Source: an uncultured Bacteroidales bacterium (GTDB lineage: Bacteria > Bacteroidota > Bacteroidia > Bacteroidales > FEN-979). From it: a stretch of 64,000 nucleotides of DNA. The translations under genes and the position numbers were made by a program. Below, piece after piece: positions 1 to 64,000 of the stretch; position 1 is the first letter of the stretch, and every line of letters begins with the position of its first letter. The stretch spans positions 24,963 to 88,962 of the forward strand of contig CAIQUS010000066.1 of assembly GCA_903875045.1 (NCBI GenBank). Reading direction: 5' to 3'. The notes beneath the pieces are model-generated. The model was not told where the DNA came from and made no database searches. It was given only the letters and a program-made list of their open reading frames with translations.

Positions 1-161
1 TCGGAGGTTGAAAGGACCATTGCATTGGGCTCTTCAATTTCGGCAGCGACGGCATCCTCAAACCAATTTGAAAATTGCCGGAGAGGATCAGAAGCAATTT
101 TTTTTTCATCGAGAGATGAAAAAAGGTATTCCTTACGGAGTTCACTTAAATGTTTTGTCAT
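1..161 (-). CDS. pdxH: Pyridoxamine 5'-phosphate oxidase, N-terminal part (runs off window edge)
   Basis: Reverse strand from ATG at 161 reads MTKHLSELRKEYLFSSLDEKKIASDPLRQFSNWFEDAVAAEIEEPNAMVLSTSD, the typical PNPOx N-terminus (QF..WF..A....EPNAM.LST). Confidence 0.85.
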   Translation of the reverse strand, partial: MTKHLSELRKEYLFSSLDEKKIASDPLRQFSNWFEDAVAAEIEEPNAMVLSTS

Positions 162-242
162 TTGATATTTTATTTTCACGCTAATAAATGAAATAAAAGT
201 AATTTAATTTTTATCTTTACGAAAATTTTAACACTGACTATT

Positions 243-734
243 ATGGCAAGCAAAGTTACAAAAGCAGAACTTTCTGAATACAAAACAAACAAAGACTCTG
301 TGAAGGAATTTTCCAATGGCGAAATCACGGTTTACTGGAAATCAGAATTATGTATTCACTCAGCGAATTGTCTGATTGGTCTGCCTGCAGTTTTCAATTC
401 GAAGAAAAAACCATGGATCAATATCCATGCTTCGAACAGCAAGGACATCATGAAAGCGATTGATACATGTCCGTCACGGGCACTTACTTATCTTAAGAGC
501 ACCAAATTTGTGACCTCCAAACCCCGTGCAACAGTCAAGATGAAATCAAAATTCGCAAGGGTCCAAATCCTGAAAAACGGCCCTGCGCTGATCACCGGGA
601 ATTTTATTGTCCGTGATGCCCAGAAAAAGAAAATTCAAATTGAAAATGAAGTAGTTGCAATTTGCCGTTGTGGCGGAAGCAAGAAAAAGCCTTTCTGCGA
701 CGGAAGCCATCAGACGGTTGGGTTTACGGATTAG
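243..734 (+). CDS. Fer4_19-type divergent 4Fe-4S mono-cluster plus CDGSH iron-sulfur domain protein
   Basis: CIHSANC...CPSRAL and CRCGGSKKKPFCDGSH motifs. Confidence 0.85.
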   Translation: MASKVTKAELSEYKTNKDSVKEFSNGEITVYWKSELCIHSANCLIGLPAVFNSKKKPWINIHASNSKDIMKAIDTCPSRALTYLKSTKFVTSKPRATVKMKSKFARVQILKNGPALITGNFIVRDAQKKKIQIENEVVAICRCGGSKKKPFCDGSHQTVGFTD

Positions 735-909
735 AATTGGTTACAATTTTCGATGTACGATATGGGATTTACGATTTACGCATGAAAAATTAATCCCAGT
801 TAAAAATTCCTACATCGCTTACAAATACCTGAAATCGTAATTCGTAAATCGTAATTCGTAAATTGTAAATCTCATATCCCAAATATTTGTTCACATTATC
901 CCTCAGTTT

Positions 910-2037
910 ATGACTATTGGAATTTTAAAAGAAGAAGGTTCAGAAAATCGGGTTGCCCTCCTTCCTGAATCTGTGGCCACGCTTACAAAAATGATGGTCA
1001 ACGTGCTTGTGGAGAAAGAAGCAGGTTTAAAGGCTTTTTCATCCGACGCAGATTATGAAGCGGCAGGAGCAAAAATCGTTGACAAGACCAGTGCAATTGA
1101 TCAATCAGATATGTTGATCAGGATTAATCCGCCAACAGAATCCGAATTATTGCAAATGAAGGAAAAAACGGTTTTCCTGGCAGTGCTCAACCCTTTTTTC
1201 AACCTTGATCTGATAAAAAAACTGGCCACGCAAAACATCACGAGTTTCAGCCTGGATGTCATTCCCAGGACAAGCCGTGCCCAGTCGATGGATATTTTAT
1301 CGTCCATGGCCACCGTTGCAGGGTACAAGGCTGTTTTAACCGCTGCCAACTCACTGCCGAAATTTTTTCCGATGTTCATGACCGCTGCCGGGACAATTAC
1401 ACCGGCCAAGGTTTTGATCCTGGGTGCCGGTGTGGCAGGTTTACAAGCGCTCGCCACTTCCCGTAAGCTGGGGGCTGTTGTTGAAGTTTTTGATGTAAGG
1501 GCCGCAGTTAAAGAAGAAGTTGTGGGGCTGGGTGGCAAATTTGTTGAAGTGGAAGGTGCAATCGATGATAAATCGGCCGGCGGATATGCCGTTGAACAAT
1601 CTGACGATTTTAAGAAAAAACAGGCTGCAGCAGTACATGACCATGCAATTAAATCGGATGTGGTGATCTGTACCGCACAAATCCCCGGGAAAAAAGCTCC
1701 CTTGTTATTGAAACAGTCAACCGTCGATGCCATGAAGCCTGGTTCAGTCATTATCGATCTGGCAGCATCTACCGGCGGGAACTGTGAAGTAACCAAAAAT
1801 GGTGAAACCATTGTTTATCATGGGGTTAAAATTATCGGAAATTCATTGTTCCCGGTCGACATGCCTTCAGATGCGAGTAAGATGTTCGGAAAAAATGTCA
1901 TCAACTTTCTCAAACTGATGATCAGTGCCAAGGGAGAATTCAATCTCAACTGGAATGATGATATTGTGAAAGGCACGTGTGTGACCCACGATCACGAGAT
2001 CGTTCATGAAAGAGTAAAAGCTTTAATAACCTCATAA
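910..2037 (+). CDS. pntAA: NAD(P) transhydrogenase subunit alpha part 1
   Basis: AlaDH/PNT N-terminus (GILKE...ENRVALLPESV), Rossmann GAGVAGLQA; followed by pntAB/pntB. Confidence 0.92.
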   Translation: MTIGILKEEGSENRVALLPESVATLTKMMVNVLVEKEAGLKAFSSDADYEAAGAKIVDKTSAIDQSDMLIRINPPTESELLQMKEKTVFLAVLNPFFNLDLIKKLATQNITSFSLDVIPRTSRAQSMDILSSMATVAGYKAVLTAANSLPKFFPMFMTAAGTITPAKVLILGAGVAGLQALATSRKLGAVVEVFDVRAAVKEEVVGLGGKFVEVEGAIDDKSAGGYAVEQSDDFKKKQAAAVHDHAIKSDVVICTAQIPGKKAPLLLKQSTVDAMKPGSVIIDLAASTGGNCEVTKNGETIVYHGVKIIGNSLFPVDMPSDASKMFGKNVINFLKLMISAKGEFNLNWNDDIVKGTCVTHDHEIVHERVKALITS

Positions 2038-2048
2038 ACAGCAAAAGT

Positions 2049-2360
2049 ATGAATGATATTTTGAAATTTTTACTGGAGTACCGGGAGGCGATCTTTATCA
2101 TTATTTTATCCATTTTTCTTGGAATTGAAGTGATTTCGCATGTGCCTTCTGTTTTGCACACCCCTTTGATGTCGGGGGCCAATGCCATACATGGTGTGGT
2201 CATCATCGGAGCAATCATTGTGATGGGCCATGCAGAAAATATGCTCGCCATGATCCTGGGATTTATCGCAGTGATCCTGGGAACACTCAATGTGGTAGGT
2301 GGGTTTGTGGTGACCGACCGCATGCTCGAAATGTTTAAGAAAAAGAAAAAACAGCAATAA
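2049..2360 (+). CDS. pntAB: NAD(P) transhydrogenase subunit alpha part 2 (membrane)
   Basis: ~100-aa membrane protein, FLGIEVISHVPSVLHTPLMSGANAIHGVV signature. Confidence 0.93.
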   Translation: MNDILKFLLEYREAIFIIILSIFLGIEVISHVPSVLHTPLMSGANAIHGVVIIGAIIVMGHAENMLAMILGFIAVILGTLNVVGGFVVTDRMLEMFKKKKKQQ

Positions 2361-2369
2361 AGAGGCACT

Positions 2370-3842
2370 ATGGAAACAATACAAACAATAACCAGGACTT
2401 TCGAATTTTCCGAATATATCTCAATCCTTGAGCTATCCTATATCCTGGCTTCGGTGCTGTTCATCCTGGGGCTGAAAAAACTGAGCCATCCCGACACAGC
2501 ACGAAGCGGAAACTTATGGGCTGCCGCAGGCATGGGACTAGCTATTGTGTTCACGATTCTTTTTCACAAAACTAAAATGGAAGATGGCACCTACCAGGGA
2601 ATTCACAACATCGGCTGGATTGTAGGAGCACTCATTATAGGAACAGGGGTTGGCTGGATGGCTGCCAAAAAGGTGAAAATGACCGCCATGCCACAGATGG
2701 TTTCACTTTTCAATGGAATGGGGGGTGCATGCGCTGCGCTTATTTCCCTGATGGAATTTCCTAAGATGCAGAATGCACTTGCAGGACAACAACTTACCAC
2801 GATGTTCAATGGTGAAGCACTGGCTATTTTGCTCGGGCTGATGATCGGCGGTGTGTCGTTTGCAGGCAGCATGATTGCTTTTGGTAAATTGGATGAGCGC
2901 ATTGGCGATGTGAAGAGCCCTGTCCTGCGATACATTAACCTCTCCTTCCTGGTCATACTTTTGGCATTTGTGGTTTTTATTATGTTCAAATCACCGGTAG
3001 CCGGTGAAAACTGGATGATTTACACACTGGCAGCATTGGCACTGGTTTATGGGGTTACCTTCGTTTTACCGATCGGGGGCGCTGATATGCCGGTAGTAAT
3101 TTCGCTTTTAAACTCATTTACGGGAGTGGCTGCCGCCATGGGAGGATTCTTATACAACAACCAGGCGATGCTTACAGGAGGTATTCTGGTTGGATCTTCA
3201 GGCACCATCCTGACCATGCTGATGTGCAAGGCAATGAACAGGTCACTGTTGAATGTTATCATTGGTGCATTTGGTGGAAGTTCGGCCTCAGGACCAGACA
3301 CCGGTGATAAAACAGTGAAAGAGATTTCGCTCAGCGATTCAGCAGTCCTTCTCAGTTATTCACAGAAGGTTTTGGTGGTTCCCGGATATGGTCTGGCGGT
3401 GGCCCAGGCCCAGCATCTCTGCCATGAATTGGAAAGCCTGCTGGCCTCGAAAGGGGTTGAATTGAAATACGGTATTCATCCTGTTGCCGGTCGAATGCCG
3501 GGGCACATGAATGTGTTGCTGGCCGAGGCTGATGTAGCTTATGAAAAGTTGCAGGAAATGGAAGACGCCAACAATGAAATGAACAATACAGATGTAGTGA
3601 TTGTGGTTGGTGCCAACGATGTGGTTAACCCTGCTGCCGAGGATGATCCTTCGAGTCCCATTTACGGAATGCCGGTGATAAAAGTATGGGAAGCAAAGAA
3701 CACGATCATTATGAAACGCAGTATGGCCAAAGGATATGCAGCCATTGAGAACAATTTGTTCTACATGCCCAAATCAAGGATGCTCTTTGGCGATGCCAAG
3801 GCTACCTTGCAAAAACTGGTCAGTGAAATCAAGAATCTCTAA
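2370..3842 (+). CDS. pntB: NAD(P) transhydrogenase subunit beta
   Basis: 490-aa membrane plus dIII domain; VPGYGLAVAQAQH, HPVAGRMPGHMNVLLAEA, GANDVVNPAA. Confidence 0.95.
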   Translation: METIQTITRTFEFSEYISILELSYILASVLFILGLKKLSHPDTARSGNLWAAAGMGLAIVFTILFHKTKMEDGTYQGIHNIGWIVGALIIGTGVGWMAAKKVKMTAMPQMVSLFNGMGGACAALISLMEFPKMQNALAGQQLTTMFNGEALAILLGLMIGGVSFAGSMIAFGKLDERIGDVKSPVLRYINLSFLVILLAFVVFIMFKSPVAGENWMIYTLAALALVYGVTFVLPIGGADMPVVISLLNSFTGVAAAMGGFLYNNQAMLTGGILVGSSGTILTMLMCKAMNRSLLNVIIGAFGGSSASGPDTGDKTVKEISLSDSAVLLSYSQKVLVVPGYGLAVAQAQHLCHELESLLASKGVELKYGIHPVAGRMPGHMNVLLAEADVAYEKLQEMEDANNEMNNTDVVIVVGANDVVNPAAEDDPSSPIYGMPVIKVWEAKNTIIMKRSMAKGYAAIENNLFYMPKSRMLFGDAKATLQKLVSEIKNL

Positions 3843-3860
3843 CTCGATTCAGCAAACATG

Positions 3861-3905
3861 CTGAAAATAAAAAAGCCCCGGAAACCGGGGCTTTTTTATT
3901 TTCAG
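3861..3905. terminator. Bidirectional rho-independent terminator between convergent genes
   Basis: CTGAAAATAAAAAAGCCCCGG-AAA-CCGGGGCTTTTTTATTTTCAG, near-perfect 21-bp stem. Confidence 0.9.
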
Positions 3906-3916
3906 CTCGGAGCTTA

Positions 3917-4174
3917 CTATTTTTTGCCTTTGAATAATTTCGGGAATTTCTTCACGGAATCAGCATGAGCGATAGAGTCAGCAATCATTTTCTCTTGTTG
4001 AACTTTTGCAATTGAATCGGCGATTCTCTGCTGTTCAGCCTGAACCATTGCTAATGAATCAGCAACGCGGATTGAGTCAGCAATTCTTTTTTCTTCGAGT
4101 TCTTTTGCGCTTGGGCCACATGAGTACATGAAAGCTACTACTCCGATAACTAATAATGTTGCAAGTTTTTTCAT
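3917..4174 (-). CDS. Small lipoprotein with repeated (R/M)IADSI/VADSL coiled-coil heptads
   Basis: Lipobox-like signal (VVAFMYSCG) then IADSI repeats. Confidence 0.7.
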   Translation of the reverse strand: MKKLATLLVIGVVAFMYSCGPSAKELEEKRIADSIRVADSLAMVQAEQQRIADSIAKVQQEKMIADSIAHADSVKKFPKLFKGKK

Positions 4175-4345
4175 TGTCTATTGATTTTTTAGAATTATGC
4201 TGCAAAGATAAATCAATGTTGTACTACGATCCAAATATTTTGACCACTTTTTTTTAACATTTTTTAACATTTAGCGTATTTGTCTGATAATCAAAGAGAA
4301 TAATTTTAACATTTTTTATGAAACCACCCTGATTGGAATATAAAC

Positions 4346-4353
4346 TATCTTTG
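4346..4353 (+). promoter_or_regulatory. Bacteroidota -7 promoter element upstream of rarA
   Basis: TATCTTTG (TAnnTTTG) ending 4 nt before the ATG at 4358. Confidence 0.5.
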
Positions 4354-4357
4354 TCAC

Positions 4358-5626
4358 ATGTTAATACCATTGGCAGAACAATTACGTCCGGATTCACTGG
4401 AGGATTACCTTGGGCAGGAGCATCTCATCGGCAAAGGTGCCATCCTGCAACGGGCCATTGAATCGGGGAATGTTCCTTCCATGATCCTCTGGGGATCACC
4501 GGGGATTGGAAAAACCACGCTGGCCTATATCATCTCCAAACAGTTGAAACGGACATTCTACACCTTAAGCGCGGTTAGTTCTGGCGTCAAAGAGGTCAGG
4601 GAAGTCATAGCCAGGGCACAGGAAGCCAGCGATAGTCCTTTCCTCTTCATTGATGAAATTCATCGGTTCAGCAAATCTCAGCAGGATGCTTTGCTTGGTG
4701 CGGTTGAAAAAGGTGTGGTGACTTTCATAGGTGCCACCACCGAAAACCCTTCATTTGAAGTAATCTCCCCACTCCTCTCCCGATGCCAGATCTATATCTT
4801 AAAACCTCTGGAAGAACATCATCTGCTCAAACTGATGGAACAAGGCCGCACCCATCTTGAAAACAGTCTGAAAACAACCATTGAAATATCGGAACCCGAA
4901 GCAATCCTCCGTATTTCAGGGGGCGATGCACGAAAGCTGCTGAATGCACTGGAACTGATTGTAACAACCGAATTGGAGCAAGGCATACCGGTGAAGATTA
5001 CGAATGAAAACACCATTAAAATCATTCAGCAGAACCTGGCAATGTATGATAAAACCGGGGAGAAACATTACGACATTATCTCGGCATTCATCAAGTCGAT
5101 GCGGGGAAGTGATCCGAATGCCGCTGTTTACTGGCTTGCACGAATGATCCAGGCAGGGGAAGACCCCAAATTCATTGCCCGGCGCATGTTAATCCTTGCT
5201 TCCGAAGATATCGGGAATGCCAACCCTAATGCCCTTTTACTGGCAACATCCTGCTTTCAGGCCGTGGATGTGATCGGCTACCCCGAATGCGACCTTATTT
5301 TGTCTCAAACTGCCATTTACCTTGCATGTTCAGTAAAAAGCAATGCCTCATATCTTGCCATCAGGAATGCCCAGAAATCATTCAGGGATGCCGGTGATCT
5401 TCCTGTACCCTTGCATATCAGAAATGCCCCTACCAGCCTGATGAAGAAAATCGGGTATGGTAAAGATTATAAATATGCCCACGATTTTGACAACAATTTT
5501 ATTGAACAGGAATTTTTACCTGAGAAAATTAAGGGGGCGAAATTTTACGATCCGCAGAATAATCAGCGGGAAAATGAAATACGGGCCAGATTGAAAGCAT
5601 TATGGAAGAATAAATACAAATATTGA
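4358..5626 (+). CDS. rarA: Replication-associated recombination protein A (AAA ATPase)
   Basis: PLAEQLRPDSLEDYLGQEHLIG, Walker A GSPGIGKTTLA, DEIHRFSKSQQDALL. Confidence 0.95.
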   Translation: MLIPLAEQLRPDSLEDYLGQEHLIGKGAILQRAIESGNVPSMILWGSPGIGKTTLAYIISKQLKRTFYTLSAVSSGVKEVREVIARAQEASDSPFLFIDEIHRFSKSQQDALLGAVEKGVVTFIGATTENPSFEVISPLLSRCQIYILKPLEEHHLLKLMEQGRTHLENSLKTTIEISEPEAILRISGGDARKLLNALELIVTTELEQGIPVKITNENTIKIIQQNLAMYDKTGEKHYDIISAFIKSMRGSDPNAAVYWLARMIQAGEDPKFIARRMLILASEDIGNANPNALLLATSCFQAVDVIGYPECDLILSQTAIYLACSVKSNASYLAIRNAQKSFRDAGDLPVPLHIRNAPTSLMKKIGYGKDYKYAHDFDNNFIEQEFLPEKIKGAKFYDPQNNQRENEIRARLKALWKNKYKY

Positions 5627-5680
5627 GTCCACTCCGAAAAGTCGTTTATTCATCAAATCACCATTTAAAAATTTTTTAAA

Positions 5681-5786
5681 CCGCAAAGAACACAAAGAAA
5701 CCGCAAAGAGCCGCAGAGTTAACTCACAGATATTTATAACTTTGCGAAACTCTGCGAAAAAACTCTGCGGCCCTTTGCGGTTAAAT
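5681..5786. repeat. Inverted pair of degenerate 10-bp tandem repeats
   Basis: CCGCAAAGAA/CACAAAGAAA/CCGCAAAGAG/CCGCAGAGTT; AACCGCAAAGAGCCGCAGAGTT (5699-5720) vs AACTCTGCGGCCCTTTGCGGTT (5761-5782), 21/22 complementary. Confidence 0.85.
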
Positions 5787-5824
5787 AATTTGTTAGCAGA
5801 CTTATCGGAGTGCCATCTTAATTT

Positions 5825-6090
5825 AAGTTTCGGGGTTGAAAAAGTAATATCCAGTTTATCTGATTCAACTCTTCGATCAAAATTCCCTTTAGCCCTGAAA
5901 GGGCGGAATCTGTCAACACAGGGTGAAGCCCTGTGTGTAAGAAAAATGACAACCTGTCTCGTCCTTCGATGGGCTATACCCATCGTTAATGTATTCCGCC
6001 CCGTTCGGGGCTGTGTTGAATATATTTTGCATGATGGAACTTTAGCCACTTCGAGGCAGCGTACTGTTCTCTTAATAAACCCCGAAACTT
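5825..6090. mobile_element. MITE-like non-coding element with 13-bp TIRs and multiple internal hairpins
   Basis: AAGTTTCGGGGTT (5825-5837) and its exact reverse complement AACCCCGAAACTT (6078-6090); internal stems 5892-5904, 5917-5935, 5967-5985, 5998-6011. Confidence 0.55.
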
Positions 6091-6105
6091 GAGTTATTAA
6101 GTCAA

Positions 6106-7308
6106 TCAATTTGCAGATTTGATAAAATTTCCATTCAACAAAGTACCGTTACCGGTTTTTACTTTTACCAAATAATAGCCCGGCCGAAGGTTTCTTATAT
6201 CGATCCCGCCATCAGAAGTACCCGCAGACATTCCTTTTTCAATCATTTTGCCTGAAATATTAAAAATGCTGACTGATTCGGCCACTGTTCCAGCCGGCAA
6301 CCGCACTGAAATTGCTAAAGATGACGGATTGGGATAAACCGTCACATCTGTGGCAATTGCTTTTTCAGAAATTCCCGTAATTTGAGGGGTAAAAGCCCAG
6401 CATTCCGCTGTGCCATTTCCACAAACAACATAGCCGGAACCACTGATGGTAAAAGCTACTCCGCCGGCCGGACCGGTTGCACCCGGAAAATCGGGTAACT
6501 GGGCCCACTGATCTGTTATGGCATCGTATTTCCAGAAATCTTTCAGTGTTCCCGGAGAGGAAGGGAACCCTCCCACCACATAAGCGATGTTATTGATCAC
6601 AAACGCCATTGCCTGCTGACGGGCTTCACCTGGCAGGGAGGCTTTTTGTGCCCATGAGTTATTGGTCGGGTTGAATTCCCAAAGATCGTTGAGCAAATTG
6701 TTTCCATCGGTACCACCCAATACATATATTTTTCCATTGACTGCAAATCCGGTTGCATAATATCGTGCTGCCATAACCGGGAGGCTTGCTTTCTGGGTCC
6801 AGGTATTGGCGGGCTGGTTATATTCCCAGCAATCGTTCATCGCGGTGGCCATTACGTCATAACCGCCGATAATATACCCGAGATTTCCGGCACCAATACC
6901 GGTTGCCTTCAACCGCGTCATATCAAAAGCCACTTTGGTTGACCAATTATTTCCGATCGGGTTAAATTCGTAAGTATCAAAAATGTAAGTAGCATCATTT
7001 GCACCACAGGCGGCATACCCATAATTTCCTGCGGCGAAACCAGTACCGCCTGTGAAGCGCATGGGTAAGGGTGCTTTTTGTGTCCAGGTATTTAAAACAG
7101 GGTCAAACTCCTGCCAGTCGCCTAAAAAGCTGTTGATTCCCCCATACGTTCCGGTACCGATGTATCCTTTGTTACTCAATGCATAACCGATGAAATCAAA
7201 CCGGCGTGTACCGAGATAATCCGCCTTTTGTGTCCATGTTCCCTGGGCCGGCAGAACTATTGGCAGAACCAGGCAGAACAAAATGATGTTGCAAATATTT
7301 GTCTTCAT
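6106..7308 (-). CDS. Kelch-repeat secreted protein with C-terminal T9SS sorting domain
   Basis: Repeated W..K..LP..R..A..F....Y..GG kelch units; C-terminal VYPNPSS...GYYLVKVKTGNGTLLNGNFIK; start likely M at 7308. Confidence 0.85.
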   Translation of the reverse strand: MKTNICNIILFCLVLPIVLPAQGTWTQKADYLGTRRFDFIGYALSNKGYIGTGTYGGINSFLGDWQEFDPVLNTWTQKAPLPMRFTGGTGFAAGNYGYAACGANDATYIFDTYEFNPIGNNWSTKVAFDMTRLKATGIGAGNLGYIIGGYDVMATAMNDCWEYNQPANTWTQKASLPVMAARYYATGFAVNGKIYVLGGTDGNNLLNDLWEFNPTNNSWAQKASLPGEARQQAMAFVINNIAYVVGGFPSSPGTLKDFWKYDAITDQWAQLPDFPGATGPAGGVAFTISGSGYVVCGNGTAECWAFTPQITGISEKAIATDVTVYPNPSSLAISVRLPAGTVAESVSIFNISGKMIEKGMSAGTSDGGIDIRNLRPGYYLVKVKTGNGTLLNGNFIKSAN

Positions 7309-7429
7309 CGGGCTATTGAATTTCAATACATTATAACAATAATATTCATTAACCTTTGTTATAAAAAATGCCTGCATCCATATTACAACAATATGAGATG
7401 CAGGACTTGTGGCAGCTAACTAACCAGTA

Positions 7430-8149
7430 TTATAAACTCGTGATTTTAATGAATTTTTCTGCGCCGGTCATGCAAATTCCGCAACGTTGCGGCGGTGCAG
7501 CATCATAGGTGTTTCCACAGGTGGCGCACACATAATAGACCACCGATAAAGATTTTACAGCGTTTTTATCCAGGGCAGCCAGGGCGTTTTCATACATCAC
7601 CCGGTGTTTCTTTTCGGTTTTGAATGCATAGTTCAGGCTGATCAAAGCCAATTGATTTCCCGCTGATTCTGCATCTTTCAAAAATTCGGGGTACATGGTG
7701 GTGGCTTCATACGTTTCACCTTTGATGGCATCCTGGAGGTTCTCTTTGGTCGATTTGACCGTAAATTCAGGGGTTACCGGGGCAACCTTAGTACCCGCAT
7801 CCTCCAGTACCGACTGGTGATTGGTGGCATGGATTTTTTCGGCGGTGGAGGCAGCTTTGAAGAGCAAAGCAATTTGATGATAACCTTCCTGCTCGGCCTT
7901 TTTTGAATAGGCTGCATATTTTGCAGAGGCGGTTGTTTCACCTTTGAAGGCAGCAAGTAAATCTTCTGTTGTCTTTTCCCTGGGATCAGCTGATGATATC
8001 ACTGAATTAACTTTCCCGTTATTGCTGTTTTCTGATGACATGGCAACAGGTTCCTGTAATTTTACGGCTCCGCCGGCATTGTTGCATGAACTGAATACGA
8101 CCCAACCCGAAATGAGGGCTGCACTAATTAATACTATCTGCTTTTTCAT
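7430..8149 (-). CDS. Lipoprotein-type rubrerythrin
   Basis: Lipobox VVFSSC; ferritin-like E..A...Y motifs; C-terminal CATCGNTYDAAPPQRCGIC rubredoxin-like knuckle. Confidence 0.85.
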   Translation of the reverse strand: MKKQIVLISAALISGWVVFSSCNNAGGAVKLQEPVAMSSENSNNGKVNSVISSADPREKTTEDLLAAFKGETTASAKYAAYSKKAEQEGYHQIALLFKAASTAEKIHATNHQSVLEDAGTKVAPVTPEFTVKSTKENLQDAIKGETYEATTMYPEFLKDAESAGNQLALISLNYAFKTEKKHRVMYENALAALDKNAVKSLSVVYYVCATCGNTYDAAPPQRCGICMTGAEKFIKITSL

Positions 8150-8246
8150 ATTTTATGTTTTTGGAAGTTCATTTAATTCGTGCTGCAAAATTGCACCTGG
8201 TGGCGTTAAATCATTCTTAAGGGATTCTTAAAAATGGCTTAAAAGA

Positions 8247-9623
8247 TCAGGACTTGAACTGGAGGGTAAAAGTGGAACCCGTATTGAGTTCGCTGGTAAC
8301 TACGATCGCAATCTGCTGCAGGTCGCCAAGTCGCTTTACAATGGCCAGGCCTATGCCATTGCCTTGTATGTGTGAGCTTCGTGATGCATCGGTGCGGTAA
8401 AAACGGTTGAACAAATAGGGAAGGTGTTCCTGCGGGATGCCGGGGCCATTATCAGTGATGGAAAGTTCTTGCGCTACTTGGTTCCAACGGCAGTGGATAC
8501 ATTGACCGTTGTGCCCGTATTTAATTGCGTTGCTGATCAGATTCTCTACCATCATCTCCAGAAATCCCGGATCGGCAAAAACCGTTACCGTGTCATCGAT
8601 TTCGATTTGAAGCACGATTTCCTTTTCCTTCAGCCGCTGATGCCATCGTTCTTTAATTTTTAGTAAAAGCTGGCTGAGCCCGATAGTCTTTTTGGTGATG
8701 GCCAGGTTACCGGCATCCAGACGCGACAATTGCAGCAACTGGTCGATGATCCGGTTCAAGGAGTCCACATCCCTGATCACCTGCTGAATCTTTTCTTCGT
8801 ATTGCAACGGTTCCCGGGTTTTTCGTATCAGCACTTCCAGGGTTCCCCGGATCCCGGTTATGGGTGTCCTTAACTCATGGGAAATATCTGCCGTAATCTG
8901 TTTTTCACGGGTCAGACTCATCTCAATCCGCCCGAGCAACGCATTGATGGTGGTTCCCAGGTGATGAATTTCATCCTTGCGTGATGACACTGGTATGCGT
9001 GTGCTGATATTGTAGTCGGTGATGGCACCGGTTGCCTGGATCAATTTGTGTACGGGTGCAATGCCGCGGGAAGCTGCCCAGGAGGTGGCTACGTAAAAAA
9101 CCAGCAACATCAATGGAAAGGCAATACAAAACGTGAGTTTCAGGTACGAAAGAATGAGGGTCGATTCAACCTGTGGAAGCCCGATATCCAGTTGACCCAG
9201 AAGTTTCCCCTGTTCATTGATAATGGGGAATTGCCCCTGGCGGATAAGCTTCCCATTAAACTCAATGTTAAAGTAGATCGGTTTTTTCAGCGCATCAGCA
9301 AACAAAAGGTGGTCGCTCCGAAGATTGGCCGACCGGAATACCAACCGGCCCCTGGCATCGACCACCTGTAAAAAAGTCGGGCTCACCTCAGCCTGCCGGT
9401 GTTCCATCTCCAACCGCTCGGGTGTCATGTCAAGGATAAGAGAGTCGCCTGCCCATGAAATATTGATGAAAACTTCCTCCTTTTCCTTCAGAATATCGGA
9501 ATCAAGGTGCCTGTAGGCTGTAATGTAAACCACCGTGTATATCACAATAAACACCAGAAATGTGGTTACTGCAGCAGCTGCAGTATTGTAGAGTGCGATC
9601 CGGTTTTTAAATAGAAGGTTCAT
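8247..9623 (-). CDS. Sensor histidine kinase (HAMP, HisKA, HATPase)
   Basis: ITADISHELRTPITGIRG; DNGPGIP; GNGIGLAIV. Confidence 0.93.
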   Translation of the reverse strand: MNLLFKNRIALYNTAAAAVTTFLVFIVIYTVVYITAYRHLDSDILKEKEEVFINISWAGDSLILDMTPERLEMEHRQAEVSPTFLQVVDARGRLVFRSANLRSDHLLFADALKKPIYFNIEFNGKLIRQGQFPIINEQGKLLGQLDIGLPQVESTLILSYLKLTFCIAFPLMLLVFYVATSWAASRGIAPVHKLIQATGAITDYNISTRIPVSSRKDEIHHLGTTINALLGRIEMSLTREKQITADISHELRTPITGIRGTLEVLIRKTREPLQYEEKIQQVIRDVDSLNRIIDQLLQLSRLDAGNLAITKKTIGLSQLLLKIKERWHQRLKEKEIVLQIEIDDTVTVFADPGFLEMMVENLISNAIKYGHNGQCIHCRWNQVAQELSITDNGPGIPQEHLPYLFNRFYRTDASRSSHIQGNGIGLAIVKRLGDLQQIAIVVTSELNTGSTFTLQFKS

Positions 9624-10297
9624 TCTTCATCGTTGATCCGGTAACCAACGCCGCGGATGGTTTCTATAAATGAAGTACTGCCGGGCTCATCAAGTTTTTT
9701 CCGCAGAAAATTGATGTAAACGTCTATGACGGAATTATCGTAATCAAAATGGATGTCCCATACTTTCTCAATGATACGGGTTCTCCGGCTTACTTTGCCT
9801 TTGTTACGCATCAGAAACTCCAGCAGGGAAAACTCCTTTTGGGTCAGTTCTACTGTTTTTCCTTTTTTGGTTACCCTGTGCGATTCTACATTCAACTCAA
9901 TGGTGCCGCAGCGGAAAACTGAACCTTCTCCCTGCTTGTTGCGCATCAGCACACGGATGCGGGCCAGTAATTCCTCGAAAGCAAAAGGTTTCCTGATATA
10001 GTCATTGGCACCTGCTTCGAGGCCGAAAACCGCATCGTCCGTGGTATCTTTGGCTGTCAGAAAAATGACCGGGATTTCTTTACTTTCTTTCCGGATGGCC
10101 CTGCAAATTTCAATCCCGTTCAATCCGGGCAGCATCCAGTCCAGCAGCACCACATCGTACTCAGCAAGATTATCGATGGCCATCTGCAAACCGGTTTTAC
10201 CGTTATTGGCCACATCAATTGCAAATCCTTCTTCCTCCAGGCCTTCCCTGATAAAATTGGCAATGGAGGTTTCATCTTCAACCAATAAAATTCTCAT
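9620..10297 (-). CDS. OmpR/PhoB-family response regulator
   Basis: MRILLVEDETSIANFIREGL receiver plus winged helix GVGYRIND; overlaps kinase start. Confidence 0.93.
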   Translation of the reverse strand: MRILLVEDETSIANFIREGLEEEGFAIDVANNGKTGLQMAIDNLAEYDVVLLDWMLPGLNGIEICRAIRKESKEIPVIFLTAKDTTDDAVFGLEAGANDYIRKPFAFEELLARIRVLMRNKQGEGSVFRCGTIELNVESHRVTKKGKTVELTQKEFSLLEFLMRNKGKVSRRTRIIEKVWDIHFDYDNSVIDVYINFLRKKLDEPGSTSFIETIRGVGYRINDEE

Positions 10298-10344
10298 ACA
10301 CAAAGGTATAAAATCCGGAGAGGATAACACAACACCCTCAAATC

Positions 10345-10827
10345 CTATTCAGAAAAAGATTCGTCAGGATTCCCCAGCCCCAATTCAACGCCCGCTGCAT
10401 GTTTAAAAACCAGTTGCCCGCCTAGATAACCTGTTCGGCCAACTCCGGCTGTAGCAGCGGCAAATAAAACAAATGCTGCAATTTTCAACCACAACATTTT
10501 GTTTTTCAACAGTTCATAAGCAGTTCTTGCCGAAGCTGCTGCAATGGTAAGCCACATAGTTATCATTGCGGCCTGCTCATGCAAATCCATGGCCTTCTTC
10601 AGGCTTCCACCTTCCATCCCGTCACCGGCGGCATCACCGGTAAGGTAAGCTGTGATGGCACCGCCGGCAGCTAACAACAATAAATAGAAGGAAACCTGGG
10701 TGAAAAACGATTTTTTAAAGACAATGCCAATTAATTCAGATAAAAACCCTACCAGCAAAAGTGCAATAGGAAAATGAACGATCATGGCATGAAGGTGTGT
10801 CGCTGATATCATGTTTTTTTTTCGCAA
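10345..10827 (-). CDS. DUF2231-like membrane protein
   Basis: HAMIVHFPIALLLVGFLSELIG, 4 TM segments. Confidence 0.7.
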   Translation of the reverse strand: MRKKNMISATHLHAMIVHFPIALLLVGFLSELIGIVFKKSFFTQVSFYLLLLAAGGAITAYLTGDAAGDGMEGGSLKKAMDLHEQAAMITMWLTIAAASARTAYELLKNKMLWLKIAAFVLFAAATAGVGRTGYLGGQLVFKHAAGVELGLGNPDESFSE

Positions 10828-10894
10828 AGGTCACTAGTCTGTCCTTTATGAAAACTTAAACCATCCTTAAAATTGCCTTAAAACCGGCGCTTGC

Positions 10895-11197
10895 TCAGAA
10901 ATCGAAAAGTTCCCCGAGAAACCCTTTCTTCCTGCGCTGGCCATAAGCGCCACCATGCCTGTAATGATCATCATGATCGTCATGGCCATCGTGTTTATTA
11001 TAGTGATTGTCGCCGTATCCCTTGGGTGGAAAGCCCTGGGGCTGGTCCATCACTGGATTGTTCCCCGGTGAACGGTCGATGATTTTTTCAAGCTCGCCAC
11101 GATCGAGCCATATCCCGCGACATTGCGGACAATAATCAATTTCTACTCCCTGACGATCGGTCATGAGGAGGGTTATGTTGCATTTTGGGCAGTTCAT
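10895..11197 (-). CDS. TFIIB-type zinc-ribbon protein with His/Asp-rich segment
   Basis: CPKCN...DYCPQCRGIWLDRGELEKII; HDGHDDHDDHYRHGG. Confidence 0.85.
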   Translation of the reverse strand: MNCPKCNITLLMTDRQGVEIDYCPQCRGIWLDRGELEKIIDRSPGNNPVMDQPQGFPPKGYGDNHYNKHDGHDDHDDHYRHGGAYGQRRKKGFLGELFDF

Positions 11198-11223
11198 TGG
11201 TTATGGATTTGGGGTAAGACAAT

Positions 11224-12123
11224 CTAAACAATTTCTTCCGCCACTATCTCCGGCAGGTGTTCATCCGGTTCGATGTGGACGTGTACATACGACCTGGGCA
11301 ACGCCAGGACAATTTGCTTTTCGATTTGGTGCGATATCTCATGTGCGGCATCAAGCGTCAGCCCAGGTTGTACATGGATGGTTACTTCAATAAAATTTTC
11401 GGCACCTGATGTTCTGACTCTCAGGTCATGATACCTGAGTATTCCCTGTGCCTGGTTAAGCAACGATTCGATTTGTGCAACGAGTGGCGCAGGAGTACGG
11501 TCGAGGAGCATATCAGCTGCCTTTTTACCAAGACGCCATGAGACCCCAAGTACAATAAGCGCTACAGCCAGGGCAGCGATCGAATCGGCAAAATAAAATT
11601 CAAACTGAGCCAGTATCAGACCGAGCAATACGACAGCGGAACTCCATATATCCGTTGAAAAATGAAGCGCATCGGCTTCGAGTGCCTGGCTGTTGTATTT
11701 CCTGGCAACGCGATAAAGTGCCCTCGACCGGGCAATATCAACGGTGATGGAGGTAAGCACAACGATATAGCTGAAAATATTTACATCAATCTTGGTATCA
11801 CCGCTCATCAGCCGGTGGATGGCTTCGTAAATAATCCACGCACAGGTAATGAGCAATAAAAACGTTTCGATGAGCGCTGAGAAATTTTCGATTTTCCCAT
11901 GGCCGTAATGATGGTTTTTGTCAGGCGGTGTATCAGAAATCCTGACTGAAAACCAGGTGATCACTGCAGCTACGAGATCAAGCCCTGAATGCAATGCCTC
12001 CGATAAAAGGCCGAGACTTCCTGTAAGCAACCCTATCACGAGTTTAAAGCCTGTCAGAAAGAATGCGGCGATCACGGAAACACCGGCAACCCTCTTTTTC
12101 TCAATTTCCATCCTGTTCTTCAT
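11224..12123 (-). CDS. Cation diffusion facilitator family transporter
   Basis: SEALHSGLDLVAAVITWFSVRISDTPPDKNHHYGHGKIENFSALIE. Confidence 0.93.
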   Translation of the reverse strand: MKNRMEIEKKRVAGVSVIAAFFLTGFKLVIGLLTGSLGLLSEALHSGLDLVAAVITWFSVRISDTPPDKNHHYGHGKIENFSALIETFLLLITCAWIIYEAIHRLMSGDTKIDVNIFSYIVVLTSITVDIARSRALYRVARKYNSQALEADALHFSTDIWSSAVVLLGLILAQFEFYFADSIAALAVALIVLGVSWRLGKKAADMLLDRTPAPLVAQIESLLNQAQGILRYHDLRVRTSGAENFIEVTIHVQPGLTLDAAHEISHQIEKQIVLALPRSYVHVHIEPDEHLPEIVAEEIV

Positions 12124-12125
12124 AA

Positions 12126-12845
12126 CTAGTCTTCGTCTTTATCAGTATCACCAACTTGTTCAGTATTCTCATTCTCTCCGGCAGGCATGGGCTGATACAA
12201 TATTACATACAGGAATAAAGTCAGCGGTATGACAAACCACAGAACTGAAAATATTTTCTGAGACAGCGTAAGTTTCGCTTCCCCGGCCTCGATAGTTTTG
12301 TATCCGGTGAAGATGGAAAATATGGTGCCATTTTCGCGGTGTAATAGGGTATCGGTGAGGATTCCTCCCAAATGTACTCCGACAAGGCCCAAAAAAATAT
12401 TAACCACCACTTCGTGAATTTCTTCGAATACATCTTTGTTTAACACCGTAAGTCTGATTCCGAGAAAACCGGTTTCGCCGGATGCCAGGATCAGCATTCC
12501 CGAACAAGCGGAAACAAGGGCGGCAACCATAATGCACAGCATAATAACCGAGGCAAGCGGATTATGCCCTGGATGGCTTGCTTTGCTATCCTTCATGTTG
12601 GTGATAAACGACCTTAAAGATGCCGGGGAAACCGGGAAATCACTGAATCGGGCATATCTTGGCCCTGTAAAACCCTGGATAATGCGAAAAAAAATCAGCG
12701 CCCCGATCAGGGAACCAAGCGCTGCATGTAAACTTAAATTGTTTTCTTCACCGCCGAGCAAGTATGCCGTTGCAAAGGAAATGGCAAACAGCCAGTGAAA
12801 CATTCGTGTAGGAAGTGTCCAGATGTATGTTTTCATTGAAACCAA
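12126..12845 (-). CDS. Cytochrome b561 domain protein
   Basis: TRMFHWLFAISFATAYL...HAALGSLIGALIFFRIIQGFTGPRYARF; EIHEVVVNIFLGLVGVHLGG. Confidence 0.85.
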   Translation of the reverse strand: MVSMKTYIWTLPTRMFHWLFAISFATAYLLGGEENNLSLHAALGSLIGALIFFRIIQGFTGPRYARFSDFPVSPASLRSFITNMKDSKASHPGHNPLASVIMLCIMVAALVSACSGMLILASGETGFLGIRLTVLNKDVFEEIHEVVVNIFLGLVGVHLGGILTDTLLHRENGTIFSIFTGYKTIEAGEAKLTLSQKIFSVLWFVIPLTLFLYVILYQPMPAGENENTEQVGDTDKDED

Positions 12846-12878
12846 TTGTTGATAATACCGTGAAAGAAAAATTAAAGC

Positions 12879-13199
12879 CTACGCAGAAAAATCATTTCCC
12901 TTTTCCGGAGGCTGCCAAACGGTATGTGGCGAAACAGGTTGAAACGTGAAACAAACACGCTGGTATGTTTGATTTGAAAATTCAGACGGAACAGGAATAA
13001 CGGAAAAAATGCTTTTTATCGTGATGTCTTCATGATGATCGTTTGATTTAACAGGCAAATCGTTATGTAAAGGAATGGATTCCGCATGAACCATTGCAAT
13101 CACTTCACCTGAGAAATAACATGACAAGTGCCTGTCAAAGCCACTGATCGCCATGATGAGCATAAAAAAAACAACCTGAATACACAACCGTGATTTCAT
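12879..13199 (-). CDS. Hypothetical exported protein
   Basis: ORF with N-terminal hydrophobic segment, internal M at 13199 preferred. Confidence 0.4.
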   Translation of the reverse strand: MKSRLCIQVVFFMLIMAISGFDRHLSCYFSGEVIAMVHAESIPLHNDLPVKSNDHHEDITIKSIFSVIPVPSEFSNQTYQRVCFTFQPVSPHTVWQPPEKGNDFSA

Positions 13200-13263
13200 G
13201 ATGACAAAGGTAGATTTTTTTTTGTTATTCACACCCTGCCGGCAGATTCCGATAACAACTTTC

Positions 13264-14409
13264 CTACATCCCTCTGCCACCTGTAACCAGCCCATACATT
13301 TGCGGCCAGGCCTTTCGCAGCAAGGCACCTGTGCCAACTGATAACGCAATGATGGCCAGCGGAAGTAAAATAAAACTCAGCATCCGGTAGAACGGCACCT
13401 GGTTAACCACTGCAAATAACGCCTCAATGGCATAAGCCACCAGTGGGGCATGCATGGCATAAATGATGAAAGAAAAAGAGGTGGTCCAGACAAACCATTT
13501 ACGTTCCATGCACCATGCCACCAGTCTGTCACATCCGAACCATGCAGCAATTAACCCGCTCAGGATGACTAATTTATGTAAAATGATCAAAACCGGAAAA
13601 ATGGCATCTCCCAAAAATGGTTTCCCCATGAATGCCAGGACAGTTTTAACGGAAGCCAAAAGGATAAACGCGATGCCCCACCACAAAGGTTTCAGCCATT
13701 TCCGTGGAGCACCAATGTTGAAATTTCTCTTTTGCATCCATACCCCCAACGAGAAAAACACCAGTCCTTCTCCCTCAAATAAAACAAAGCCCATGGTTCC
13801 CAGCCACATCAGGATGGCCACACTGAAGAAAATCCATTTAGCAATGCGGTGTGTCACGCACCACCTGATAGCGGGGTAAGCGATGTTATATATCAGCAAT
13901 ACCCTTAGAAACCACAACTGGTATGGTACCGGAAGCAGTATCCATTTGCCGAGCATTTCATACCAGTGATAATCATGGAGCAAGGCACGGGAATCATCGA
14001 TCCTTACGATATTGGAAGCAAAAACGATATCCCTGGTATATGGAAAAAGTTCCAGAAAATAGGTGAATGCCAACCCGGCTGCGCTCCAGATCAGATAGGG
14101 GGCCAATAAAGTTCTTAACCGTTTCCTGGTACGTTCCCCATAAGGCCTGTTGTCGTGCATGGCAAAAAGGAAACCCGAAATGATAAACAACATGGGAATG
14201 CGAAAACGGAATATCCCGTTCGCCAGAAAATATTCGATGAATGATGTGAAGGTGAAGGGGTCCCCGGGCATGGTCCAGGGTTGCATATAGCGGTCGGTAA
14301 GATTATAACCGTGCACAAACACGAGCAGGAACATTGAAATAAATGACCAGAATTTGAATTTCCGGCTGATGAAATCAGTAACCTGAGTTTGGAGCTGGGG
14401 TGTTTCCAT
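13264..14409 (-). CDS. Acyltransferase family 3 membrane protein
   Basis: Multi-TM; IPMLFIISGFLFAMHD, PYLIWSA. Confidence 0.85.
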   Translation of the reverse strand: METPQLQTQVTDFISRKFKFWSFISMFLLVFVHGYNLTDRYMQPWTMPGDPFTFTSFIEYFLANGIFRFRIPMLFIISGFLFAMHDNRPYGERTRKRLRTLLAPYLIWSAAGLAFTYFLELFPYTRDIVFASNIVRIDDSRALLHDYHWYEMLGKWILLPVPYQLWFLRVLLIYNIAYPAIRWCVTHRIAKWIFFSVAILMWLGTMGFVLFEGEGLVFFSLGVWMQKRNFNIGAPRKWLKPLWWGIAFILLASVKTVLAFMGKPFLGDAIFPVLIILHKLVILSGLIAAWFGCDRLVAWCMERKWFVWTTSFSFIIYAMHAPLVAYAIEALFAVVNQVPFYRMLSFILLPLAIIALSVGTGALLRKAWPQMYGLVTGGRGM

Positions 14410-14501
14410 ATAATGAGGTTAAGAAAATAATGCTAAAATAAGAATAGTACGGTAAAAACAACTAACTTTACCCTTTAAATCGTTCAACCACGAACGTTGT
14501 T

Positions 14502-17500
14502 ATGATACGGTTATCCATCCTGCTCTTTTTTACACTTCTGATACACCGGCCTGCCAGACCGCAGCAGTTCTTCTTTACCAATTACCCCATTGAAAAAGGA
14601 CTTTCCCAAAGCGTGGTCAATTGTGTTTTTCAGGATTCCAAAGGATATATCTGGGTAGGGACCCAGAATGGGTTAAACCGCTTCGACGGGTACAATTTTG
14701 TGATCTACGCATATAACCCTGCCGATTCATGTTCCCTTTCCAACAGTTGGGTTTACTCCATTGACGAAGACCGGTCGGGCAACCTGTGGATTGGGACCAA
14801 AGGCGGGCTGAACCAGTATCTGCGAAAGGAAAAGCAGTTCAAACGCATCAAATACGCCAGCGGATTTTCGAACGATGTGACCGATTACTCCTATGATGCC
14901 CGTGTGGCCCGAAACGGAAACATACTCATTAACACCCCGCCGGTACTGACCATCTATAACCCATCAAATAAAACATTCAGGCATTATACAAGCAGTTTGC
15001 CTTACGATGGTTCTGTAAAAGACAACAGGATACCACTTCTGGAAGACAGGGAGGGCTTGATTTGGATTGGTTCAACCAGGGGTCTGTCCTGCTTCAACCC
15101 CCGAACGGAAAGTTTCAGTTACTTCATCCATCAGACCAATGATCCCGGCTCAATCAGCGATAACACCATCACCGCATTGTATGAAGACCGCGAGGGGTAT
15201 ATCTGGATTGGAACTACTTCCGGATTAAACCTTTTTGACAAAAAGACCCGAACCCTGAAAAAATTTTACTCGGATGCCGGCAACCATCAATCGCTAAGCA
15301 ACAACTTTATCCGTGCCATTGCCGGCGATCCGTTTGGATATTTATGGATCGGCACAGAAGGCGGCGGACTAAACAGGGCTACCCCGACTGGCGATGGAAG
15401 CCTGTTCATGGAAAACTTCACCAGCGAAAATCATGGTCTGGGTCACAACATCATACTGGCGCTGATGGTTGACAAATCAAACAACCTTTGGATCGGTACA
15501 CTGCAGGGACTCACCAAAACCGACCTGAAACCACGCAAATTCCGCCTTTATCGCAGTGATGACACCCCCTTTTCAACAAACCTGCTGGGCAATGTAATCG
15601 CCTCGATATTCAAGGACGAAAAAGGTTTCATCTGGGTGGGTAACTGGGGGCAGGGGCTCAACAGGATCAACCGTAAAACCGGAATGGTCGATCATTTTTC
15701 GACACGATTTGGTGGCAAACAACACATTACCAATGATTTCGTACATGTGATCCATGCCGATCTGTGGAACAATATCTGGATCGGTACGCGTGATGGCATC
15801 AGCGTTTATGACCGGCTGAATAACAAGTTTATCCCTTTCAGGGAGTTCTTCAAAAACAACAATCTGCCCGATTTTAGTGGTATCAGGATTTACTCTGTTA
15901 TCCGCACACGCGATAACAATTATTGGATCGGCACTCAGAACGGATTGTACCGTATTAACCTGACCACAGCCACTACCGATATTTTCCGGGAAGAATCAAC
16001 CGGAAACCACCGCATCAGCGGAAACCTGATCTATTCGCTCCTCGAGGATAGCGAAGGACTGATCTGGATCGCAACGCTCAGCGGGCTGGACGTTTTTAAT
16101 CCGCAGACGGGAACAATGAAACACTACCAGAAGAGCGAAACCCCCAACTCACTGTGCGACAACTTTGTAATCAGCCTCTGCGAAGATCATCGGGGCGATA
16201 TCTGGATTGGCACCGGCTCTTATGCCAACAAATTCCATAAAAGTGATTCGACATTTACTTACTATGCACAGGAAGCCGGACTGCCCAACAACCGGATTTT
16301 CGAAATCATGGAGGATGCCCGGCGAAATTTATGGTTTGCCACCGGAGGCGGTCTTTGCAGGCTCGACTCCGCCTCTGGCAGGTTCAGGACTTATTCGGTG
16401 GCAGAAGGCCTGCAAAGTATGGAATTCAACCTGCGTGCCTGTTGCAAAAGCAGTGATGGCGAGATGTTCTTTGGCGGGATGAATGGATTTAACTCATTCT
16501 ATCCCGATTCGATCAGGGATAATCCCTTTATCCCGGAAATAGTCTTTACATCCTTTTATAAAACCAATCAGGCTAACAAAGAATACCTCGATGTGGAAAA
16601 CACCGGTGAAGTGGTTTTGAATTATGATGACCAAACCTTTACCATTGAATTTGCCGCACTGGAATATACGAATCCTGATAAAAACCGCTATGCTTATATG
16701 CTTAAAGGGGTTTCGGGCGATTGGATTGAAACCGGAAACCGGCGGTTTGTACCGTTTTCAAACCTTCCACCCGGTGAATATACTTTCATGGTAAAAGGCT
16801 CGAACAACGACGGCGTTTGGAACGAATCGGGGCCAAGTCTGAAAATCATCATCAATCCGCCATGGTGGCGCACCTCCTGGGCATGGACGGCATACCTGAT
16901 CATCCTGGCCGGGGCGATTATGATATTCATCAGGTTACGCGAAAGAAACCTCGTCCGGGAACGCGACCTGCTGGAGCAAAAAGTTCATCTGCGCACCCTT
17001 CAGATTGAAGAACAGAACGTTGAAATCCTGCAAAAAAACGAAGAACTCAACAAGCTGAACCAGGCACTTTCGGCGCTCAACGCCACCCGGGATAAATTCT
17101 TCTCGATCATTGCCCACGACCTCCGCAATCCATTCAATACCATTCTGGGGCTTTCTGATTTGCTGCTGATGAACTTTGACAAAGCAGGACCAGAGAAGAT
17201 CCGGAAATCGGTGGCCGATATCCGCGACACGGCGAAACACACCTTCGACCTGCTCCAGAACCTGCTGATCTGGGCAAGGTCTCAGACAGGCGGGATCGAT
17301 TTCCTGCCGGTCTCCTTTAATCTATCTGACCAGATCGTTGAAAACATTGCCATTGTTAAAAGCCAGGCAGAGAAAAAGAACATTGAGGTAACTTACCCGG
17401 ATACAGGTCCGGTGAGGGTTACCGGTGATATCCGCATGATCGATACCGTATTGCGCAACCTGCTCACCAATGCCATTAAGTTCACTCCGCAACAGGGAAC

Positions 17501-17759
17501 AGTAACCGTTTCTGTGATGGAGCAGGATCACCAGGTGGAGGTAACTGTTCGCGACACCGGCATCGGTATTGCGCCGGAGCACATTTCACGAATCTTCCTT
17601 CTCGACAACAGATACTCCCGGAAAGGCACCGACAAGGAACGCGGCTCCGGGCTCGGACTGATCCTTTGCCAGGAATTCGTCGAAAAACATGGTGGAACCA
17701 TCCGGGTAGAAAGCGAGCCGGAGAATGGGAGTAGGTTTATTTTTACGCTGCCGAAATGA
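14502..17759 (+). CDS. Two-component regulator propeller sensor histidine kinase
   Basis: Repeated GxIWIGTxxGLN(R/L)F blades, Y_Y_Y domain, HisKA FFSIIAHDLRNPF, HATPase GSGLGLILCQEF. Confidence 0.95.
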   Translation: MIRLSILLFFTLLIHRPARPQQFFFTNYPIEKGLSQSVVNCVFQDSKGYIWVGTQNGLNRFDGYNFVIYAYNPADSCSLSNSWVYSIDEDRSGNLWIGTKGGLNQYLRKEKQFKRIKYASGFSNDVTDYSYDARVARNGNILINTPPVLTIYNPSNKTFRHYTSSLPYDGSVKDNRIPLLEDREGLIWIGSTRGLSCFNPRTESFSYFIHQTNDPGSISDNTITALYEDREGYIWIGTTSGLNLFDKKTRTLKKFYSDAGNHQSLSNNFIRAIAGDPFGYLWIGTEGGGLNRATPTGDGSLFMENFTSENHGLGHNIILALMVDKSNNLWIGTLQGLTKTDLKPRKFRLYRSDDTPFSTNLLGNVIASIFKDEKGFIWVGNWGQGLNRINRKTGMVDHFSTRFGGKQHITNDFVHVIHADLWNNIWIGTRDGISVYDRLNNKFIPFREFFKNNNLPDFSGIRIYSVIRTRDNNYWIGTQNGLYRINLTTATTDIFREESTGNHRISGNLIYSLLEDSEGLIWIATLSGLDVFNPQTGTMKHYQKSETPNSLCDNFVISLCEDHRGDIWIGTGSYANKFHKSDSTFTYYAQEAGLPNNRIFEIMEDARRNLWFATGGGLCRLDSASGRFRTYSVAEGLQSMEFNLRACCKSSDGEMFFGGMNGFNSFYPDSIRDNPFIPEIVFTSFYKTNQANKEYLDVENTGEVVLNYDDQTFTIEFAALEYTNPDKNRYAYMLKGVSGDWIETGNRRFVPFSNLPPGEYTFMVKGSNNDGVWNESGPSLKIIINPPWWRTSWAWTAYLIILAGAIMIFIRLRERNLVRERDLLEQKVHLRTLQIEEQNVEILQKNEELNKLNQALSALNATRDKFFSIIAHDLRNPFNTILGLSDLLLMNFDKAGPEKIRKSVADIRDTAKHTFDLLQNLLIWARSQTGGIDFLPVSFNLSDQIVENIAIVKSQAEKKNIEVTYPDTGPVRVTGDIRMIDTVLRNLLTNAIKFTPQQGTVTVSVMEQDHQVEVTVRDTGIGIAPEHISRIFLLDNRYSRKGTDKERGSGLGLILCQEFVEKHGGTIRVESEPENGSRFIFTLPK

Positions 17760-19132
17760 GGTACTTATTACTCTTATTCATCACCTTTTCATTCAAAGTT
17801 CAAGCCCAAGATGTCACAGTGACACTGACGACGAAATTTCAGGGAACAGCTGTTTCCCTGGATTCAATTTTTATTGAAAATACCACAAATGGCTCCAGAG
17901 TGATGATGACAGATCTTCCTGCTGCCATAACGACCTATGAGATTAATCTTTCCAGGGGGAAGATCATTTATGGTATTAAAGAATTGAACGGATCGGGTTT
18001 CGGATTTTTCCCGTACAGCAACAAACCTGGCGAGCTAAAGTTATATACAAGAATTCCAGCCCCGGCCCAAATCACCTTGATGCTATACGATGTAACCGGG
18101 CGGTTAGTCTTTCAGGAATCTTTGAATTGCCCATCCGGAACAAGCTTAATCATCTTTCGACCCGGGCATTTTTTATCAGGAATTTTATCAGCAGAGGGAC
18201 CTGGCTTTAAACAGGGATTTAAGGTAACTGGATGCAATGATGAACCAACGGGGGTGAGTCTTACCCATGAACCTGTTTTATCATCTGATTTTGCTGGAAA
18301 ATCCTTTGTAAAAGAGACAACTGATTCAGGCGATTATATATTTAGCCCCGGAGATTCCATTCGTTTTTCTGTGTTCGATCACGATATTTATCCAGGTACC
18401 GTGCGGTGTCGGCCACAACAAGGCGATTCAATTGTAATGGCTGTGTCCCGACCCTGTCCCGGTTTCCCGTTTATCATTGATTATGACGGAAATACATATT
18501 GCACCGTCCAGATTGGAACCCAATGCTGGATGCGTGAAAACATGAATACAACACATTATGCTGATGGCACAGCATTGGTTGACGGGACTGGTTTGGAAAA
18601 TATTGGGGTGGATTGTACGATCAAATACTGGTTCAATTACGAAGATCAACCTGACAATAATGCATTGTATGGCAAACTTTACACCTGGTCTGCAGTAATG
18701 AATGGTAATGATGGCGCCAGTCAGGAGAAAGTCCAGGGAATTTGTCCTTCAGGATGGCATGTTCCCGGTGATGAGGAGTGGAAAACGCTGGAGATGTTCC
18801 TTGGCCTGAGCCGGGAGGAGGCAGACTATACAAATGAATGGCGTGGAACGGATGAAGGGGGTAAACTCAAAGAATCAGGAACATTCCATTGGGTTCAGTA
18901 TAATATTGGTGCCACAAATGAAAGTGGTTTTTCAGCTCTTCCCGGAGGACAACGTCTATATGATGGTTCTTGGGGTTCTCTTACAACAATGGGTTATTGG
19001 TGGACATCGACCAAACACAGCCAGGTATTACTGCCTGTTTCGCGGATACTGTCGGGATCATTTTCCTCCATTTACAGATATGTATTCATGACCCCGTCTG
19101 ATGGTATATCCGTAAGGTGTGTTAAGAATTGA
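17756..19132 (+). CDS. FISUMP-domain secreted protein
   Basis: DYDGNTYCTVQIGTQCWMRENMNTTHYADGT ... GISVRCVKN. Confidence 0.85.
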   Translation: MRYLLLLFITFSFKVQAQDVTVTLTTKFQGTAVSLDSIFIENTTNGSRVMMTDLPAAITTYEINLSRGKIIYGIKELNGSGFGFFPYSNKPGELKLYTRIPAPAQITLMLYDVTGRLVFQESLNCPSGTSLIIFRPGHFLSGILSAEGPGFKQGFKVTGCNDEPTGVSLTHEPVLSSDFAGKSFVKETTDSGDYIFSPGDSIRFSVFDHDIYPGTVRCRPQQGDSIVMAVSRPCPGFPFIIDYDGNTYCTVQIGTQCWMRENMNTTHYADGTALVDGTGLENIGVDCTIKYWFNYEDQPDNNALYGKLYTWSAVMNGNDGASQEKVQGICPSGWHVPGDEEWKTLEMFLGLSREEADYTNEWRGTDEGGKLKESGTFHWVQYNIGATNESGFSALPGGQRLYDGSWGSLTTMGYWWTSTKHSQVLLPVSRILSGSFSSIYRYVFMTPSDGISVRCVKN

Positions 19133-19441
19133 TCAGGCTACTTTTATCCCAGTGAGTAAAATTTCATGGGCAAACGGGTGAAAATGGTTGAACTCGCTTG
19201 AGGAAATCGGATGTGGCTCGATGACATAGTTAAAATTTCTTCCCAGGGTCAACAATTCAGTTTGCAACGAAATTCGGTCTGTAAAATCATTGATAATCAA
19301 GGCAAGATCAATATCAGAATCATTGTGAAAATTACCTCTGGCAAAGGAACCAAAAACCCATGCTCCTTCAAAAGATATTTTGTTTTCCTTCAGAAGAATT
19401 AAATATTTTCTCACCAGTTCTAAAGCCTGTTCTTTATCCAT
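19133..19441 (-). CDS. MNT-family minimal nucleotidyltransferase (antitoxin-like)
   Basis: GSFARGNFHNDSDIDLAL; likely start M at 19441 (ORF extends to 19495). Confidence 0.85.
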   Translation of the reverse strand: MDKEQALELVRKYLILLKENKISFEGAWVFGSFARGNFHNDSDIDLALIINDFTDRISLQTELLTLGRNFNYVIEPHPISSSEFNHFHPFAHEILLTGIKVA

Positions 19442-19806
19442 TGTCGTGATTTGCTGATTTCGGTTATCCATTTTGTTGCATATTCTTTTGTACAACGCTT
19501 ATAAAACTCCATCTTGTAATCTTCATAACGGGCAAGAATGTTGAATTCTGTCAATTCTGCGAAAAAAAGTTCCATTTCTCGATCCATTTCAATTCCACAT
19601 TTTTGCGCTAATCTTAATAAGTTATGAATTAGTGGTGGATGTTCGTGGTGTTGCTTCACATAACTGGCTTTAAGCAGCTTTTCAATAACCAGATGTCCAA
19701 TGAATAAGGACCAATGATAATGTTTTGTACGATACATTGCCATCATTGATTCATAGTCCAAATCTGAACTATGAACCCAATGTGATATCAGTTCCTCTTG
19801 TTTCAT
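19420..19806 (-). CDS. HEPN-domain protein (toxin-like partner)
   Basis: HWSLFIGHLVIEKLLKASYVKQHHEHPPLIHNLLRLAQ...ARYEDYK; overlaps the NTase gene. Confidence 0.8.
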   Translation of the reverse strand: MKQEELISHWVHSSDLDYESMMAMYRTKHYHWSLFIGHLVIEKLLKASYVKQHHEHPPLIHNLLRLAQKCGIEMDREMELFFAELTEFNILARYEDYKMEFYKRCTKEYATKWITEISKSRQWIKNRL

Positions 19807-19869
19807 TGTTAAAACAAATGTACAACAATTTTCCCTATTGCTTCCGGTTTCCCATTTCCAAAAGATACA

Positions 19870-20778
19870 TCAACCACCAACCTGAGCCCTGATCCCATAT
19901 TCAGCAAACAACCTGATCGATTTTTCGAGAGAAGCAGCACCGGGTTCTTCAAAATCAGCAAACTCATCCTGCTTTCCAAGTTTTGCGTATTTATGCTGCG
20001 CGATGGCATGATAGGGCAACAGGTGAACCTCCGGTCTGTTCCCCGGAAGTGAGGCCAGAAATTCAGCTGTTTGCCGGATGTTTTCTTCATGGTCATTCAC
20101 CCCTCCCACCAGCGGAATGCGGATGATGATGTGCGCCCCTGAATCAGACAGTGCTTTGAGATTGTGAAGGATTTTATCATTGCCTGTCCCCGTCCAGTAT
20201 TCATGTTGACCGGCATCCATCATCTTGAGGTCAAACAGGAAAAGGTCAGTACGGCTGGCAACTTCCATCAAAACCGGGGTATTGATATTTCCTGCAGTAT
20301 CAACAGCCCGGTGAATCCCTCTTTTGCCACATTCATCAAGCAATTCAATCAGTACCTTTGAATGAATCAGCGGTTCACCACCTGAAAAAGTAACTCCGCC
20401 GCCCGACTGATCAAAAAATATCCGTTCTTTTTCTATGATTTCCATAATCTCAGGAACTGACATCCATTTGCCCGACATCTCAATGGCTTTGGTTGGGCAA
20501 ACCTCTGCACACCTGCCGCAAAGTGTGCATAAACCGGAATCTGTTGTAATTCCTTTGACGGATAAAGTGATAGCCGTTTCAGGACACGCTCCCACACAAG
20601 TCCCGCATCTGATACACCTGGCCGGAGCGTACATTTTTTCGGGCCTGGCAGAAATACTTTCCGGGTTGTGGCACCAGGCACAGTGAAGGTTGCAGCCTTT
20701 GAAAAAAACCACTACCCTGATCCCCGGACCATCGTTAATGGCATAACGTTTAATGTCAAATATGAGTGCCTCCGACAT
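19870..20778 (-). CDS. Glycyl-radical enzyme activating protein (radical SAM, two extra 4Fe-4S)
   Basis: GCNLHCAWCHNPES; CIRCGTCVGACP, CTLCGRCAEVCP. Confidence 0.95.
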   Translation of the reverse strand: MSEALIFDIKRYAINDGPGIRVVVFFKGCNLHCAWCHNPESISARPEKMYAPARCIRCGTCVGACPETAITLSVKGITTDSGLCTLCGRCAEVCPTKAIEMSGKWMSVPEIMEIIEKERIFFDQSGGGVTFSGGEPLIHSKVLIELLDECGKRGIHRAVDTAGNINTPVLMEVASRTDLFLFDLKMMDAGQHEYWTGTGNDKILHNLKALSDSGAHIIIRIPLVGGVNDHEENIRQTAEFLASLPGNRPEVHLLPYHAIAQHKYAKLGKQDEFADFEEPGAASLEKSIRLFAEYGIRAQVGG

Positions 20779-23141
20779 TAAAATGTATCGTTTTCGGTTC
20801 GTTCGATCACCTCCTGCTGCAAATCGGCATTCATGTCGTTGAAATAATCACTGTAACCCGCCATTCTTACAAGAAGGTCTTTATAATCTTCCGGACATGC
20901 CTGCGCCGCCAGCAATGTTGCTGTATCCACCATGTTGAACTGAATGTGATGGCCGCCGAGAGTAAAATAGCTCCGGATCAGTTGTCCCAGCTTTTTAATG
21001 TCTTCCTCCTTTCGCATCAGACTTGGCAGAAACCGCTGGTTCAGCAAGGTTCCTCCTGATTTTACATGGTCGAGTTTCGTGAGCGATTTAACCACCGCCG
21101 ACGGACCGTGTGTGTCAGCTCCATGGGAAGGAGAAGTGCCATCGCTTATGGATTTACCTGCCAACCGGCCATTGGGTGTTGCACCCATTACCTTGCCAAA
21201 GTACACATGGCAGGTAGTGGAAAGCATATTCAGGTGATATTTCCCGCCAGGCTTGATGTTGGGTTTTCCATCGATTGTTTCAACAAGGTCGTTGTAAACC
21301 TGAACGGCAATTTCATCAGCATAGGTGTCGTCGTTGCCGAAAAACGGCGTACGGTTCATGATGGTTTGCCGCAACACCTCCTCCCCGGAAAAATTTTTCA
21401 GCACAGCCGTCAAGATCCGTTCCATGGTGAAGGTCTTTTCTTCAAACACATGTTTTTTCAGAGCGGCCAGACTGTCGGTCACTGTGCCCAAACCGCAGCA
21501 TTGAATATAACTGGTATTGTATCGGGGGCCGCCATCGTAGTAATCCCTTCCGCGGGCAATGCAATCATCGATCACCACTGAAAGAAACGGTGCCGGGGCA
21601 TATTTGGCAAACATCCGGTCGATATAGTTGCTTACCCTCATTTTCTGGTCAACCACAAAATGCAATTGCCTCAGAAAGGCCTTATACAGTACCTCATAAG
21701 TCTCAAATGCCCGCGGATCGCCGGTTTCAATCCCTGCAACCTTTCCGGTTACCGGGTCGATGCCATCGTTGAGCGTAATTTCCAGAATTTTCGGAACATT
21801 CAGATATCCGGTGAGCAGATACGCCTCTTTTCCAAAAGCCCCCACCTCGATGCAGCCACTGCAGCCACCTTCGCGGGCATCCTGCAGCGATTTCCCCTGG
21901 CGGAGCAATTCAAGGATGTAGATATCGGGATTGAACACCGAAGGATATCCATGGCCCTGGCGGATAACCCGGGCTGAAGCATGCAGAAATTTATCAGGGG
22001 TTTTCGCGCTGATGTGCACTGAATTCCCAGGCTGGAGAATATGAAGCTCCTCGATTACCTCCAGCATGATGAAGGAAACTTCGCTGGTACCATCGCCTCC
22101 GTTACCGTTCACCCCGCCGATGTTGATGTTGGTGAAATCATTGTAGGTGCCACTTTCACGTGCTGTGATACCCACCTTAGGTGGGGCCGGATGGTTATTT
22201 ACCTTGATCCAGAAACAGGAAATCAGTTCTTTTGCCTCATCCCTGGTGAGGGTTCCGGCCAGGATTTCGCGTTCGTAAAATGGCGCGAGATGCTGGTCAA
22301 AGTGGCCGGGGTTCATGGCATCCCAGCCGTTCAGCTCCGTGATGGTGCCGAGATGTACAAACCAGTACATCTGAATGGCTTCCCAAAGGTTTCGCGGGGC
22401 ATGGGCAGGAACCCACCGGCATACTTCGGCTATCTTTTTCAACTCGGCCACACGCCTTGGGTCCGTTTCGGTCAACGCCAACTCATCGGCCAGGCTGGCA
22501 TGGCGTTCGGCAAAGACGATAGCTGCATCGCAGGCAATGTCCATGGCCTTCCATTGTTCCGATTTATCGGTGGCTTCCGGATCATTCAGATAATCCAGCG
22601 CTGCCAGGTTTGCAGCAATCTCCCGTTTAAAAACAAGCATGCCTTTCCGGTAGATCTTTCCGTCAAGGGCTGTATGTCCGGGAGCGCGTTGCTCCATGAA
22701 TTCGGTAAACAACCCGGCTTCATAAGCGGCTTTCCATTCCAGCGGCACATGGCTGAAGATCCGTTCACGCTGGGTTTTGCCTTTCCAGTAAGGAATTACC
22801 TCCTGTTCATACCGGTCGATGTCGGCCTGGCTGATGATATAACGCTGCATGTCGCGGGTGTTCAGCACGTGGAAATCCTCCACACTGTGGCAGGTCAGTT
22901 CCGGAAAGGTTGGCACCACCTTAGGCGCCGGACCGCGTTCCCCTACAATAAGTTCTCCTTCACCGAGGTAAATGGTCTTTTTATGGCAATGATCCAGGAA
23001 ATTCATTGCCCGCAAAACCGGGATGGAACAGGTTCCATAATGCTCCCTGTAGAACGCGGTTTCGTGCAAGGCCCTTTCAATGGAGAGGGATGGCTGGGTT
23101 TCAACGCTCAGTTGGCGGAGTTTTCTGATCCGCTCATTCAT
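20778..23141 (-). CDS. Glycyl radical enzyme, trans-4-hydroxyproline dehydratase (HypD)-like
   Basis: Active-site GGCSGCIEVGAFGKEAY; glycyl-radical motif VRMAGYSDYFNDM; 787 aa from internal M (ORF open to 23399). Confidence 0.85.
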   Translation of the reverse strand: MNERIRKLRQLSVETQPSLSIERALHETAFYREHYGTCSIPVLRAMNFLDHCHKKTIYLGEGELIVGERGPAPKVVPTFPELTCHSVEDFHVLNTRDMQRYIISQADIDRYEQEVIPYWKGKTQRERIFSHVPLEWKAAYEAGLFTEFMEQRAPGHTALDGKIYRKGMLVFKREIAANLAALDYLNDPEATDKSEQWKAMDIACDAAIVFAERHASLADELALTETDPRRVAELKKIAEVCRWVPAHAPRNLWEAIQMYWFVHLGTITELNGWDAMNPGHFDQHLAPFYEREILAGTLTRDEAKELISCFWIKVNNHPAPPKVGITARESGTYNDFTNINIGGVNGNGGDGTSEVSFIMLEVIEELHILQPGNSVHISAKTPDKFLHASARVIRQGHGYPSVFNPDIYILELLRQGKSLQDAREGGCSGCIEVGAFGKEAYLLTGYLNVPKILEITLNDGIDPVTGKVAGIETGDPRAFETYEVLYKAFLRQLHFVVDQKMRVSNYIDRMFAKYAPAPFLSVVIDDCIARGRDYYDGGPRYNTSYIQCCGLGTVTDSLAALKKHVFEEKTFTMERILTAVLKNFSGEEVLRQTIMNRTPFFGNDDTYADEIAVQVYNDLVETIDGKPNIKPGGKYHLNMLSTTCHVYFGKVMGATPNGRLAGKSISDGTSPSHGADTHGPSAVVKSLTKLDHVKSGGTLLNQRFLPSLMRKEEDIKKLGQLIRSYFTLGGHHIQFNMVDTATLLAAQACPEDYKDLLVRMAGYSDYFNDMNADLQQEVIERTENDTF

Positions 23142-23691
23142 CCCCGGTCCGGTGAAGTTCTTCCCGGGAGAATAAAAATTTCCCTCGGCAATAGCATGAC
23201 GCTCAGGGGTATCGGAATGTGTTTTAATTGTTTCGAACATTTCCTGAAAAGTGTTGATTGTTTCTGTCGTAATAATTCGTCCTGTAAAAAGAACATAAAG
23301 TCTAAAAAGGACAATTTGCTGTAATTTAATGCTTTGTGGAACCAGTCCCTCAGGTGGCTTGGGGAAGACTTCAAAATTTAATTGTAGAACATCAGACAAC
23401 TGAATAAGCGTCGGTAGGTTTTAACCAGGGAATGAAAATAAATTGTAGTTTCCATGAAGCATGAACAGGGAATGCAAAGGTAATTACAATTTATTGAACG
23501 CATTTCATTTCTATCCCGACTTTCCAACAAATAACGGTAAAACAGTTCCTCCCCGGCTACGTTATCGGGCCATGAGAGAAAGCTGGGAATATGAAAATAC
23601 GATACTCAGCTCTGGTGAAATTTACCTCGAATTTTGTGACTATGATGAGACGCAATGCCCCTTTCCCGGATATTGCACAACCTGAAGTGAG

Positions 23692-24286
23692 TTGCATGAA
23701 AACGACGAACATTTTATTCCATCCATCTTTAATTATTGCGACCGGTGGTGCGAGCGCTGTGCCTTTACGACCAAATGCAGTTCTTTTGCCATGGAAAAGG
23801 AACTTTTAGAACTTCACAACAATACCGAAAAGTCATTGGATATGAAAATTCAGGATATTGAGAACCACCTGAGTTGTTCATATCCGAATGGCATCCAAGA
23901 GGCTGCCGATTCAGAGAATCGCTTTGATCAGGAAGACCAGGAAGACTCCATGGCTGGCTTCCGGGGCTGCCGATCAGATTTTAAACGCCATCGAGACGGT
24001 GGGTTGGTATCATTTTTTTATTTACCCAAAAATACTCCGTGCGTTATCGGCCTATTTTGAATTGGAAGATGATGATTTTGCAGAAGAGGATATGAATGGA
24101 TCGGCAAAAATTGCCTTGATTTCCATTGACTTGTCAATTGAGGCTTTCATCTTTCTGGATAGCCATATACCATCTCAACGGATTGAAATGACCGGATTTG
24201 TTGAACAATTAAATGGTATCCGGAATAAAATAGAATCCGCTTTCCCTGATGCAAGAAGTTTTATAAGAAGAGGGTTGGATGATTAA
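23692..24286 (+). pseudogene. Frameshifted conserved Bacteroidota protein with N-terminal Cys motif
   Basis: FNYCDRWCERCAFTTKCSSFAMEKE in one frame, then AADQILNAIETVGWYHFFIYPKILRALS in the +1 frame (ORFs 23692-24060 and 23888-24286). Confidence 0.6.
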
Positions 24287-24426
24287 GGATTAACCCCGAT
24301 TCAGATGATTGCTGCCGCGGAGTTTTGTGTTTCTTAGCTCATTATGAAATTTGTCAGTAATAATGTTGTACCTTTGCACACTTTTTCCTGATATCGTTTC
24401 TTAAAGCTTAACAAACATAAAATTAA

Positions 24427-26037
<1,611 letters not shown>

Positions 26038-26130
26038 CGTGACGCGTGACACGTGACGCGTGAACATACCATTACTCCTCTGTCACCCATCACCCATCAC
26101 CCGTCACCTGTCACCCGTCACGCGTCACCT
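26038..26130. repeat. Inverted heptamer arrays, (CGTGACG)n and (GTCACCC)n
   Basis: CGTGACG|CGTGACA|CGTGACG|CGTGAAC (26038-26065) and GTCACCC|ATCACCC|ATCACCC|GTCACCT|GTCACCC|GTCACGC|GTCACCT (26082-26130). Confidence 0.9.
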
Positions 26131-26163
26131 TTTTACCCAATAACCTTCAAACATTATCTATAT

Positions 26164-27807
26164 ATGATTGCAGCCGACGGCCTTACCGTTGAATTCGGAG
26201 GGACCACCCTTTTTAAAAACGTTTCGTTTGTCATCAACGAAAAAGACCGCATCGCCCTCATGGGCAAGAATGGTGCAGGAAAATCGACTTTGCTGAAAAT
26301 CCTTGCCGGTGAAAGGCAACCCACAAGCGGACGGGTATCTTCCCCCAAAGGCACTGTCATCGCCTATCTGCCGCAGCATCTGCTCACTGTCGACAGCCGT
26401 ACGGTTTTCGAAGAGGCTTCGCAAGCATTTTCTTCCATTTTCGATATGAAAATCCGGATGGAGGAACTAAACAACCTCCTCACTACACGCACCGATTATG
26501 AATCGGATGAATACTATCAGATCATTGAAGAAGTATCGCTGCTGAGTGAGAAGTTTTATTCGATCGCTGATATCAACTACGACGCCGAGATCGAGAAGAT
26601 ATTGCTGGGACTGGGTTTTTTACGCACCGATTTCACCCGCCCCACCGGCGAATTCAGCGGAGGCTGGCGAATGCGCATTGAGCTTGCCAAAATCCTCCTG
26701 CAAAAACCCGACCTTATCCTGCTCGATGAGCCGACTAATCACATGGATATTGAATCGGTTCAATGGCTGGAAGACTTTCTCATCAACAGTGCAAAGGCTG
26801 TGATTGTGATCTCACACGACCGGGCATTCGTCGACAACATCACCACCCGTACCATTGAGGTAACCATGGGACGCATTTACGACTACAAGGTAAACTATTC
26901 CATGTACCAGCAGCTCCGGCTTGAACGCCGCCAGCAGCAGCAGAGAAAGTTTGATGAGCAGCAAAAATTTATCGCCGAAACCCAGGAATTTATTGAGCGT
27001 TTCAAGGGAACCTACAGTAAAACCCTGCAGGTGCAGTCAAGGGTTAAAATGCTGGAAAAACTTGAAATCGTAGAAATCGACGAAGAGGACACCTCCGCGC
27101 TCCGTCTTAAATTTCCACCATCACCACGCTCCGGCAGTTATCCGCTTATTTTGAGCGAGTTGTCTAAAAACTATGGTGAACACAACGTTTTTGCAGATGT
27201 TTCACTCAGCATCGAACGCGGCGAACGGGTTGCTTTTGTGGGAAAAAACGGAGAGGGAAAATCAACCCTCGTGAGGGCCATCATGGGCGAAAAGGGCTAT
27301 GAAGGTTCCTTGACCCTTGGCCACAACATCATGATCGGATATTTTGCCCAGAACCAGGCCTCCATGCTCGACGAGAACATCACCGTTTTCCAAACCGTTG
27401 ACGATGCCGCCAAAGGCGATATCCGTTCAAAGATCCGGGATATCCTTGGAGCTTTTATGTTTGGAGGCGACATCTCTTCCAACAAGGTGAAAGTGCTTTC
27501 GGGCGGCGAACGTACAAGGCTTGCCATGATCAAACTGCTGCTCGAACCCGTAAACCTGCTGATCCTCGATGAACCTACCAACCACCTTGACCTGAAGACC
27601 AAAGACATTCTGAAAAGCGCCCTGCAGGATTACGATGGCACCATGATCCTCGTTTCACACGACCGCGATTTTCTGGATGGATTGGTCAATAAAGTTTTTG
27701 AGTTTGGAAACAAACGGGTGAAAGAACATCTGGGCGATATCCACAGTTTCCTGCAGAAGAAAAAGCTGGAAAACCTGCGGGAACTTGAGAGGTCTATTAA
27801 GCAGTAA
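26164..27807 (+). CDS. ABC-F family ATP-binding protein
   Basis: MIAADGLTVEFGGTTLFKNVSF, GKNGAGKST, DEPTNHMDIESV, DEPTNHLDLKT; ORF extension to 26053 is repeat sequence. Confidence 0.93.
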   Translation: MIAADGLTVEFGGTTLFKNVSFVINEKDRIALMGKNGAGKSTLLKILAGERQPTSGRVSSPKGTVIAYLPQHLLTVDSRTVFEEASQAFSSIFDMKIRMEELNNLLTTRTDYESDEYYQIIEEVSLLSEKFYSIADINYDAEIEKILLGLGFLRTDFTRPTGEFSGGWRMRIELAKILLQKPDLILLDEPTNHMDIESVQWLEDFLINSAKAVIVISHDRAFVDNITTRTIEVTMGRIYDYKVNYSMYQQLRLERRQQQQRKFDEQQKFIAETQEFIERFKGTYSKTLQVQSRVKMLEKLEIVEIDEEDTSALRLKFPPSPRSGSYPLILSELSKNYGEHNVFADVSLSIERGERVAFVGKNGEGKSTLVRAIMGEKGYEGSLTLGHNIMIGYFAQNQASMLDENITVFQTVDDAAKGDIRSKIRDILGAFMFGGDISSNKVKVLSGGERTRLAMIKLLLEPVNLLILDEPTNHLDLKTKDILKSALQDYDGTMILVSHDRDFLDGLVNKVFEFGNKRVKEHLGDIHSFLQKKKLENLRELERSIKQ

Positions 27808-27814
27808 CGCATTG

Positions 27815-27834
27815 CCCCGGGCTTCAGCCCGGGG
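27815..27834. repeat. REP-like palindrome
   Basis: CCCCGGGCTTCAGCCCGGGG, not followed by a T-run. Confidence 0.6.
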
Positions 27835-27877
27835 TTAGAGGGCAGCAGGAATCTCAGGGCTTCAGCACCATTTTTTG

Positions 27878-28756
27878 TTACTCTGCGATTTTCACCGAAG
27901 TCATCGAAATGGAACCCATCACCATTTTATCGTTGAAAAAAGTCACGGCTTCTTTCTCGCTTTTCAAACCCAGCAGGTAAAGTAATGGCAGATAATGTTC
28001 AGGCGTTGGAATTGCCAATCCAACCGCACTGCCTAGTTTTTGATAATTTATCAGCTGATGATGTTCGTTTCCGGAAATCAGCTTTTTAAACAAGGTATTT
28101 GCCTCCAGTGCCCAGTCAAATCCCTGGTGATGTCCCGACCAATCGACCATCCTCAGGTTGTGAACCAGGTTCCCGCTGCCAATAATCAGAATCCCTTTTT
28201 TTCGCAGCGGGGATAGTTCTTTGGCAAGATCATATTGTTGCTGCGGACTCAGACGATAATCAAGGCTCATCTGGATCACAGGAACCGAAGCATCAGGGTA
28301 CATCTGCATGATCACCCCCCATGCCCCATGATCCATGCCCCATTTGTCATCAGGTATAACAGAAACACCGGTAACCATGCCCTGCATTTCTCCGGCAAGT
28401 TCAGGGCATCCCGGGGCAGGATACTGCACATCGTATAATTTCTGCGGGAATCCCCCGAAATCATGGATGGTTTTAGGCTTTGCCATGGATGTTACCAGGG
28501 TGCCGTTGGTTTCCCAGTGGGCCGAAATGCACAGTATTGCCTTAGGTTTCGGAAAGGTTTCCGCCATTTTGCGCCAGCCATCGGTAAATTCATTGTGCTC
28601 AATGGCATTCATTGGACTGCCATGACCAATAAAAAGCACCGGCATTGAGCCGGTGCTTTCCATGGATCGAGTTAAATGTGTTAAATCGCCAGCGGTCATG
28701 ATTGTTTTTGCAAAAGGCAATAACGCCAGTGAAGTGAGAAATTGCTTACGGTTCAT
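27878..28756 (-). CDS. Class III extradiol ring-cleavage dioxygenase (DODA/YgiD-like)
   Basis: MPVLFIGHGSPMNAIE; ALCISAHWETNGT; IIGSGNLVHNL. Confidence 0.9.
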   Translation of the reverse strand: MNRKQFLTSLALLPFAKTIMTAGDLTHLTRSMESTGSMPVLFIGHGSPMNAIEHNEFTDGWRKMAETFPKPKAILCISAHWETNGTLVTSMAKPKTIHDFGGFPQKLYDVQYPAPGCPELAGEMQGMVTGVSVIPDDKWGMDHGAWGVIMQMYPDASVPVIQMSLDYRLSPQQQYDLAKELSPLRKKGILIIGSGNLVHNLRMVDWSGHHQGFDWALEANTLFKKLISGNEHHQLINYQKLGSAVGLAIPTPEHYLPLLYLLGLKSEKEAVTFFNDKMVMGSISMTSVKIAE

Positions 28757-28762
28757 TACCGG

Positions 28763-29350
28763 TTATTGAACGACAACCAGTTTTAATTTAATGGTGAATT
28801 CATCATAAATTACCTTGTCGCCAAGATCGCTGAAGAAACTGCCTGAACCATATTTGATGTTGTAAAGCGTGCGATCTACAACGATGCTGTTGGCGTTGAA
28901 AACGTATGAATTTCCGTCCTTTTTGATTACGGTTTTAAAGCTAAGGGGTTTTGAAATGCCTTTGATGGTCAGATTGCCATGTACTTCAGTAACAGATTTG
29001 GTCACATCAACCGGTTTCGTAATGGTAAAAACAGCTTCCGGGAATTTTGCCACATCAAAAAAGTCGGGTGAGCTGAGGTGTCCGATCAACTTCTTGTTGT
29101 ATTCGGCATCTGTTAAATCCGTATTAACCATGGTGGTCATTCCGATCGTAAATGAACCTGAAGTGATTTTATCCTTTTCAATTTTCAAAGATCCCGATTT
29201 CAGGTTGATGGTTCCTTCATGAAATCCGGTAATTTTTTCAGCTCTCCAGTTCAGTGTCGATTTCGAAGCGTCAACCGTGTATGTTTGTGCCCAGGAAGCA
29301 ACAATTGCAAATTGCAGGACAATTATAAGTGTTGTGATTTTCATTTTCAT
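28763..29350 (-). CDS. YceI family protein
   Basis: YTVDASKSTLNWRAEKITGFHEGTINLKSG. Confidence 0.93.
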   Translation of the reverse strand: MKMKITTLIIVLQFAIVASWAQTYTVDASKSTLNWRAEKITGFHEGTINLKSGSLKIEKDKITSGSFTIGMTTMVNTDLTDAEYNKKLIGHLSSPDFFDVAKFPEAVFTITKPVDVTKSVTEVHGNLTIKGISKPLSFKTVIKKDGNSYVFNANSIVVDRTLYNIKYGSGSFFSDLGDKVIYDEFTIKLKLVVVQ

Positions 29351-29452
29351 TTTTAAGTTTGTTTAATAATTTGGTTTAATTATTTTCATGCCGCAAAATT
29401 ACAACGGCTGAACTAACCGGAGGTTACACTTTCAGGAAGATTGGTGGTACAA

Positions 29453-30274
29453 TCAGGAAATAACCGAATGGAGTTGCCTGCGAAACCCGGTCGGCGTGGT
29501 ACCGGTCTTTTTGTGAAACACCCGGGTGAAATAGGATTTTTCATTGTATCCCAGCTCATACCCTATTTCAGAAACTGTTTTTGCTGAATTCAACAACAAC
29601 TGCCGTGCTTCGAGCAGTTTTCGTGTCTCAATGATCTCGGTGATGCTCTTCCCGAAAACCGACTGGCTGATCAAATTCAGGTTCCGGGCCGACATATTCA
29701 GCTTTTCAGCATAAAACTCGACACCGACAGGGCGTTTATAATTATACTCAAGGATTTGAAGGAAATTATTGAAGGTGATGATCTGCGAGTTGCCGGAGGC
29801 TTTTTCATCGAGAAATTGCTTTTTGGTGGTGGTTTCCAACTTGGTAAGTACTGCATTCAACAGATGTTTGAGCATGGCATAATCAACGGGTTCCTGTTGG
29901 CTTTCGCGAAGCATGATTTCACAAAGACCATTCATGGTCGAGCTGCAAAAGTCTACATCAAGTTGATAGTTGATGCTATCCAGGAATCCCGAGTAGAAAT
30001 TAAATGAACTCTGGGGGATGAAATCACCCGTATACCTGATCACCCAGCCCCTGGTGTTCTCATCAGGGATGAAACTGTGAACCTTTCCAAGAGCAATGTA
30101 GACAATAACAGGCGGCTCCAGCAATACGGAAGCAAAATCGACGTAATGAGCCGGCGATCCATGGGTAACAATGATCAGCTCTTCATGGTCGTGCCGGTGC
30201 GGTTCGGATGGATTCAATAAAATCTCTTCGACCAGTTCCCGGGAAATTTTCTGTATGACAAACGGGACATTCAT
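29453..30274 (-). CDS. AraC family transcriptional regulator
   Basis: C-terminal double HTH: TVSEIGYELGYNEKSYFTRVFHKKTGTTPTGFRR. Confidence 0.93.
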   Translation of the reverse strand: MNVPFVIQKISRELVEEILLNPSEPHRHDHEELIIVTHGSPAHYVDFASVLLEPPVIVYIALGKVHSFIPDENTRGWVIRYTGDFIPQSSFNFYSGFLDSINYQLDVDFCSSTMNGLCEIMLRESQQEPVDYAMLKHLLNAVLTKLETTTKKQFLDEKASGNSQIITFNNFLQILEYNYKRPVGVEFYAEKLNMSARNLNLISQSVFGKSITEIIETRKLLEARQLLLNSAKTVSEIGYELGYNEKSYFTRVFHKKTGTTPTGFRRQLHSVIS

Positions 30275-30283
30275 AATCAGTGG

Positions 30284-30703
30284 TTAAAGTCCGGGTGGCT
30301 GGTCAGGTTTCTTCCGATGCGATTTCTTCTCCGATTGCTGGCGCTTCACCTCCAGACGCTCCTCTTTCGAGGCTTTAGATGGCCGGGTGGGCTTACGTTT
30401 TTTTCGTGGAGTCAAAGCCCTGGTGAGCAAGGTATAGAACTTTTCGGTCACCTTTTCTTTGTTTTGTAATTGCGACCGTTCTGATTGCGAAACGAGGATC
30501 AGTTCTCCTGCTCCATTGATCCTGGAAGCAAGCTTCTCTGAAATAAGTTCTTTTTCAGCATCTGTCAGCAATTCTGATGAGGCTACATGAAACCGCAACT
30601 CCATCTTTGTACTCACCTTGTTCACATGCTGCCCGCCGGGGCCGCTGCTCCGAGAGGCGCTAAAATTCAATTCACCGGTGAAATCCCTATCCTCATTGAC
30701 CAT
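30284..30703 (-). CDS. arfB: Peptidyl-tRNA hydrolase ArfB (ribosome rescue)
   Basis: SRSSGPGGQHVNKVSTKMELRF GGQ motif; basic C-terminal tail. Confidence 0.92.
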   Translation of the reverse strand: MVNEDRDFTGELNFSASRSSGPGGQHVNKVSTKMELRFHVASSELLTDAEKELISEKLASRINGAGELILVSQSERSQLQNKEKVTEKFYTLLTRALTPRKKRKPTRPSKASKEERLEVKRQQSEKKSHRKKPDQPPGL

Positions 30704-30913
30704 TATACAAAACTAAGCCATTTTCATGAATTAAAAATATTGTCATCACGGGCAACCTTTAAAAATTAATCGTGTCTGTTTTTTGATTGCACCAAATTCT
30801 CCTAACCCGCATTCATATAAAAAGACCTGTACCTCCTTCTTCCGAAACCCAATTTACGAGCTGGACGCAAAGCCAAAATGCGAAAATGCAGGCAAAATTA
30901 AAATCAAACAACA

Positions 30914-31720
30914 ATGAAAAAAACCATGTTTTTGCTCATGATCGCATCGATCGCAGCATTAAGTTCATGCAACAAAAAGAACGACACAAGCCCGAACTCT
31001 TCAAACGGAACTGCAGCAAACCTTCCCCTGAAGGCTTCGCAGTACATCGACACAAATTATCCTGATGCATCCATCATCTATGTGGTAGCCATGAAAAACA
31101 GCACCGCTGCCTACATTGCAACACTCAATACAACCGAAGAACTTGCTTTTACGGCACTTGGCGATTTCCTGGGGGATGGGACCCTTTATCACAACGGGAC
31201 ACCAGGTGAGGGCGATACGATTCATTGCGATTCAACCGGTTGTGGCGGCGGACATCATGGTGGAGGACACCATGGCGGCGGTCATCATGGCGGTGGGAAC
31301 CATGGTGGCGGACACAATGAAAACGTGATCCCTGTTGATTCACTGCCTGCACTTATCAAAGACTATATCAGCGCCAATTATAGCGGTTATACCATCCGGC
31401 ATGCCGAATATGATTCAATTTGTCCAGAAGGCCTCGTTACCGAAGTAGTGATCAGTGTGGTTGGCCTGGAACCTGTAAAATTGTATTTTGATGCATTCAG
31501 CAACTTTTTAATGCAGGATAACCGGATTCTGTTTGCAGATGTTTCTGTTGCTGCAAAAGATTATATTACTGCAAACTACCCAGGATATCTGCCATGTAAC
31601 AGGGCAACAAAACTGACAATGGCAGACAACAATCTGCAATTTATCATTTATATTCATCTTGGCCAGATCAAAAAAAATGTCCGTTTGAACGATGACGGCA
31701 CATTTGTTTGTGAAAAATAG
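30914..31720 (+). CDS. PepSY-like (DUF2874-type) lipoprotein with Gly/His-rich repeat
   Basis: ALSSCNKK lipobox; three (K)DYI(S/T)(A)NYPGY units; GGGHHGGGHHGGGHHGGGNHGGGH. Confidence 0.75.
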   Translation: MKKTMFLLMIASIAALSSCNKKNDTSPNSSNGTAANLPLKASQYIDTNYPDASIIYVVAMKNSTAAYIATLNTTEELAFTALGDFLGDGTLYHNGTPGEGDTIHCDSTGCGGGHHGGGHHGGGHHGGGNHGGGHNENVIPVDSLPALIKDYISANYSGYTIRHAEYDSICPEGLVTEVVISVVGLEPVKLYFDAFSNFLMQDNRILFADVSVAAKDYITANYPGYLPCNRATKLTMADNNLQFIIYIHLGQIKKNVRLNDDGTFVCEK

Positions 31721-31742
31721 TTTTCGGGTGAATTTTATTTGA

Positions 31743-31785
31743 GCAGCCGCTGTTGATTTGTAACAGCGGCTGTTGCATTTTAATT
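31743..31785 (+). terminator. Rho-independent terminator
   Basis: AGCCGCTGTT-GATTTGT-AACAGCGGCT followed by TTGCATTTTAATT. Confidence 0.7.
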
Positions 31786-31814
31786 AATCGCTATTGTTTC
31801 GTACTTTTGTACAA

Positions 31815-33260
31815 ATGAACCGTATGAACAAACGATACTTTTCTTTGCTGGCAGGAATTTTGTTTTTATTTTCTGTCCAATCCTATTCTCAGGGAAAACA
31901 GACCGAGATCATCATCCTCCACACCAACGACATGCACTCAAAGATCGACAACATGGCCAAACTGGCCTATCTTGCCGACAGCCTGCGTAAACTTCATCCA
32001 TTCGTTTTCCTGGTATCTGCCGGGGATAACTTTACCGGGAATCCGGTTGTGGATATGGTTCCGGATAAAGGATACCCGATGATCGACCTGATGAACCGTT
32101 GCGGTTTCAATATAAGCGACATGGGCAACCACGAATTCGACATGGGACAGGAGTCATTGCATAAAAGGTTTCAGCAAGCAGGGTTTCCTTTTATCTCATG
32201 CAATCTCGATGCATCAAAGGCAACAATCGGTCAGATAAAACCATATACCGTACTCGGAACAAAACCAGGCGATTCCATTGCTTTTCTGGGACTGATCCAA
32301 TTGGACGACAATGGCTTGCCAAGCGCCCATCCATCAAACATGAAAAATATAAAATTTGTTAACGGACTCTCAAAAGCCAGCGAATATATCTGGCTGAAAA
32401 AAAAGTACGGGGTGCTCATTGCTCTTTCACACCTTGGGGTGGATGATGATGTAAGGCTGGCCGATTCGATGCCTCAGTTCGATCTGATCATTGGCGGTCA
32501 CTCCCACACTTTACTTGACCCGGCCAGGATTGAAAACGGTGTGATGATTGTTCAGGCAGGAGCCCACTTGAAATATGTCGGGAAAACCACCTTGATGGTA
32601 GAAAACAACAAGGTAGTAAACAGAAAGGATGAGGTGATCCTTTTTTCTTCGCTGAAAAATGAGGACCGTGGTGTGAGGGATCTCATCAACCGGTACAATA
32701 ACAACGAGGAATTTAACAAAATTGTCGGCACCGCAGAAAAATCAATGGAAGGGGAAGATGAACTTGGCAGCCTGATGACTGACGCCCTTACAAATCAGCT
32801 TAAGGTCAATTTTGCCTTTCAGAACCGGGGCGGAATCAGAATTTCGTCTTTATCACAGGGAGCTATTACACTCAAGGATATATACAAACTCGACCCATTC
32901 AACAACCAGGTGGTGATTTTTACCATGAACTCCGAAGAAATAAAGTCCTTGATTTGCTATGGATATCAGCATGAAAAAGGGATCGACCTGCAGGTTTCAG
33001 GGATGACCTACCGGTTGACAGATAACGGAAAAGGCGAGTGTGCAAAGGTGGAAATGTTTGATCTGTCGGGCAACCCGCTTGACCCTGCCATGGATTATGC
33101 CGTAGCCATGAACAATTATATGGCGGTTACGTATAAATTCGACCACAAAGACCCTGGTACCCTTACCACCCTCACAACAGCCGATGCCATGATACGATAC
33201 CTCGGTTTGGTAGGAAAGGTAAACTACAGTGGCGTTAAAAGGGCAACCATTGTGCGATAA
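31815..33260 (+). CDS. 5'-nucleotidase / metallophosphatase family protein
   Basis: IIILHTNDMHSKID; MGNHEFDMG; GGHSHTLLD; C-terminal NRGGIRISSLSQGAITLKDIYKLDPFNN. Confidence 0.93.
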   Translation: MNRMNKRYFSLLAGILFLFSVQSYSQGKQTEIIILHTNDMHSKIDNMAKLAYLADSLRKLHPFVFLVSAGDNFTGNPVVDMVPDKGYPMIDLMNRCGFNISDMGNHEFDMGQESLHKRFQQAGFPFISCNLDASKATIGQIKPYTVLGTKPGDSIAFLGLIQLDDNGLPSAHPSNMKNIKFVNGLSKASEYIWLKKKYGVLIALSHLGVDDDVRLADSMPQFDLIIGGHSHTLLDPARIENGVMIVQAGAHLKYVGKTTLMVENNKVVNRKDEVILFSSLKNEDRGVRDLINRYNNNEEFNKIVGTAEKSMEGEDELGSLMTDALTNQLKVNFAFQNRGGIRISSLSQGAITLKDIYKLDPFNNQVVIFTMNSEEIKSLICYGYQHEKGIDLQVSGMTYRLTDNGKGECAKVEMFDLSGNPLDPAMDYAVAMNNYMAVTYKFDHKDPGTLTTLTTADAMIRYLGLVGKVNYSGVKRATIVR

Positions 33261-33278
33261 ATCTAATTTGAAAACCTT

Positions 33279-33716
33279 TTGCAAATGGATGATTACTTAA
33301 AAAAGTCTGTCAGCCTGGCCGATGCCGAAAAGATGGTTACCGCTGCGAAGGCAAAAGCCATTGAACTGAATATGGCCATTGCCATAACCATTGTTGATGA
33401 AAGCGGGATCACAAAACTTTTTGCCCGCATGGACAATGCACCCCTCATCGCGGTGGATGCCTCAAGAAAAAAGGCAGTCACCGCCGTAAGTTTCGGTATC
33501 CCCACCGGTGATTCCTGGTTCAGTTTTATCAAGGATGACCCGATGTTGCGCGAAGGGGTGCATGATTTCAAAGATTTCATGCTGATGGGTGGCGGAATGC
33601 CGGTTGTTTCAGGCAACCAGGTGATCGGCGCCATAGGTATCAGCGGCGGACATTATTTACAAGACCAGGAATGCGCACAGTCAGCGCTGGATTCATTATA
33701 CAATCAGGTATGCTAA
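33279..33716 (+). CDS. GlcG/HbpS family heme-binding protein (DUF336)
   Basis: LADAEKMVTAAKAKAIELNMAIAITIVDESG...GAIGISGG. Confidence 0.9.
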   Translation: MQMDDYLKKSVSLADAEKMVTAAKAKAIELNMAIAITIVDESGITKLFARMDNAPLIAVDASRKKAVTAVSFGIPTGDSWFSFIKDDPMLREGVHDFKDFMLMGGGMPVVSGNQVIGAIGISGGHYLQDQECAQSALDSLYNQVC

Positions 33717-36202
33717 AAATTAAGGATCAGCTTGCGGTACTGAAAAGGTTAAACTGCTTTTCGCAGTGTTTTGGAAAAATCACCACCATTGAAGAACTTG
33801 CAACCAGTGTAAATGAAGTACTGGAGGATCTGCTCGACATTGAATCGTCCGGATTATACTTGTATGATTTTCAGGAAAAAAGACTTAAACTTCTGATCGC
33901 CAAAGGGTTTACCGAACAGGAGCGGATTGAGGCCGACAGAACTGCCATGGAAAGGCATCCCGGCTATGTTTTCAAAACCGGGAAGACACTGAATATTCCG
34001 GATACAGAAAATGATCCGTCAAACATGACTTTATCATCCAAACGCAGTTTCGTAGTCCTCTCCAGGCTTTATATCCCGGTACTCAACGGAAACGAACCTG
34101 TGGGTGCCTTCGGTATCGTGAGCGGGCAGAAAAACCGGTTCACAGAAGATTATCAACTTGTTCTGTCTTTTATCTGCAACATTGCCGGGGGAGTTTATGC
34201 CAACATTGTGAACAATGCTGAACAGCAAAAAGCCCACGACCATCTGGAAGCTATTACAGTAAGGCTTGCAACGCTCATCAAAAACCTCCAGGCCGGGATC
34301 CTTGTAGAGGACCAATACCGGACCATTGCCCTTATCAACCAGAAATTCTGTGATATGTTCGGCATTCCGGTGGAACCTGATTCGCTGTTCGGTGCCGATT
34401 GCTCTGATTCTGCGGAACAGTCAAAGGAAATGTTCACCGATCCTGAACATTTTGTTGCCCATATCAATACCATCCTTGGCGAAAAACTACCTGTGACCGG
34501 CGAGCAGCTCGAATTGGCCGATGGTCGTATCTTCGAACGGGATTACGTTCCAATATTTCTTGCAGGTAAGTTTCTGGGTAACCTATGGCAATATCGTGAT
34601 ACAACTGCCCGGATGACGATTGAAAAGGACCTGCGTAAAGCCATGGCAGAAGCAAAGTTGGCAACATCGGCGAAAAGCACCTTCCTCGCCAATATGAGCC
34701 ATGAGATAAGAACTCCGCTCAATGCGGTTATCGGACTTTCACGATTGATGAACGATACCCGCATGACACCCGAACAAAAGCTTCTCAACGATAAGCTCAG
34801 GATTTCAGGTGAAAATCTGCTCGGGATTATTAACGAAATTCTTGATTTTTCTAAGATTGAGGCTGGAAGGGTCGAACTCGAAAACATACCATTCAACTTG
34901 ACAGATTCTATCGACCGGGTCTACAGTTTTTTATCCCACGTGGCCGAAGAAAAGACCATTGCACTTACAACTTCGATGGAAGTGTCGTATCCAAAAGCCG
35001 TTATCGGTGACCCCGTCAGATTGCAGCAGATTCTTATCAACCTGGTTAACAACGCCTTAAAATTCACTTCAGAAGGAGGGGTTGCTCTTACTTGTAAGCT
35101 GATAAATGAAACCACTGAAAAGGCTGTATTCCTATTTTCTGTTGCAGATACCGGCATCGGGATCAGCGAAGAAAATCTGCAGAATATTTTTGAGAAATTT
35201 AAACAGGAGGACGAAAGTGTTACCCGTGTTTATGGTGGAACCGGTCTTGGACTGGCCATCAGCAGGCAGCTGGTAGGTCTCATGGGCGGAGAATTAAAGG
35301 TTGAAAGCGAAAAAGGGAAAGGCAGCAGGTTCTTCTTTTCCCTGGAGTTTAAAACGACAGATTCGGCCAGGCTCCGGCAAATGGACCGGAAAATTTACAT
35401 GGATCCGGAGATGCTGAGAGGGAGGTCAATCCTTGTCGCCGAAGACAACGAACTCAACCAGTTCATCGCCCGGTCAATCCTGCAGAAGTGGAATACCCAA
35501 GTTGAAATTGCCTCAAATGGCAAGGAGGCTGTTGAAAAAGTAAAGAAAAAAACGTACGACCTCATCCTGATGGATATGCAGATGCCGGTCATGGATGGTT
35601 TAATGGCAACCAAAATCATCCGGAACGAACTGAATATGACCACCCCTGTTATTGCCCTTACAGCCTTTGCCACCAAAGATGCAATTGAAAAGACGGTTAT
35701 AGCAGGTATGAACGGATACCTTACCAAACCATTCGAGGAGGAAACGCTCTTTAGCCAACTGTTATCTGCATTTGGAATTTCCCCGCGCTTTATGTCCGAT
35801 GCAGAAATAACACAACAAAAAGAACAACAGGTACCAGTTATGAGAGACCTTCATTACGACCTGGGAAAACTCTCTAAACTTCTTGGTGGCGATCAATCGG
35901 AAATCATCGATCTGATAGAGCAGTTCATTGAACTTACCCCCGAATATTCAAATGCCCTTTATGCCGCCTTTGAGCAAAATAACATTGAAGAGATTTCCAA
36001 AGCCGCCCACAAGATCAAATCAAGTCTCGAACTGCTCGCGTCAGGAAACCTGCGGTCAAACATCAACCTCATCCATGATTACGCCAAAAATAAGGAACAT
36101 CTGGAAAAACTGCCAAAACTAATGAAATACTACCGGGAGAATATTCCTGTTTTGCTGAAACAACTTGAGGAGAAGATGTTGGAGATGAGGCGTGACGGAT
36201 GA
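33710..36202 (+). CDS. Hybrid sensor histidine kinase (GAF-PAS-HisKA-HATPase-REC-HPt)
   Basis: FLANMSHEIRTPLNAVIGLSRLM; GTGLGLAISRQLV; ILVAEDNELNQFIA...LILMDMQMPVMDG; HPt HKIKSSLELL. Confidence 0.95.
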   Translation: MLKIKDQLAVLKRLNCFSQCFGKITTIEELATSVNEVLEDLLDIESSGLYLYDFQEKRLKLLIAKGFTEQERIEADRTAMERHPGYVFKTGKTLNIPDTENDPSNMTLSSKRSFVVLSRLYIPVLNGNEPVGAFGIVSGQKNRFTEDYQLVLSFICNIAGGVYANIVNNAEQQKAHDHLEAITVRLATLIKNLQAGILVEDQYRTIALINQKFCDMFGIPVEPDSLFGADCSDSAEQSKEMFTDPEHFVAHINTILGEKLPVTGEQLELADGRIFERDYVPIFLAGKFLGNLWQYRDTTARMTIEKDLRKAMAEAKLATSAKSTFLANMSHEIRTPLNAVIGLSRLMNDTRMTPEQKLLNDKLRISGENLLGIINEILDFSKIEAGRVELENIPFNLTDSIDRVYSFLSHVAEEKTIALTTSMEVSYPKAVIGDPVRLQQILINLVNNALKFTSEGGVALTCKLINETTEKAVFLFSVADTGIGISEENLQNIFEKFKQEDESVTRVYGGTGLGLAISRQLVGLMGGELKVESEKGKGSRFFFSLEFKTTDSARLRQMDRKIYMDPEMLRGRSILVAEDNELNQFIARSILQKWNTQVEIASNGKEAVEKVKKKTYDLILMDMQMPVMDGLMATKIIRNELNMTTPVIALTAFATKDAIEKTVIAGMNGYLTKPFEEETLFSQLLSAFGISPRFMSDAEITQQKEQQVPVMRDLHYDLGKLSKLLGGDQSEIIDLIEQFIELTPEYSNALYAAFEQNNIEEISKAAHKIKSSLELLASGNLRSNINLIHDYAKNKEHLEKLPKLMKYYRENIPVLLKQLEEKMLEMRRDG

Positions 36203-36226
36203 GGCGTGATGCGTGTCGGGTGATGG
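36184..36226. repeat. Heptamer array (GATGAGG/CGTGACG) overlapping the CDS 3' end
   Basis: GATGAGG|CGTGACG|GATGAGG|CGTGATG|CGTGTCG|GGTGATG|G. Confidence 0.8.
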
Positions 36227-36231
36227 TAAGG

Positions 36232-37692
36232 CTATTTGGGCCAGAGCAAACGGATGAGCTGGGCAATTTCGGAATTCTGGATGTACGGTCCGCGAATGCT
36301 GTCATATTCATCGGCAAAATTACGATACAGGCTGCTCCCGGCCCCTTTGGCATAAAACGGGATCAGTGAATTGGTATGTTCCTTCGAGTTGAAATTCATA
36401 ACCGGCAGATTTAATTTTCCATTATCAGTCAAAGGGTAAAATGGCTTTTCACCCCATAGTAACCCTGTTTCATGATCACCTGTTACGATCAGCATGGTTT
36501 CATTCCAGTTGCTGTTTTTTTCAACCCAGGCAACAACCATATCCACCGCTTTATAAAACCCGTTTATCTCTTCAATTAATCGGCCTTTCTGGTTTGAATG
36601 TGCAGCCCAGTCGGTAGCCCCACCTTCAATCATCACAAAAAAGCCTTTGGGATTGTTGTCAAGTACATTCAATGCGCCACCGGCCATTTCAGCCAGCGAA
36701 GGAACAGTTGGTATTAGCGGGGTAAAATATGGCACGGAATTTTCCGTTTCACCGTTTTTTGCCGTCCTGGCCTGCTGGATGGTCTCGTAAACTTTCGGGC
36801 ATCCGAATACCCTCTTCGGGGTTTTACCCTTCTGCAATGCCCTGAAATCATTCAGATCGCGAACCACAGTCCAGGCATCAGGGACATGATCACCATCAAC
36901 ATCATTCACGGTCTTTGTGTAACCGCTCACATCAAACTTAACCTGTTTGCCACTTCCGGCAAGAAACTGAAGCCAGAAAACGCTGTCAACCACATATTTT
37001 GCCTTATTCCATTTCTCTTTAACGAGAAGGCCATCATTGTCATACATCGGGTCGCCACATCCCATAATTACATCGCAGCGACTGTCGAGCAACATTTCGG
37101 CTGCGATCTGTGCATAGTTTGATCGCAGCACATTATGGGCTGTAAAACCGCCCGGTGTGGCATGACAAAATTCAACGGTTGTAACTACACCTGCCGATTT
37201 TCCAAGGGATTTTGCCCATTCCACAAGATTTTCGATGGGTTTATGCTCGACCGACATCCCTATGGAATTGTTGTAGGTTTTTAACCCGGTGGCCATGGCT
37301 GTTGCTGCTGCCGCCGATTCGGTGAAATCCCGTTTCAACCAGGCTATATCCTTCCATGCCCTGACCGGATCATAGCCGGAAACATAATAATTTGACCCAG
37401 ACTTCCCCGGTTTATATTCTCCTGCCTTTGCCGGATTATGGGCCATGGCGAGGATCACCGGGAATTTTTCCTGAACTTGTGCAGCCATTCCAAGATAATA
37501 ATCGGCAGCAAGAATATGGTTATACCCTACCCCGTCGCCAATCATCAGGATGATGTTTTTAGGATTTGGAAGACTTTTCGCATACTGTGCTTTTACAGTG
37601 CAGCATGAGAAAAACAGCAACAAGGGAAAAATCAACAGAAGACGTGTGGTGTAAAGCATTGTAAATATTTTGAAGTATCCGACTGACAGCAA
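36232..37692 (-). CDS. Alkaline phosphatase family protein
   Basis: NIILMIGDGVGYNHI; FTESAAAATAMATGLKTYNNSIG; VTGDHETG; start probably at internal MLYTTRLL. Confidence 0.92.
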   Translation of the reverse strand: MLSVGYFKIFTMLYTTRLLLIFPLLLFFSCCTVKAQYAKSLPNPKNIILMIGDGVGYNHILAADYYLGMAAQVQEKFPVILAMAHNPAKAGEYKPGKSGSNYYVSGYDPVRAWKDIAWLKRDFTESAAAATAMATGLKTYNNSIGMSVEHKPIENLVEWAKSLGKSAGVVTTVEFCHATPGGFTAHNVLRSNYAQIAAEMLLDSRCDVIMGCGDPMYDNDGLLVKEKWNKAKYVVDSVFWLQFLAGSGKQVKFDVSGYTKTVNDVDGDHVPDAWTVVRDLNDFRALQKGKTPKRVFGCPKVYETIQQARTAKNGETENSVPYFTPLIPTVPSLAEMAGGALNVLDNNPKGFFVMIEGGATDWAAHSNQKGRLIEEINGFYKAVDMVVAWVEKNSNWNETMLIVTGDHETGLLWGEKPFYPLTDNGKLNLPVMNFNSKEHTNSLIPFYAKGAGSSLYRNFADEYDSIRGPYIQNSEIAQLIRLLWPK

Positions 37693-37833
37693 AGTTAAAA
37701 GTAATTTCCGTTTCCTGCTAACTTAACCCACCATCCAACCCTCGGCATTCATCCCCCTTTTTTCATGTGTTCATCGAAAAATTGTTTCCCGGGAAGCCAA
37801 CCACGGTTAATTTTGGCCGAAATATTAAAAACC

Positions 37834-38103
37834 ATGGAAACGCTAACACACATCCTTGCATCCTTCGACATTTTTCAGGTAATCATCAGCGCTTTTCCCC
37901 GGATGTTCATCCCCATCGCACATGCCTTTCAGGGAATGTTCGTTATGCTGTCGGATATCGCCGGAAAACAGTTTGCCGCACATCCCGGAGTCATTTCAGG
38001 AACGGTCTTTTTTCTGTTTGTATATGTCACCTGGTCGGGACTTACGAAGTTAAGACAAGCCATGATCACTTCACGGACTGACCGGCCAGAACGTTCCAAT
38101 TGA
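37834..38103 (+). CDS. Hypothetical small membrane protein
   Basis: METLTHILASFDIFQVIISAFPRMF; ORF with hydrophobic segment. Confidence 0.4.
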   Translation: METLTHILASFDIFQVIISAFPRMFIPIAHAFQGMFVMLSDIAGKQFAAHPGVISGTVFFLFVYVTWSGLTKLRQAMITSRTDRPERSN

Positions 38104-38147
38104 TCCCATCAACGATTTCTTTCGTACTTTTGCGCCTATAAATTTCG

Positions 38148-38474
38148 ATGATGGCATGGATCTTTCTGATCATAGCCGGCTGTTTTGAAATCGGCTGGCC
38201 ACTGGGGATGAAACTGTCGCAGACACAGGCCCAATATAAATTCGGATGGATCATCTTTTCGATTGTCAGTATGGCGCTCAGTGGTTATTTTCTTTGGATT
38301 GCCCAGAAAACGATCCCAATGGGAACAGCTTACGCCATCTGGACGGGCATCGGGGCTGTTGGGGCATTCATCGTCGGAATCGCCTTTTTCAAGGATCCTG
38401 CAAGCTTTTTCCGGATCGCATCTGCCACGCTGATCGTTATGGGAATTATCGGATTAAAACTCTCAGCAGCCTGA
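38148..38474 (+). CDS. Small multidrug resistance (SMR/SugE-like) transporter
   Basis: MAWIFLIIAGCFEIGWPLGMKLSQ...AYAIWTGIGAVGAFIVGIAFFKDP. Confidence 0.92.
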   Translation: MMAWIFLIIAGCFEIGWPLGMKLSQTQAQYKFGWIIFSIVSMALSGYFLWIAQKTIPMGTAYAIWTGIGAVGAFIVGIAFFKDPASFFRIASATLIVMGIIGLKLSAA

Positions 38475-38547
38475 ATCCTTTATAAAATGGCGAAATCATG
38501 ATGGCATTTTCAAAAAGGTTCGTATCTTAGTAGAAAAATAGCCACCA

Positions 38548-38769
38548 ATGGAAACCTACACAAAAATCCTTGTTTTGAACAATGAGTTTGAGGCAGGTCT
38601 GCTCGAAGAAGTTCTCGCCGATCGTAACATTCCGCATGGAATCGTCACTTCAGATGATACCGCCCTTGGAGGGATCATGGAGATGGAATTTGGCTGGGGT
38701 TATGTGGAAGCGCCTGAAAGATGCCGTGAAGAAATCCAAAAGCTTTACGAAGAGATCATAAAACCGTGA
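38548..38769 (+). CDS. Small DUF2007-like protein
   Basis: TKILVLNNEFEAGLLEEVLADRNIPH. Confidence 0.55.
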   Translation: METYTKILVLNNEFEAGLLEEVLADRNIPHGIVTSDDTALGGIMEMEFGWGYVEAPERCREEIQKLYEEIIKP

Positions 38770-38779
38770 GCTTTTTGGG

Positions 38780-39406
38780 ATGGATACTTTAAAGGAATTT
38801 TTTACAGTCCTGTTAAATTCAGAAAAATTGATTCAATACGGGGGACTTGTCCTTCTGTTGATCGTAATTTATGCCGAAACCGGTTTAATTATAGGTTTTA
38901 TTTTTCCCGGTGATGCCTTATTGTTTACTGCCGGATTACTCTGTGGAAGCGTCCTGGCAGTAAATATCTGGCTGTTGGTCACCTCGGTTGCCTTGGCTGC
39001 CATTGCCGGAAATATTACCGGATATCTGACTGGAAAGATTTTCGGGCAGCGGTTGTTTCTGAAAAAGGATACTTTTTTCTTTAAGCAACGGCATTTTGAC
39101 AATTCCAAGACCTATTATGAAAAATATGGTGGATTTGCGCTGATTGCAGGCCGCTTTATGCCGGTTATCCGCACATTTGTACCCATTCTTGCAGGTACGA
39201 TCGGCATCAACTTCTGGAGGTTTAATTTATATAATGTTACAGGTGCCATCCTGTGGTCGGGAACGTTGATCCCCCTTGGATATTTTATCGGAAAAAAAAT
39301 CCCGGCATCCATCGATAACATTGAGTATTTTGTGCTGGGAATCACACTGATTACCATGACCATCCTGGTACGTGGCATCATCAAACACAGAAAGCATCTC
39401 AGGTAA
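38780..39406 (+). CDS. DedA family membrane protein
   Basis: LIGFIFPGDALLFTAGLL...FALIAGRFMPVIRTFVPILAGTIGINFWRFNLYNVTGAILW. Confidence 0.93.
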   Translation: MDTLKEFFTVLLNSEKLIQYGGLVLLLIVIYAETGLIIGFIFPGDALLFTAGLLCGSVLAVNIWLLVTSVALAAIAGNITGYLTGKIFGQRLFLKKDTFFFKQRHFDNSKTYYEKYGGFALIAGRFMPVIRTFVPILAGTIGINFWRFNLYNVTGAILWSGTLIPLGYFIGKKIPASIDNIEYFVLGITLITMTILVRGIIKHRKHLR

Positions 39407-41129
39407 CCATCGCAAATCCATCGTCAATCAGCTTTGCCATCGACTCACTTTCCGATTTCTTTGAAACAAGAAATTGTACGAGTTCCGCGGTGAAATGATC
39501 TTCGATCTTCTTTTCCTTCAGCAATTCCAGCATTTCCAGTGCACAAAGCCAGTCGTCGGGATGATCGCGCTTCAATTCCTGCCAAAGGGAGGGTAAAAGG
39601 GCAAAAGAACAGTTTTGCTCCCGGATATCGCGAACCTGCTGATACAGGGCATGCAATTTTTTTGCCTTTTCATCATGGCTGATTTTGTGGGTCTTCTCTT
39701 CAGGGGCCGGATAGTTCAATCCAAATGCATCCGGATCAGCCGGCCCTGAATATACTGACACAATCCTGCTGCCTACAGCCATGTCGAAGGTGCCCCAGGC
39801 AGGTTCAAACAAGGTTTTTCCTTCGTAGGTTACAGTACATTCCATGAGACTTAACAGCACAAGCTGCCCGTCACAAATGGTTTTACTGACCACTTGCCCG
39901 GTCACAGTCACACCTGAAGTGAATTCAAGGTTTACCTTTTCACCTTCTGTCAGTCCAATCTGATCGAGTTCCTCCTCTGAGAATTCTTCGAGTGCAACCG
40001 ATAAATTCTTCACCTTTCCGACCGGGGATCCAAATCCATGGGCGTGATACGTTTTATCATGTCCGGGCAACTCTTTACCTGCATAGTTAAGATTGGTGGC
40101 ACCTGTGGTTTTCAGATAAACCGGTGCTCCATCCTTTTCAAAAACCTGTGTAAAGGTTCCCGAAACCTCAAGTCCGGAATTGTAGACAGCTGTTCCGGTA
40201 TTTCCGGAACGGATCGCCTGCAAAAGGCCGTACGATCCGCCCCGACGCAGTGCCAGCGTATCTGCAAATTCATCGAGCACGCGGTTTAATGATTCAAAAT
40301 CGGGGGTGATGAAAAGTTGGGGCTGAGGTTCCGTAATATCATAATTGAAATTGGCTGCATCAATGGTAAGCGGGATTTTTTTTACCGCCGGCTGCAAACA
40401 CAGATAACTTTCTGCAATAGATGAAAGCAGTCCGGCACCATAGATTTTCGGATCATCGTGATCGCCGATCAGCCCATATTCCACCGTCCACCAATGAAGG
40501 TTCCTGATACGGGCCAATTCAGATGGCTCGCCCATATTGCAGGATATCTCTGTTAACCTTTTTTCCGCCTCCTCGATGACATCCTGATTTGAATAAGGAT
40601 CCGCTTTGATGATCGAAAGATGCCTGATTGCTTCGTAAAGGGCATAATCCTGCGGCGATAAAAATGCTTTTGCGCCGATTTCACCAAACCTGCGTAAAAA
40701 ATCGGCATATACCGGATCGGCTATGATCGGGGCATGGCCGGCTGCCTCGTGAATGATGTCGGGAGCGGGGGTATAACCAATCTGGTCGATGGGCCGTATA
40801 TCGGCTGCGATCACCAGCACATTGTAGGCCTGAAAAGCCATGAAAGCAGAAGGAGGAACAAAGCCGTCGACCGCAACAGCTGCCCACCCGATCTCTTTCA
40901 GGATGCGGTTCATGCCATACATACTTGGGATGGTCTCAATGCTGATACCCGTTTTGCGCAATCCATCCAGGTAGGCTCCATGTGCCACCTTCCCAAGAAA
41001 ACGCACATTTTGCCGCATCACATAGCGCCACAGAGCATGATCCTGCGGGGTATATTCATTGTAGGGCTGATCGATCACCAGACTCATCAGATGCCTGGGC
41101 AGTTTATCAAGGATTTCGTTCATTTCCAT
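39399..41129 (-). CDS. phhA: Aromatic amino acid hydroxylase (phenylalanine 4-monooxygenase) with long C-terminal extension
   Basis: YTPAPDIIHEAAGHAPIIADPVYADFLRRFGEIG; WWTVEYGLIG; ~250-aa extra C-terminus. Confidence 0.9.
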   Translation of the reverse strand: MEMNEILDKLPRHLMSLVIDQPYNEYTPQDHALWRYVMRQNVRFLGKVAHGAYLDGLRKTGISIETIPSMYGMNRILKEIGWAAVAVDGFVPPSAFMAFQAYNVLVIAADIRPIDQIGYTPAPDIIHEAAGHAPIIADPVYADFLRRFGEIGAKAFLSPQDYALYEAIRHLSIIKADPYSNQDVIEEAEKRLTEISCNMGEPSELARIRNLHWWTVEYGLIGDHDDPKIYGAGLLSSIAESYLCLQPAVKKIPLTIDAANFNYDITEPQPQLFITPDFESLNRVLDEFADTLALRRGGSYGLLQAIRSGNTGTAVYNSGLEVSGTFTQVFEKDGAPVYLKTTGATNLNYAGKELPGHDKTYHAHGFGSPVGKVKNLSVALEEFSEEELDQIGLTEGEKVNLEFTSGVTVTGQVVSKTICDGQLVLLSLMECTVTYEGKTLFEPAWGTFDMAVGSRIVSVYSGPADPDAFGLNYPAPEEKTHKISHDEKAKKLHALYQQVRDIREQNCSFALLPSLWQELKRDHPDDWLCALEMLELLKEKKIEDHFTAELVQFLVSKKSESESMAKLIDDGFAMVT

Positions 41130-41147
41130 TTTGTTGTTGTTTTGGTA

Positions 41148-41195
41148 GCCATTCATGGCGTCTTTACCCTTTGAGACGCCATGAATGGCGTCTCT
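41148..41195. repeat. Nested palindromic element between phhA and flavin reductase
   Basis: GCCATTCATGGCGTCT-ttaccctttg-AGACGCCATGAATGGC (16-bp perfect IR); second arm is itself GAGACGCCAT-GA-ATGGCGTCTC. Confidence 0.75.
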
Positions 41196-41204
41196 GCCAC
41201 CGGA

Positions 41205-41837
41205 TTATTCCGGTTTGGCCAATTCGAAGAGGGCCTGGCCGGATGCACGCACATAGTACTCACCCCCCATTCGCCCTATCAGGTCGATTTTATCAGGGTC
41301 AATTCTGCCTTGCTCATCCATCACCACGGGATTGACATGGATCCGCAATATTTCACAGATCACAAGGTTTCCTGCTCCATTTCCAATACCTGTTTCAATA
41401 ACCTGAAGTACCTTGCATTCAAATTGAACCGGAGATTCTTTCACCCTGAAAGGCTTTACCAGGTCTGAAGGTTGCATCGTGAATCCAACCATGTCAAATT
41501 CATTGACCCCTTTGGGAAAATTGGCACTGGAATCGCTCATCATTTGCGCCATCTCATAGCTGACCGTATTGATAACCACCTCCGGAACTTCCTTCACATT
41601 GTCATACGTGTGCTTGGTCGTATTGTCCGTTCCCCGCCTGGATGGAGAAAAGATTAGGATTGGTGGATTCGCGCCGAATGCATTGAAAAAGCTGAAAGGG
41701 GAAAGATTTGGCCTTCCTTCCTTGTCGATGGTACTTGCAAAAGCAATCGGACGCGGAGCAATGGCTCCCAGCATCAGGTGATGAAATTTTGGGATCGGGG
41801 TATCGAGGGGGTCGAAGTGAAGATATGGGAGGGGCAT
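41205..41837 (-). CDS. Flavin reductase family protein (FMN-binding)
   Basis: YHLMLGAIAPRPIAFASTIDKEGRPNLSPFSFFNAFGANPPILIFSP. Confidence 0.93.
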   Translation of the reverse strand: MPLPYLHFDPLDTPIPKFHHLMLGAIAPRPIAFASTIDKEGRPNLSPFSFFNAFGANPPILIFSPSRRGTDNTTKHTYDNVKEVPEVVINTVSYEMAQMMSDSSANFPKGVNEFDMVGFTMQPSDLVKPFRVKESPVQFECKVLQVIETGIGNGAGNLVICEILRIHVNPVVMDEQGRIDPDKIDLIGRMGGEYYVRASGQALFELAKPE

Positions 41838-41844
41838 GGGGGAT

Positions 41845-41893
41845 GTACGATTTACGATTTACGATTTACAGGTGACAGGTGACGGGTGACGGG
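41845..41893. repeat. Seven-unit heptamer array in continuous register
   Basis: GTACGAT|TTACGAT|TTACGAT|TTACAGG|TGACAGG|TGACGGG|TGACGGG. Confidence 0.95.
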
Positions 41894-41895
41894 TT

Positions 41896-43176
41896 TCATG
41901 ATGTAGGGATTGCTGGGATTATTTTGGTGCTGACTTCACCGAATCCAATGCGGAGATCATTTTTTTTGCAATAACCCCGCATGATGATGGTATCGTTGTC
42001 GTTGATAAATTTCCGTTCAGTGCCATCCGGCATCTTTACCGGTTTGGTCCCTTTCCAGGCGATTTCAAGCATTGAGCCAAACGAATCAGGGGTTGGTCCG
42101 CTGATGGTTCCGGAACCATACATGTCACCCACATTGATGTTGCAACCATTCACTGTTTGGTGGGCCAGTTGTTGTGCAAGGTTCCAGTACATGTATTTAT
42201 AATTGGAATGGCAAACCAGATGCGGAAGTTGGTTTTCCGGCTGAATGAGGACATCGAGCTGAATATCGAAATTGTGGTTTCCTTCAAACTGCAGGTAAGG
42301 CAGTACTGCGGGCTCCTGTTTTGGTCCTGCCACACGGAAAGGCTCCAGGGCATCAAGTGTTACAATCCAGGGCGATATGACTGATCCGAAATTTTTGGCC
42401 AGGAAAGGGCCAAGCGGAACGTATTCCCATTTCTGGATATCCCGGGCCGACAAGTCGTTAAAAATCACCAGGCCGAAAATATGATCTTCGGCTTCACCAG
42501 TTGATACGGATTGTCCAAGGTTTGTATGTTTGCCGGTAATAAAGGCCATTTCAAGTTCGAAATCAACCTGTTTTGACGGGCCGAATTCAGGAAATTCAGC
42601 CTGGTCGGCCTTTGTTTGTCCTTTAGGCCGGTGAATATCTCTTCCCGAAACCACTATCGAAGAGCTCCGACCGTGATATCCAACCGGAATATGCTTCCAG
42701 TTTGGCAACAATGCATTGGCCGGATCCCGGAACATAATTCCCACATTGGTTGCATGTTCAATGCTTGAATAAAAGTCGGTATAATCACCAACATGCACCG
42801 GCATCAGCATCTGAACTCCTGCCAGGGGAAAGAGAATTTCATTCTGTTTATCCAGGCAATCGCGTAACTCCGGATTGTTTTCATCAAAAATCATGGTCAA
42901 ACGCTCCCTCATCTTCCGCCAGGCAGGTTTACCCAACGAAATAAACGGGTTCAGCGTTGTAGAATTGAACAATTCATGATCAAACCCCAATCCGTCCAGA
43001 AACCCGTGCATGGCAAAGGCATACAGGTCTACAACCATATCACCGATCCTTGTGGCTGCCCTCGCATTGCCGCCGGGTGTTTTAAAAATACCGAAAGGAA
43101 TATTCTGAATCGGGAAATCACTTCCCTCCTTCACCTCAATCCATGACTTTAAATCCGACCCCATCAATTTTACCAT
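41896..43176 (-). CDS. fahA: Fumarylacetoacetase
   Basis: DYTDFYSSIEHATNVG.MFR; LPNWKHIPVGYHGRSSSIVVSG; NDLSARDIQKWEYVPLGPFLAKNFG. Confidence 0.96.
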   Translation of the reverse strand: MVKLMGSDLKSWIEVKEGSDFPIQNIPFGIFKTPGGNARAATRIGDMVVDLYAFAMHGFLDGLGFDHELFNSTTLNPFISLGKPAWRKMRERLTMIFDENNPELRDCLDKQNEILFPLAGVQMLMPVHVGDYTDFYSSIEHATNVGIMFRDPANALLPNWKHIPVGYHGRSSSIVVSGRDIHRPKGQTKADQAEFPEFGPSKQVDFELEMAFITGKHTNLGQSVSTGEAEDHIFGLVIFNDLSARDIQKWEYVPLGPFLAKNFGSVISPWIVTLDALEPFRVAGPKQEPAVLPYLQFEGNHNFDIQLDVLIQPENQLPHLVCHSNYKYMYWNLAQQLAHQTVNGCNINVGDMYGSGTISGPTPDSFGSMLEIAWKGTKPVKMPDGTERKFINDNDTIIMRGYCKKNDLRIGFGEVSTKIIPAIPTS

Positions 43177-43189
43177 TAACTTATCAATT

Positions 43190-43231
43190 ATCCCAAATCG
43201 TAAATCGTAAATCGTAAATCGTAAATCGTAA
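43190..43231. repeat. Heptamer array ATCCCAA + (ATCGTAA)x5
   Basis: Direct reading; five perfect ATCGTAA units 43197-43231. Confidence 0.95.
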
Positions 43232-43233
43232 TT

Positions 43234-44334
43234 TTAAAGAGTCCCCCTCCTCCCCTGCTCCAGCTCAATCGATTCAAACAATGCCTTAAAGTTACCTTTC
43301 CCAAAGGATTTGGCACCTTTGCGCTGGATAATCTCATAAAAAACGGTAGGACGGTCTTCAACCGGTTTGGTGAATATCTGCAACAGGTAGCCATCTTCAT
43401 CGCGGTCAACGAGAATGCCAAGCTCGCGCAACGGCCCAATGGTTTCATCAATGTTCCCAACCCGCTGGATCAACATATCATAATAGGTATCCGGCACCCT
43501 GAGAAATTCAACACCCCTGCTTTTCAGGGCTGAAACTGTTTCAAGAATGTTATTGGTGGCCATGGCGACATGCTGTACCCCGCCACCTTTATAAAAATCG
43601 ACATACTCTTCAATCTGCGATTTTTTCTTGCCATGGGCAGGCTCATTCAGCGGGAATTTGATGTACAGATTGCTGCTCGCCATCACCTTGCTCATCAGGG
43701 CAGTGAATTCTGTTGATATATCTGTATCATCAAATGAAATCAATTGGTTAAATCCCATTACATCATGGTAAAACTGAGCCCAGGTATCCATCTCACCCCA
43801 GTTAACGTTGCCGACCATGTGATCAACATAGCGTAAACCAACGTCCGACGGTTTATAGAGCGGGTCCCATTTTACGAAACCCGGCAGGAATATGCCGTTA
43901 TAGTTTTTTCTTTCGACAAAAACATGCACTGTTTCGCCGTAAGTATGAATGCCCGAAAACTCAACTTCACCATCTGCATCCTTTTCAGTTTTTGGCTGAA
44001 GCCAGGCTTTCGCGCCACGTTTCGTGGTTTCTTCAAATGATTTACGGGCATCATCAACCCACAAAGCGATAACTTTAACACCATCCCCGTGGAGTTTGCA
44101 ATGATCAGCGATCGGCGAATCAGGAACCAGCGCCGAAGTGAGCACAAAAGTGATCTTGTCCTGCCGGAGCACATAAGAGGTCCTGTCTTTCAACCCGGTT
44201 TCAAGCCCTGCATAAGCCAGCGGCTGAAACCCAAAAGCAGTTTGATAATAGTGAGCCGCCTGCTTGGCATTGCCCACATAAAACTCTACATAATCAGTTC
44301 CGTTGATTGGTAAAAAATCTTTTTGCGAAATCAT
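43234..44334 (-). CDS. hpd: 4-hydroxyphenylpyruvate dioxygenase
   Basis: FYVGNAKQAAHYYQTAFGFQPLAYAGLETG; VDHMVGNV; GVQHVAMATNNI; GYLLQIFTKPVEDRPTVFYEIIQR. Confidence 0.96.
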   Translation of the reverse strand: MISQKDFLPINGTDYVEFYVGNAKQAAHYYQTAFGFQPLAYAGLETGLKDRTSYVLRQDKITFVLTSALVPDSPIADHCKLHGDGVKVIALWVDDARKSFEETTKRGAKAWLQPKTEKDADGEVEFSGIHTYGETVHVFVERKNYNGIFLPGFVKWDPLYKPSDVGLRYVDHMVGNVNWGEMDTWAQFYHDVMGFNQLISFDDTDISTEFTALMSKVMASSNLYIKFPLNEPAHGKKKSQIEEYVDFYKGGGVQHVAMATNNILETVSALKSRGVEFLRVPDTYYDMLIQRVGNIDETIGPLRELGILVDRDEDGYLLQIFTKPVEDRPTVFYEIIQRKGAKSFGKGNFKALFESIELEQGRRGTL

Positions 44335-44343
44335 GCTTTTTAA

Positions 44344-44375
44344 TTTGAAAATTTGATGATTTGAAAATTTGAAAA
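44344..44375. repeat. Period-8 array (TTTGAAAA)x4 degenerate
   Basis: TTTGAAAA|TTTGATGA|TTTGAAAA|TTTGAAAA. Confidence 0.85.
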
Positions 44376-44408
44376 TATATTGAATCCTTTATTAACCGAA
44401 TTTTTCTG

Positions 44409-44453
44409 CATTGTTTTCATTGCTTACATTGTCTGCATTGCCTGGATTCCCTC
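44409..44453. repeat. Period-9 array (CATTGnnnn)
   Basis: CATTGTTTT|CATTGCTTA|CATTGTCTG|CATTGCCTG|GATTCCCTC; abuts hmgA stop. Confidence 0.75.
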
Positions 44454-45609
44454 ATTCCATCCACGACCTGTAATATTCAGGGTCCTCGATAGCCAATGCC
44501 TGTTCTGTCATTTTTAATGGCCGGAAAGTATCGACCATCAGCGCAAGTTCTTTTGTCTCCTTTGCCCCGATGCTGCGTTCAACCGCACCAGGATGCGGGC
44601 CATGCACAATACCGGTTGGGTGAAGGGTAATGTTTCCCTGTTTAATGTTATTCCGGCTCATAAAATCACCATCAACGTAATAAAGCACTTCATCGGAATC
44701 TACATTGCTGTGGTTATAAGGTGCCGGGATGGAATCGGGATGGTAATCGTACAAACGCGGCACGAAGGCGCACATCACAAAAGCCGGGTTTTCAAAGGTT
44801 TGATGTACTGGTGGTGGCTGGTGCAATCTGCCGGTGATGGGTTCAAAATCATGAATGGAGAGTGCATAAGGATAATGGTAACCATCCCAGCCTATCAGAT
44901 CAAACGGATGGGTCGCATAATGGTAGGGCCAAATCGTATCTTCCCGCTTGATCTTTACCAGGAAATCACCTTTTTCATCATGCGTTTCAAGGATGAGCGG
45001 CTTACGGATATCCCGTTCGCAAAACGGGGCATGTTCGAGCAATTGACCGTATTTGTTGAGATACCGTTTCGGAAACCTGAGCGGGGCAAAGGACTCAACG
45101 ATAAATAATTTATTGTCAGGAGTATTAAATTCCATCTGATAAATAACCCCGCGGGGAATCACAAGGTGGTCGCCATAACTGAAAGGAATATTTCCATACA
45201 TCGTCTTCAGAGTTCCTTCGCCCTTATGGATAAAGATCATCTCATCGGCACCGGAATTCTTGAACCAATAGTTAGTCATCGTATTGCGGGGTGCAGCGAG
45301 GCTGATGTGGCAATCGTTGTTAACCAGCACTGGGATGCGGCTTTCGAGGTAATCATCGGCAGAAGGAACATCAAAACCGCGAAAAAGCCGGTTTTGCATA
45401 TTCTTCTGATTGGCAATTTTCGGGGCAACTGAATAGGCCTCATCAATCTTCGTCACCAAAGTAGGCGGATGACAATGATAGACGAGTGAATAGGTATCTG
45501 AAAAACCTTCGGTCGACACCAGTTGTTCTGCATAAAGGCCGCCATCGGGTTTGCGGAATACAACATGCCGCTTACGGGGAATCTGACCAAGAGAAAAGTA
45601 ATGGGACAT
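44452..45609 (-). CDS. hmgA: Homogentisate 1,2-dioxygenase
   Basis: GDHLVIPRGVIYQMEF; PFDLIGWDGYHYPYALSIHDFEPITGRLHQPPPVHQTFE; HPTGIVHGPHPGA. Confidence 0.95.
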   Translation of the reverse strand: MSHYFSLGQIPRKRHVVFRKPDGGLYAEQLVSTEGFSDTYSLVYHCHPPTLVTKIDEAYSVAPKIANQKNMQNRLFRGFDVPSADDYLESRIPVLVNNDCHISLAAPRNTMTNYWFKNSGADEMIFIHKGEGTLKTMYGNIPFSYGDHLVIPRGVIYQMEFNTPDNKLFIVESFAPLRFPKRYLNKYGQLLEHAPFCERDIRKPLILETHDEKGDFLVKIKREDTIWPYHYATHPFDLIGWDGYHYPYALSIHDFEPITGRLHQPPPVHQTFENPAFVMCAFVPRLYDYHPDSIPAPYNHSNVDSDEVLYYVDGDFMSRNNIKQGNITLHPTGIVHGPHPGAVERSIGAKETKELALMVDTFRPLKMTEQALAIEDPEYYRSWME

Positions 45610-45612
45610 AAT

Positions 45613-46269
45613 CTATAATTCTATTTCAGGTATCTCACCTTCAACAATCAACCTTCCTTCGGTGGCATTCATAATTTCCTGCACCGACACTCCTGGTGCA
45701 CGTTCAATGAGCTTAAAACCATCGGGGGTCACATCGAGCACAGCCAGGTCCGAAACGATTCGTTTCACAACCCCGACACCGGTAAGCGGAAGGGTACAAT
45801 GACGCAGCAATTTTGATTCCCCCTGCGGATTGGTGTGCATCATGGCAACAATGATGTTTTTGGCCGATGCCACCAGATCCATGGCCCCCCCCATTCCTTT
45901 AACGAGTTTTCCCGGAATTTTCCAGGATGCAATGTCGCCTTCTTCAGAAACTTCAAAAGCACCAAGTACGGTAAGGTCAATGTGCCCTCCCCTGATCATG
46001 GCAAAGCTGGCGGAGGAATCAAAAAAGGCTGCCCCCGGAACGGCAGTAATGGTTTGCTTTCCCGCATTGATCAAATCGGGATCAACCTCATCTTTTACCG
46101 GGAATGGCCCGATGCCGAGCAATCCGTTTTCAGACTGGAGCACAATCTGCATCCCTGCCGGAATGAAGTTGGCCACAAGCGTAGGAATCCCGATGCCCAG
46201 GTTGACATAGTAACCATCTTTCAACTCTTTGGCGATCCGTTTTGCAATTGCATTTTTATCTAAGGCCAT
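45613..46269 (-). CDS. scoB: 3-oxoacid CoA-transferase subunit B
   Basis: GYYVNLGIGIPTLVANFIP; LQSENGLLGIGPFP; GGHIDLTVLGAFEVSEEGDIASWKIPGKLVKGMGGAMDLVA. Confidence 0.95.
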   Translation of the reverse strand: MALDKNAIAKRIAKELKDGYYVNLGIGIPTLVANFIPAGMQIVLQSENGLLGIGPFPVKDEVDPDLINAGKQTITAVPGAAFFDSSASFAMIRGGHIDLTVLGAFEVSEEGDIASWKIPGKLVKGMGGAMDLVASAKNIIVAMMHTNPQGESKLLRHCTLPLTGVGVVKRIVSDLAVLDVTPDGFKLIERAPGVSVQEIMNATEGRLIVEGEIPEIEL

Positions 46270-46275
46270 GATTAT

Positions 46276-46345
46276 TTACGATTTGCGATTTACGATTTGG
46301 GATTTGGAACTTGGAACTTGGAATTTGGAACTTGGAATTTGGAGC
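46276..46345. repeat. Ten-unit heptamer array drifting TTACGAT to TTGGAAC
   Basis: TTACGAT|TTGCGAT|TTACGAT|TTGGGAT|TTGGAAC|TTGGAAC|TTGGAAT|TTGGAAC|TTGGAAT|TTGGAGC. Confidence 0.95.
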
Positions 46346-46355
46346 TTAAAAGTCC

Positions 46356-47051
46356 TCATCCCGGGCGGGTGGTCGTAAATTCAATCCGCTTTTCATAGTT
46401 TGTTCCCTGGAAAATCCGTTGAACAAAAACCCCGGGTGTATGAATATAGTTGGGATCGAGGGTCCCGGCAGGAACAAGTTCTTCAACCTCTGCAATGGTA
46501 ATCTTGCCGGCGGTTGCCATAACCTGATTAAAATTATTGGCTGTGTTTTTATAGATCAGGTTACCGTTGGTATCTCCTTTCCATGCTTTGACGATCGCAA
46601 AATCGGCCTTCAGCCAGCGTTCTTCAAGATACATTTTGCCTTCGAACTCCCTGACGGGTTTTCCTTCCGCAACCTCTGTACCATATCCCGCAGGGACGAA
46701 AAAAGCAGGAATGCCTGCCCCTCCTGCCCTGATACGCTCCGCCAGTGTACCCTGAGGGGTTAGCTCCACCTCGAGTTCCCCGCTGAGCAATTGCCGCTCG
46801 AACTCCTTGTTTTCCCCAACATAAGAGGAAATCATTTTCCTGATCTGGTGCCGGCGCAGGAGCATCCCCAGTCCGAATCCATCAACACCGGCATTGTTCG
46901 AAATACAGGTCAGTCCGTTGATATCACTCTCTGCTAAAGCTGCAATGCAGTTTTCCGGGATGCCGCATAATCCGAAACCACCCAGCATGATGGTCATGTT
47001 GCTTTCTATCCCTTTGATTGCCTCGAAGGCATTTTTTACTATTTTGTTCAT
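46356..47051 (-). CDS. scoA: 3-oxoacid CoA-transferase subunit A
   Basis: IMLGGFGLCGIPENCIAAL; ISNNAGVDGFGLG; ELTPQGTLAERIRAGGAGIPAFFVPAGYGT. Confidence 0.95.
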   Translation of the reverse strand: MNKIVKNAFEAIKGIESNMTIMLGGFGLCGIPENCIAALAESDINGLTCISNNAGVDGFGLGMLLRRHQIRKMISSYVGENKEFERQLLSGELEVELTPQGTLAERIRAGGAGIPAFFVPAGYGTEVAEGKPVREFEGKMYLEERWLKADFAIVKAWKGDTNGNLIYKNTANNFNQVMATAGKITIAEVEELVPAGTLDPNYIHTPGVFVQRIFQGTNYEKRIEFTTTRPG

Positions 47052-47142
47052 TGTTAACAGAATCTCGCACAAATTTATATTAATTCTAAATAAAAACGGT
47101 AATTTTGCAAAAAAATTTCTAATCTTTTAACAAATATTGAAC

Positions 47143-48228
47143 ATGCAAAAATTATTTAGTCCATATATACTTGGGAAAATTGAATTAAAAAACAGAGTTG
47201 TTATGGCTCCTATGACCCGGTGCCGGGCCATAGGCAATATACCAAACGATCTCATTGCCAATTATTACGAACAACGTGCCGGCGCCGGGCTCATCATCAC
47301 CGAAGGCGTTTCACCCGCTCCCGACGGTTTGGGTTATGCCCGGATTCCAGGGATATTCAGCGAAGCACAGGTTACGGGCTGGAAAAAAACCACAGATGCC
47401 GTACACCGCAAAGGTGGAAAGATTTTCATACAGTTCATGCATGCCGGAAGAATGGGCCATCAGGACAATCTTCCCCAGGGCGCCTCACTGATCGCTCCTT
47501 CTGCGATCGCATCATCAGGGCAAATGTACACCGACAGTCAGGGAATGCAGGATCTGCCGGTTCCAAGAGCCATGACTGCCGAAGATATTATAAATACCAA
47601 AAAGGAATTCATGAAATCGGCCATCAATGCAATCACCGCAGGTTTTGACGGGGTTGAACTGCATGGCGCCAATGGATATCTGCTTGAACAATTCCTGTCA
47701 CCAGCCAGCAACCAGCGAAATGATGAATATGGCGGAAGCATTGAAAACCGCTGCCGCTTCGTTTTGGAGGTGGTTGAAGGTGTAGGTCAGGCTATCGGCA
47801 TGGATAAGGTCGCTATTCGCCTGTCGCCTTATGGAGTCAATGGCGGCATGGTCCCCTACCCTGAAATTAATGACACCTATACCTACCTCGCTTCTCAGCT
47901 TGACAAATTGGGTATTCTGTATATTCACCTCGTAGACCACAGCGCAATGGGCGCCCCTGAGGTTCCCCTGGCCATCAAACAAACCATCCGTGAAAAATTG
48001 CAGAACACACTTATTCTGGCAGGCGGTTATTCAAAAGAGACCGCAGAACGGGATCTGCAAAACGGGATGGCCGATCTGATTGCTTTCGGCCGACCATTTA
48101 TCAACAATCCCGATTTGGTTGAAAGGATGTTGAATGATTGGCCAATCAACACCAACCTGGATTTCAACACATTTTATTCAGCTGATGAAAAAGGCTACAC
48201 AGATTATCCCTTTTACCAGGCAAAATAA
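47143..48228 (+). CDS. Alkene reductase / old yellow enzyme family NADH:flavin oxidoreductase
   Basis: NRVVMAPMTRCRA; FIQFMHAGRMGH; GVELHGANGYLLEQFLSPASNQRNDEYGGSIENRCRF. Confidence 0.94.
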   Translation: MQKLFSPYILGKIELKNRVVMAPMTRCRAIGNIPNDLIANYYEQRAGAGLIITEGVSPAPDGLGYARIPGIFSEAQVTGWKKTTDAVHRKGGKIFIQFMHAGRMGHQDNLPQGASLIAPSAIASSGQMYTDSQGMQDLPVPRAMTAEDIINTKKEFMKSAINAITAGFDGVELHGANGYLLEQFLSPASNQRNDEYGGSIENRCRFVLEVVEGVGQAIGMDKVAIRLSPYGVNGGMVPYPEINDTYTYLASQLDKLGILYIHLVDHSAMGAPEVPLAIKQTIREKLQNTLILAGGYSKETAERDLQNGMADLIAFGRPFINNPDLVERMLNDWPINTNLDFNTFYSADEKGYTDYPFYQAK

Positions 48229-48276
48229 TACTGTGTTAAATAATGTTAAAATCCTTGACTTCCGGTTCATTTAGGT

Positions 48277-48284
48277 TATCTTTG
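48277..48284 (+). promoter_or_regulatory. Bacteroidota-type promoter (TTG-N19-TATCTTTG)
   Basis: TTG at 48255-48257, TATCTTTG at 48277-48284. Confidence 0.45.
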
Positions 48285-48287
48285 TCT

Positions 48288-48470
48288 TATCAATTTTTTA
48301 AATCATAAACCAAAAACAAAGAAAAGTTCTCATTTGATTTTATGGCGTGTTCCGCTCATACCGGAACATGTATTTAAAGCCAAAGGCTGATTCGGAATCT
48401 CAAGATTGCCGGATGATTTAAATCGCAAAAGCGACACCGCCCCACACACGGGGCGGTTTTTTTTTATTGC
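48288..48470 (+). ncRNA. Candidate intergenic small RNA ending in a strong terminator
   Basis: Promoter motif upstream, no ORF beyond 11 codons, hairpin TGTTCCG-ctcata-CCGGAACA, terminal hairpin and T-run. Confidence 0.35.
48436..48470 (+). terminator. Rho-independent terminator
   Basis: CCGCCCC-ACACA-CGGGGCGG followed by a long T-run. Confidence 0.9.
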
Positions 48471-51400
48471 CGGATCAGAAAGCCTCCCCGGTCGCCTCCT
48501 ACGGGGCCTAGCTCAATGATATAGTCTGCCCGGGCAATGATCATTGGATCGTGTTCGATGATGAGCAAAGTATTCCCCTGGTCAGCCAATTGCTGAAACA
48601 AGGCCAGCAGGCACTCAACATCACGGAAATGAAGCCCGGTTGATGGTTCTTCAAACAAATACAGCGTTGGCCCCTTTGCAGGCTTCATCAGTTCGGCAGC
48701 CAGGGTGAGGCGCTGCGATTCACCCCCCGAAAGGCTGTCAAGGGATTGACCCAATTTCAGATACCCCATTCCCACCTTTTCCAGGATTTGTAATTGCTCT
48801 GAAAGGTTTTTCTGGTCATTGAAAAACAGACCTGCTTCAGAAACAGACATTTCCAGGATGTCTGAAATATTCTGACCTTTATACAGGCATGAGAGAATCT
48901 CCTTCCGATACCGCTTCCCTGTACATTCTTCACATTCCATGGTAACATCTGACAGAAAATCCATTGAAATACGAATTTTTCCGGTTCCTTCGCAAACAGG
49001 GCATCTGCCCTCTTTATTGAGATATGAAAAAGAATTTTTAACCAAACCAGCAACTTTCGAGTCGGGTACTAATGCAAACAAATCGCGGATCCTGTCGAAA
49101 ATTCCGGTGAAAGTGGCGGGTGTGGCCAGCGGGGAGGTAAATCCGGTGCGCTGATGAACGCACACTATCCGTTGAAAATTTTCAAAGCCCTCAATGGAAG
49201 AACAACCCGTTGCCTTTTTGTTTTCACCGGAGGCAAGGATGACCTCGAACAGCAGCGTGGATTTGCCGCTTCCGGAAACACCCGTGACAGCGATGATTCC
49301 GGCTGATGGGATTTCAAGATCGAACCCCTTCAGATTATTTGCAAATGCATTTCGGATGGTCAAACCCGGATTTAACCTGCGACGATGGTTCACAGGCAAA
49401 CCATCCAGGAGGGAAACACCCGGTTTAAAACCGTTAAACTCGTTTGAAAGATAAGGGCCGGTAACCGAATCCGGGTTTTTCATGATCTCTTCCGGTGTTC
49501 CGGTTGCCAGAACCAATCCGCCATTTTTCCCGGCTCCCGGCCCCATGTCAATGATATAATCCGAAGCGAGGATCACATCCCGGTCATGCTCAACAATAAT
49601 CACCGTATTCCCTGTTTCCTGCAAAGAACGGATCAACCGCATCAGATTACCGGTATCCCTGGGATGAAGACCAATGGTAGGTTCATCAAGCACATAGGTG
49701 AGACCTGTCAGCCCGGAGCCAAGCTGCCCTGCCAGCCTGATGCGTTGTGCCTCACCTCCCGATAAGGTCGATGAAAGGCGGTCAATCGTAAGGTATGACA
49801 AGCCAAGCCCGGATAAAAAGTTGAGTTTTCGCAGGATTTCGTGGATGAGCGGGGCTGCAACTTCCATCTCGCTGTGACCTGATTGCGGTGTTAAAAGGGA
49901 CCTGAAAAATTCAACCGATTGCAGGACCGGCAAGGAGGAGACTTCAGCAATGTTCTTTCCATGGATCAAAAATGCCAATGCCTCCTTCCGCAATCGTGTG
50001 CCCTGACATTCAGGACAGGAGGTTGTCTTCATGAGTGCCATCATGGTTTCGCCACGATGGTCGGCATGTTTTCGGTGATACTCTTCGTTCACCAGATTTA
50101 ACAATCCTTTCCAGGGTCCGGTAAAATGATGTTCACCGGTGCGGCTATCCCGAATGAATTGCCAGTTGACCTGGAATTGTTCCTCCGCCGTCCCCTCCAG
50201 GGCCATCCATCTCGCTTCAGGAGTAACCTCATTCCAGGGTTGCGTGAAATCAACACCGTATTTTTCTGCTACGGCCTTCAGTGTAGCCACATATTGCCCA
50301 TAGGGATCTCCGTAAAATTTTCCGGTTTTGGTTCCATCCAAAGCCCCGGCCAACAATGATTTCGATGGATCGGTAATCAGTTTTTCCGGATCACATACCG
50401 TTTGATATCCCAATCCGTCACAGGCCGGGCAGGCTCCATGCTGATGGTTAAATGAGAAAAGACTGGAAGAGGGATTTCGGATTTCGGATTTCAGATTTCG
50501 GATTTCAGTTTGCACTGAGCCGATACGGGAAAAGAGCAGGCGATAATGGTCATATATTCCTGTGACGGTTCCAACGGTTGACCGGGGATTACGGCCGATA
50601 CGGTTCTGGTCGACAGCAAATGTGGGTGTAAGTCCGGAAATTTCCTCAAAATCAGGTTTCGCTTTTACCCCGATCCGGGCTCGGATATATGGAGAGAAAC
50701 TTTCCAGAAACCGGTTCTGCCCCTCGGCAAAAACAGTATCAAATGCCAGGGATGATTTTCCGCTGCCCGAAACCCCTGTGATAACGGTGATCAGGTTATG
50801 CGGAATTTCCACATCAATGTACCGGAGATTATGAGTTGAGACACTTGTGAGTTTTATGGATTTACGATTTAAGATTGTTGATTTACGATTTTCGGGTAAA
50901 TAAGGCTCGGGTAATATCTTTGAAACAGCCTTCCCTGCTTCGCACGAATCTCTCGTAAATCGTAAATCCCCAATCGTAAATAAATATTCTCTCAGGGCTT
51001 TCTCCGTAACCGAACCTTCACATCCGACAAGTTCCTCCGGTGAGCCTTCGAAAAGTAACAGACCTCCCTGCCGGCCACTCCCGGGGCCAAGATCAACAAT
51101 GTGGTCAGCAGCTTCTATAATTCCGGGATGGTGTTCTATAAGGATAATAGTATGTCCTTGTCCGATCAGCCGGTCGAGTGCGTGTAGCAAAATGGCTGTA
51201 TCGGCATGGTGCAAGCCTGTGGTAGGCTCATCCATAATATAGAGGGTATGCTCCGATTGTGGTTTGGCCAGTTCAGTGGCCAGTTTGATACGCTGTGCTT
51301 CACCACCGCTCAGGGTGGAAGATCGCTGCCCGAGCGTAAGATAGCCAAGCCCCAGACCATCCATGGTTTCGAGATATCGCAAAATCTTTGGCACACCTGA

Positions 51401-53434
51401 AAAGAATGCAACCGCTTCTGAAACGGTCATCTCCAGAACGTCGGATATTGTTCTCCCAAGAAAGTTTATTTCAAGTGTTTTATCATCAAAACGACGGCCT
51501 TCACACGCTTCACACAAAACCTCAACATTTCCCATGAAGTGCATCCCGATCTGCTGATACCCCGCACCTTCGCAGGATTCGCACCGGCCACCGGATGTAT
51601 TGAATGAAAACCGGCTTTTATCATAGCCACGATTCACCGACTCCTGTTGTTTGGCAAACAAATCACGGATATGGTCAAACAAGCCTGTATAGGTGGCAGG
51701 ATTACTGCGGGGTGTTCGTCCGATAGGCTGCTGGTCGATCACAATCAGTTTTTCAATTCCTTCCCACCCTGTGATATTTCTGAACCTTCCAGCATTTTCG
51801 CCGGCATGGTACAACATATTTTTTAAAAACCGTCCCAGGATGTGGTTTGTCAAAGTGGATTTTCCCGCACCGGACACACCTGTTACTACATTCAGAGCCT
51901 CAAGTTTGAATTTTACATCTATTTCCCTGAGGTTGTTGGCCGCCGCCCCTTGAATGGTGATAAATCCGTTACCGGGTCTTCTCCGGGCAGGAATGGCAAT
52001 CTGCTCCAAACCGAAGAAAAATGAAAGTGTACGGCTCTTGCGGATTTCCATTTCAGATAATGCCATGGCCTCCTTCAGCGTCCCGCTGAACAAAACATTT
52101 CCGCCGTGAACGCCTGGTCCCGGACCAATGTCAATCAGCCAGTCGGCATGTTGAATGAATTCCAGTTCATGTTCCACAACGATCACCGTGTTGCCTTTGT
52201 CACGAATTTCTTTCAGGATGTCAATGAGTTGCCCCACATCATGCGAATGGAGCCCGATGGAGGGTTCATCGAAAATGCAGATCATACCGCTTAGCCCGAT
52301 TCCGGCAAGTGTTGCCAGCCGCAACCGCTGAGATTCTCCTCCGGAGAGAGTGGTTGATTCACGATCGGCAGAAAGATATGACAAACCCAGGCGTTGCAAA
52401 AGATCGGCCTGCTTCGATATTTGTGTGATAATTGGCCCTGCAATCAGCTTTTCCATTTTTGAAAAGGTGAATTTCTGCAAGGCCTTCACAAGATCATCTG
52501 TTTGCAGTGAAGCCAGGTCAGCAATGTTGCACCCCTGGATTTTTACTGACAGCGCTTTATCGTTCAACCGCCTCCCTCCACAAGCCTTACAGTTGACGCT
52601 GCGGACAAACCTCAGGATGTTTTTATTCCGGTCACGTTGCAAGATGGTCTCCATCACTGGCAGGATACCTTTGTAATAGCCCAATTCGCGTGGCTTTGCG
52701 GTAATCCCGCTCCATTTCATACGCGATTCCAGTGGATGCTTGCCAAAAGGGATTTCTATTTTATCGCTGCCATAAAGAATGATGCGTTTTTGTTCAGGGG
52801 TCAGATCTTTCCACGGAATGTCGATGTGAAACCCTTCCGACCGGCACACCTGGTCGAGCACATCGAGGGTAACCTGGGAATAGATGATATAGCCGTTGGG
52901 TGCGGTGATCACAAGGGCTCCCTGGCGCAGCGTCCTGTTTTGATCAGCGACCAGCAACTCCGGATCAAGGAAGTCTTCCACGCCCAAGCCCTTGCAGGCA
53001 GGGCAGGCACCTTCAGGGGAGTTAAACGAAAAAAGGGTCCGGTTGATGGGAAAAGGTTCATTTTCCCCTGACGGAGAACCCACCCTGGCAAACAGGAGGC
53101 GCAGTGCATCGTAAATTCCGGTGATGGTTCCAACAGTCGACCGAGGATTGGATACCACCGATTTCTGATCAAGGGCAATGGCCGGTGAAAGTCTGTCGAT
53201 TCGCTCAACATCCGGCTTTTTCAGCTTGCCCATGAACTGCCTGGCAAACGATGAGAAAGAACCCAGGTACCGGCTTTCGGCTTCCCGGTAAAGCACATCG
53301 AAAACCAGCGAGGATTTTCCGGAACCGGAAACACCGGTAACCACGATCAGTTTGTTTTTTGGAAATTCGAGGCTGACCGAACGGAGGTTGTGTTCTCTCG
53401 CCCTGATAACAGAAATTTTACAAGTCTGATCCAT
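48464..53434 (-). CDS. uvrA: Tandem-fused UvrA-like excinuclease subunit (two UvrA units, four ABC NBDs)
   Basis: GVSGSGKSSL at start of both halves; GVSGAGKST and GVSGSGKST second NBDs; four LSGGE(S/A)QR signatures; CPAC.GLG and C..C.G zinc motifs in both halves. Confidence 0.92.
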   Translation of the reverse strand: MDQTCKISVIRAREHNLRSVSLEFPKNKLIVVTGVSGSGKSSLVFDVLYREAESRYLGSFSSFARQFMGKLKKPDVERIDRLSPAIALDQKSVVSNPRSTVGTITGIYDALRLLFARVGSPSGENEPFPINRTLFSFNSPEGACPACKGLGVEDFLDPELLVADQNRTLRQGALVITAPNGYIIYSQVTLDVLDQVCRSEGFHIDIPWKDLTPEQKRIILYGSDKIEIPFGKHPLESRMKWSGITAKPRELGYYKGILPVMETILQRDRNKNILRFVRSVNCKACGGRRLNDKALSVKIQGCNIADLASLQTDDLVKALQKFTFSKMEKLIAGPIITQISKQADLLQRLGLSYLSADRESTTLSGGESQRLRLATLAGIGLSGMICIFDEPSIGLHSHDVGQLIDILKEIRDKGNTVIVVEHELEFIQHADWLIDIGPGPGVHGGNVLFSGTLKEAMALSEMEIRKSRTLSFFFGLEQIAIPARRRPGNGFITIQGAAANNLREIDVKFKLEALNVVTGVSGAGKSTLTNHILGRFLKNMLYHAGENAGRFRNITGWEGIEKLIVIDQQPIGRTPRSNPATYTGLFDHIRDLFAKQQESVNRGYDKSRFSFNTSGGRCESCEGAGYQQIGMHFMGNVEVLCEACEGRRFDDKTLEINFLGRTISDVLEMTVSEAVAFFSGVPKILRYLETMDGLGLGYLTLGQRSSTLSGGEAQRIKLATELAKPQSEHTLYIMDEPTTGLHHADTAILLHALDRLIGQGHTIILIEHHPGIIEAADHIVDLGPGSGRQGGLLLFEGSPEELVGCEGSVTEKALREYLFTIGDLRFTRDSCEAGKAVSKILPEPYLPENRKSTILNRKSIKLTSVSTHNLRYIDVEIPHNLITVITGVSGSGKSSLAFDTVFAEGQNRFLESFSPYIRARIGVKAKPDFEEISGLTPTFAVDQNRIGRNPRSTVGTVTGIYDHYRLLFSRIGSVQTEIRNLKSEIRNPSSSLFSFNHQHGACPACDGLGYQTVCDPEKLITDPSKSLLAGALDGTKTGKFYGDPYGQYVATLKAVAEKYGVDFTQPWNEVTPEARWMALEGTAEEQFQVNWQFIRDSRTGEHHFTGPWKGLLNLVNEEYHRKHADHRGETMMALMKTTSCPECQGTRLRKEALAFLIHGKNIAEVSSLPVLQSVEFFRSLLTPQSGHSEMEVAAPLIHEILRKLNFLSGLGLSYLTIDRLSSTLSGGEAQRIRLAGQLGSGLTGLTYVLDEPTIGLHPRDTGNLMRLIRSLQETGNTVIIVEHDRDVILASDYIIDMGPGAGKNGGLVLATGTPEEIMKNPDSVTGPYLSNEFNGFKPGVSLLDGLPVNHRRRLNPGLTIRNAFANNLKGFDLEIPSAGIIAVTGVSGSGKSTLLFEVILASGENKKATGCSSIEGFENFQRIVCVHQRTGFTSPLATPATFTGIFDRIRDLFALVPDSKVAGLVKNSFSYLNKEGRCPVCEGTGKIRISMDFLSDVTMECEECTGKRYRKEILSCLYKGQNISDILEMSVSEAGLFFNDQKNLSEQLQILEKVGMGYLKLGQSLDSLSGGESQRLTLAAELMKPAKGPTLYLFEEPSTGLHFRDVECLLALFQQLADQGNTLLIIEHDPMIIARADYIIELGPVGGDRGGFLIRQ
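50471..50505. repeat. In-CDS heptamer array (CGGATTT)n within uvrA second half
   Basis: GGGATTT|CGGATTT|CGGATTT|CAGATTT|CGGATTT, encoding TEIRNLKSEIRNPS. Confidence 0.9.
50856..50983. repeat. Inverted heptamer element inside uvrA, forming the linker between the two UvrA units
   Basis: ATGGATT|TACGATT|TAAGATT|GTTGATT|TACGATT (50856-50890) and CTCGTAA|ATCGTAA|ATCCCCA|ATCGTAA (50952-50979). Confidence 0.9.
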
Positions 53435-53534
53435 GCATAAACTTTGCAGCAAAGGTAGCGAATAAGCAACGATGGAAGGACTGAACAGCAGGGCAACCTC
53501 ACCTTCACAATTTGAAGAATTAAAAAATATTGAT

Positions 53535-53542
53535 TACTTTTG
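53535..53542 (+). promoter_or_regulatory. Bacteroidota -7 promoter element
   Basis: TACTTTTG upstream of the FISUMP/Fn3-like CDS. Confidence 0.5.
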
Positions 53543-53562
53543 CTTTTCAATGTCTCTGAATG

Positions 53563-53597
53563 AATAGCTTCCCTTCCAGGGGGGCTATTTTATTTTG
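53563..53597 (+). terminator. Possible leader terminator/attenuator hairpin
   Basis: AATAGC-ttCCCttccaGGGg-GCTATT followed by TTATTTT, between promoter motif and CDS. Confidence 0.4.
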
Positions 53598-53632
53598 CAT
53601 AACATTGATTTGTTAATTAATTAACGGGATTT

Positions 53633-55870
53633 ATGAAAAACCTGATTCTACTCTGGCTGTCAGTCATCTTTATCTCCACCTGCCTATATGCTCAGGTAGG
53701 GATAAACAATGATGGCACCTCCCCTCATAATTCAGCGATGCTTGATGTGAAATCATCAGGCAAGGGCTTCCTTCCGCCACGAATGACTCATGCTGAAATG
53801 GCTACCATTTCCGCACCAGCTGACGGGCTCGTTGTATATTGCTCCGATTGCGGGTTAAACGGACTGGGGGCCCTTACAATGTTCATGTACGGACAATGGT
53901 ACACACTTGGCGCCAGTTGTCTCCTTCCATCAAAGCCTATCGCCGGAACCCATGTGCCTTCAGTGAATCAAATCACATGGAACTGGAATCCGGTAGCCGA
54001 TGCTACCGGTTGCAGATGGAGTGATTTTCCGGAATTTACCACAGCCATAGAAATGGGCACGGCCACAACCTACACGGAAACAGGATTAGCCTGCAATCAC
54101 ACCTATACAAGATATGTTTGGTCATACAACAGCTGCGGGCACATGTCTTACACAGTTCTCACACAGACAACCCTGCCGAACCCGGCGGCCCCTGTATCAG
54201 CCACACATGTAGCATCGCCGACACAGATCATCTGGAACTGGAACCCGGGAACCGATGCCACCGGCTATAAATGGAACACCGCCAACAACTACGCCACAGC
54301 CATTGACATGGGTACGGCAACCACGAAGACCGAAACCGGCCTGACCTGTAACTGGCCCTATTACCGGTGGGTTTGGGCCTACAATAATTGTGGAAATTCA
54401 ACTTCGATCATCATAAACCAGAATACAACCGTTTCTCCTGCTCAACCTGTGGCTGCGACCCATGTGGCTGCCTCCTCGGAAATTATCTGGAACTGGAACA
54501 CGGTGCCCGGTGCTACAGGTTATAAATGGAACACGGCAAACAACTATGCCACAGCCACCGACAACGGCGCATCTTTGTCCAAGACCGAAAGCGGGCTGGC
54601 CTGCAACACTTCCTATTCAAGGTATATCTGGGCTTACAGTCCCTGCGGTAATTCAATCGTAACCATGACGGCTCAATCAACGGCAAAAAATCCCGCATCA
54701 CCGGTAACCGGGGTCCATGTTCCTGCCGTTACGCAAATACTGTGGAAATGGGACCCGGTAACCGGAGCAACAGGCTACAAATGGAGTACGGCAAACAATT
54801 ATGCTACAGCCACCAATGTCGGAACAGCCCTTTCTCAGAACGAAACGGGACTGACCTGCAACACCTCCTATGACCGGTATGTATGGGCCTATAATGCCTG
54901 CGGGAGTTCAACCGCAACAACACTGACCCAAACCACCTCCATGACCAACATTCCGGCTGCCCCGGTAGCAGGCACTCATACTTTCACCACCTCACAGATC
55001 ACATGGACCTGGAATGCCGTTTCGGGAGCTGCAGGATACAAATGGAACTCAGTAAATGATTACACCACCGCGGTAAATATGGGCACCGCCCTAACCAAAA
55101 CCGAATTAGGGCTGACTTGTGCCACCGCCTACACAAGGTATGTTTGGGCGTATACCTCCTGTGGTGTGTCCACCCCCACCGTTTTGTCACAAACAACTGT
55201 TTTCTGCATTTGGATCTGCGGCATGCCGCTCACCGACAATCGCGATGGGAAGATCTACGGCACCCAACTAATTGGCACCCGATGCTGGATGGATCAAAAC
55301 CTGAACATTGGCATCGATCCCGGGTTTGGTGTCGCCCAAACCAACAACGGAATCATTGAGAAATACTGCCGTAGCAACGTTTCCAGTAACTGCAACCTGT
55401 ACGGCGGATTATATGAATGGGATGAAATGATGAATTACGCTGCCTCAAGCAATGCAAACCCCAGCGGACGCCAGGGGATTTGTCCGGCCGGCTGGCACAT
55501 TCCCTCCGATGCCGAATGGTGCGAGCTGGAAGTAACAGTCGACGCCAGCGTTATCTGCAATCCGTCAGGTTCTTTTTTAGGAACAGATGTCGGCGGAAAA
55601 CTGAAAGAGGCCGGTACAACTCACTGGTCGGCACCAAACACCGGAGCGACCAATTCGAGCGGCTTCAATGCACTACCCTCCAGCTATACATGGGACCATG
55701 GTACTGGTTCCGGTGCCCCTAACGTCACAGCCTATTTTTTCACTGCCACCGAAAACTCATCTACCGCTAATCTTGCCCACGTACTTTATCACGACAGTCA
55801 GCAGACAGCCAAACTTGCATTACTTAAAGCAACCAACTATGGCACAGCCGTGCGATGCGTTAAAGATTAA
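53633..55870 (+). CDS. Secreted FISUMP protein with five ~84-aa Fn3-like internal repeats
   Basis: Five P(A)xPVxxTHV...QIxWxWxPVxGATGYKWxTANNYATA...GLTCNTxYxRYVWAYxxCG units, then FISUMP domain. Confidence 0.9.
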   Translation: MKNLILLWLSVIFISTCLYAQVGINNDGTSPHNSAMLDVKSSGKGFLPPRMTHAEMATISAPADGLVVYCSDCGLNGLGALTMFMYGQWYTLGASCLLPSKPIAGTHVPSVNQITWNWNPVADATGCRWSDFPEFTTAIEMGTATTYTETGLACNHTYTRYVWSYNSCGHMSYTVLTQTTLPNPAAPVSATHVASPTQIIWNWNPGTDATGYKWNTANNYATAIDMGTATTKTETGLTCNWPYYRWVWAYNNCGNSTSIIINQNTTVSPAQPVAATHVAASSEIIWNWNTVPGATGYKWNTANNYATATDNGASLSKTESGLACNTSYSRYIWAYSPCGNSIVTMTAQSTAKNPASPVTGVHVPAVTQILWKWDPVTGATGYKWSTANNYATATNVGTALSQNETGLTCNTSYDRYVWAYNACGSSTATTLTQTTSMTNIPAAPVAGTHTFTTSQITWTWNAVSGAAGYKWNSVNDYTTAVNMGTALTKTELGLTCATAYTRYVWAYTSCGVSTPTVLSQTTVFCIWICGMPLTDNRDGKIYGTQLIGTRCWMDQNLNIGIDPGFGVAQTNNGIIEKYCRSNVSSNCNLYGGLYEWDEMMNYAASSNANPSGRQGICPAGWHIPSDAEWCELEVTVDASVICNPSGSFLGTDVGGKLKEAGTTHWSAPNTGATNSSGFNALPSSYTWDHGTGSGAPNVTAYFFTATENSSTANLAHVLYHDSQQTAKLALLKATNYGTAVRCVKD

Positions 55871-55876
55871 TATCCT

Positions 55877-57289
55877 ATGAATAACCGTGATTTCAGGGCT
55901 CATGCCCACGAACTGGCTGACTGGATGGCCGATTATCTCGAAAATCCGGATCAATATCCTGTAAAGCCCGATTTGAAACCCGGCGACATCAAAGTTCAGC
56001 TTCCGGTAGCGGCACCTCTTGATGGGGAAGACTTTCAAACAGTTTTCACCGATTTTAAAAACATCATCCTTCCCGGGATGACCCACTGGCAGCATCCCGG
56101 ATTTTTTGCCTATTTCCCGGCCAACAATAGCGAACCTTCCATCCTTGCAGAAATGCTTACAGCCACCATGGGAGCCCAGTGCATGCTGTGGCTCACATCA
56201 CCGGCAGCTGAAGAACTTGAGGAACGGATGATGGAATGGTTACGCGACATCCTGGGGCTTCCAAAAGAATTCGTTGGTGTAATCCAGGACAGCAGTTCCT
56301 CCGCCACACTGGTTGCAATCCTTTCGGCCCGTGAAAGAAAATCAGCCTTCGCCATCAACAGGCGTGGTTTCACACCTGCCGAACGTTACAGGGTTTATAC
56401 CTCAACGCAAGGACATTCCTCCATAGACAAAGATGTAAAAATTGCCGGCATCGGCATTGAAAACCTCATCAAAATCGAAACAGATGAGGTCTTTGCCATG
56501 AGGCCTGATAAACTTGAGGAGGCAATCATCCATGATATAGCAGAAGGTTATATCCCGCTGGCAGTGGTATCCACCTTTGGCACAACCAGTTCCACCGCTA
56601 TTGATCCTGTCGGTGAAATAGGTATGATATGTAAAAAATACAACTGCTGGCACCACGTCGATGCCTCATATTCCGGAACTGCACTGATGCTGCCTGAGAT
56701 CCATGCACTGATGCCCGATATCGGATGCTGCGACTCGTTTGTCGTAAACCCGCATAAATGGATGTTTACCAATTTCGACTGTTCTGCCTATTTCGTCCGC
56801 GACAAACAGGTGCTGATTAACACGTTCAGCATCCTGCCCGAGTATCTTAAAACGAATGAGGATAAAATTGTGAATAATTATCGCGACTGGGGTGTGCCGC
56901 TGGGTCGAAGGTTCCGGGCACTGAAACTTTGGTTCGTGATCAGAACTTATGGAATCAGTGGTTTGCAGAAGAAGATCCGTGACCACATTTCATTCGGACA
57001 ATGGCTCAAAGAGGAAATCCTGCACACTTCCGGATTGGAATTGATGGCACCGGTACCATTTAACCTGGTTTGTTTCCGTTTTCATCCGCAGGGAATGGAT
57101 GATGAACCCGGATTGGATGTGTATAATGAAAATATTTTGAATAAAATCAACCATTCCGGTAGCGTTTTTCTCACACACACAAGACTGAATGGCAGGTTTG
57201 TCCTCCGGTTTGTTGCCGGGCAAACCCATACGACCATTGAAACGGTTAAGAAAGGCTGGAAGTACATTATTGAAGCCGAAAAACGGTAA
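55877..57289 (+). CDS. Pyridoxal-dependent (group II, aromatic-L-amino-acid type) decarboxylase
   Basis: THWQHPGFFAYFPANNSEPSILAEML; HVDASYSGTALMLPE; DSFVVNPHKWMFTNFDCSAYFVRD. Confidence 0.95.
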   Translation: MNNRDFRAHAHELADWMADYLENPDQYPVKPDLKPGDIKVQLPVAAPLDGEDFQTVFTDFKNIILPGMTHWQHPGFFAYFPANNSEPSILAEMLTATMGAQCMLWLTSPAAEELEERMMEWLRDILGLPKEFVGVIQDSSSSATLVAILSARERKSAFAINRRGFTPAERYRVYTSTQGHSSIDKDVKIAGIGIENLIKIETDEVFAMRPDKLEEAIIHDIAEGYIPLAVVSTFGTTSSTAIDPVGEIGMICKKYNCWHHVDASYSGTALMLPEIHALMPDIGCCDSFVVNPHKWMFTNFDCSAYFVRDKQVLINTFSILPEYLKTNEDKIVNNYRDWGVPLGRRFRALKLWFVIRTYGISGLQKKIRDHISFGQWLKEEILHTSGLELMAPVPFNLVCFRFHPQGMDDEPGLDVYNENILNKINHSGSVFLTHTRLNGRFVLRFVAGQTHTTIETVKKGWKYIIEAEKR

Positions 57290-57503
57290 TAAGACTGAAT
57301 CCCTGAGCAACATCAGCTCTTTCACCATAGATGATAAAATAAATCTCCTTCATTCTTATTTAGAATCATTATAATTTATTATTTTTGGTTTTTATATCAG
57401 GCCATTGGTCCCAGGTATATTTCTGTGCAGTTTGAGACTGCTCCCGTATCCGGATCATCGCCTGTCAAATGTTAACCAAAAATGATTGCTAAAAATTACA
57501 AAA

Positions 57504-58118
57504 ATGGAAAGAAGAGAATTTATTTTAAAATCGATCATATTATCAGCATCAGGTGTTTTATCGCAAACTGCTTTTGGCGGACAGGAGGTTAAACTTCCTG
57601 AAGACCCCTTGAAACCTGTTCTTATCCCGGCCATGGCGCCTTTGGATAACAAGGGTGGAATGGAGATCCGAACCTTGATCCGCTCATCAATGACCAATGG
57701 GGTATATTCGAATGTTGAATGCGCAGTTGCGCCAAAAATGATGGGACCACCACCACACTACCACAAGGAATTAGACGAGTTGATGTATGTGGCCGATGGC
57801 ACCGCCAGTATTCTCATTGGGAACGAAATTGTTGAGGTACAAGCCGGGGGATGGCATTTACGTCCGCGATTGATCAAACATACCTTCTGGAATGCTTCCG
57901 ACAAGCCTCTTCGGTTTTTTGATATGTATTTCAATCAGCCTTTCGAGGAATATCTGGAGCGGATTTTCCACGAACTCACTGAAGAAAAAGGATTTCCCGA
58001 AGGCTCCGAGGCCAAGAAAAACGAAATTAACAAACTCAATGAAAAATTTGGCCTCATTTTTCCACCTGACGCTTTTTCTGAACGGCAGGAAATCGTGAGG
58101 AAATACAATCTCCATTGA
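57504..58118 (+). CDS. Cupin domain protein with signal sequence
   Basis: GPPPHYHKELDELMYVADGTASILIGNEIVEVQAGGWHLRP. Confidence 0.85.
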   Translation: MERREFILKSIILSASGVLSQTAFGGQEVKLPEDPLKPVLIPAMAPLDNKGGMEIRTLIRSSMTNGVYSNVECAVAPKMMGPPPHYHKELDELMYVADGTASILIGNEIVEVQAGGWHLRPRLIKHTFWNASDKPLRFFDMYFNQPFEEYLERIFHELTEEKGFPEGSEAKKNEINKLNEKFGLIFPPDAFSERQEIVRKYNLH

Positions 58119-58186
58119 AATTTTTGACATATTGATCGTTGAAAGACATCAATTATATATTAAATTTGAACTGAAATTAACATGAT

Positions 58187-58236
58187 ATCGGGTAAGGCCG
58201 GGAAACGTGACTGATTTCCCCGATACTGTAACCGCA
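58187..58236 (+). promoter_or_regulatory. Structured 5' leader upstream of cytochrome c gene
   Basis: ATCG-ggtaaggcc-GGGAAA-cgtgactga-TTTCCC-CGAT then ACTGTAACCGC; partial likeness to cobalamin riboswitch core, B12 box not seen. Confidence 0.3.
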
Positions 58237-58267
58237 TAGCACTTTATTAACCCAAACCTGTTGAACC

Positions 58268-59251
58268 ATGAAAAAGAAAAAATGGCCCATGATTCTCGGT
58301 GGTGCATTTGCCACCCTGATTGTCATCGTTCTCTGTGTGATTTTCTACATCCTTTGGTTCCTGCCAAACATCCCAGTCAGTGAAATAAAAGTGGACTCCA
58401 CTCAGGCACGCATTGAACGTGGAAAATATCTTGCCAATCATGTGATGGTTTGCATGGATTGCCACTCCACCAGGGATTGGACTAAATTTTCCGGTCCCCT
58501 GGTTCCCGGGACGGAAGGAAAAGGCGGCGAAGAATTCGACCAGAAGCTTGGATTTCCTGGTAGTTTCCTCTCTCCGAACATTACACCCTTTAACCTTAAA
58601 GCTTGGACAGATGCCGAAATTTATCGAGCCATCACGAGCGGAGTCAGCAAAGACGGGCACCCTTTGTTCCCAATCATGCCATATCCCTCTTATGGAACAC
58701 TGGATACGGAGGATATTTATAGTGTGATTGCCTATATACGCAGCATTCCGTCGATAGAGAATACTCCGTCCCGTTCAAATCCAACCTTTCCGATGAATGT
58801 TATCCTGCATCTGATCCCGAAGAAGGCTGATCCACAAGTAAAGCCTCCGTTATCTGATACTGTTAAATATGGAGAATACCTGGTACGGGCATCGGGTTGT
58901 GTAGAATGTCATACGCCGGCAGAGCACGGACAAATTGTTCAAGCACTTGCCTTTACCGGCGGACGTGAATTTCAGATGCCTGATGGCAGTTTGCTGGTCT
59001 CTTCTAATATTACACCCAACGAGGAAACAGGCATTGGCAAATGGACAACGGAAGCGTTTATTTTCCGCTTCAAATCCTATGATCAGGCTACATTCAAACC
59101 TCCTGTTCTCCATCCGGGCGACTTGCAATCGATCATGCCCTGGACCATGTATGCAGGCATGGATACTACCGATCTGACCGCCATTTACCGGTATTTGTTC
59201 AGCCTGAAACCAGTGAAAAACAAGATAAACAAAACGAAACAGGCTGGTTAA
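58268..59251 (+). CDS. Diheme c-type cytochrome, membrane anchored
   Basis: N-terminal TM; CMDCH and CVECH heme motifs. Confidence 0.92.
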   Translation: MKKKKWPMILGGAFATLIVIVLCVIFYILWFLPNIPVSEIKVDSTQARIERGKYLANHVMVCMDCHSTRDWTKFSGPLVPGTEGKGGEEFDQKLGFPGSFLSPNITPFNLKAWTDAEIYRAITSGVSKDGHPLFPIMPYPSYGTLDTEDIYSVIAYIRSIPSIENTPSRSNPTFPMNVILHLIPKKADPQVKPPLSDTVKYGEYLVRASGCVECHTPAEHGQIVQALAFTGGREFQMPDGSLLVSSNITPNEETGIGKWTTEAFIFRFKSYDQATFKPPVLHPGDLQSIMPWTMYAGMDTTDLTAIYRYLFSLKPVKNKINKTKQAG

Positions 59252-59476
59252 TTTACGAAATGGGATTTACGATTTACGATTTTATAAGAAATTAACTGAT
59301 TACGATAATTATTAAAAAAATTACGATTTGGGATTTACGGTTTACTATTTCGGAAGCAATGAACCGAACCTGATAATCAAAAATAGAGATTCTTTGCGGT
59401 AGAACAATAATCAGCATTTCAATCGTAAATCGTAAATCGTAAATCCCAAATCTTAAATCCCAAATCGTAAATCGTA
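59251..59476. repeat. Large inverted heptamer element
   Basis: ATTTACG|AAATGGG|ATTTACG|ATTTACG (59251-59278); AATTACG|ATTTGGG|ATTTACG|GTTTACT|ATTTCGG (59319-59353); (AATCGTA)3-AATCCCA-AATCTTA-AATCCCA-(AATCGTA)2 (59421-59476). Confidence 0.95.
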
Positions 59477-59517
59477 AATAATAATATCTTTGCACCACCT
59501 TTAATAACCATTCACAG

Positions 59518-59591
59518 GGGGTATTAGCTCAGTTGGCCAGAGCGCTGCGTTCGCAATGCAGAGGTCACCGGTTCGACTCCGGTATACTCCA
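59518..59591 (+). tRNA. tRNA-Ala (anticodon CGC)
   Basis: Cloverleaf GGGGTAT/ATACTCC acceptor with G3:U70, anticodon stem-loop CTGCG-TTCGCAA-TGCAG, T-arm ACCGG-TTCGACT-CCGGT; TATCTTTG promoter at ~59486. Confidence 0.93.
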
Positions 59592-59759
59592 CTCCCAGTC
59601 ATCAATAAACAGAAGCATTCATTCTGTTTATTTACTGAAAACAGGCGTTTCCAAAGGATTTCCTAAAAAAATAAAATGTCACATTTACCCGGTTTTCGGG
59701 CAAAAAGTGTACATTGTGTTTCACAATTGTTTCACACTTATTTTCACATTTATTTTCCA

Positions 59760-59941
59760 TGGCAACTTATAAAATATTTCTTCGGACTGAAGCTCCCCTG
59801 AAGGAAAAGAGTACCCCGGTTTATCTCAGGGCCACCGTAAACAGAAAAAAGAGAGATTTCTCCCTTGTTGTTTCAATTTTTGAGCCAAAGAAATACTGTG
59901 ACCCTCACCAGTGCTCATATCACAGGCAGTGCCACCATTGA
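59760..59941 (+). pseudogene. Truncated tyrosine recombinase/integrase (arm-DNA-binding N-terminus only)
   Basis: MATYKIFLRTEAPLKEKSTPVYLRATVNRKKRDFSLVVSIFEPKKYCDP then abrupt unrelated tail and stop. Confidence 0.75.
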
Positions 59942-59995
59942 TGACATAACTGTATGGGAAATCCTTGAAATACTCCCTGAATTTGTCTATTCCTA

Positions 59996-60463
59996 TTACC
60001 ATATATAGTTTTCAATGATTTTCTCCAGGGCCATTTCAATACGCTCGTCCCTATTTTCTTTTAAACTAAGGTATAGCGATAATGGATCAACATTGTTCTG
60101 CTTCGTGACACCTTTGGTAAGCGCAACCGGGCTGTATTTCCACACTTCAATACAACAATTACCTTCGTAATCATTCAGATTTTGCAATTGTCCCGTTTCC
60201 TCCAATATGAAATAATTACCCCTGCCGATGGCGTAATTTTCCTGTTTGCTTGCGTTCATTTCGCTGTACTCCGGGAGGGCTGATTCATAGGCTTTTTTCC
60301 AAATCTCCACAAGTAACACGTCACGTCCTAAAATGTTGGCACGGTATAACTGATACATTGCTTTAAGAAAGAAGGGCAACTTGTCAGCCGTTTGTTCCGC
60401 TACCTTAACGGGATTAAGGTCAACTTCGAGCGTTTCATGCATATATTGCCTTAATGCATCCAT
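59996..60463 (-). CDS. Hypothetical protein resembling Bacteroidota AbiEi-type/type IV TA-associated proteins
   Basis: KLPFFLKAMYQLYRANILGRDVLLVE; VDPLSLYLSLKENRDERIEMALEKIIENYIW; family call from memory only. Confidence 0.4.
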   Translation of the reverse strand: MDALRQYMHETLEVDLNPVKVAEQTADKLPFFLKAMYQLYRANILGRDVLLVEIWKKAYESALPEYSEMNASKQENYAIGRGNYFILEETGQLQNLNDYEGNCCIEVWKYSPVALTKGVTKQNNVDPLSLYLSLKENRDERIEMALEKIIENYIW

Positions 60464-60707
60464 TGATTGATTTAATAAACTAAATATAACACAATAAACT
60501 AATATGATTTATTGTGCTAGGATACGTTTATTAAGCTGATTACCATATTATACAGGTATTTATATTTCAATAATATTGCCAACATCAAACCCAGAATTCT
60601 CTTGATATTTAATATACCCCAGCTGAATGGTAATCCTTTTTGCTGATTGCAAATGTGCTTAAGGTCTTCCAGCTATCAGCAGATGGTTGGTGGTTACTCG
60701 AATGCGC

Positions 60708-61163
60708 CTATTCTTTGGCTTCGCGCAAGGCTTGCAATTCAATGTCAGCAGAAATCCTAAAGTTCGTTTGTTTAATCTTTTCAAGAAGTGGTTTAATGGA
60801 AGGGGTTAAACCTAAAAGTTTTGCTTTGATAATTACGCCAATTGTGCCTGTGAATGGTATTCCAAGACGTTCAGCAATTTTTCGGGCTTTGTAATCGTCC
60901 AAAATCAAAGAACAATTGGGTGTTTCAAGTGCCAAGGCAATAGCGCTTGATTCTCCTTTGTCAATTTGCATCTCTAAAAGCTATTGTCGATATTTGTCTG
61001 TAACAGTTGCAATTTCAACCCATTCAGGCAAAGCTTCTCCGTATTCAATGGCAATGTCAATTGTTGTAACGATTTGCCCGTAGACTTTGTGCAATAGATC
61101 AAGTTCTCCGATATTCGTTAAAATGATAAAACAACTTGTATCCGAAATAATTGTTTTAGGCAT
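60708..61163 (-). pseudogene. PIN-domain (DUF3368/VapC-like) toxin interrupted by an in-frame TAG
   Basis: MPKTIISDTSCFIILTNIGELDLL...DKYRQ[TAG]LLEMQIDKGESSAIALALETPNCSLILDDYKARKIAERLGI; TAG at 60981-60983, both parts same frame. Confidence 0.8.
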
Positions 61164-61383
61164 TGGCTACATCCTTAGCAAGGTCCGAGGCTGGAAAATT
61201 AAATATAGAAACATTGTAGCTCCCCAATAATTCAGCAAATGTCCGTTTTGTCAATCCGGCTAATTCTGCAGCTTGTCCAAGTGAAAGTTTGCCCAGTTCA
61301 TAAAGCCTTGTCGCAACAAGCATAGCAAGATCTTTATTTTCCAAATCTAAGCTGTCGGGTACATTAATTGTCAATGTTTTCAT
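61156..61383 (-). CDS. UPF0175-family antitoxin-like protein
   Basis: LYELGKLSLGQAAELAGLTKRTFAELLGSYNVSIFNF; stop overlaps toxin start. Confidence 0.85.
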   Translation of the reverse strand: MKTLTINVPDSLDLENKDLAMLVATRLYELGKLSLGQAAELAGLTKRTFAELLGSYNVSIFNFPASDLAKDVANA

Positions 61384-61498
61384 GAGGCAAATATTAATTT
61401 CTACATGTCAAATGTACTACTTTTTACAATTCCAAAATATTTTCAAGCTGTTTCCTTTTTTGTTACAATCCTTGATTTTATTGAAGAGAAAATAAGCA

Positions 61499-61524
61499 GA
61501 AAAAGCCCCGGTTTCCCGGGGCCA
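61499..61524 (-). terminator. Rho-independent terminator (minus strand)
   Basis: GCCCCGG-GAAA-CCGGGGC-TTTTT on minus strand. Confidence 0.85.
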
Positions 61525-61544
61525 AAAATCACAAAGTGTCTTCA

Positions 61545-61960
61545 TTAGCGAAGGAATAATAACTGTCATGGGCTACAATGATATGATCCAGAACAGAAAT
61601 TTCAAGTAAAGCACCGGCATCTTTGAGCTTTTTGGTGATCTTAAAATCAGCTTCACATGGGGTACACGCCCAGACGGATGGCAAAGTGATATAAGGATCG
61701 AGGTTGCATGATTTTCCAGGGCGATGCAGAATATCTTCTTAGGATCAACTACGGTGCGGGAAATGCCTCCTTCGGAAACCTTCACCGTTTCCATGATCTT
61801 GTTTGCCCGGTTCAGTAGAAGCATCCAGAATTCTTTACAAGGCAGTTCGCCCATCAGGGATTGGAAAACTGTGTATGCATCTTTGCTGCCGGAGATTTTC
61901 GGCATGACAACGACTTCTGAAGCATTTCTCCTGCAGGAGAGTGCAAACATGGAAGCACTC
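61545..61960 (-). pseudogene. radC: RadC/JAB-domain protein, frameshifted
   Basis: CKEFWMLLLNRANKIMETVKVSEGGISRTVVDPKKIFCIALENHATSI then, in another frame, EADFKITKKLKDAGALLEISVLDHIIVAHDSYYSFANEDTL. Confidence 0.8.
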
Positions 61961-61984
61961 TGGCAGATACGTTGTTTTCCGATA

Positions 61985-62572
61985 TCTTTGACTTATTAAT
62001 GTATGGGTCTTAATTTTCACTACGCCTTTTCCATACACGTCATAATAATACCGTATGGGATGGTTTCCTATGTTTGGTTCTGACGGAACAACTTTTACGC
62101 GTGAGGTGATACTTTTAAAAGCGCCGGAAGGCACAGTTACCAGAGAATCCTTGCCTGTCATTTGACGATAACCTTTATATAATAGCAAATTGCTGGAATC
62201 GAGCGCAATAATTTCAGTAAAGTTGATATCTGAACTCCGAACCTGACCAGTGCTATTTACCAGATAACCCGAAGAGTCACGTAAATAAGAGGTGACTTTA
62301 AAAGAAGATAAAGCAATAGGGTTTTCAATGAGTTTGGAATAATTCAGACCGCGAATAATGGTATCCTTTTCAATGTATGCACTATCATAGTTCGTTGTTG
62401 GAGATACAACTCCGTTTGTGTCAATACGAAAGCCCTGGTAAATCCAATAATTCCCGACGTTCAATTTGAAATAATCGAATTTCGCAACAGGGATTGGGTC
62501 TCCGGTGTCTTTCTTACAGGAAATAGCCATAACAGTCAGCACGGCAATGATTACAAAAGCCATGTTTCTCAT
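61985..62572 (-). CDS. Lipoprotein, 3' end apparently disrupted by the radC-containing island
   Basis: VLTVMAISCKKD lipobox; ORF runs out of its own sequence into radC DNA in the wrong frame. Confidence 0.55.
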
Positions 62573-62644
62573 ATAAAATAAGTTAGGTGAAAAATACAAA
62601 TGGGTTGTTTTAATAGCGGGCAATACCATTTGAAAATTGTTGCA

Positions 62645-62672
62645 TTAAAAAAAACCACCCTGGTGGGGGTGG
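62645..62672 (-). terminator. Rho-independent terminator (minus strand)
   Basis: CCACCC-CCACCA-GGGTGG-TTTTTTTT on minus strand. Confidence 0.85.
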
Positions 62673-62702
62673 CTTCACATTCAAACCGGAAAATATGTAG
62701 CG

Positions 62703-63065
62703 TTATTCAAAATCGGCTCTGACAGGTGTAACAGGAGCCAATGCTTTAATATCAAATTTCAATTCAATCGTATCATCGAAATCAGCCACGGATGGAGTTA
62801 AAGGTGTCAGATTGACCAGGTCGATGGTTGTTTCCGGAGCAACATCACTGAAATCGGCTTCCGAAGGCACTGAAGGCATAATGGATGAAAAATCAATAAA
62901 AGTAACGGTTGCATCTTCAAAGGTCGCCTCAGTGGGTGTTGATGGCGCAAGCATTGTAACAGTTCTTTCGGATAACGGAGAGTGTGAAAATGTTTCATTG
63001 CCTGCAAAAAGAATGCCTGATGTGAGGGTGAAAACTGCGGCTAAGATTGTAATTGTTGCTTTCAT
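62703..63065 (-). CDS. Small exported protein with four P(S/L/V)TPxxAxFxD-type repeats
   Basis: Signal peptide MKATITILAAVFTLTSGILFAG; APSTPTEATFED / MPSVPSEADFSD / TPLTPSVADFDD / APVTPVRADFE. Confidence 0.65.
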   Translation of the reverse strand: MKATITILAAVFTLTSGILFAGNETFSHSPLSERTVTMLAPSTPTEATFEDATVTFIDFSSIMPSVPSEADFSDVAPETTIDLVNLTPLTPSVADFDDTIELKFDIKALAPVTPVRADFE

Positions 63066-63308
63066 TTTTCCAGTGTTTTTTGTTTGGTGAAGCAAAGATA
63101 TGTCGGGTTGCCCAGGTGAAACAACCTGAATCGGCTGACAAAGGTTGAACCCCGTTGAATGAAGGATAGAAATCGGTGAAAGTATTCCGGCGACGATTGC
63201 CCTAAATTCACCGATCATAAAAAAAACAATCTGATTCGCCTGCTCAACAAGATTCAATTAACAAGGCATCTTGACAAAATGTCCGGTTCAATTTCGTAAA
63301 TTTGCCGT

Positions 63309-63746
63309 ATGTCCTGTACCAACCCCAAATCCAACATTGAAACCGCGGAACATGTGGAGACAACCACTTCAGCCCCGGACATCAAATTCGATGATAAACT
63401 GAAAAACGAAATTCTGAGCCAGATTCATGAAGAAGGGATGGTGATCGTGCATTGTAATTACGATGCCTTCATGGACGGAAGTATCAGAATCTGGAAATCC
63501 ACGGTTCTGATTGACAAAGCATCAGGGAACCGCAGTTCGATGCATCATGCCGAAAACATTACCATTGCTCCTGAATGGACTTTTGTTCCGGAGGGGAAAT
63601 CACATCGGTTCACCTTAATTTTTGCACCACTGCCCAAATCATGTGAGTTCTTTGATTTGCTGGAAGATATTCCCCAGGCCGGTGGGTTCTTTATTCAAAA
63701 TATCAAGCGGAATAAGAGCGATGTTTATACTGTCAACATCGGGTAA
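63309..63746 (+). CDS. Hypothetical protein
   Basis: 145-aa ORF directly downstream of TAAATTTG promoter motif (63297-63304). Confidence 0.6.
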   Translation: MSCTNPKSNIETAEHVETTTSAPDIKFDDKLKNEILSQIHEEGMVIVHCNYDAFMDGSIRIWKSTVLIDKASGNRSSMHHAENITIAPEWTFVPEGKSHRFTLIFAPLPKSCEFFDLLEDIPQAGGFFIQNIKRNKSDVYTVNIG

Positions 63747-63938
63747 CAAGGGATCACGATTATCAAAATGATTGCCGCATAAAACAAAACCCAAAACTCG
63801 CAATTGCCATAAACGAGGTCTGGGTTTCTTTGATTTCGACTCTTTCAAGTCCTTGTTAGTGAGCCTCTCAGGGAACTGAATATTTCCGATTTAACCAAAG
63901 TACATTATTTTTATTTAATTGCATATCAATATATTAAT

Positions 63939-63950
63939 ACTTTTGTATTG
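63939..63950 (+). promoter_or_regulatory. Bacteroidota -7 promoter element for a gene beginning at the window edge
   Basis: TACTTTTG followed ~45 nt later by ATGTCAAAA at 63990. Confidence 0.35.
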
Positions 63951-64000
63951 ACATATAAACAACATTTTGTTAAAAGAATTACCGTTTACATGTCAAAATA

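Follow-up and report, generated by a model that had tools for sequence, protein, structure and literature searches.

The stretch of DNA analysed here (the window, 64,000 nucleotides in all) contains a tyrosine-catabolism cluster in which a flavin-reductase-domain gene (41205-41837, minus strand; Pfam PF01613, E 6e-19) and the gene for fumarylacetoacetase (41896-43176, minus strand; Pfam PF01557 and PF09298) are separated by a spacer of 58 bp. This spacer is filled by a tract of heptamers. Read directly, positions 41845-41893 are GTACGAT TTACGAT TTACGAT TTACAGG TGACAGG TGACGGG TGACGGG, a real tandem series lying exactly where a preliminary description of the sequence had placed it and passing, as had been claimed, from the TTACGAT type to the TGACGGG type without a break of phase. 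The first three units (41845-41865) represent TTACGAT, the commonest heptamer of the genome, and the last three (41873-41893) represent GTGACNN, its second common heptamer family; the junction unit TTACAGG (41866-41872) is a chimera of TTACGAT and TGACAGG that keeps the register. When degenerate units are counted (GGGGCAT GGGGGAT, 41831-41844, which overlap the flavin reductase start codon), the period-7 tract extends over 41831-41894, the flavin reductase gene abutting the array with its start codon at one end and fumarylacetoacetase with its stop codon at the other.

The period-7 score of the array was 32. When its spacer was shuffled 5000 times by dinucleotides and scored at periods 5-12, the highest value was 13, short of the array in every case; 60 shuffles of the whole window gave at most 11 at period 7. 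The neighbouring spacer (41157-41204) holds a palindromic element, GAGACGCC-ATGAATGG-CGTCTC, which in relatives takes the forms GAGACGCAC..GTGCGTCTC or GAGCCGCAC..GTGCGGCT, with matched changes in the stem; it appears to be a dyad of the REP type, distinct from the heptamers.

Other arrays occur within the window. Five AAATCGT units lie at 43195-43231 (12 of 20 genomes have an array in the orthologous spacer, the heptamers being different), and a period-7 mosaic at 46274-46343 passes from ATTTACG to ATTTGGA/ACTTGGA. Several arrays are the arms of pairs. A degenerate TTACGAT array (741-780, left arm) stands head-to-head with an AAATCGT/AATTCGT array (832-870, right arm); a CGTGACG array immediately 3' of a stop codon (26038-26063, left arm) is paired with a TCACCCG array (26083-26128, right arm); and, in a convergent spacer, a GATTTAC array (59264-59282, left arm) is paired with an AATCGTA array that includes AATCCCA variants (59421-59479, right arm). 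In the spacer between hppd and hgmA (44335-44451) the arms differ in period, the left being a period-8 array of AATTTGAA (44342-44376) and the right a period-9 array of CATTGTTTT/CATTGCCTG (44409-44452); several congeners have kept an 8-mer and a 9-mer array at the same two sites. Lastly, a heptamer array at 50472-50514 lies inside a UvrA-like ORF (48464-53434, minus strand), where it codes for a species-specific linker.

The genome (an assembly of 5.96 Mb in 253 contigs) was sampled as 20-kb stretches totalling 1.02 Mb and containing 506 spacers. These spacers held 76 period-7, 59 period-8 and 10 period-9 arrays, densities that are inflated because about 0.4 Mb of the sample was chosen around matches to TTACGAT; the same spacers after shuffling held 0, 1 and 0, so that the claim of a period-7 signal, which was to be abandoned if spacers showed no more of it than shuffled sequence, survived in the sampled spacers. 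In a 242-kb part, made up of the window itself and pieces not chosen by hits, 7 was the commonest period, with 16 intergenic arrays versus 0-5 at other periods (the multiples 14 and 21 excepted); a further 5 period-7 arrays were in coding sequence, about 16% of this sample being intergenic. Period 7 is thus the commonest period but not a unique one: 8-mers were nearly as frequent, 9-mers also occurred, and the phenomenon is not specific to period 7.

Three tandem copies of TTACGAT (with at most one mismatch) had 226 matches in the genome and four copies of GTGACNN had 153, with none for the reversed control of the former or the control of the latter. Among the same-family relatives searched, 34 of the 36, or nearly so, had the triple TTACGAT repeat, and all 24 genomes representing the order's other families lacked it; within the genus its count ranged from 0 to 436. 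At loci around the same gene, period-7 arrays numbered about 0.8 per 100 kb in other Bacteroidota and about 23 in near relatives. The array in the window is a member of a family-wide set of intergenic arrays. A few genomes belonging to the phylum's other families were rich in GTGACNN heptamers, and stretches from other Bacteroidota families (L209-L226) showed 7-mer and 9-mer arrays, e.g., ATGGACTTG ... GTCCATTCC, that likewise stand head-to-head. The genomes of the family examined are all draft or metagenome assemblies, which would leave some room for an artefact of assembly, or for chance; with no shuffle in 5000 matching the array, reversed-pattern controls at zero, and the pattern repeated in many independent assemblies, named public records among them, we regard this explanation as practically negligible.

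Within period-7 arrays, adjacent units differed by a mean of 1.08 mismatches, compared with 1.51 when their order was shuffled, which bears out the expectation that adjacent units would be more similar than distant ones. At each of the periods 7, 8 and 9, mean mismatches were higher the farther apart the units lay, and neighbours differed less than they did in shuffled order. Where two homogeneous blocks with differing units adjoined, 48 of 60 were in register (11.3 expected), as were 20 of the 29 whose units differed at three or more positions (7.1 expected). The other 12 of the 60 were out of register; drift that keeps the register is frequent but has exceptions. Mosaics, i.e., arrays whose ends differed by at least 40%, accounted for 27 of the 187 arrays that had five or more units. 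In their own genome, the tandem types that compose mosaics were found at a mean of 14.2 other loci, versus 0.47 for single-substitution mutants. The array in the window looks like a junction between two heptamer families common in the genome, because tandem pairs of TTACGAT recur at 47 other loci in the 1.02-Mb sample and those of TGACGGG at 8, whereas a tandem pair of the junction unit TTACAGG recurs at one.

Units were also shared between unlinked loci. In a set of arrays not chosen by repeat hits, 5-mer sharing at period 7 was 0.250 among unlinked loci of one genome versus 0.129 between genomes, and at period 8 it was 0.198 versus 0.127 (permutation p 0.002 for each); in control spacers lacking arrays the values were 0.094 and 0.088. 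The preferred units vary by species.

These results bear on the simplest account, in which each array would arise from its own spacer by local slippage and point mutation and drift independently, with the addition of whole units keeping the register and the period of 7-9 reflecting polymerase geometry. Loops of that size would escape mismatch repair. MutS homologues are present, which makes an effect of loop size plausible, and loss of mismatch repair was not supported as a cause. The gradient in similarity between neighbours and the family-specific abundance also fit local slippage, and polymerase geometry was proposed as the source of repeat period by Mrazek, as cited in PMC4679880 and PMC4692102. 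However, dozens of unlinked loci carry an identical heptamer, each genome has its own repertoire of units, and the mosaic in the window unites two common families rather than a common and a novel unit. Local slippage alone would not predict the sharing of units within a genome, and we consider it rather unlikely as the whole explanation.

Orthologous sites were compared in 20 genomes of the family around the same gene cluster. Arrays were present in the spacer between flavin reductase and fumarylacetoacetase in 11 of the 20, and in the spacer next to it in 12 of the 20; some other spacers of the cluster had no array in any of the 20 genomes, and its conserved promoter and terminator spacers had none. 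The period agreed in 72% of orthologous comparisons versus 43% of those between different spacers (permutation p 0.002). Among orthologous arrays of equal period and orientation, 28% had no 5-mer in common, although unit sequence was also inherited above chance (5-mer sharing of 0.305 versus 0.160). Repeat length and position are inherited better than repeat sequence in this family of Bacteroidota. It had been suggested that repeats with seemingly different units form one family defined by period rather than sequence. The first part is supported, in that arrays with different units behave as one set: this is seen in the register (48 of 60), in the likeness of neighbours, in the agreement in period at orthologous sites and in the linker of the UvrA-like gene described below. 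However, "period rather than sequence" is too strong, given that unit sequence is also inherited and is shared genome-wide, and that arrays of periods 8 and 9 behave alike.

The UvrA-like ORF offers the cleanest example of a unit replaced with the period kept, because there the flanks align. The ORF is of ~1657 aa, exceeding the length of an ordinary UvrA, and has a match to the NCBIfam uvra model. In 7 of 8 species, the linker between its conserved flanks was encoded by heptamer arrays, the units of which were mostly different (GAATATC plus AAATCGT, GGCAGTT, CGTCACG, AATATCG, AAATCCG and others). As a separate observation, the repeat-coded linker of this ORF was different in every relative. 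Two further sites in the cluster can be mentioned. At 45610-45612 the spacer is of three bases in the window, a naturally empty or nearly empty site, and most of the relatives examined have 8-mer (AAATGGTG) or 7-mer arrays there. The spacer between fah and hppd held a long 8-mer array, ACTTTGTG (L149:9233-9400), in one of two relatives and a degenerate CGCAAAG dyad (L165) in the other.

Persistence at a given locus, such as that of the 8-mer and 9-mer arms between hppd and hgmA, is what would be expected if the arrays were sequence-specific regulatory sites, and post-transcriptional binding sites have been proposed for the TAACTGA repeats (PMC4679880). The replacement of units at orthologous loci, the highly variable copy number, and the occurrence of arrays within a coding linker all argue against such sites, and we judge them highly improbable here.

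The arrays have a marked polarity at gene edges. Orientation was assigned by a strand score (GA/GG versus TC/CC) taken from an unbiased dinucleotide scan of this genome, and gene ends were called by a simple script. In nine genome sets, arrays near stops had X outward in 122 cases versus 22, and those near starts had x on the sense strand in 83 versus 21. The polarity was confirmed in relatives around the gene cluster, independently of the dinucleotide scan, and in genomes of five other families (in stretches chosen around hits). It depended on distance, being 99:6 within 5 nt of stops and 9:13 beyond 20 nt, and 44:5 within 10 nt of starts and 17:10 beyond 30 nt. Ordinary spacer composition was rejected as its cause: spacers lacking arrays had the opposite bias at stops (X 119 versus x 168). 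In all, 111 arrays were near starts and 163 near stops. Divergent, promoter-bearing spacers were depleted in arrays; this, like the lack of arrays in the conserved promoter and terminator spacers of the cluster, is what tolerated DNA would be expected to show.

The translation signals themselves followed the same pattern. Within 10 nt of starts there were 0.11 start triplets per unit on the sense strand versus 0.99 on the antisense strand; beyond 30 nt the values were 0.48 and 0.50. Of the arrays touching a stop codon, 65% had stop triplets in half of their units on the sense strand, versus 15% on the antisense strand. Stop triplets alone are insufficient as a cause, because stop-adjacent arrays without sense stop triplets were still polarised (37 versus 2 within 5 nt); in these the polarity may derive from the GA/AG of the stop codon itself, included in the array. 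The simplest reading of the polarity is a translation-signal filter combined with seeding from the stop codon, although these do not fully account for the 37:2 residue. Part of the edge effect may be ascertainment, since the called end of a gene shifts when an array contains a start or stop in frame.

Where a spacer held two arrays and both orientations could be called, the pair was head-to-head in 20 of 20 cases. The idea that this order reflects fused, telomere-like ends was rejected, since single arrays are equally polarised and the degree of polarity depends on how far an array lies from the gene edge. Head-to-head arms would also be expected if the arrays were hairpin elements forming stem-loops or bidirectional terminators, and the two arms did share 6-mers above chance (0.19 versus 0.08, p 5e-4). 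However, the arms were clearly complementary in only 15 of 46 pairs, the period itself differed between them in 22 of 46, and many arrays are single; the complementary arms and U tract of an intrinsic terminator were found in few cases, T6/A6 tracts being present in 3 of 31 convergent spacers with arrays. With arms so often unlike in both unit and period, origin by hairpin or foldback was rejected as the general case, and we consider the hairpin explanation very unlikely.

Another possibility is that the arrays act as transcription insulators, i.e., that RNA entering a gene from either side runs through a C-rich, G-poor, rut-like array with regularly spaced YC dimers, allowing Rho to end read-through and antisense transcription. 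Near gene edges the inbound strand does have this character: YC occurred in 74-76% of its units near genes versus 22-23% on the other strand, and its median C/G ratio there was 1.8-2.8. The head-to-head pairs, the presence of Rho, and the figure of ~80% antisense to genes given for subtilis in PMC12350095 also fit. So does the scarcity of T6/A6 tracts in convergent spacers with arrays compared with those lacking them (29 of 64, p 4.7e-4; L009-L207), which could hint at a role of the arrays in termination. On the other side, the polarity is gone more than 20 nt from stops and weaker more than 30 nt from starts, a decay that fits translation signals bound to the edge rather than terminators; arrays lie between the genes for two CoA-transferase subunits in 9 of 13 genomes, a poor site for a terminator; the published rut descriptor has a YC spacing of 9-13 nt rather than 7-9; and many close relatives have few arrays. 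Because arrays sit between enzyme-subunit genes and the polarity fades with distance, we rate insulation by Rho as unlikely.

Heptamer repeats are already known as a kind of DNA. They occur in many bacteria, and slippage with a preference for 7 nt has been proposed for them (cited in PMC4679880 and PMC4692102). The heptanucleotide LSSRs and cyanobacterial STRRs (Mrazek 2007 and the heptanucleotides of Calothrix), as presented in the same two citing papers, resemble the present arrays in being intergenic tandem heptamers with period 7 as the commonest class, a lineage-specific abundance and slippage as the proposed origin. The present arrays likewise have tandem units of 5-11 nt, longer than chance, and are mainly intergenic (16 versus 5 coding). 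In those citing papers, however, each repeat is described by a fixed unit, whereas here units change in register within arrays (27 mosaics among 187) and at orthologous sites; the parallel 8-mer and 9-mer sets also set the present arrays apart. The GGGAATC and GGGGA(C/T)T arrays of Xanthomonas and Nostoc (PMC4692102) are mostly intergenic, with heterogeneous units and a fixed period; the GGGAATC arrays have variable positions and form 70-75 convergent pairs per Xanthomonas genome, and, for the Xanthomonas and Nostoc arrays, the ORF lying 5' of the G-rich strand is the closer one (mean 28 versus 160 nt). Their outward polarity and convergent pairing, with the G-rich strand directed away from the nearest gene, are like those seen here. 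They form a single G-rich, quadruplex-capable family, whereas here G tracts are missing from the commonest unit, TTACGAT, and some arrays have a period of 8 or 9. The TAACTGA repeats of Beggiatoaceae, Cyanobacteria and a few Bacteroidetes (PMC4679880) are also intergenic heptamers, mostly forward upstream of starts, with one Bacteroidetes set reported as reverse after stops. They have one favoured unit whose single-base variants are seldom tandem, whereas here variants are the rule, and TAACTGA was absent from the 40 commonest period-7 units. The statement that no named element has the property in question was thus partly right: related repeats exist in these three groups, and text searches of the open-access literature found no earlier description of these units or of heptamer arrays in Bacteroidota. 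The new features are that units are replaced at an unchanged period and position, that 8-mer and 9-mer sets exist in parallel, that units are shared within genomes, and that the polarity is linked to translation signals.

We propose that the array in the window belongs to a dispersed, satellite-like set, with periods of 7, 8 and 9, in the non-coding DNA of this family. By slippage, arrays would gain and lose whole units, such that mutated units spread locally and neighbours remain alike. Arrays of the same period would also overwrite each other in phase, with bases common to both (e.g., the T.AC core of TTACGAT and TGACGGG) seeding either template switching or ectopic gene conversion; this copying step we infer from patterns in sampled stretches of draft assemblies. 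The series TTACGAT, TTACAGG, TGACAGG, TGACGGG would be the product of whole-unit slippage together with in-phase copying, and the register would survive replacement of the unit because both processes act in whole units. Selection would then filter the arrays that touch genes, leaving no sense-strand start triplets just upstream of a start codon, and a stop, or sequence derived from one, where a stop codon is touched; the arrays would be mostly tolerated rather than functional. We consider this combination of slippage, copying from array to array and filtering at gene edges the best explanation, and hold it with about even confidence.

Eukaryotic satellite DNA is known for species-specific amplification and concerted evolution. 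The resemblance, and it is a resemblance only, is that units are shared more within a genome than between species and are replaced at homologous sites; unlike satellites, the present arrays are short, bacterial and located in gene spacers, and the copying mechanism is putative. We would advance more tentatively, as less probable than not, a fuller version of the analogy, in which period and position are inherited at hundreds of spacers while the unit is overwritten in phase from a library of arrays in the same genome. If this library reading were true, the period itself would be a heritable character, and its maintenance would call for copying in trans, a process that is not known to have been described for short repeats in bacteria.

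Short tandem repeats in bacteria have been catalogued by their unit. Because units here turn over while period and position persist, unit-based surveys would split one phenomenon into many and miss it from one species to the next. That unlinked loci share units calls for a mechanism of copying, and the edge-dependent polarity provides a testable reason for the fixed orientation of published heptamer families around genes. The orthologous spacers and the linker of the UvrA-like protein are ready sites at which slippage and copying can be weighed against each other.
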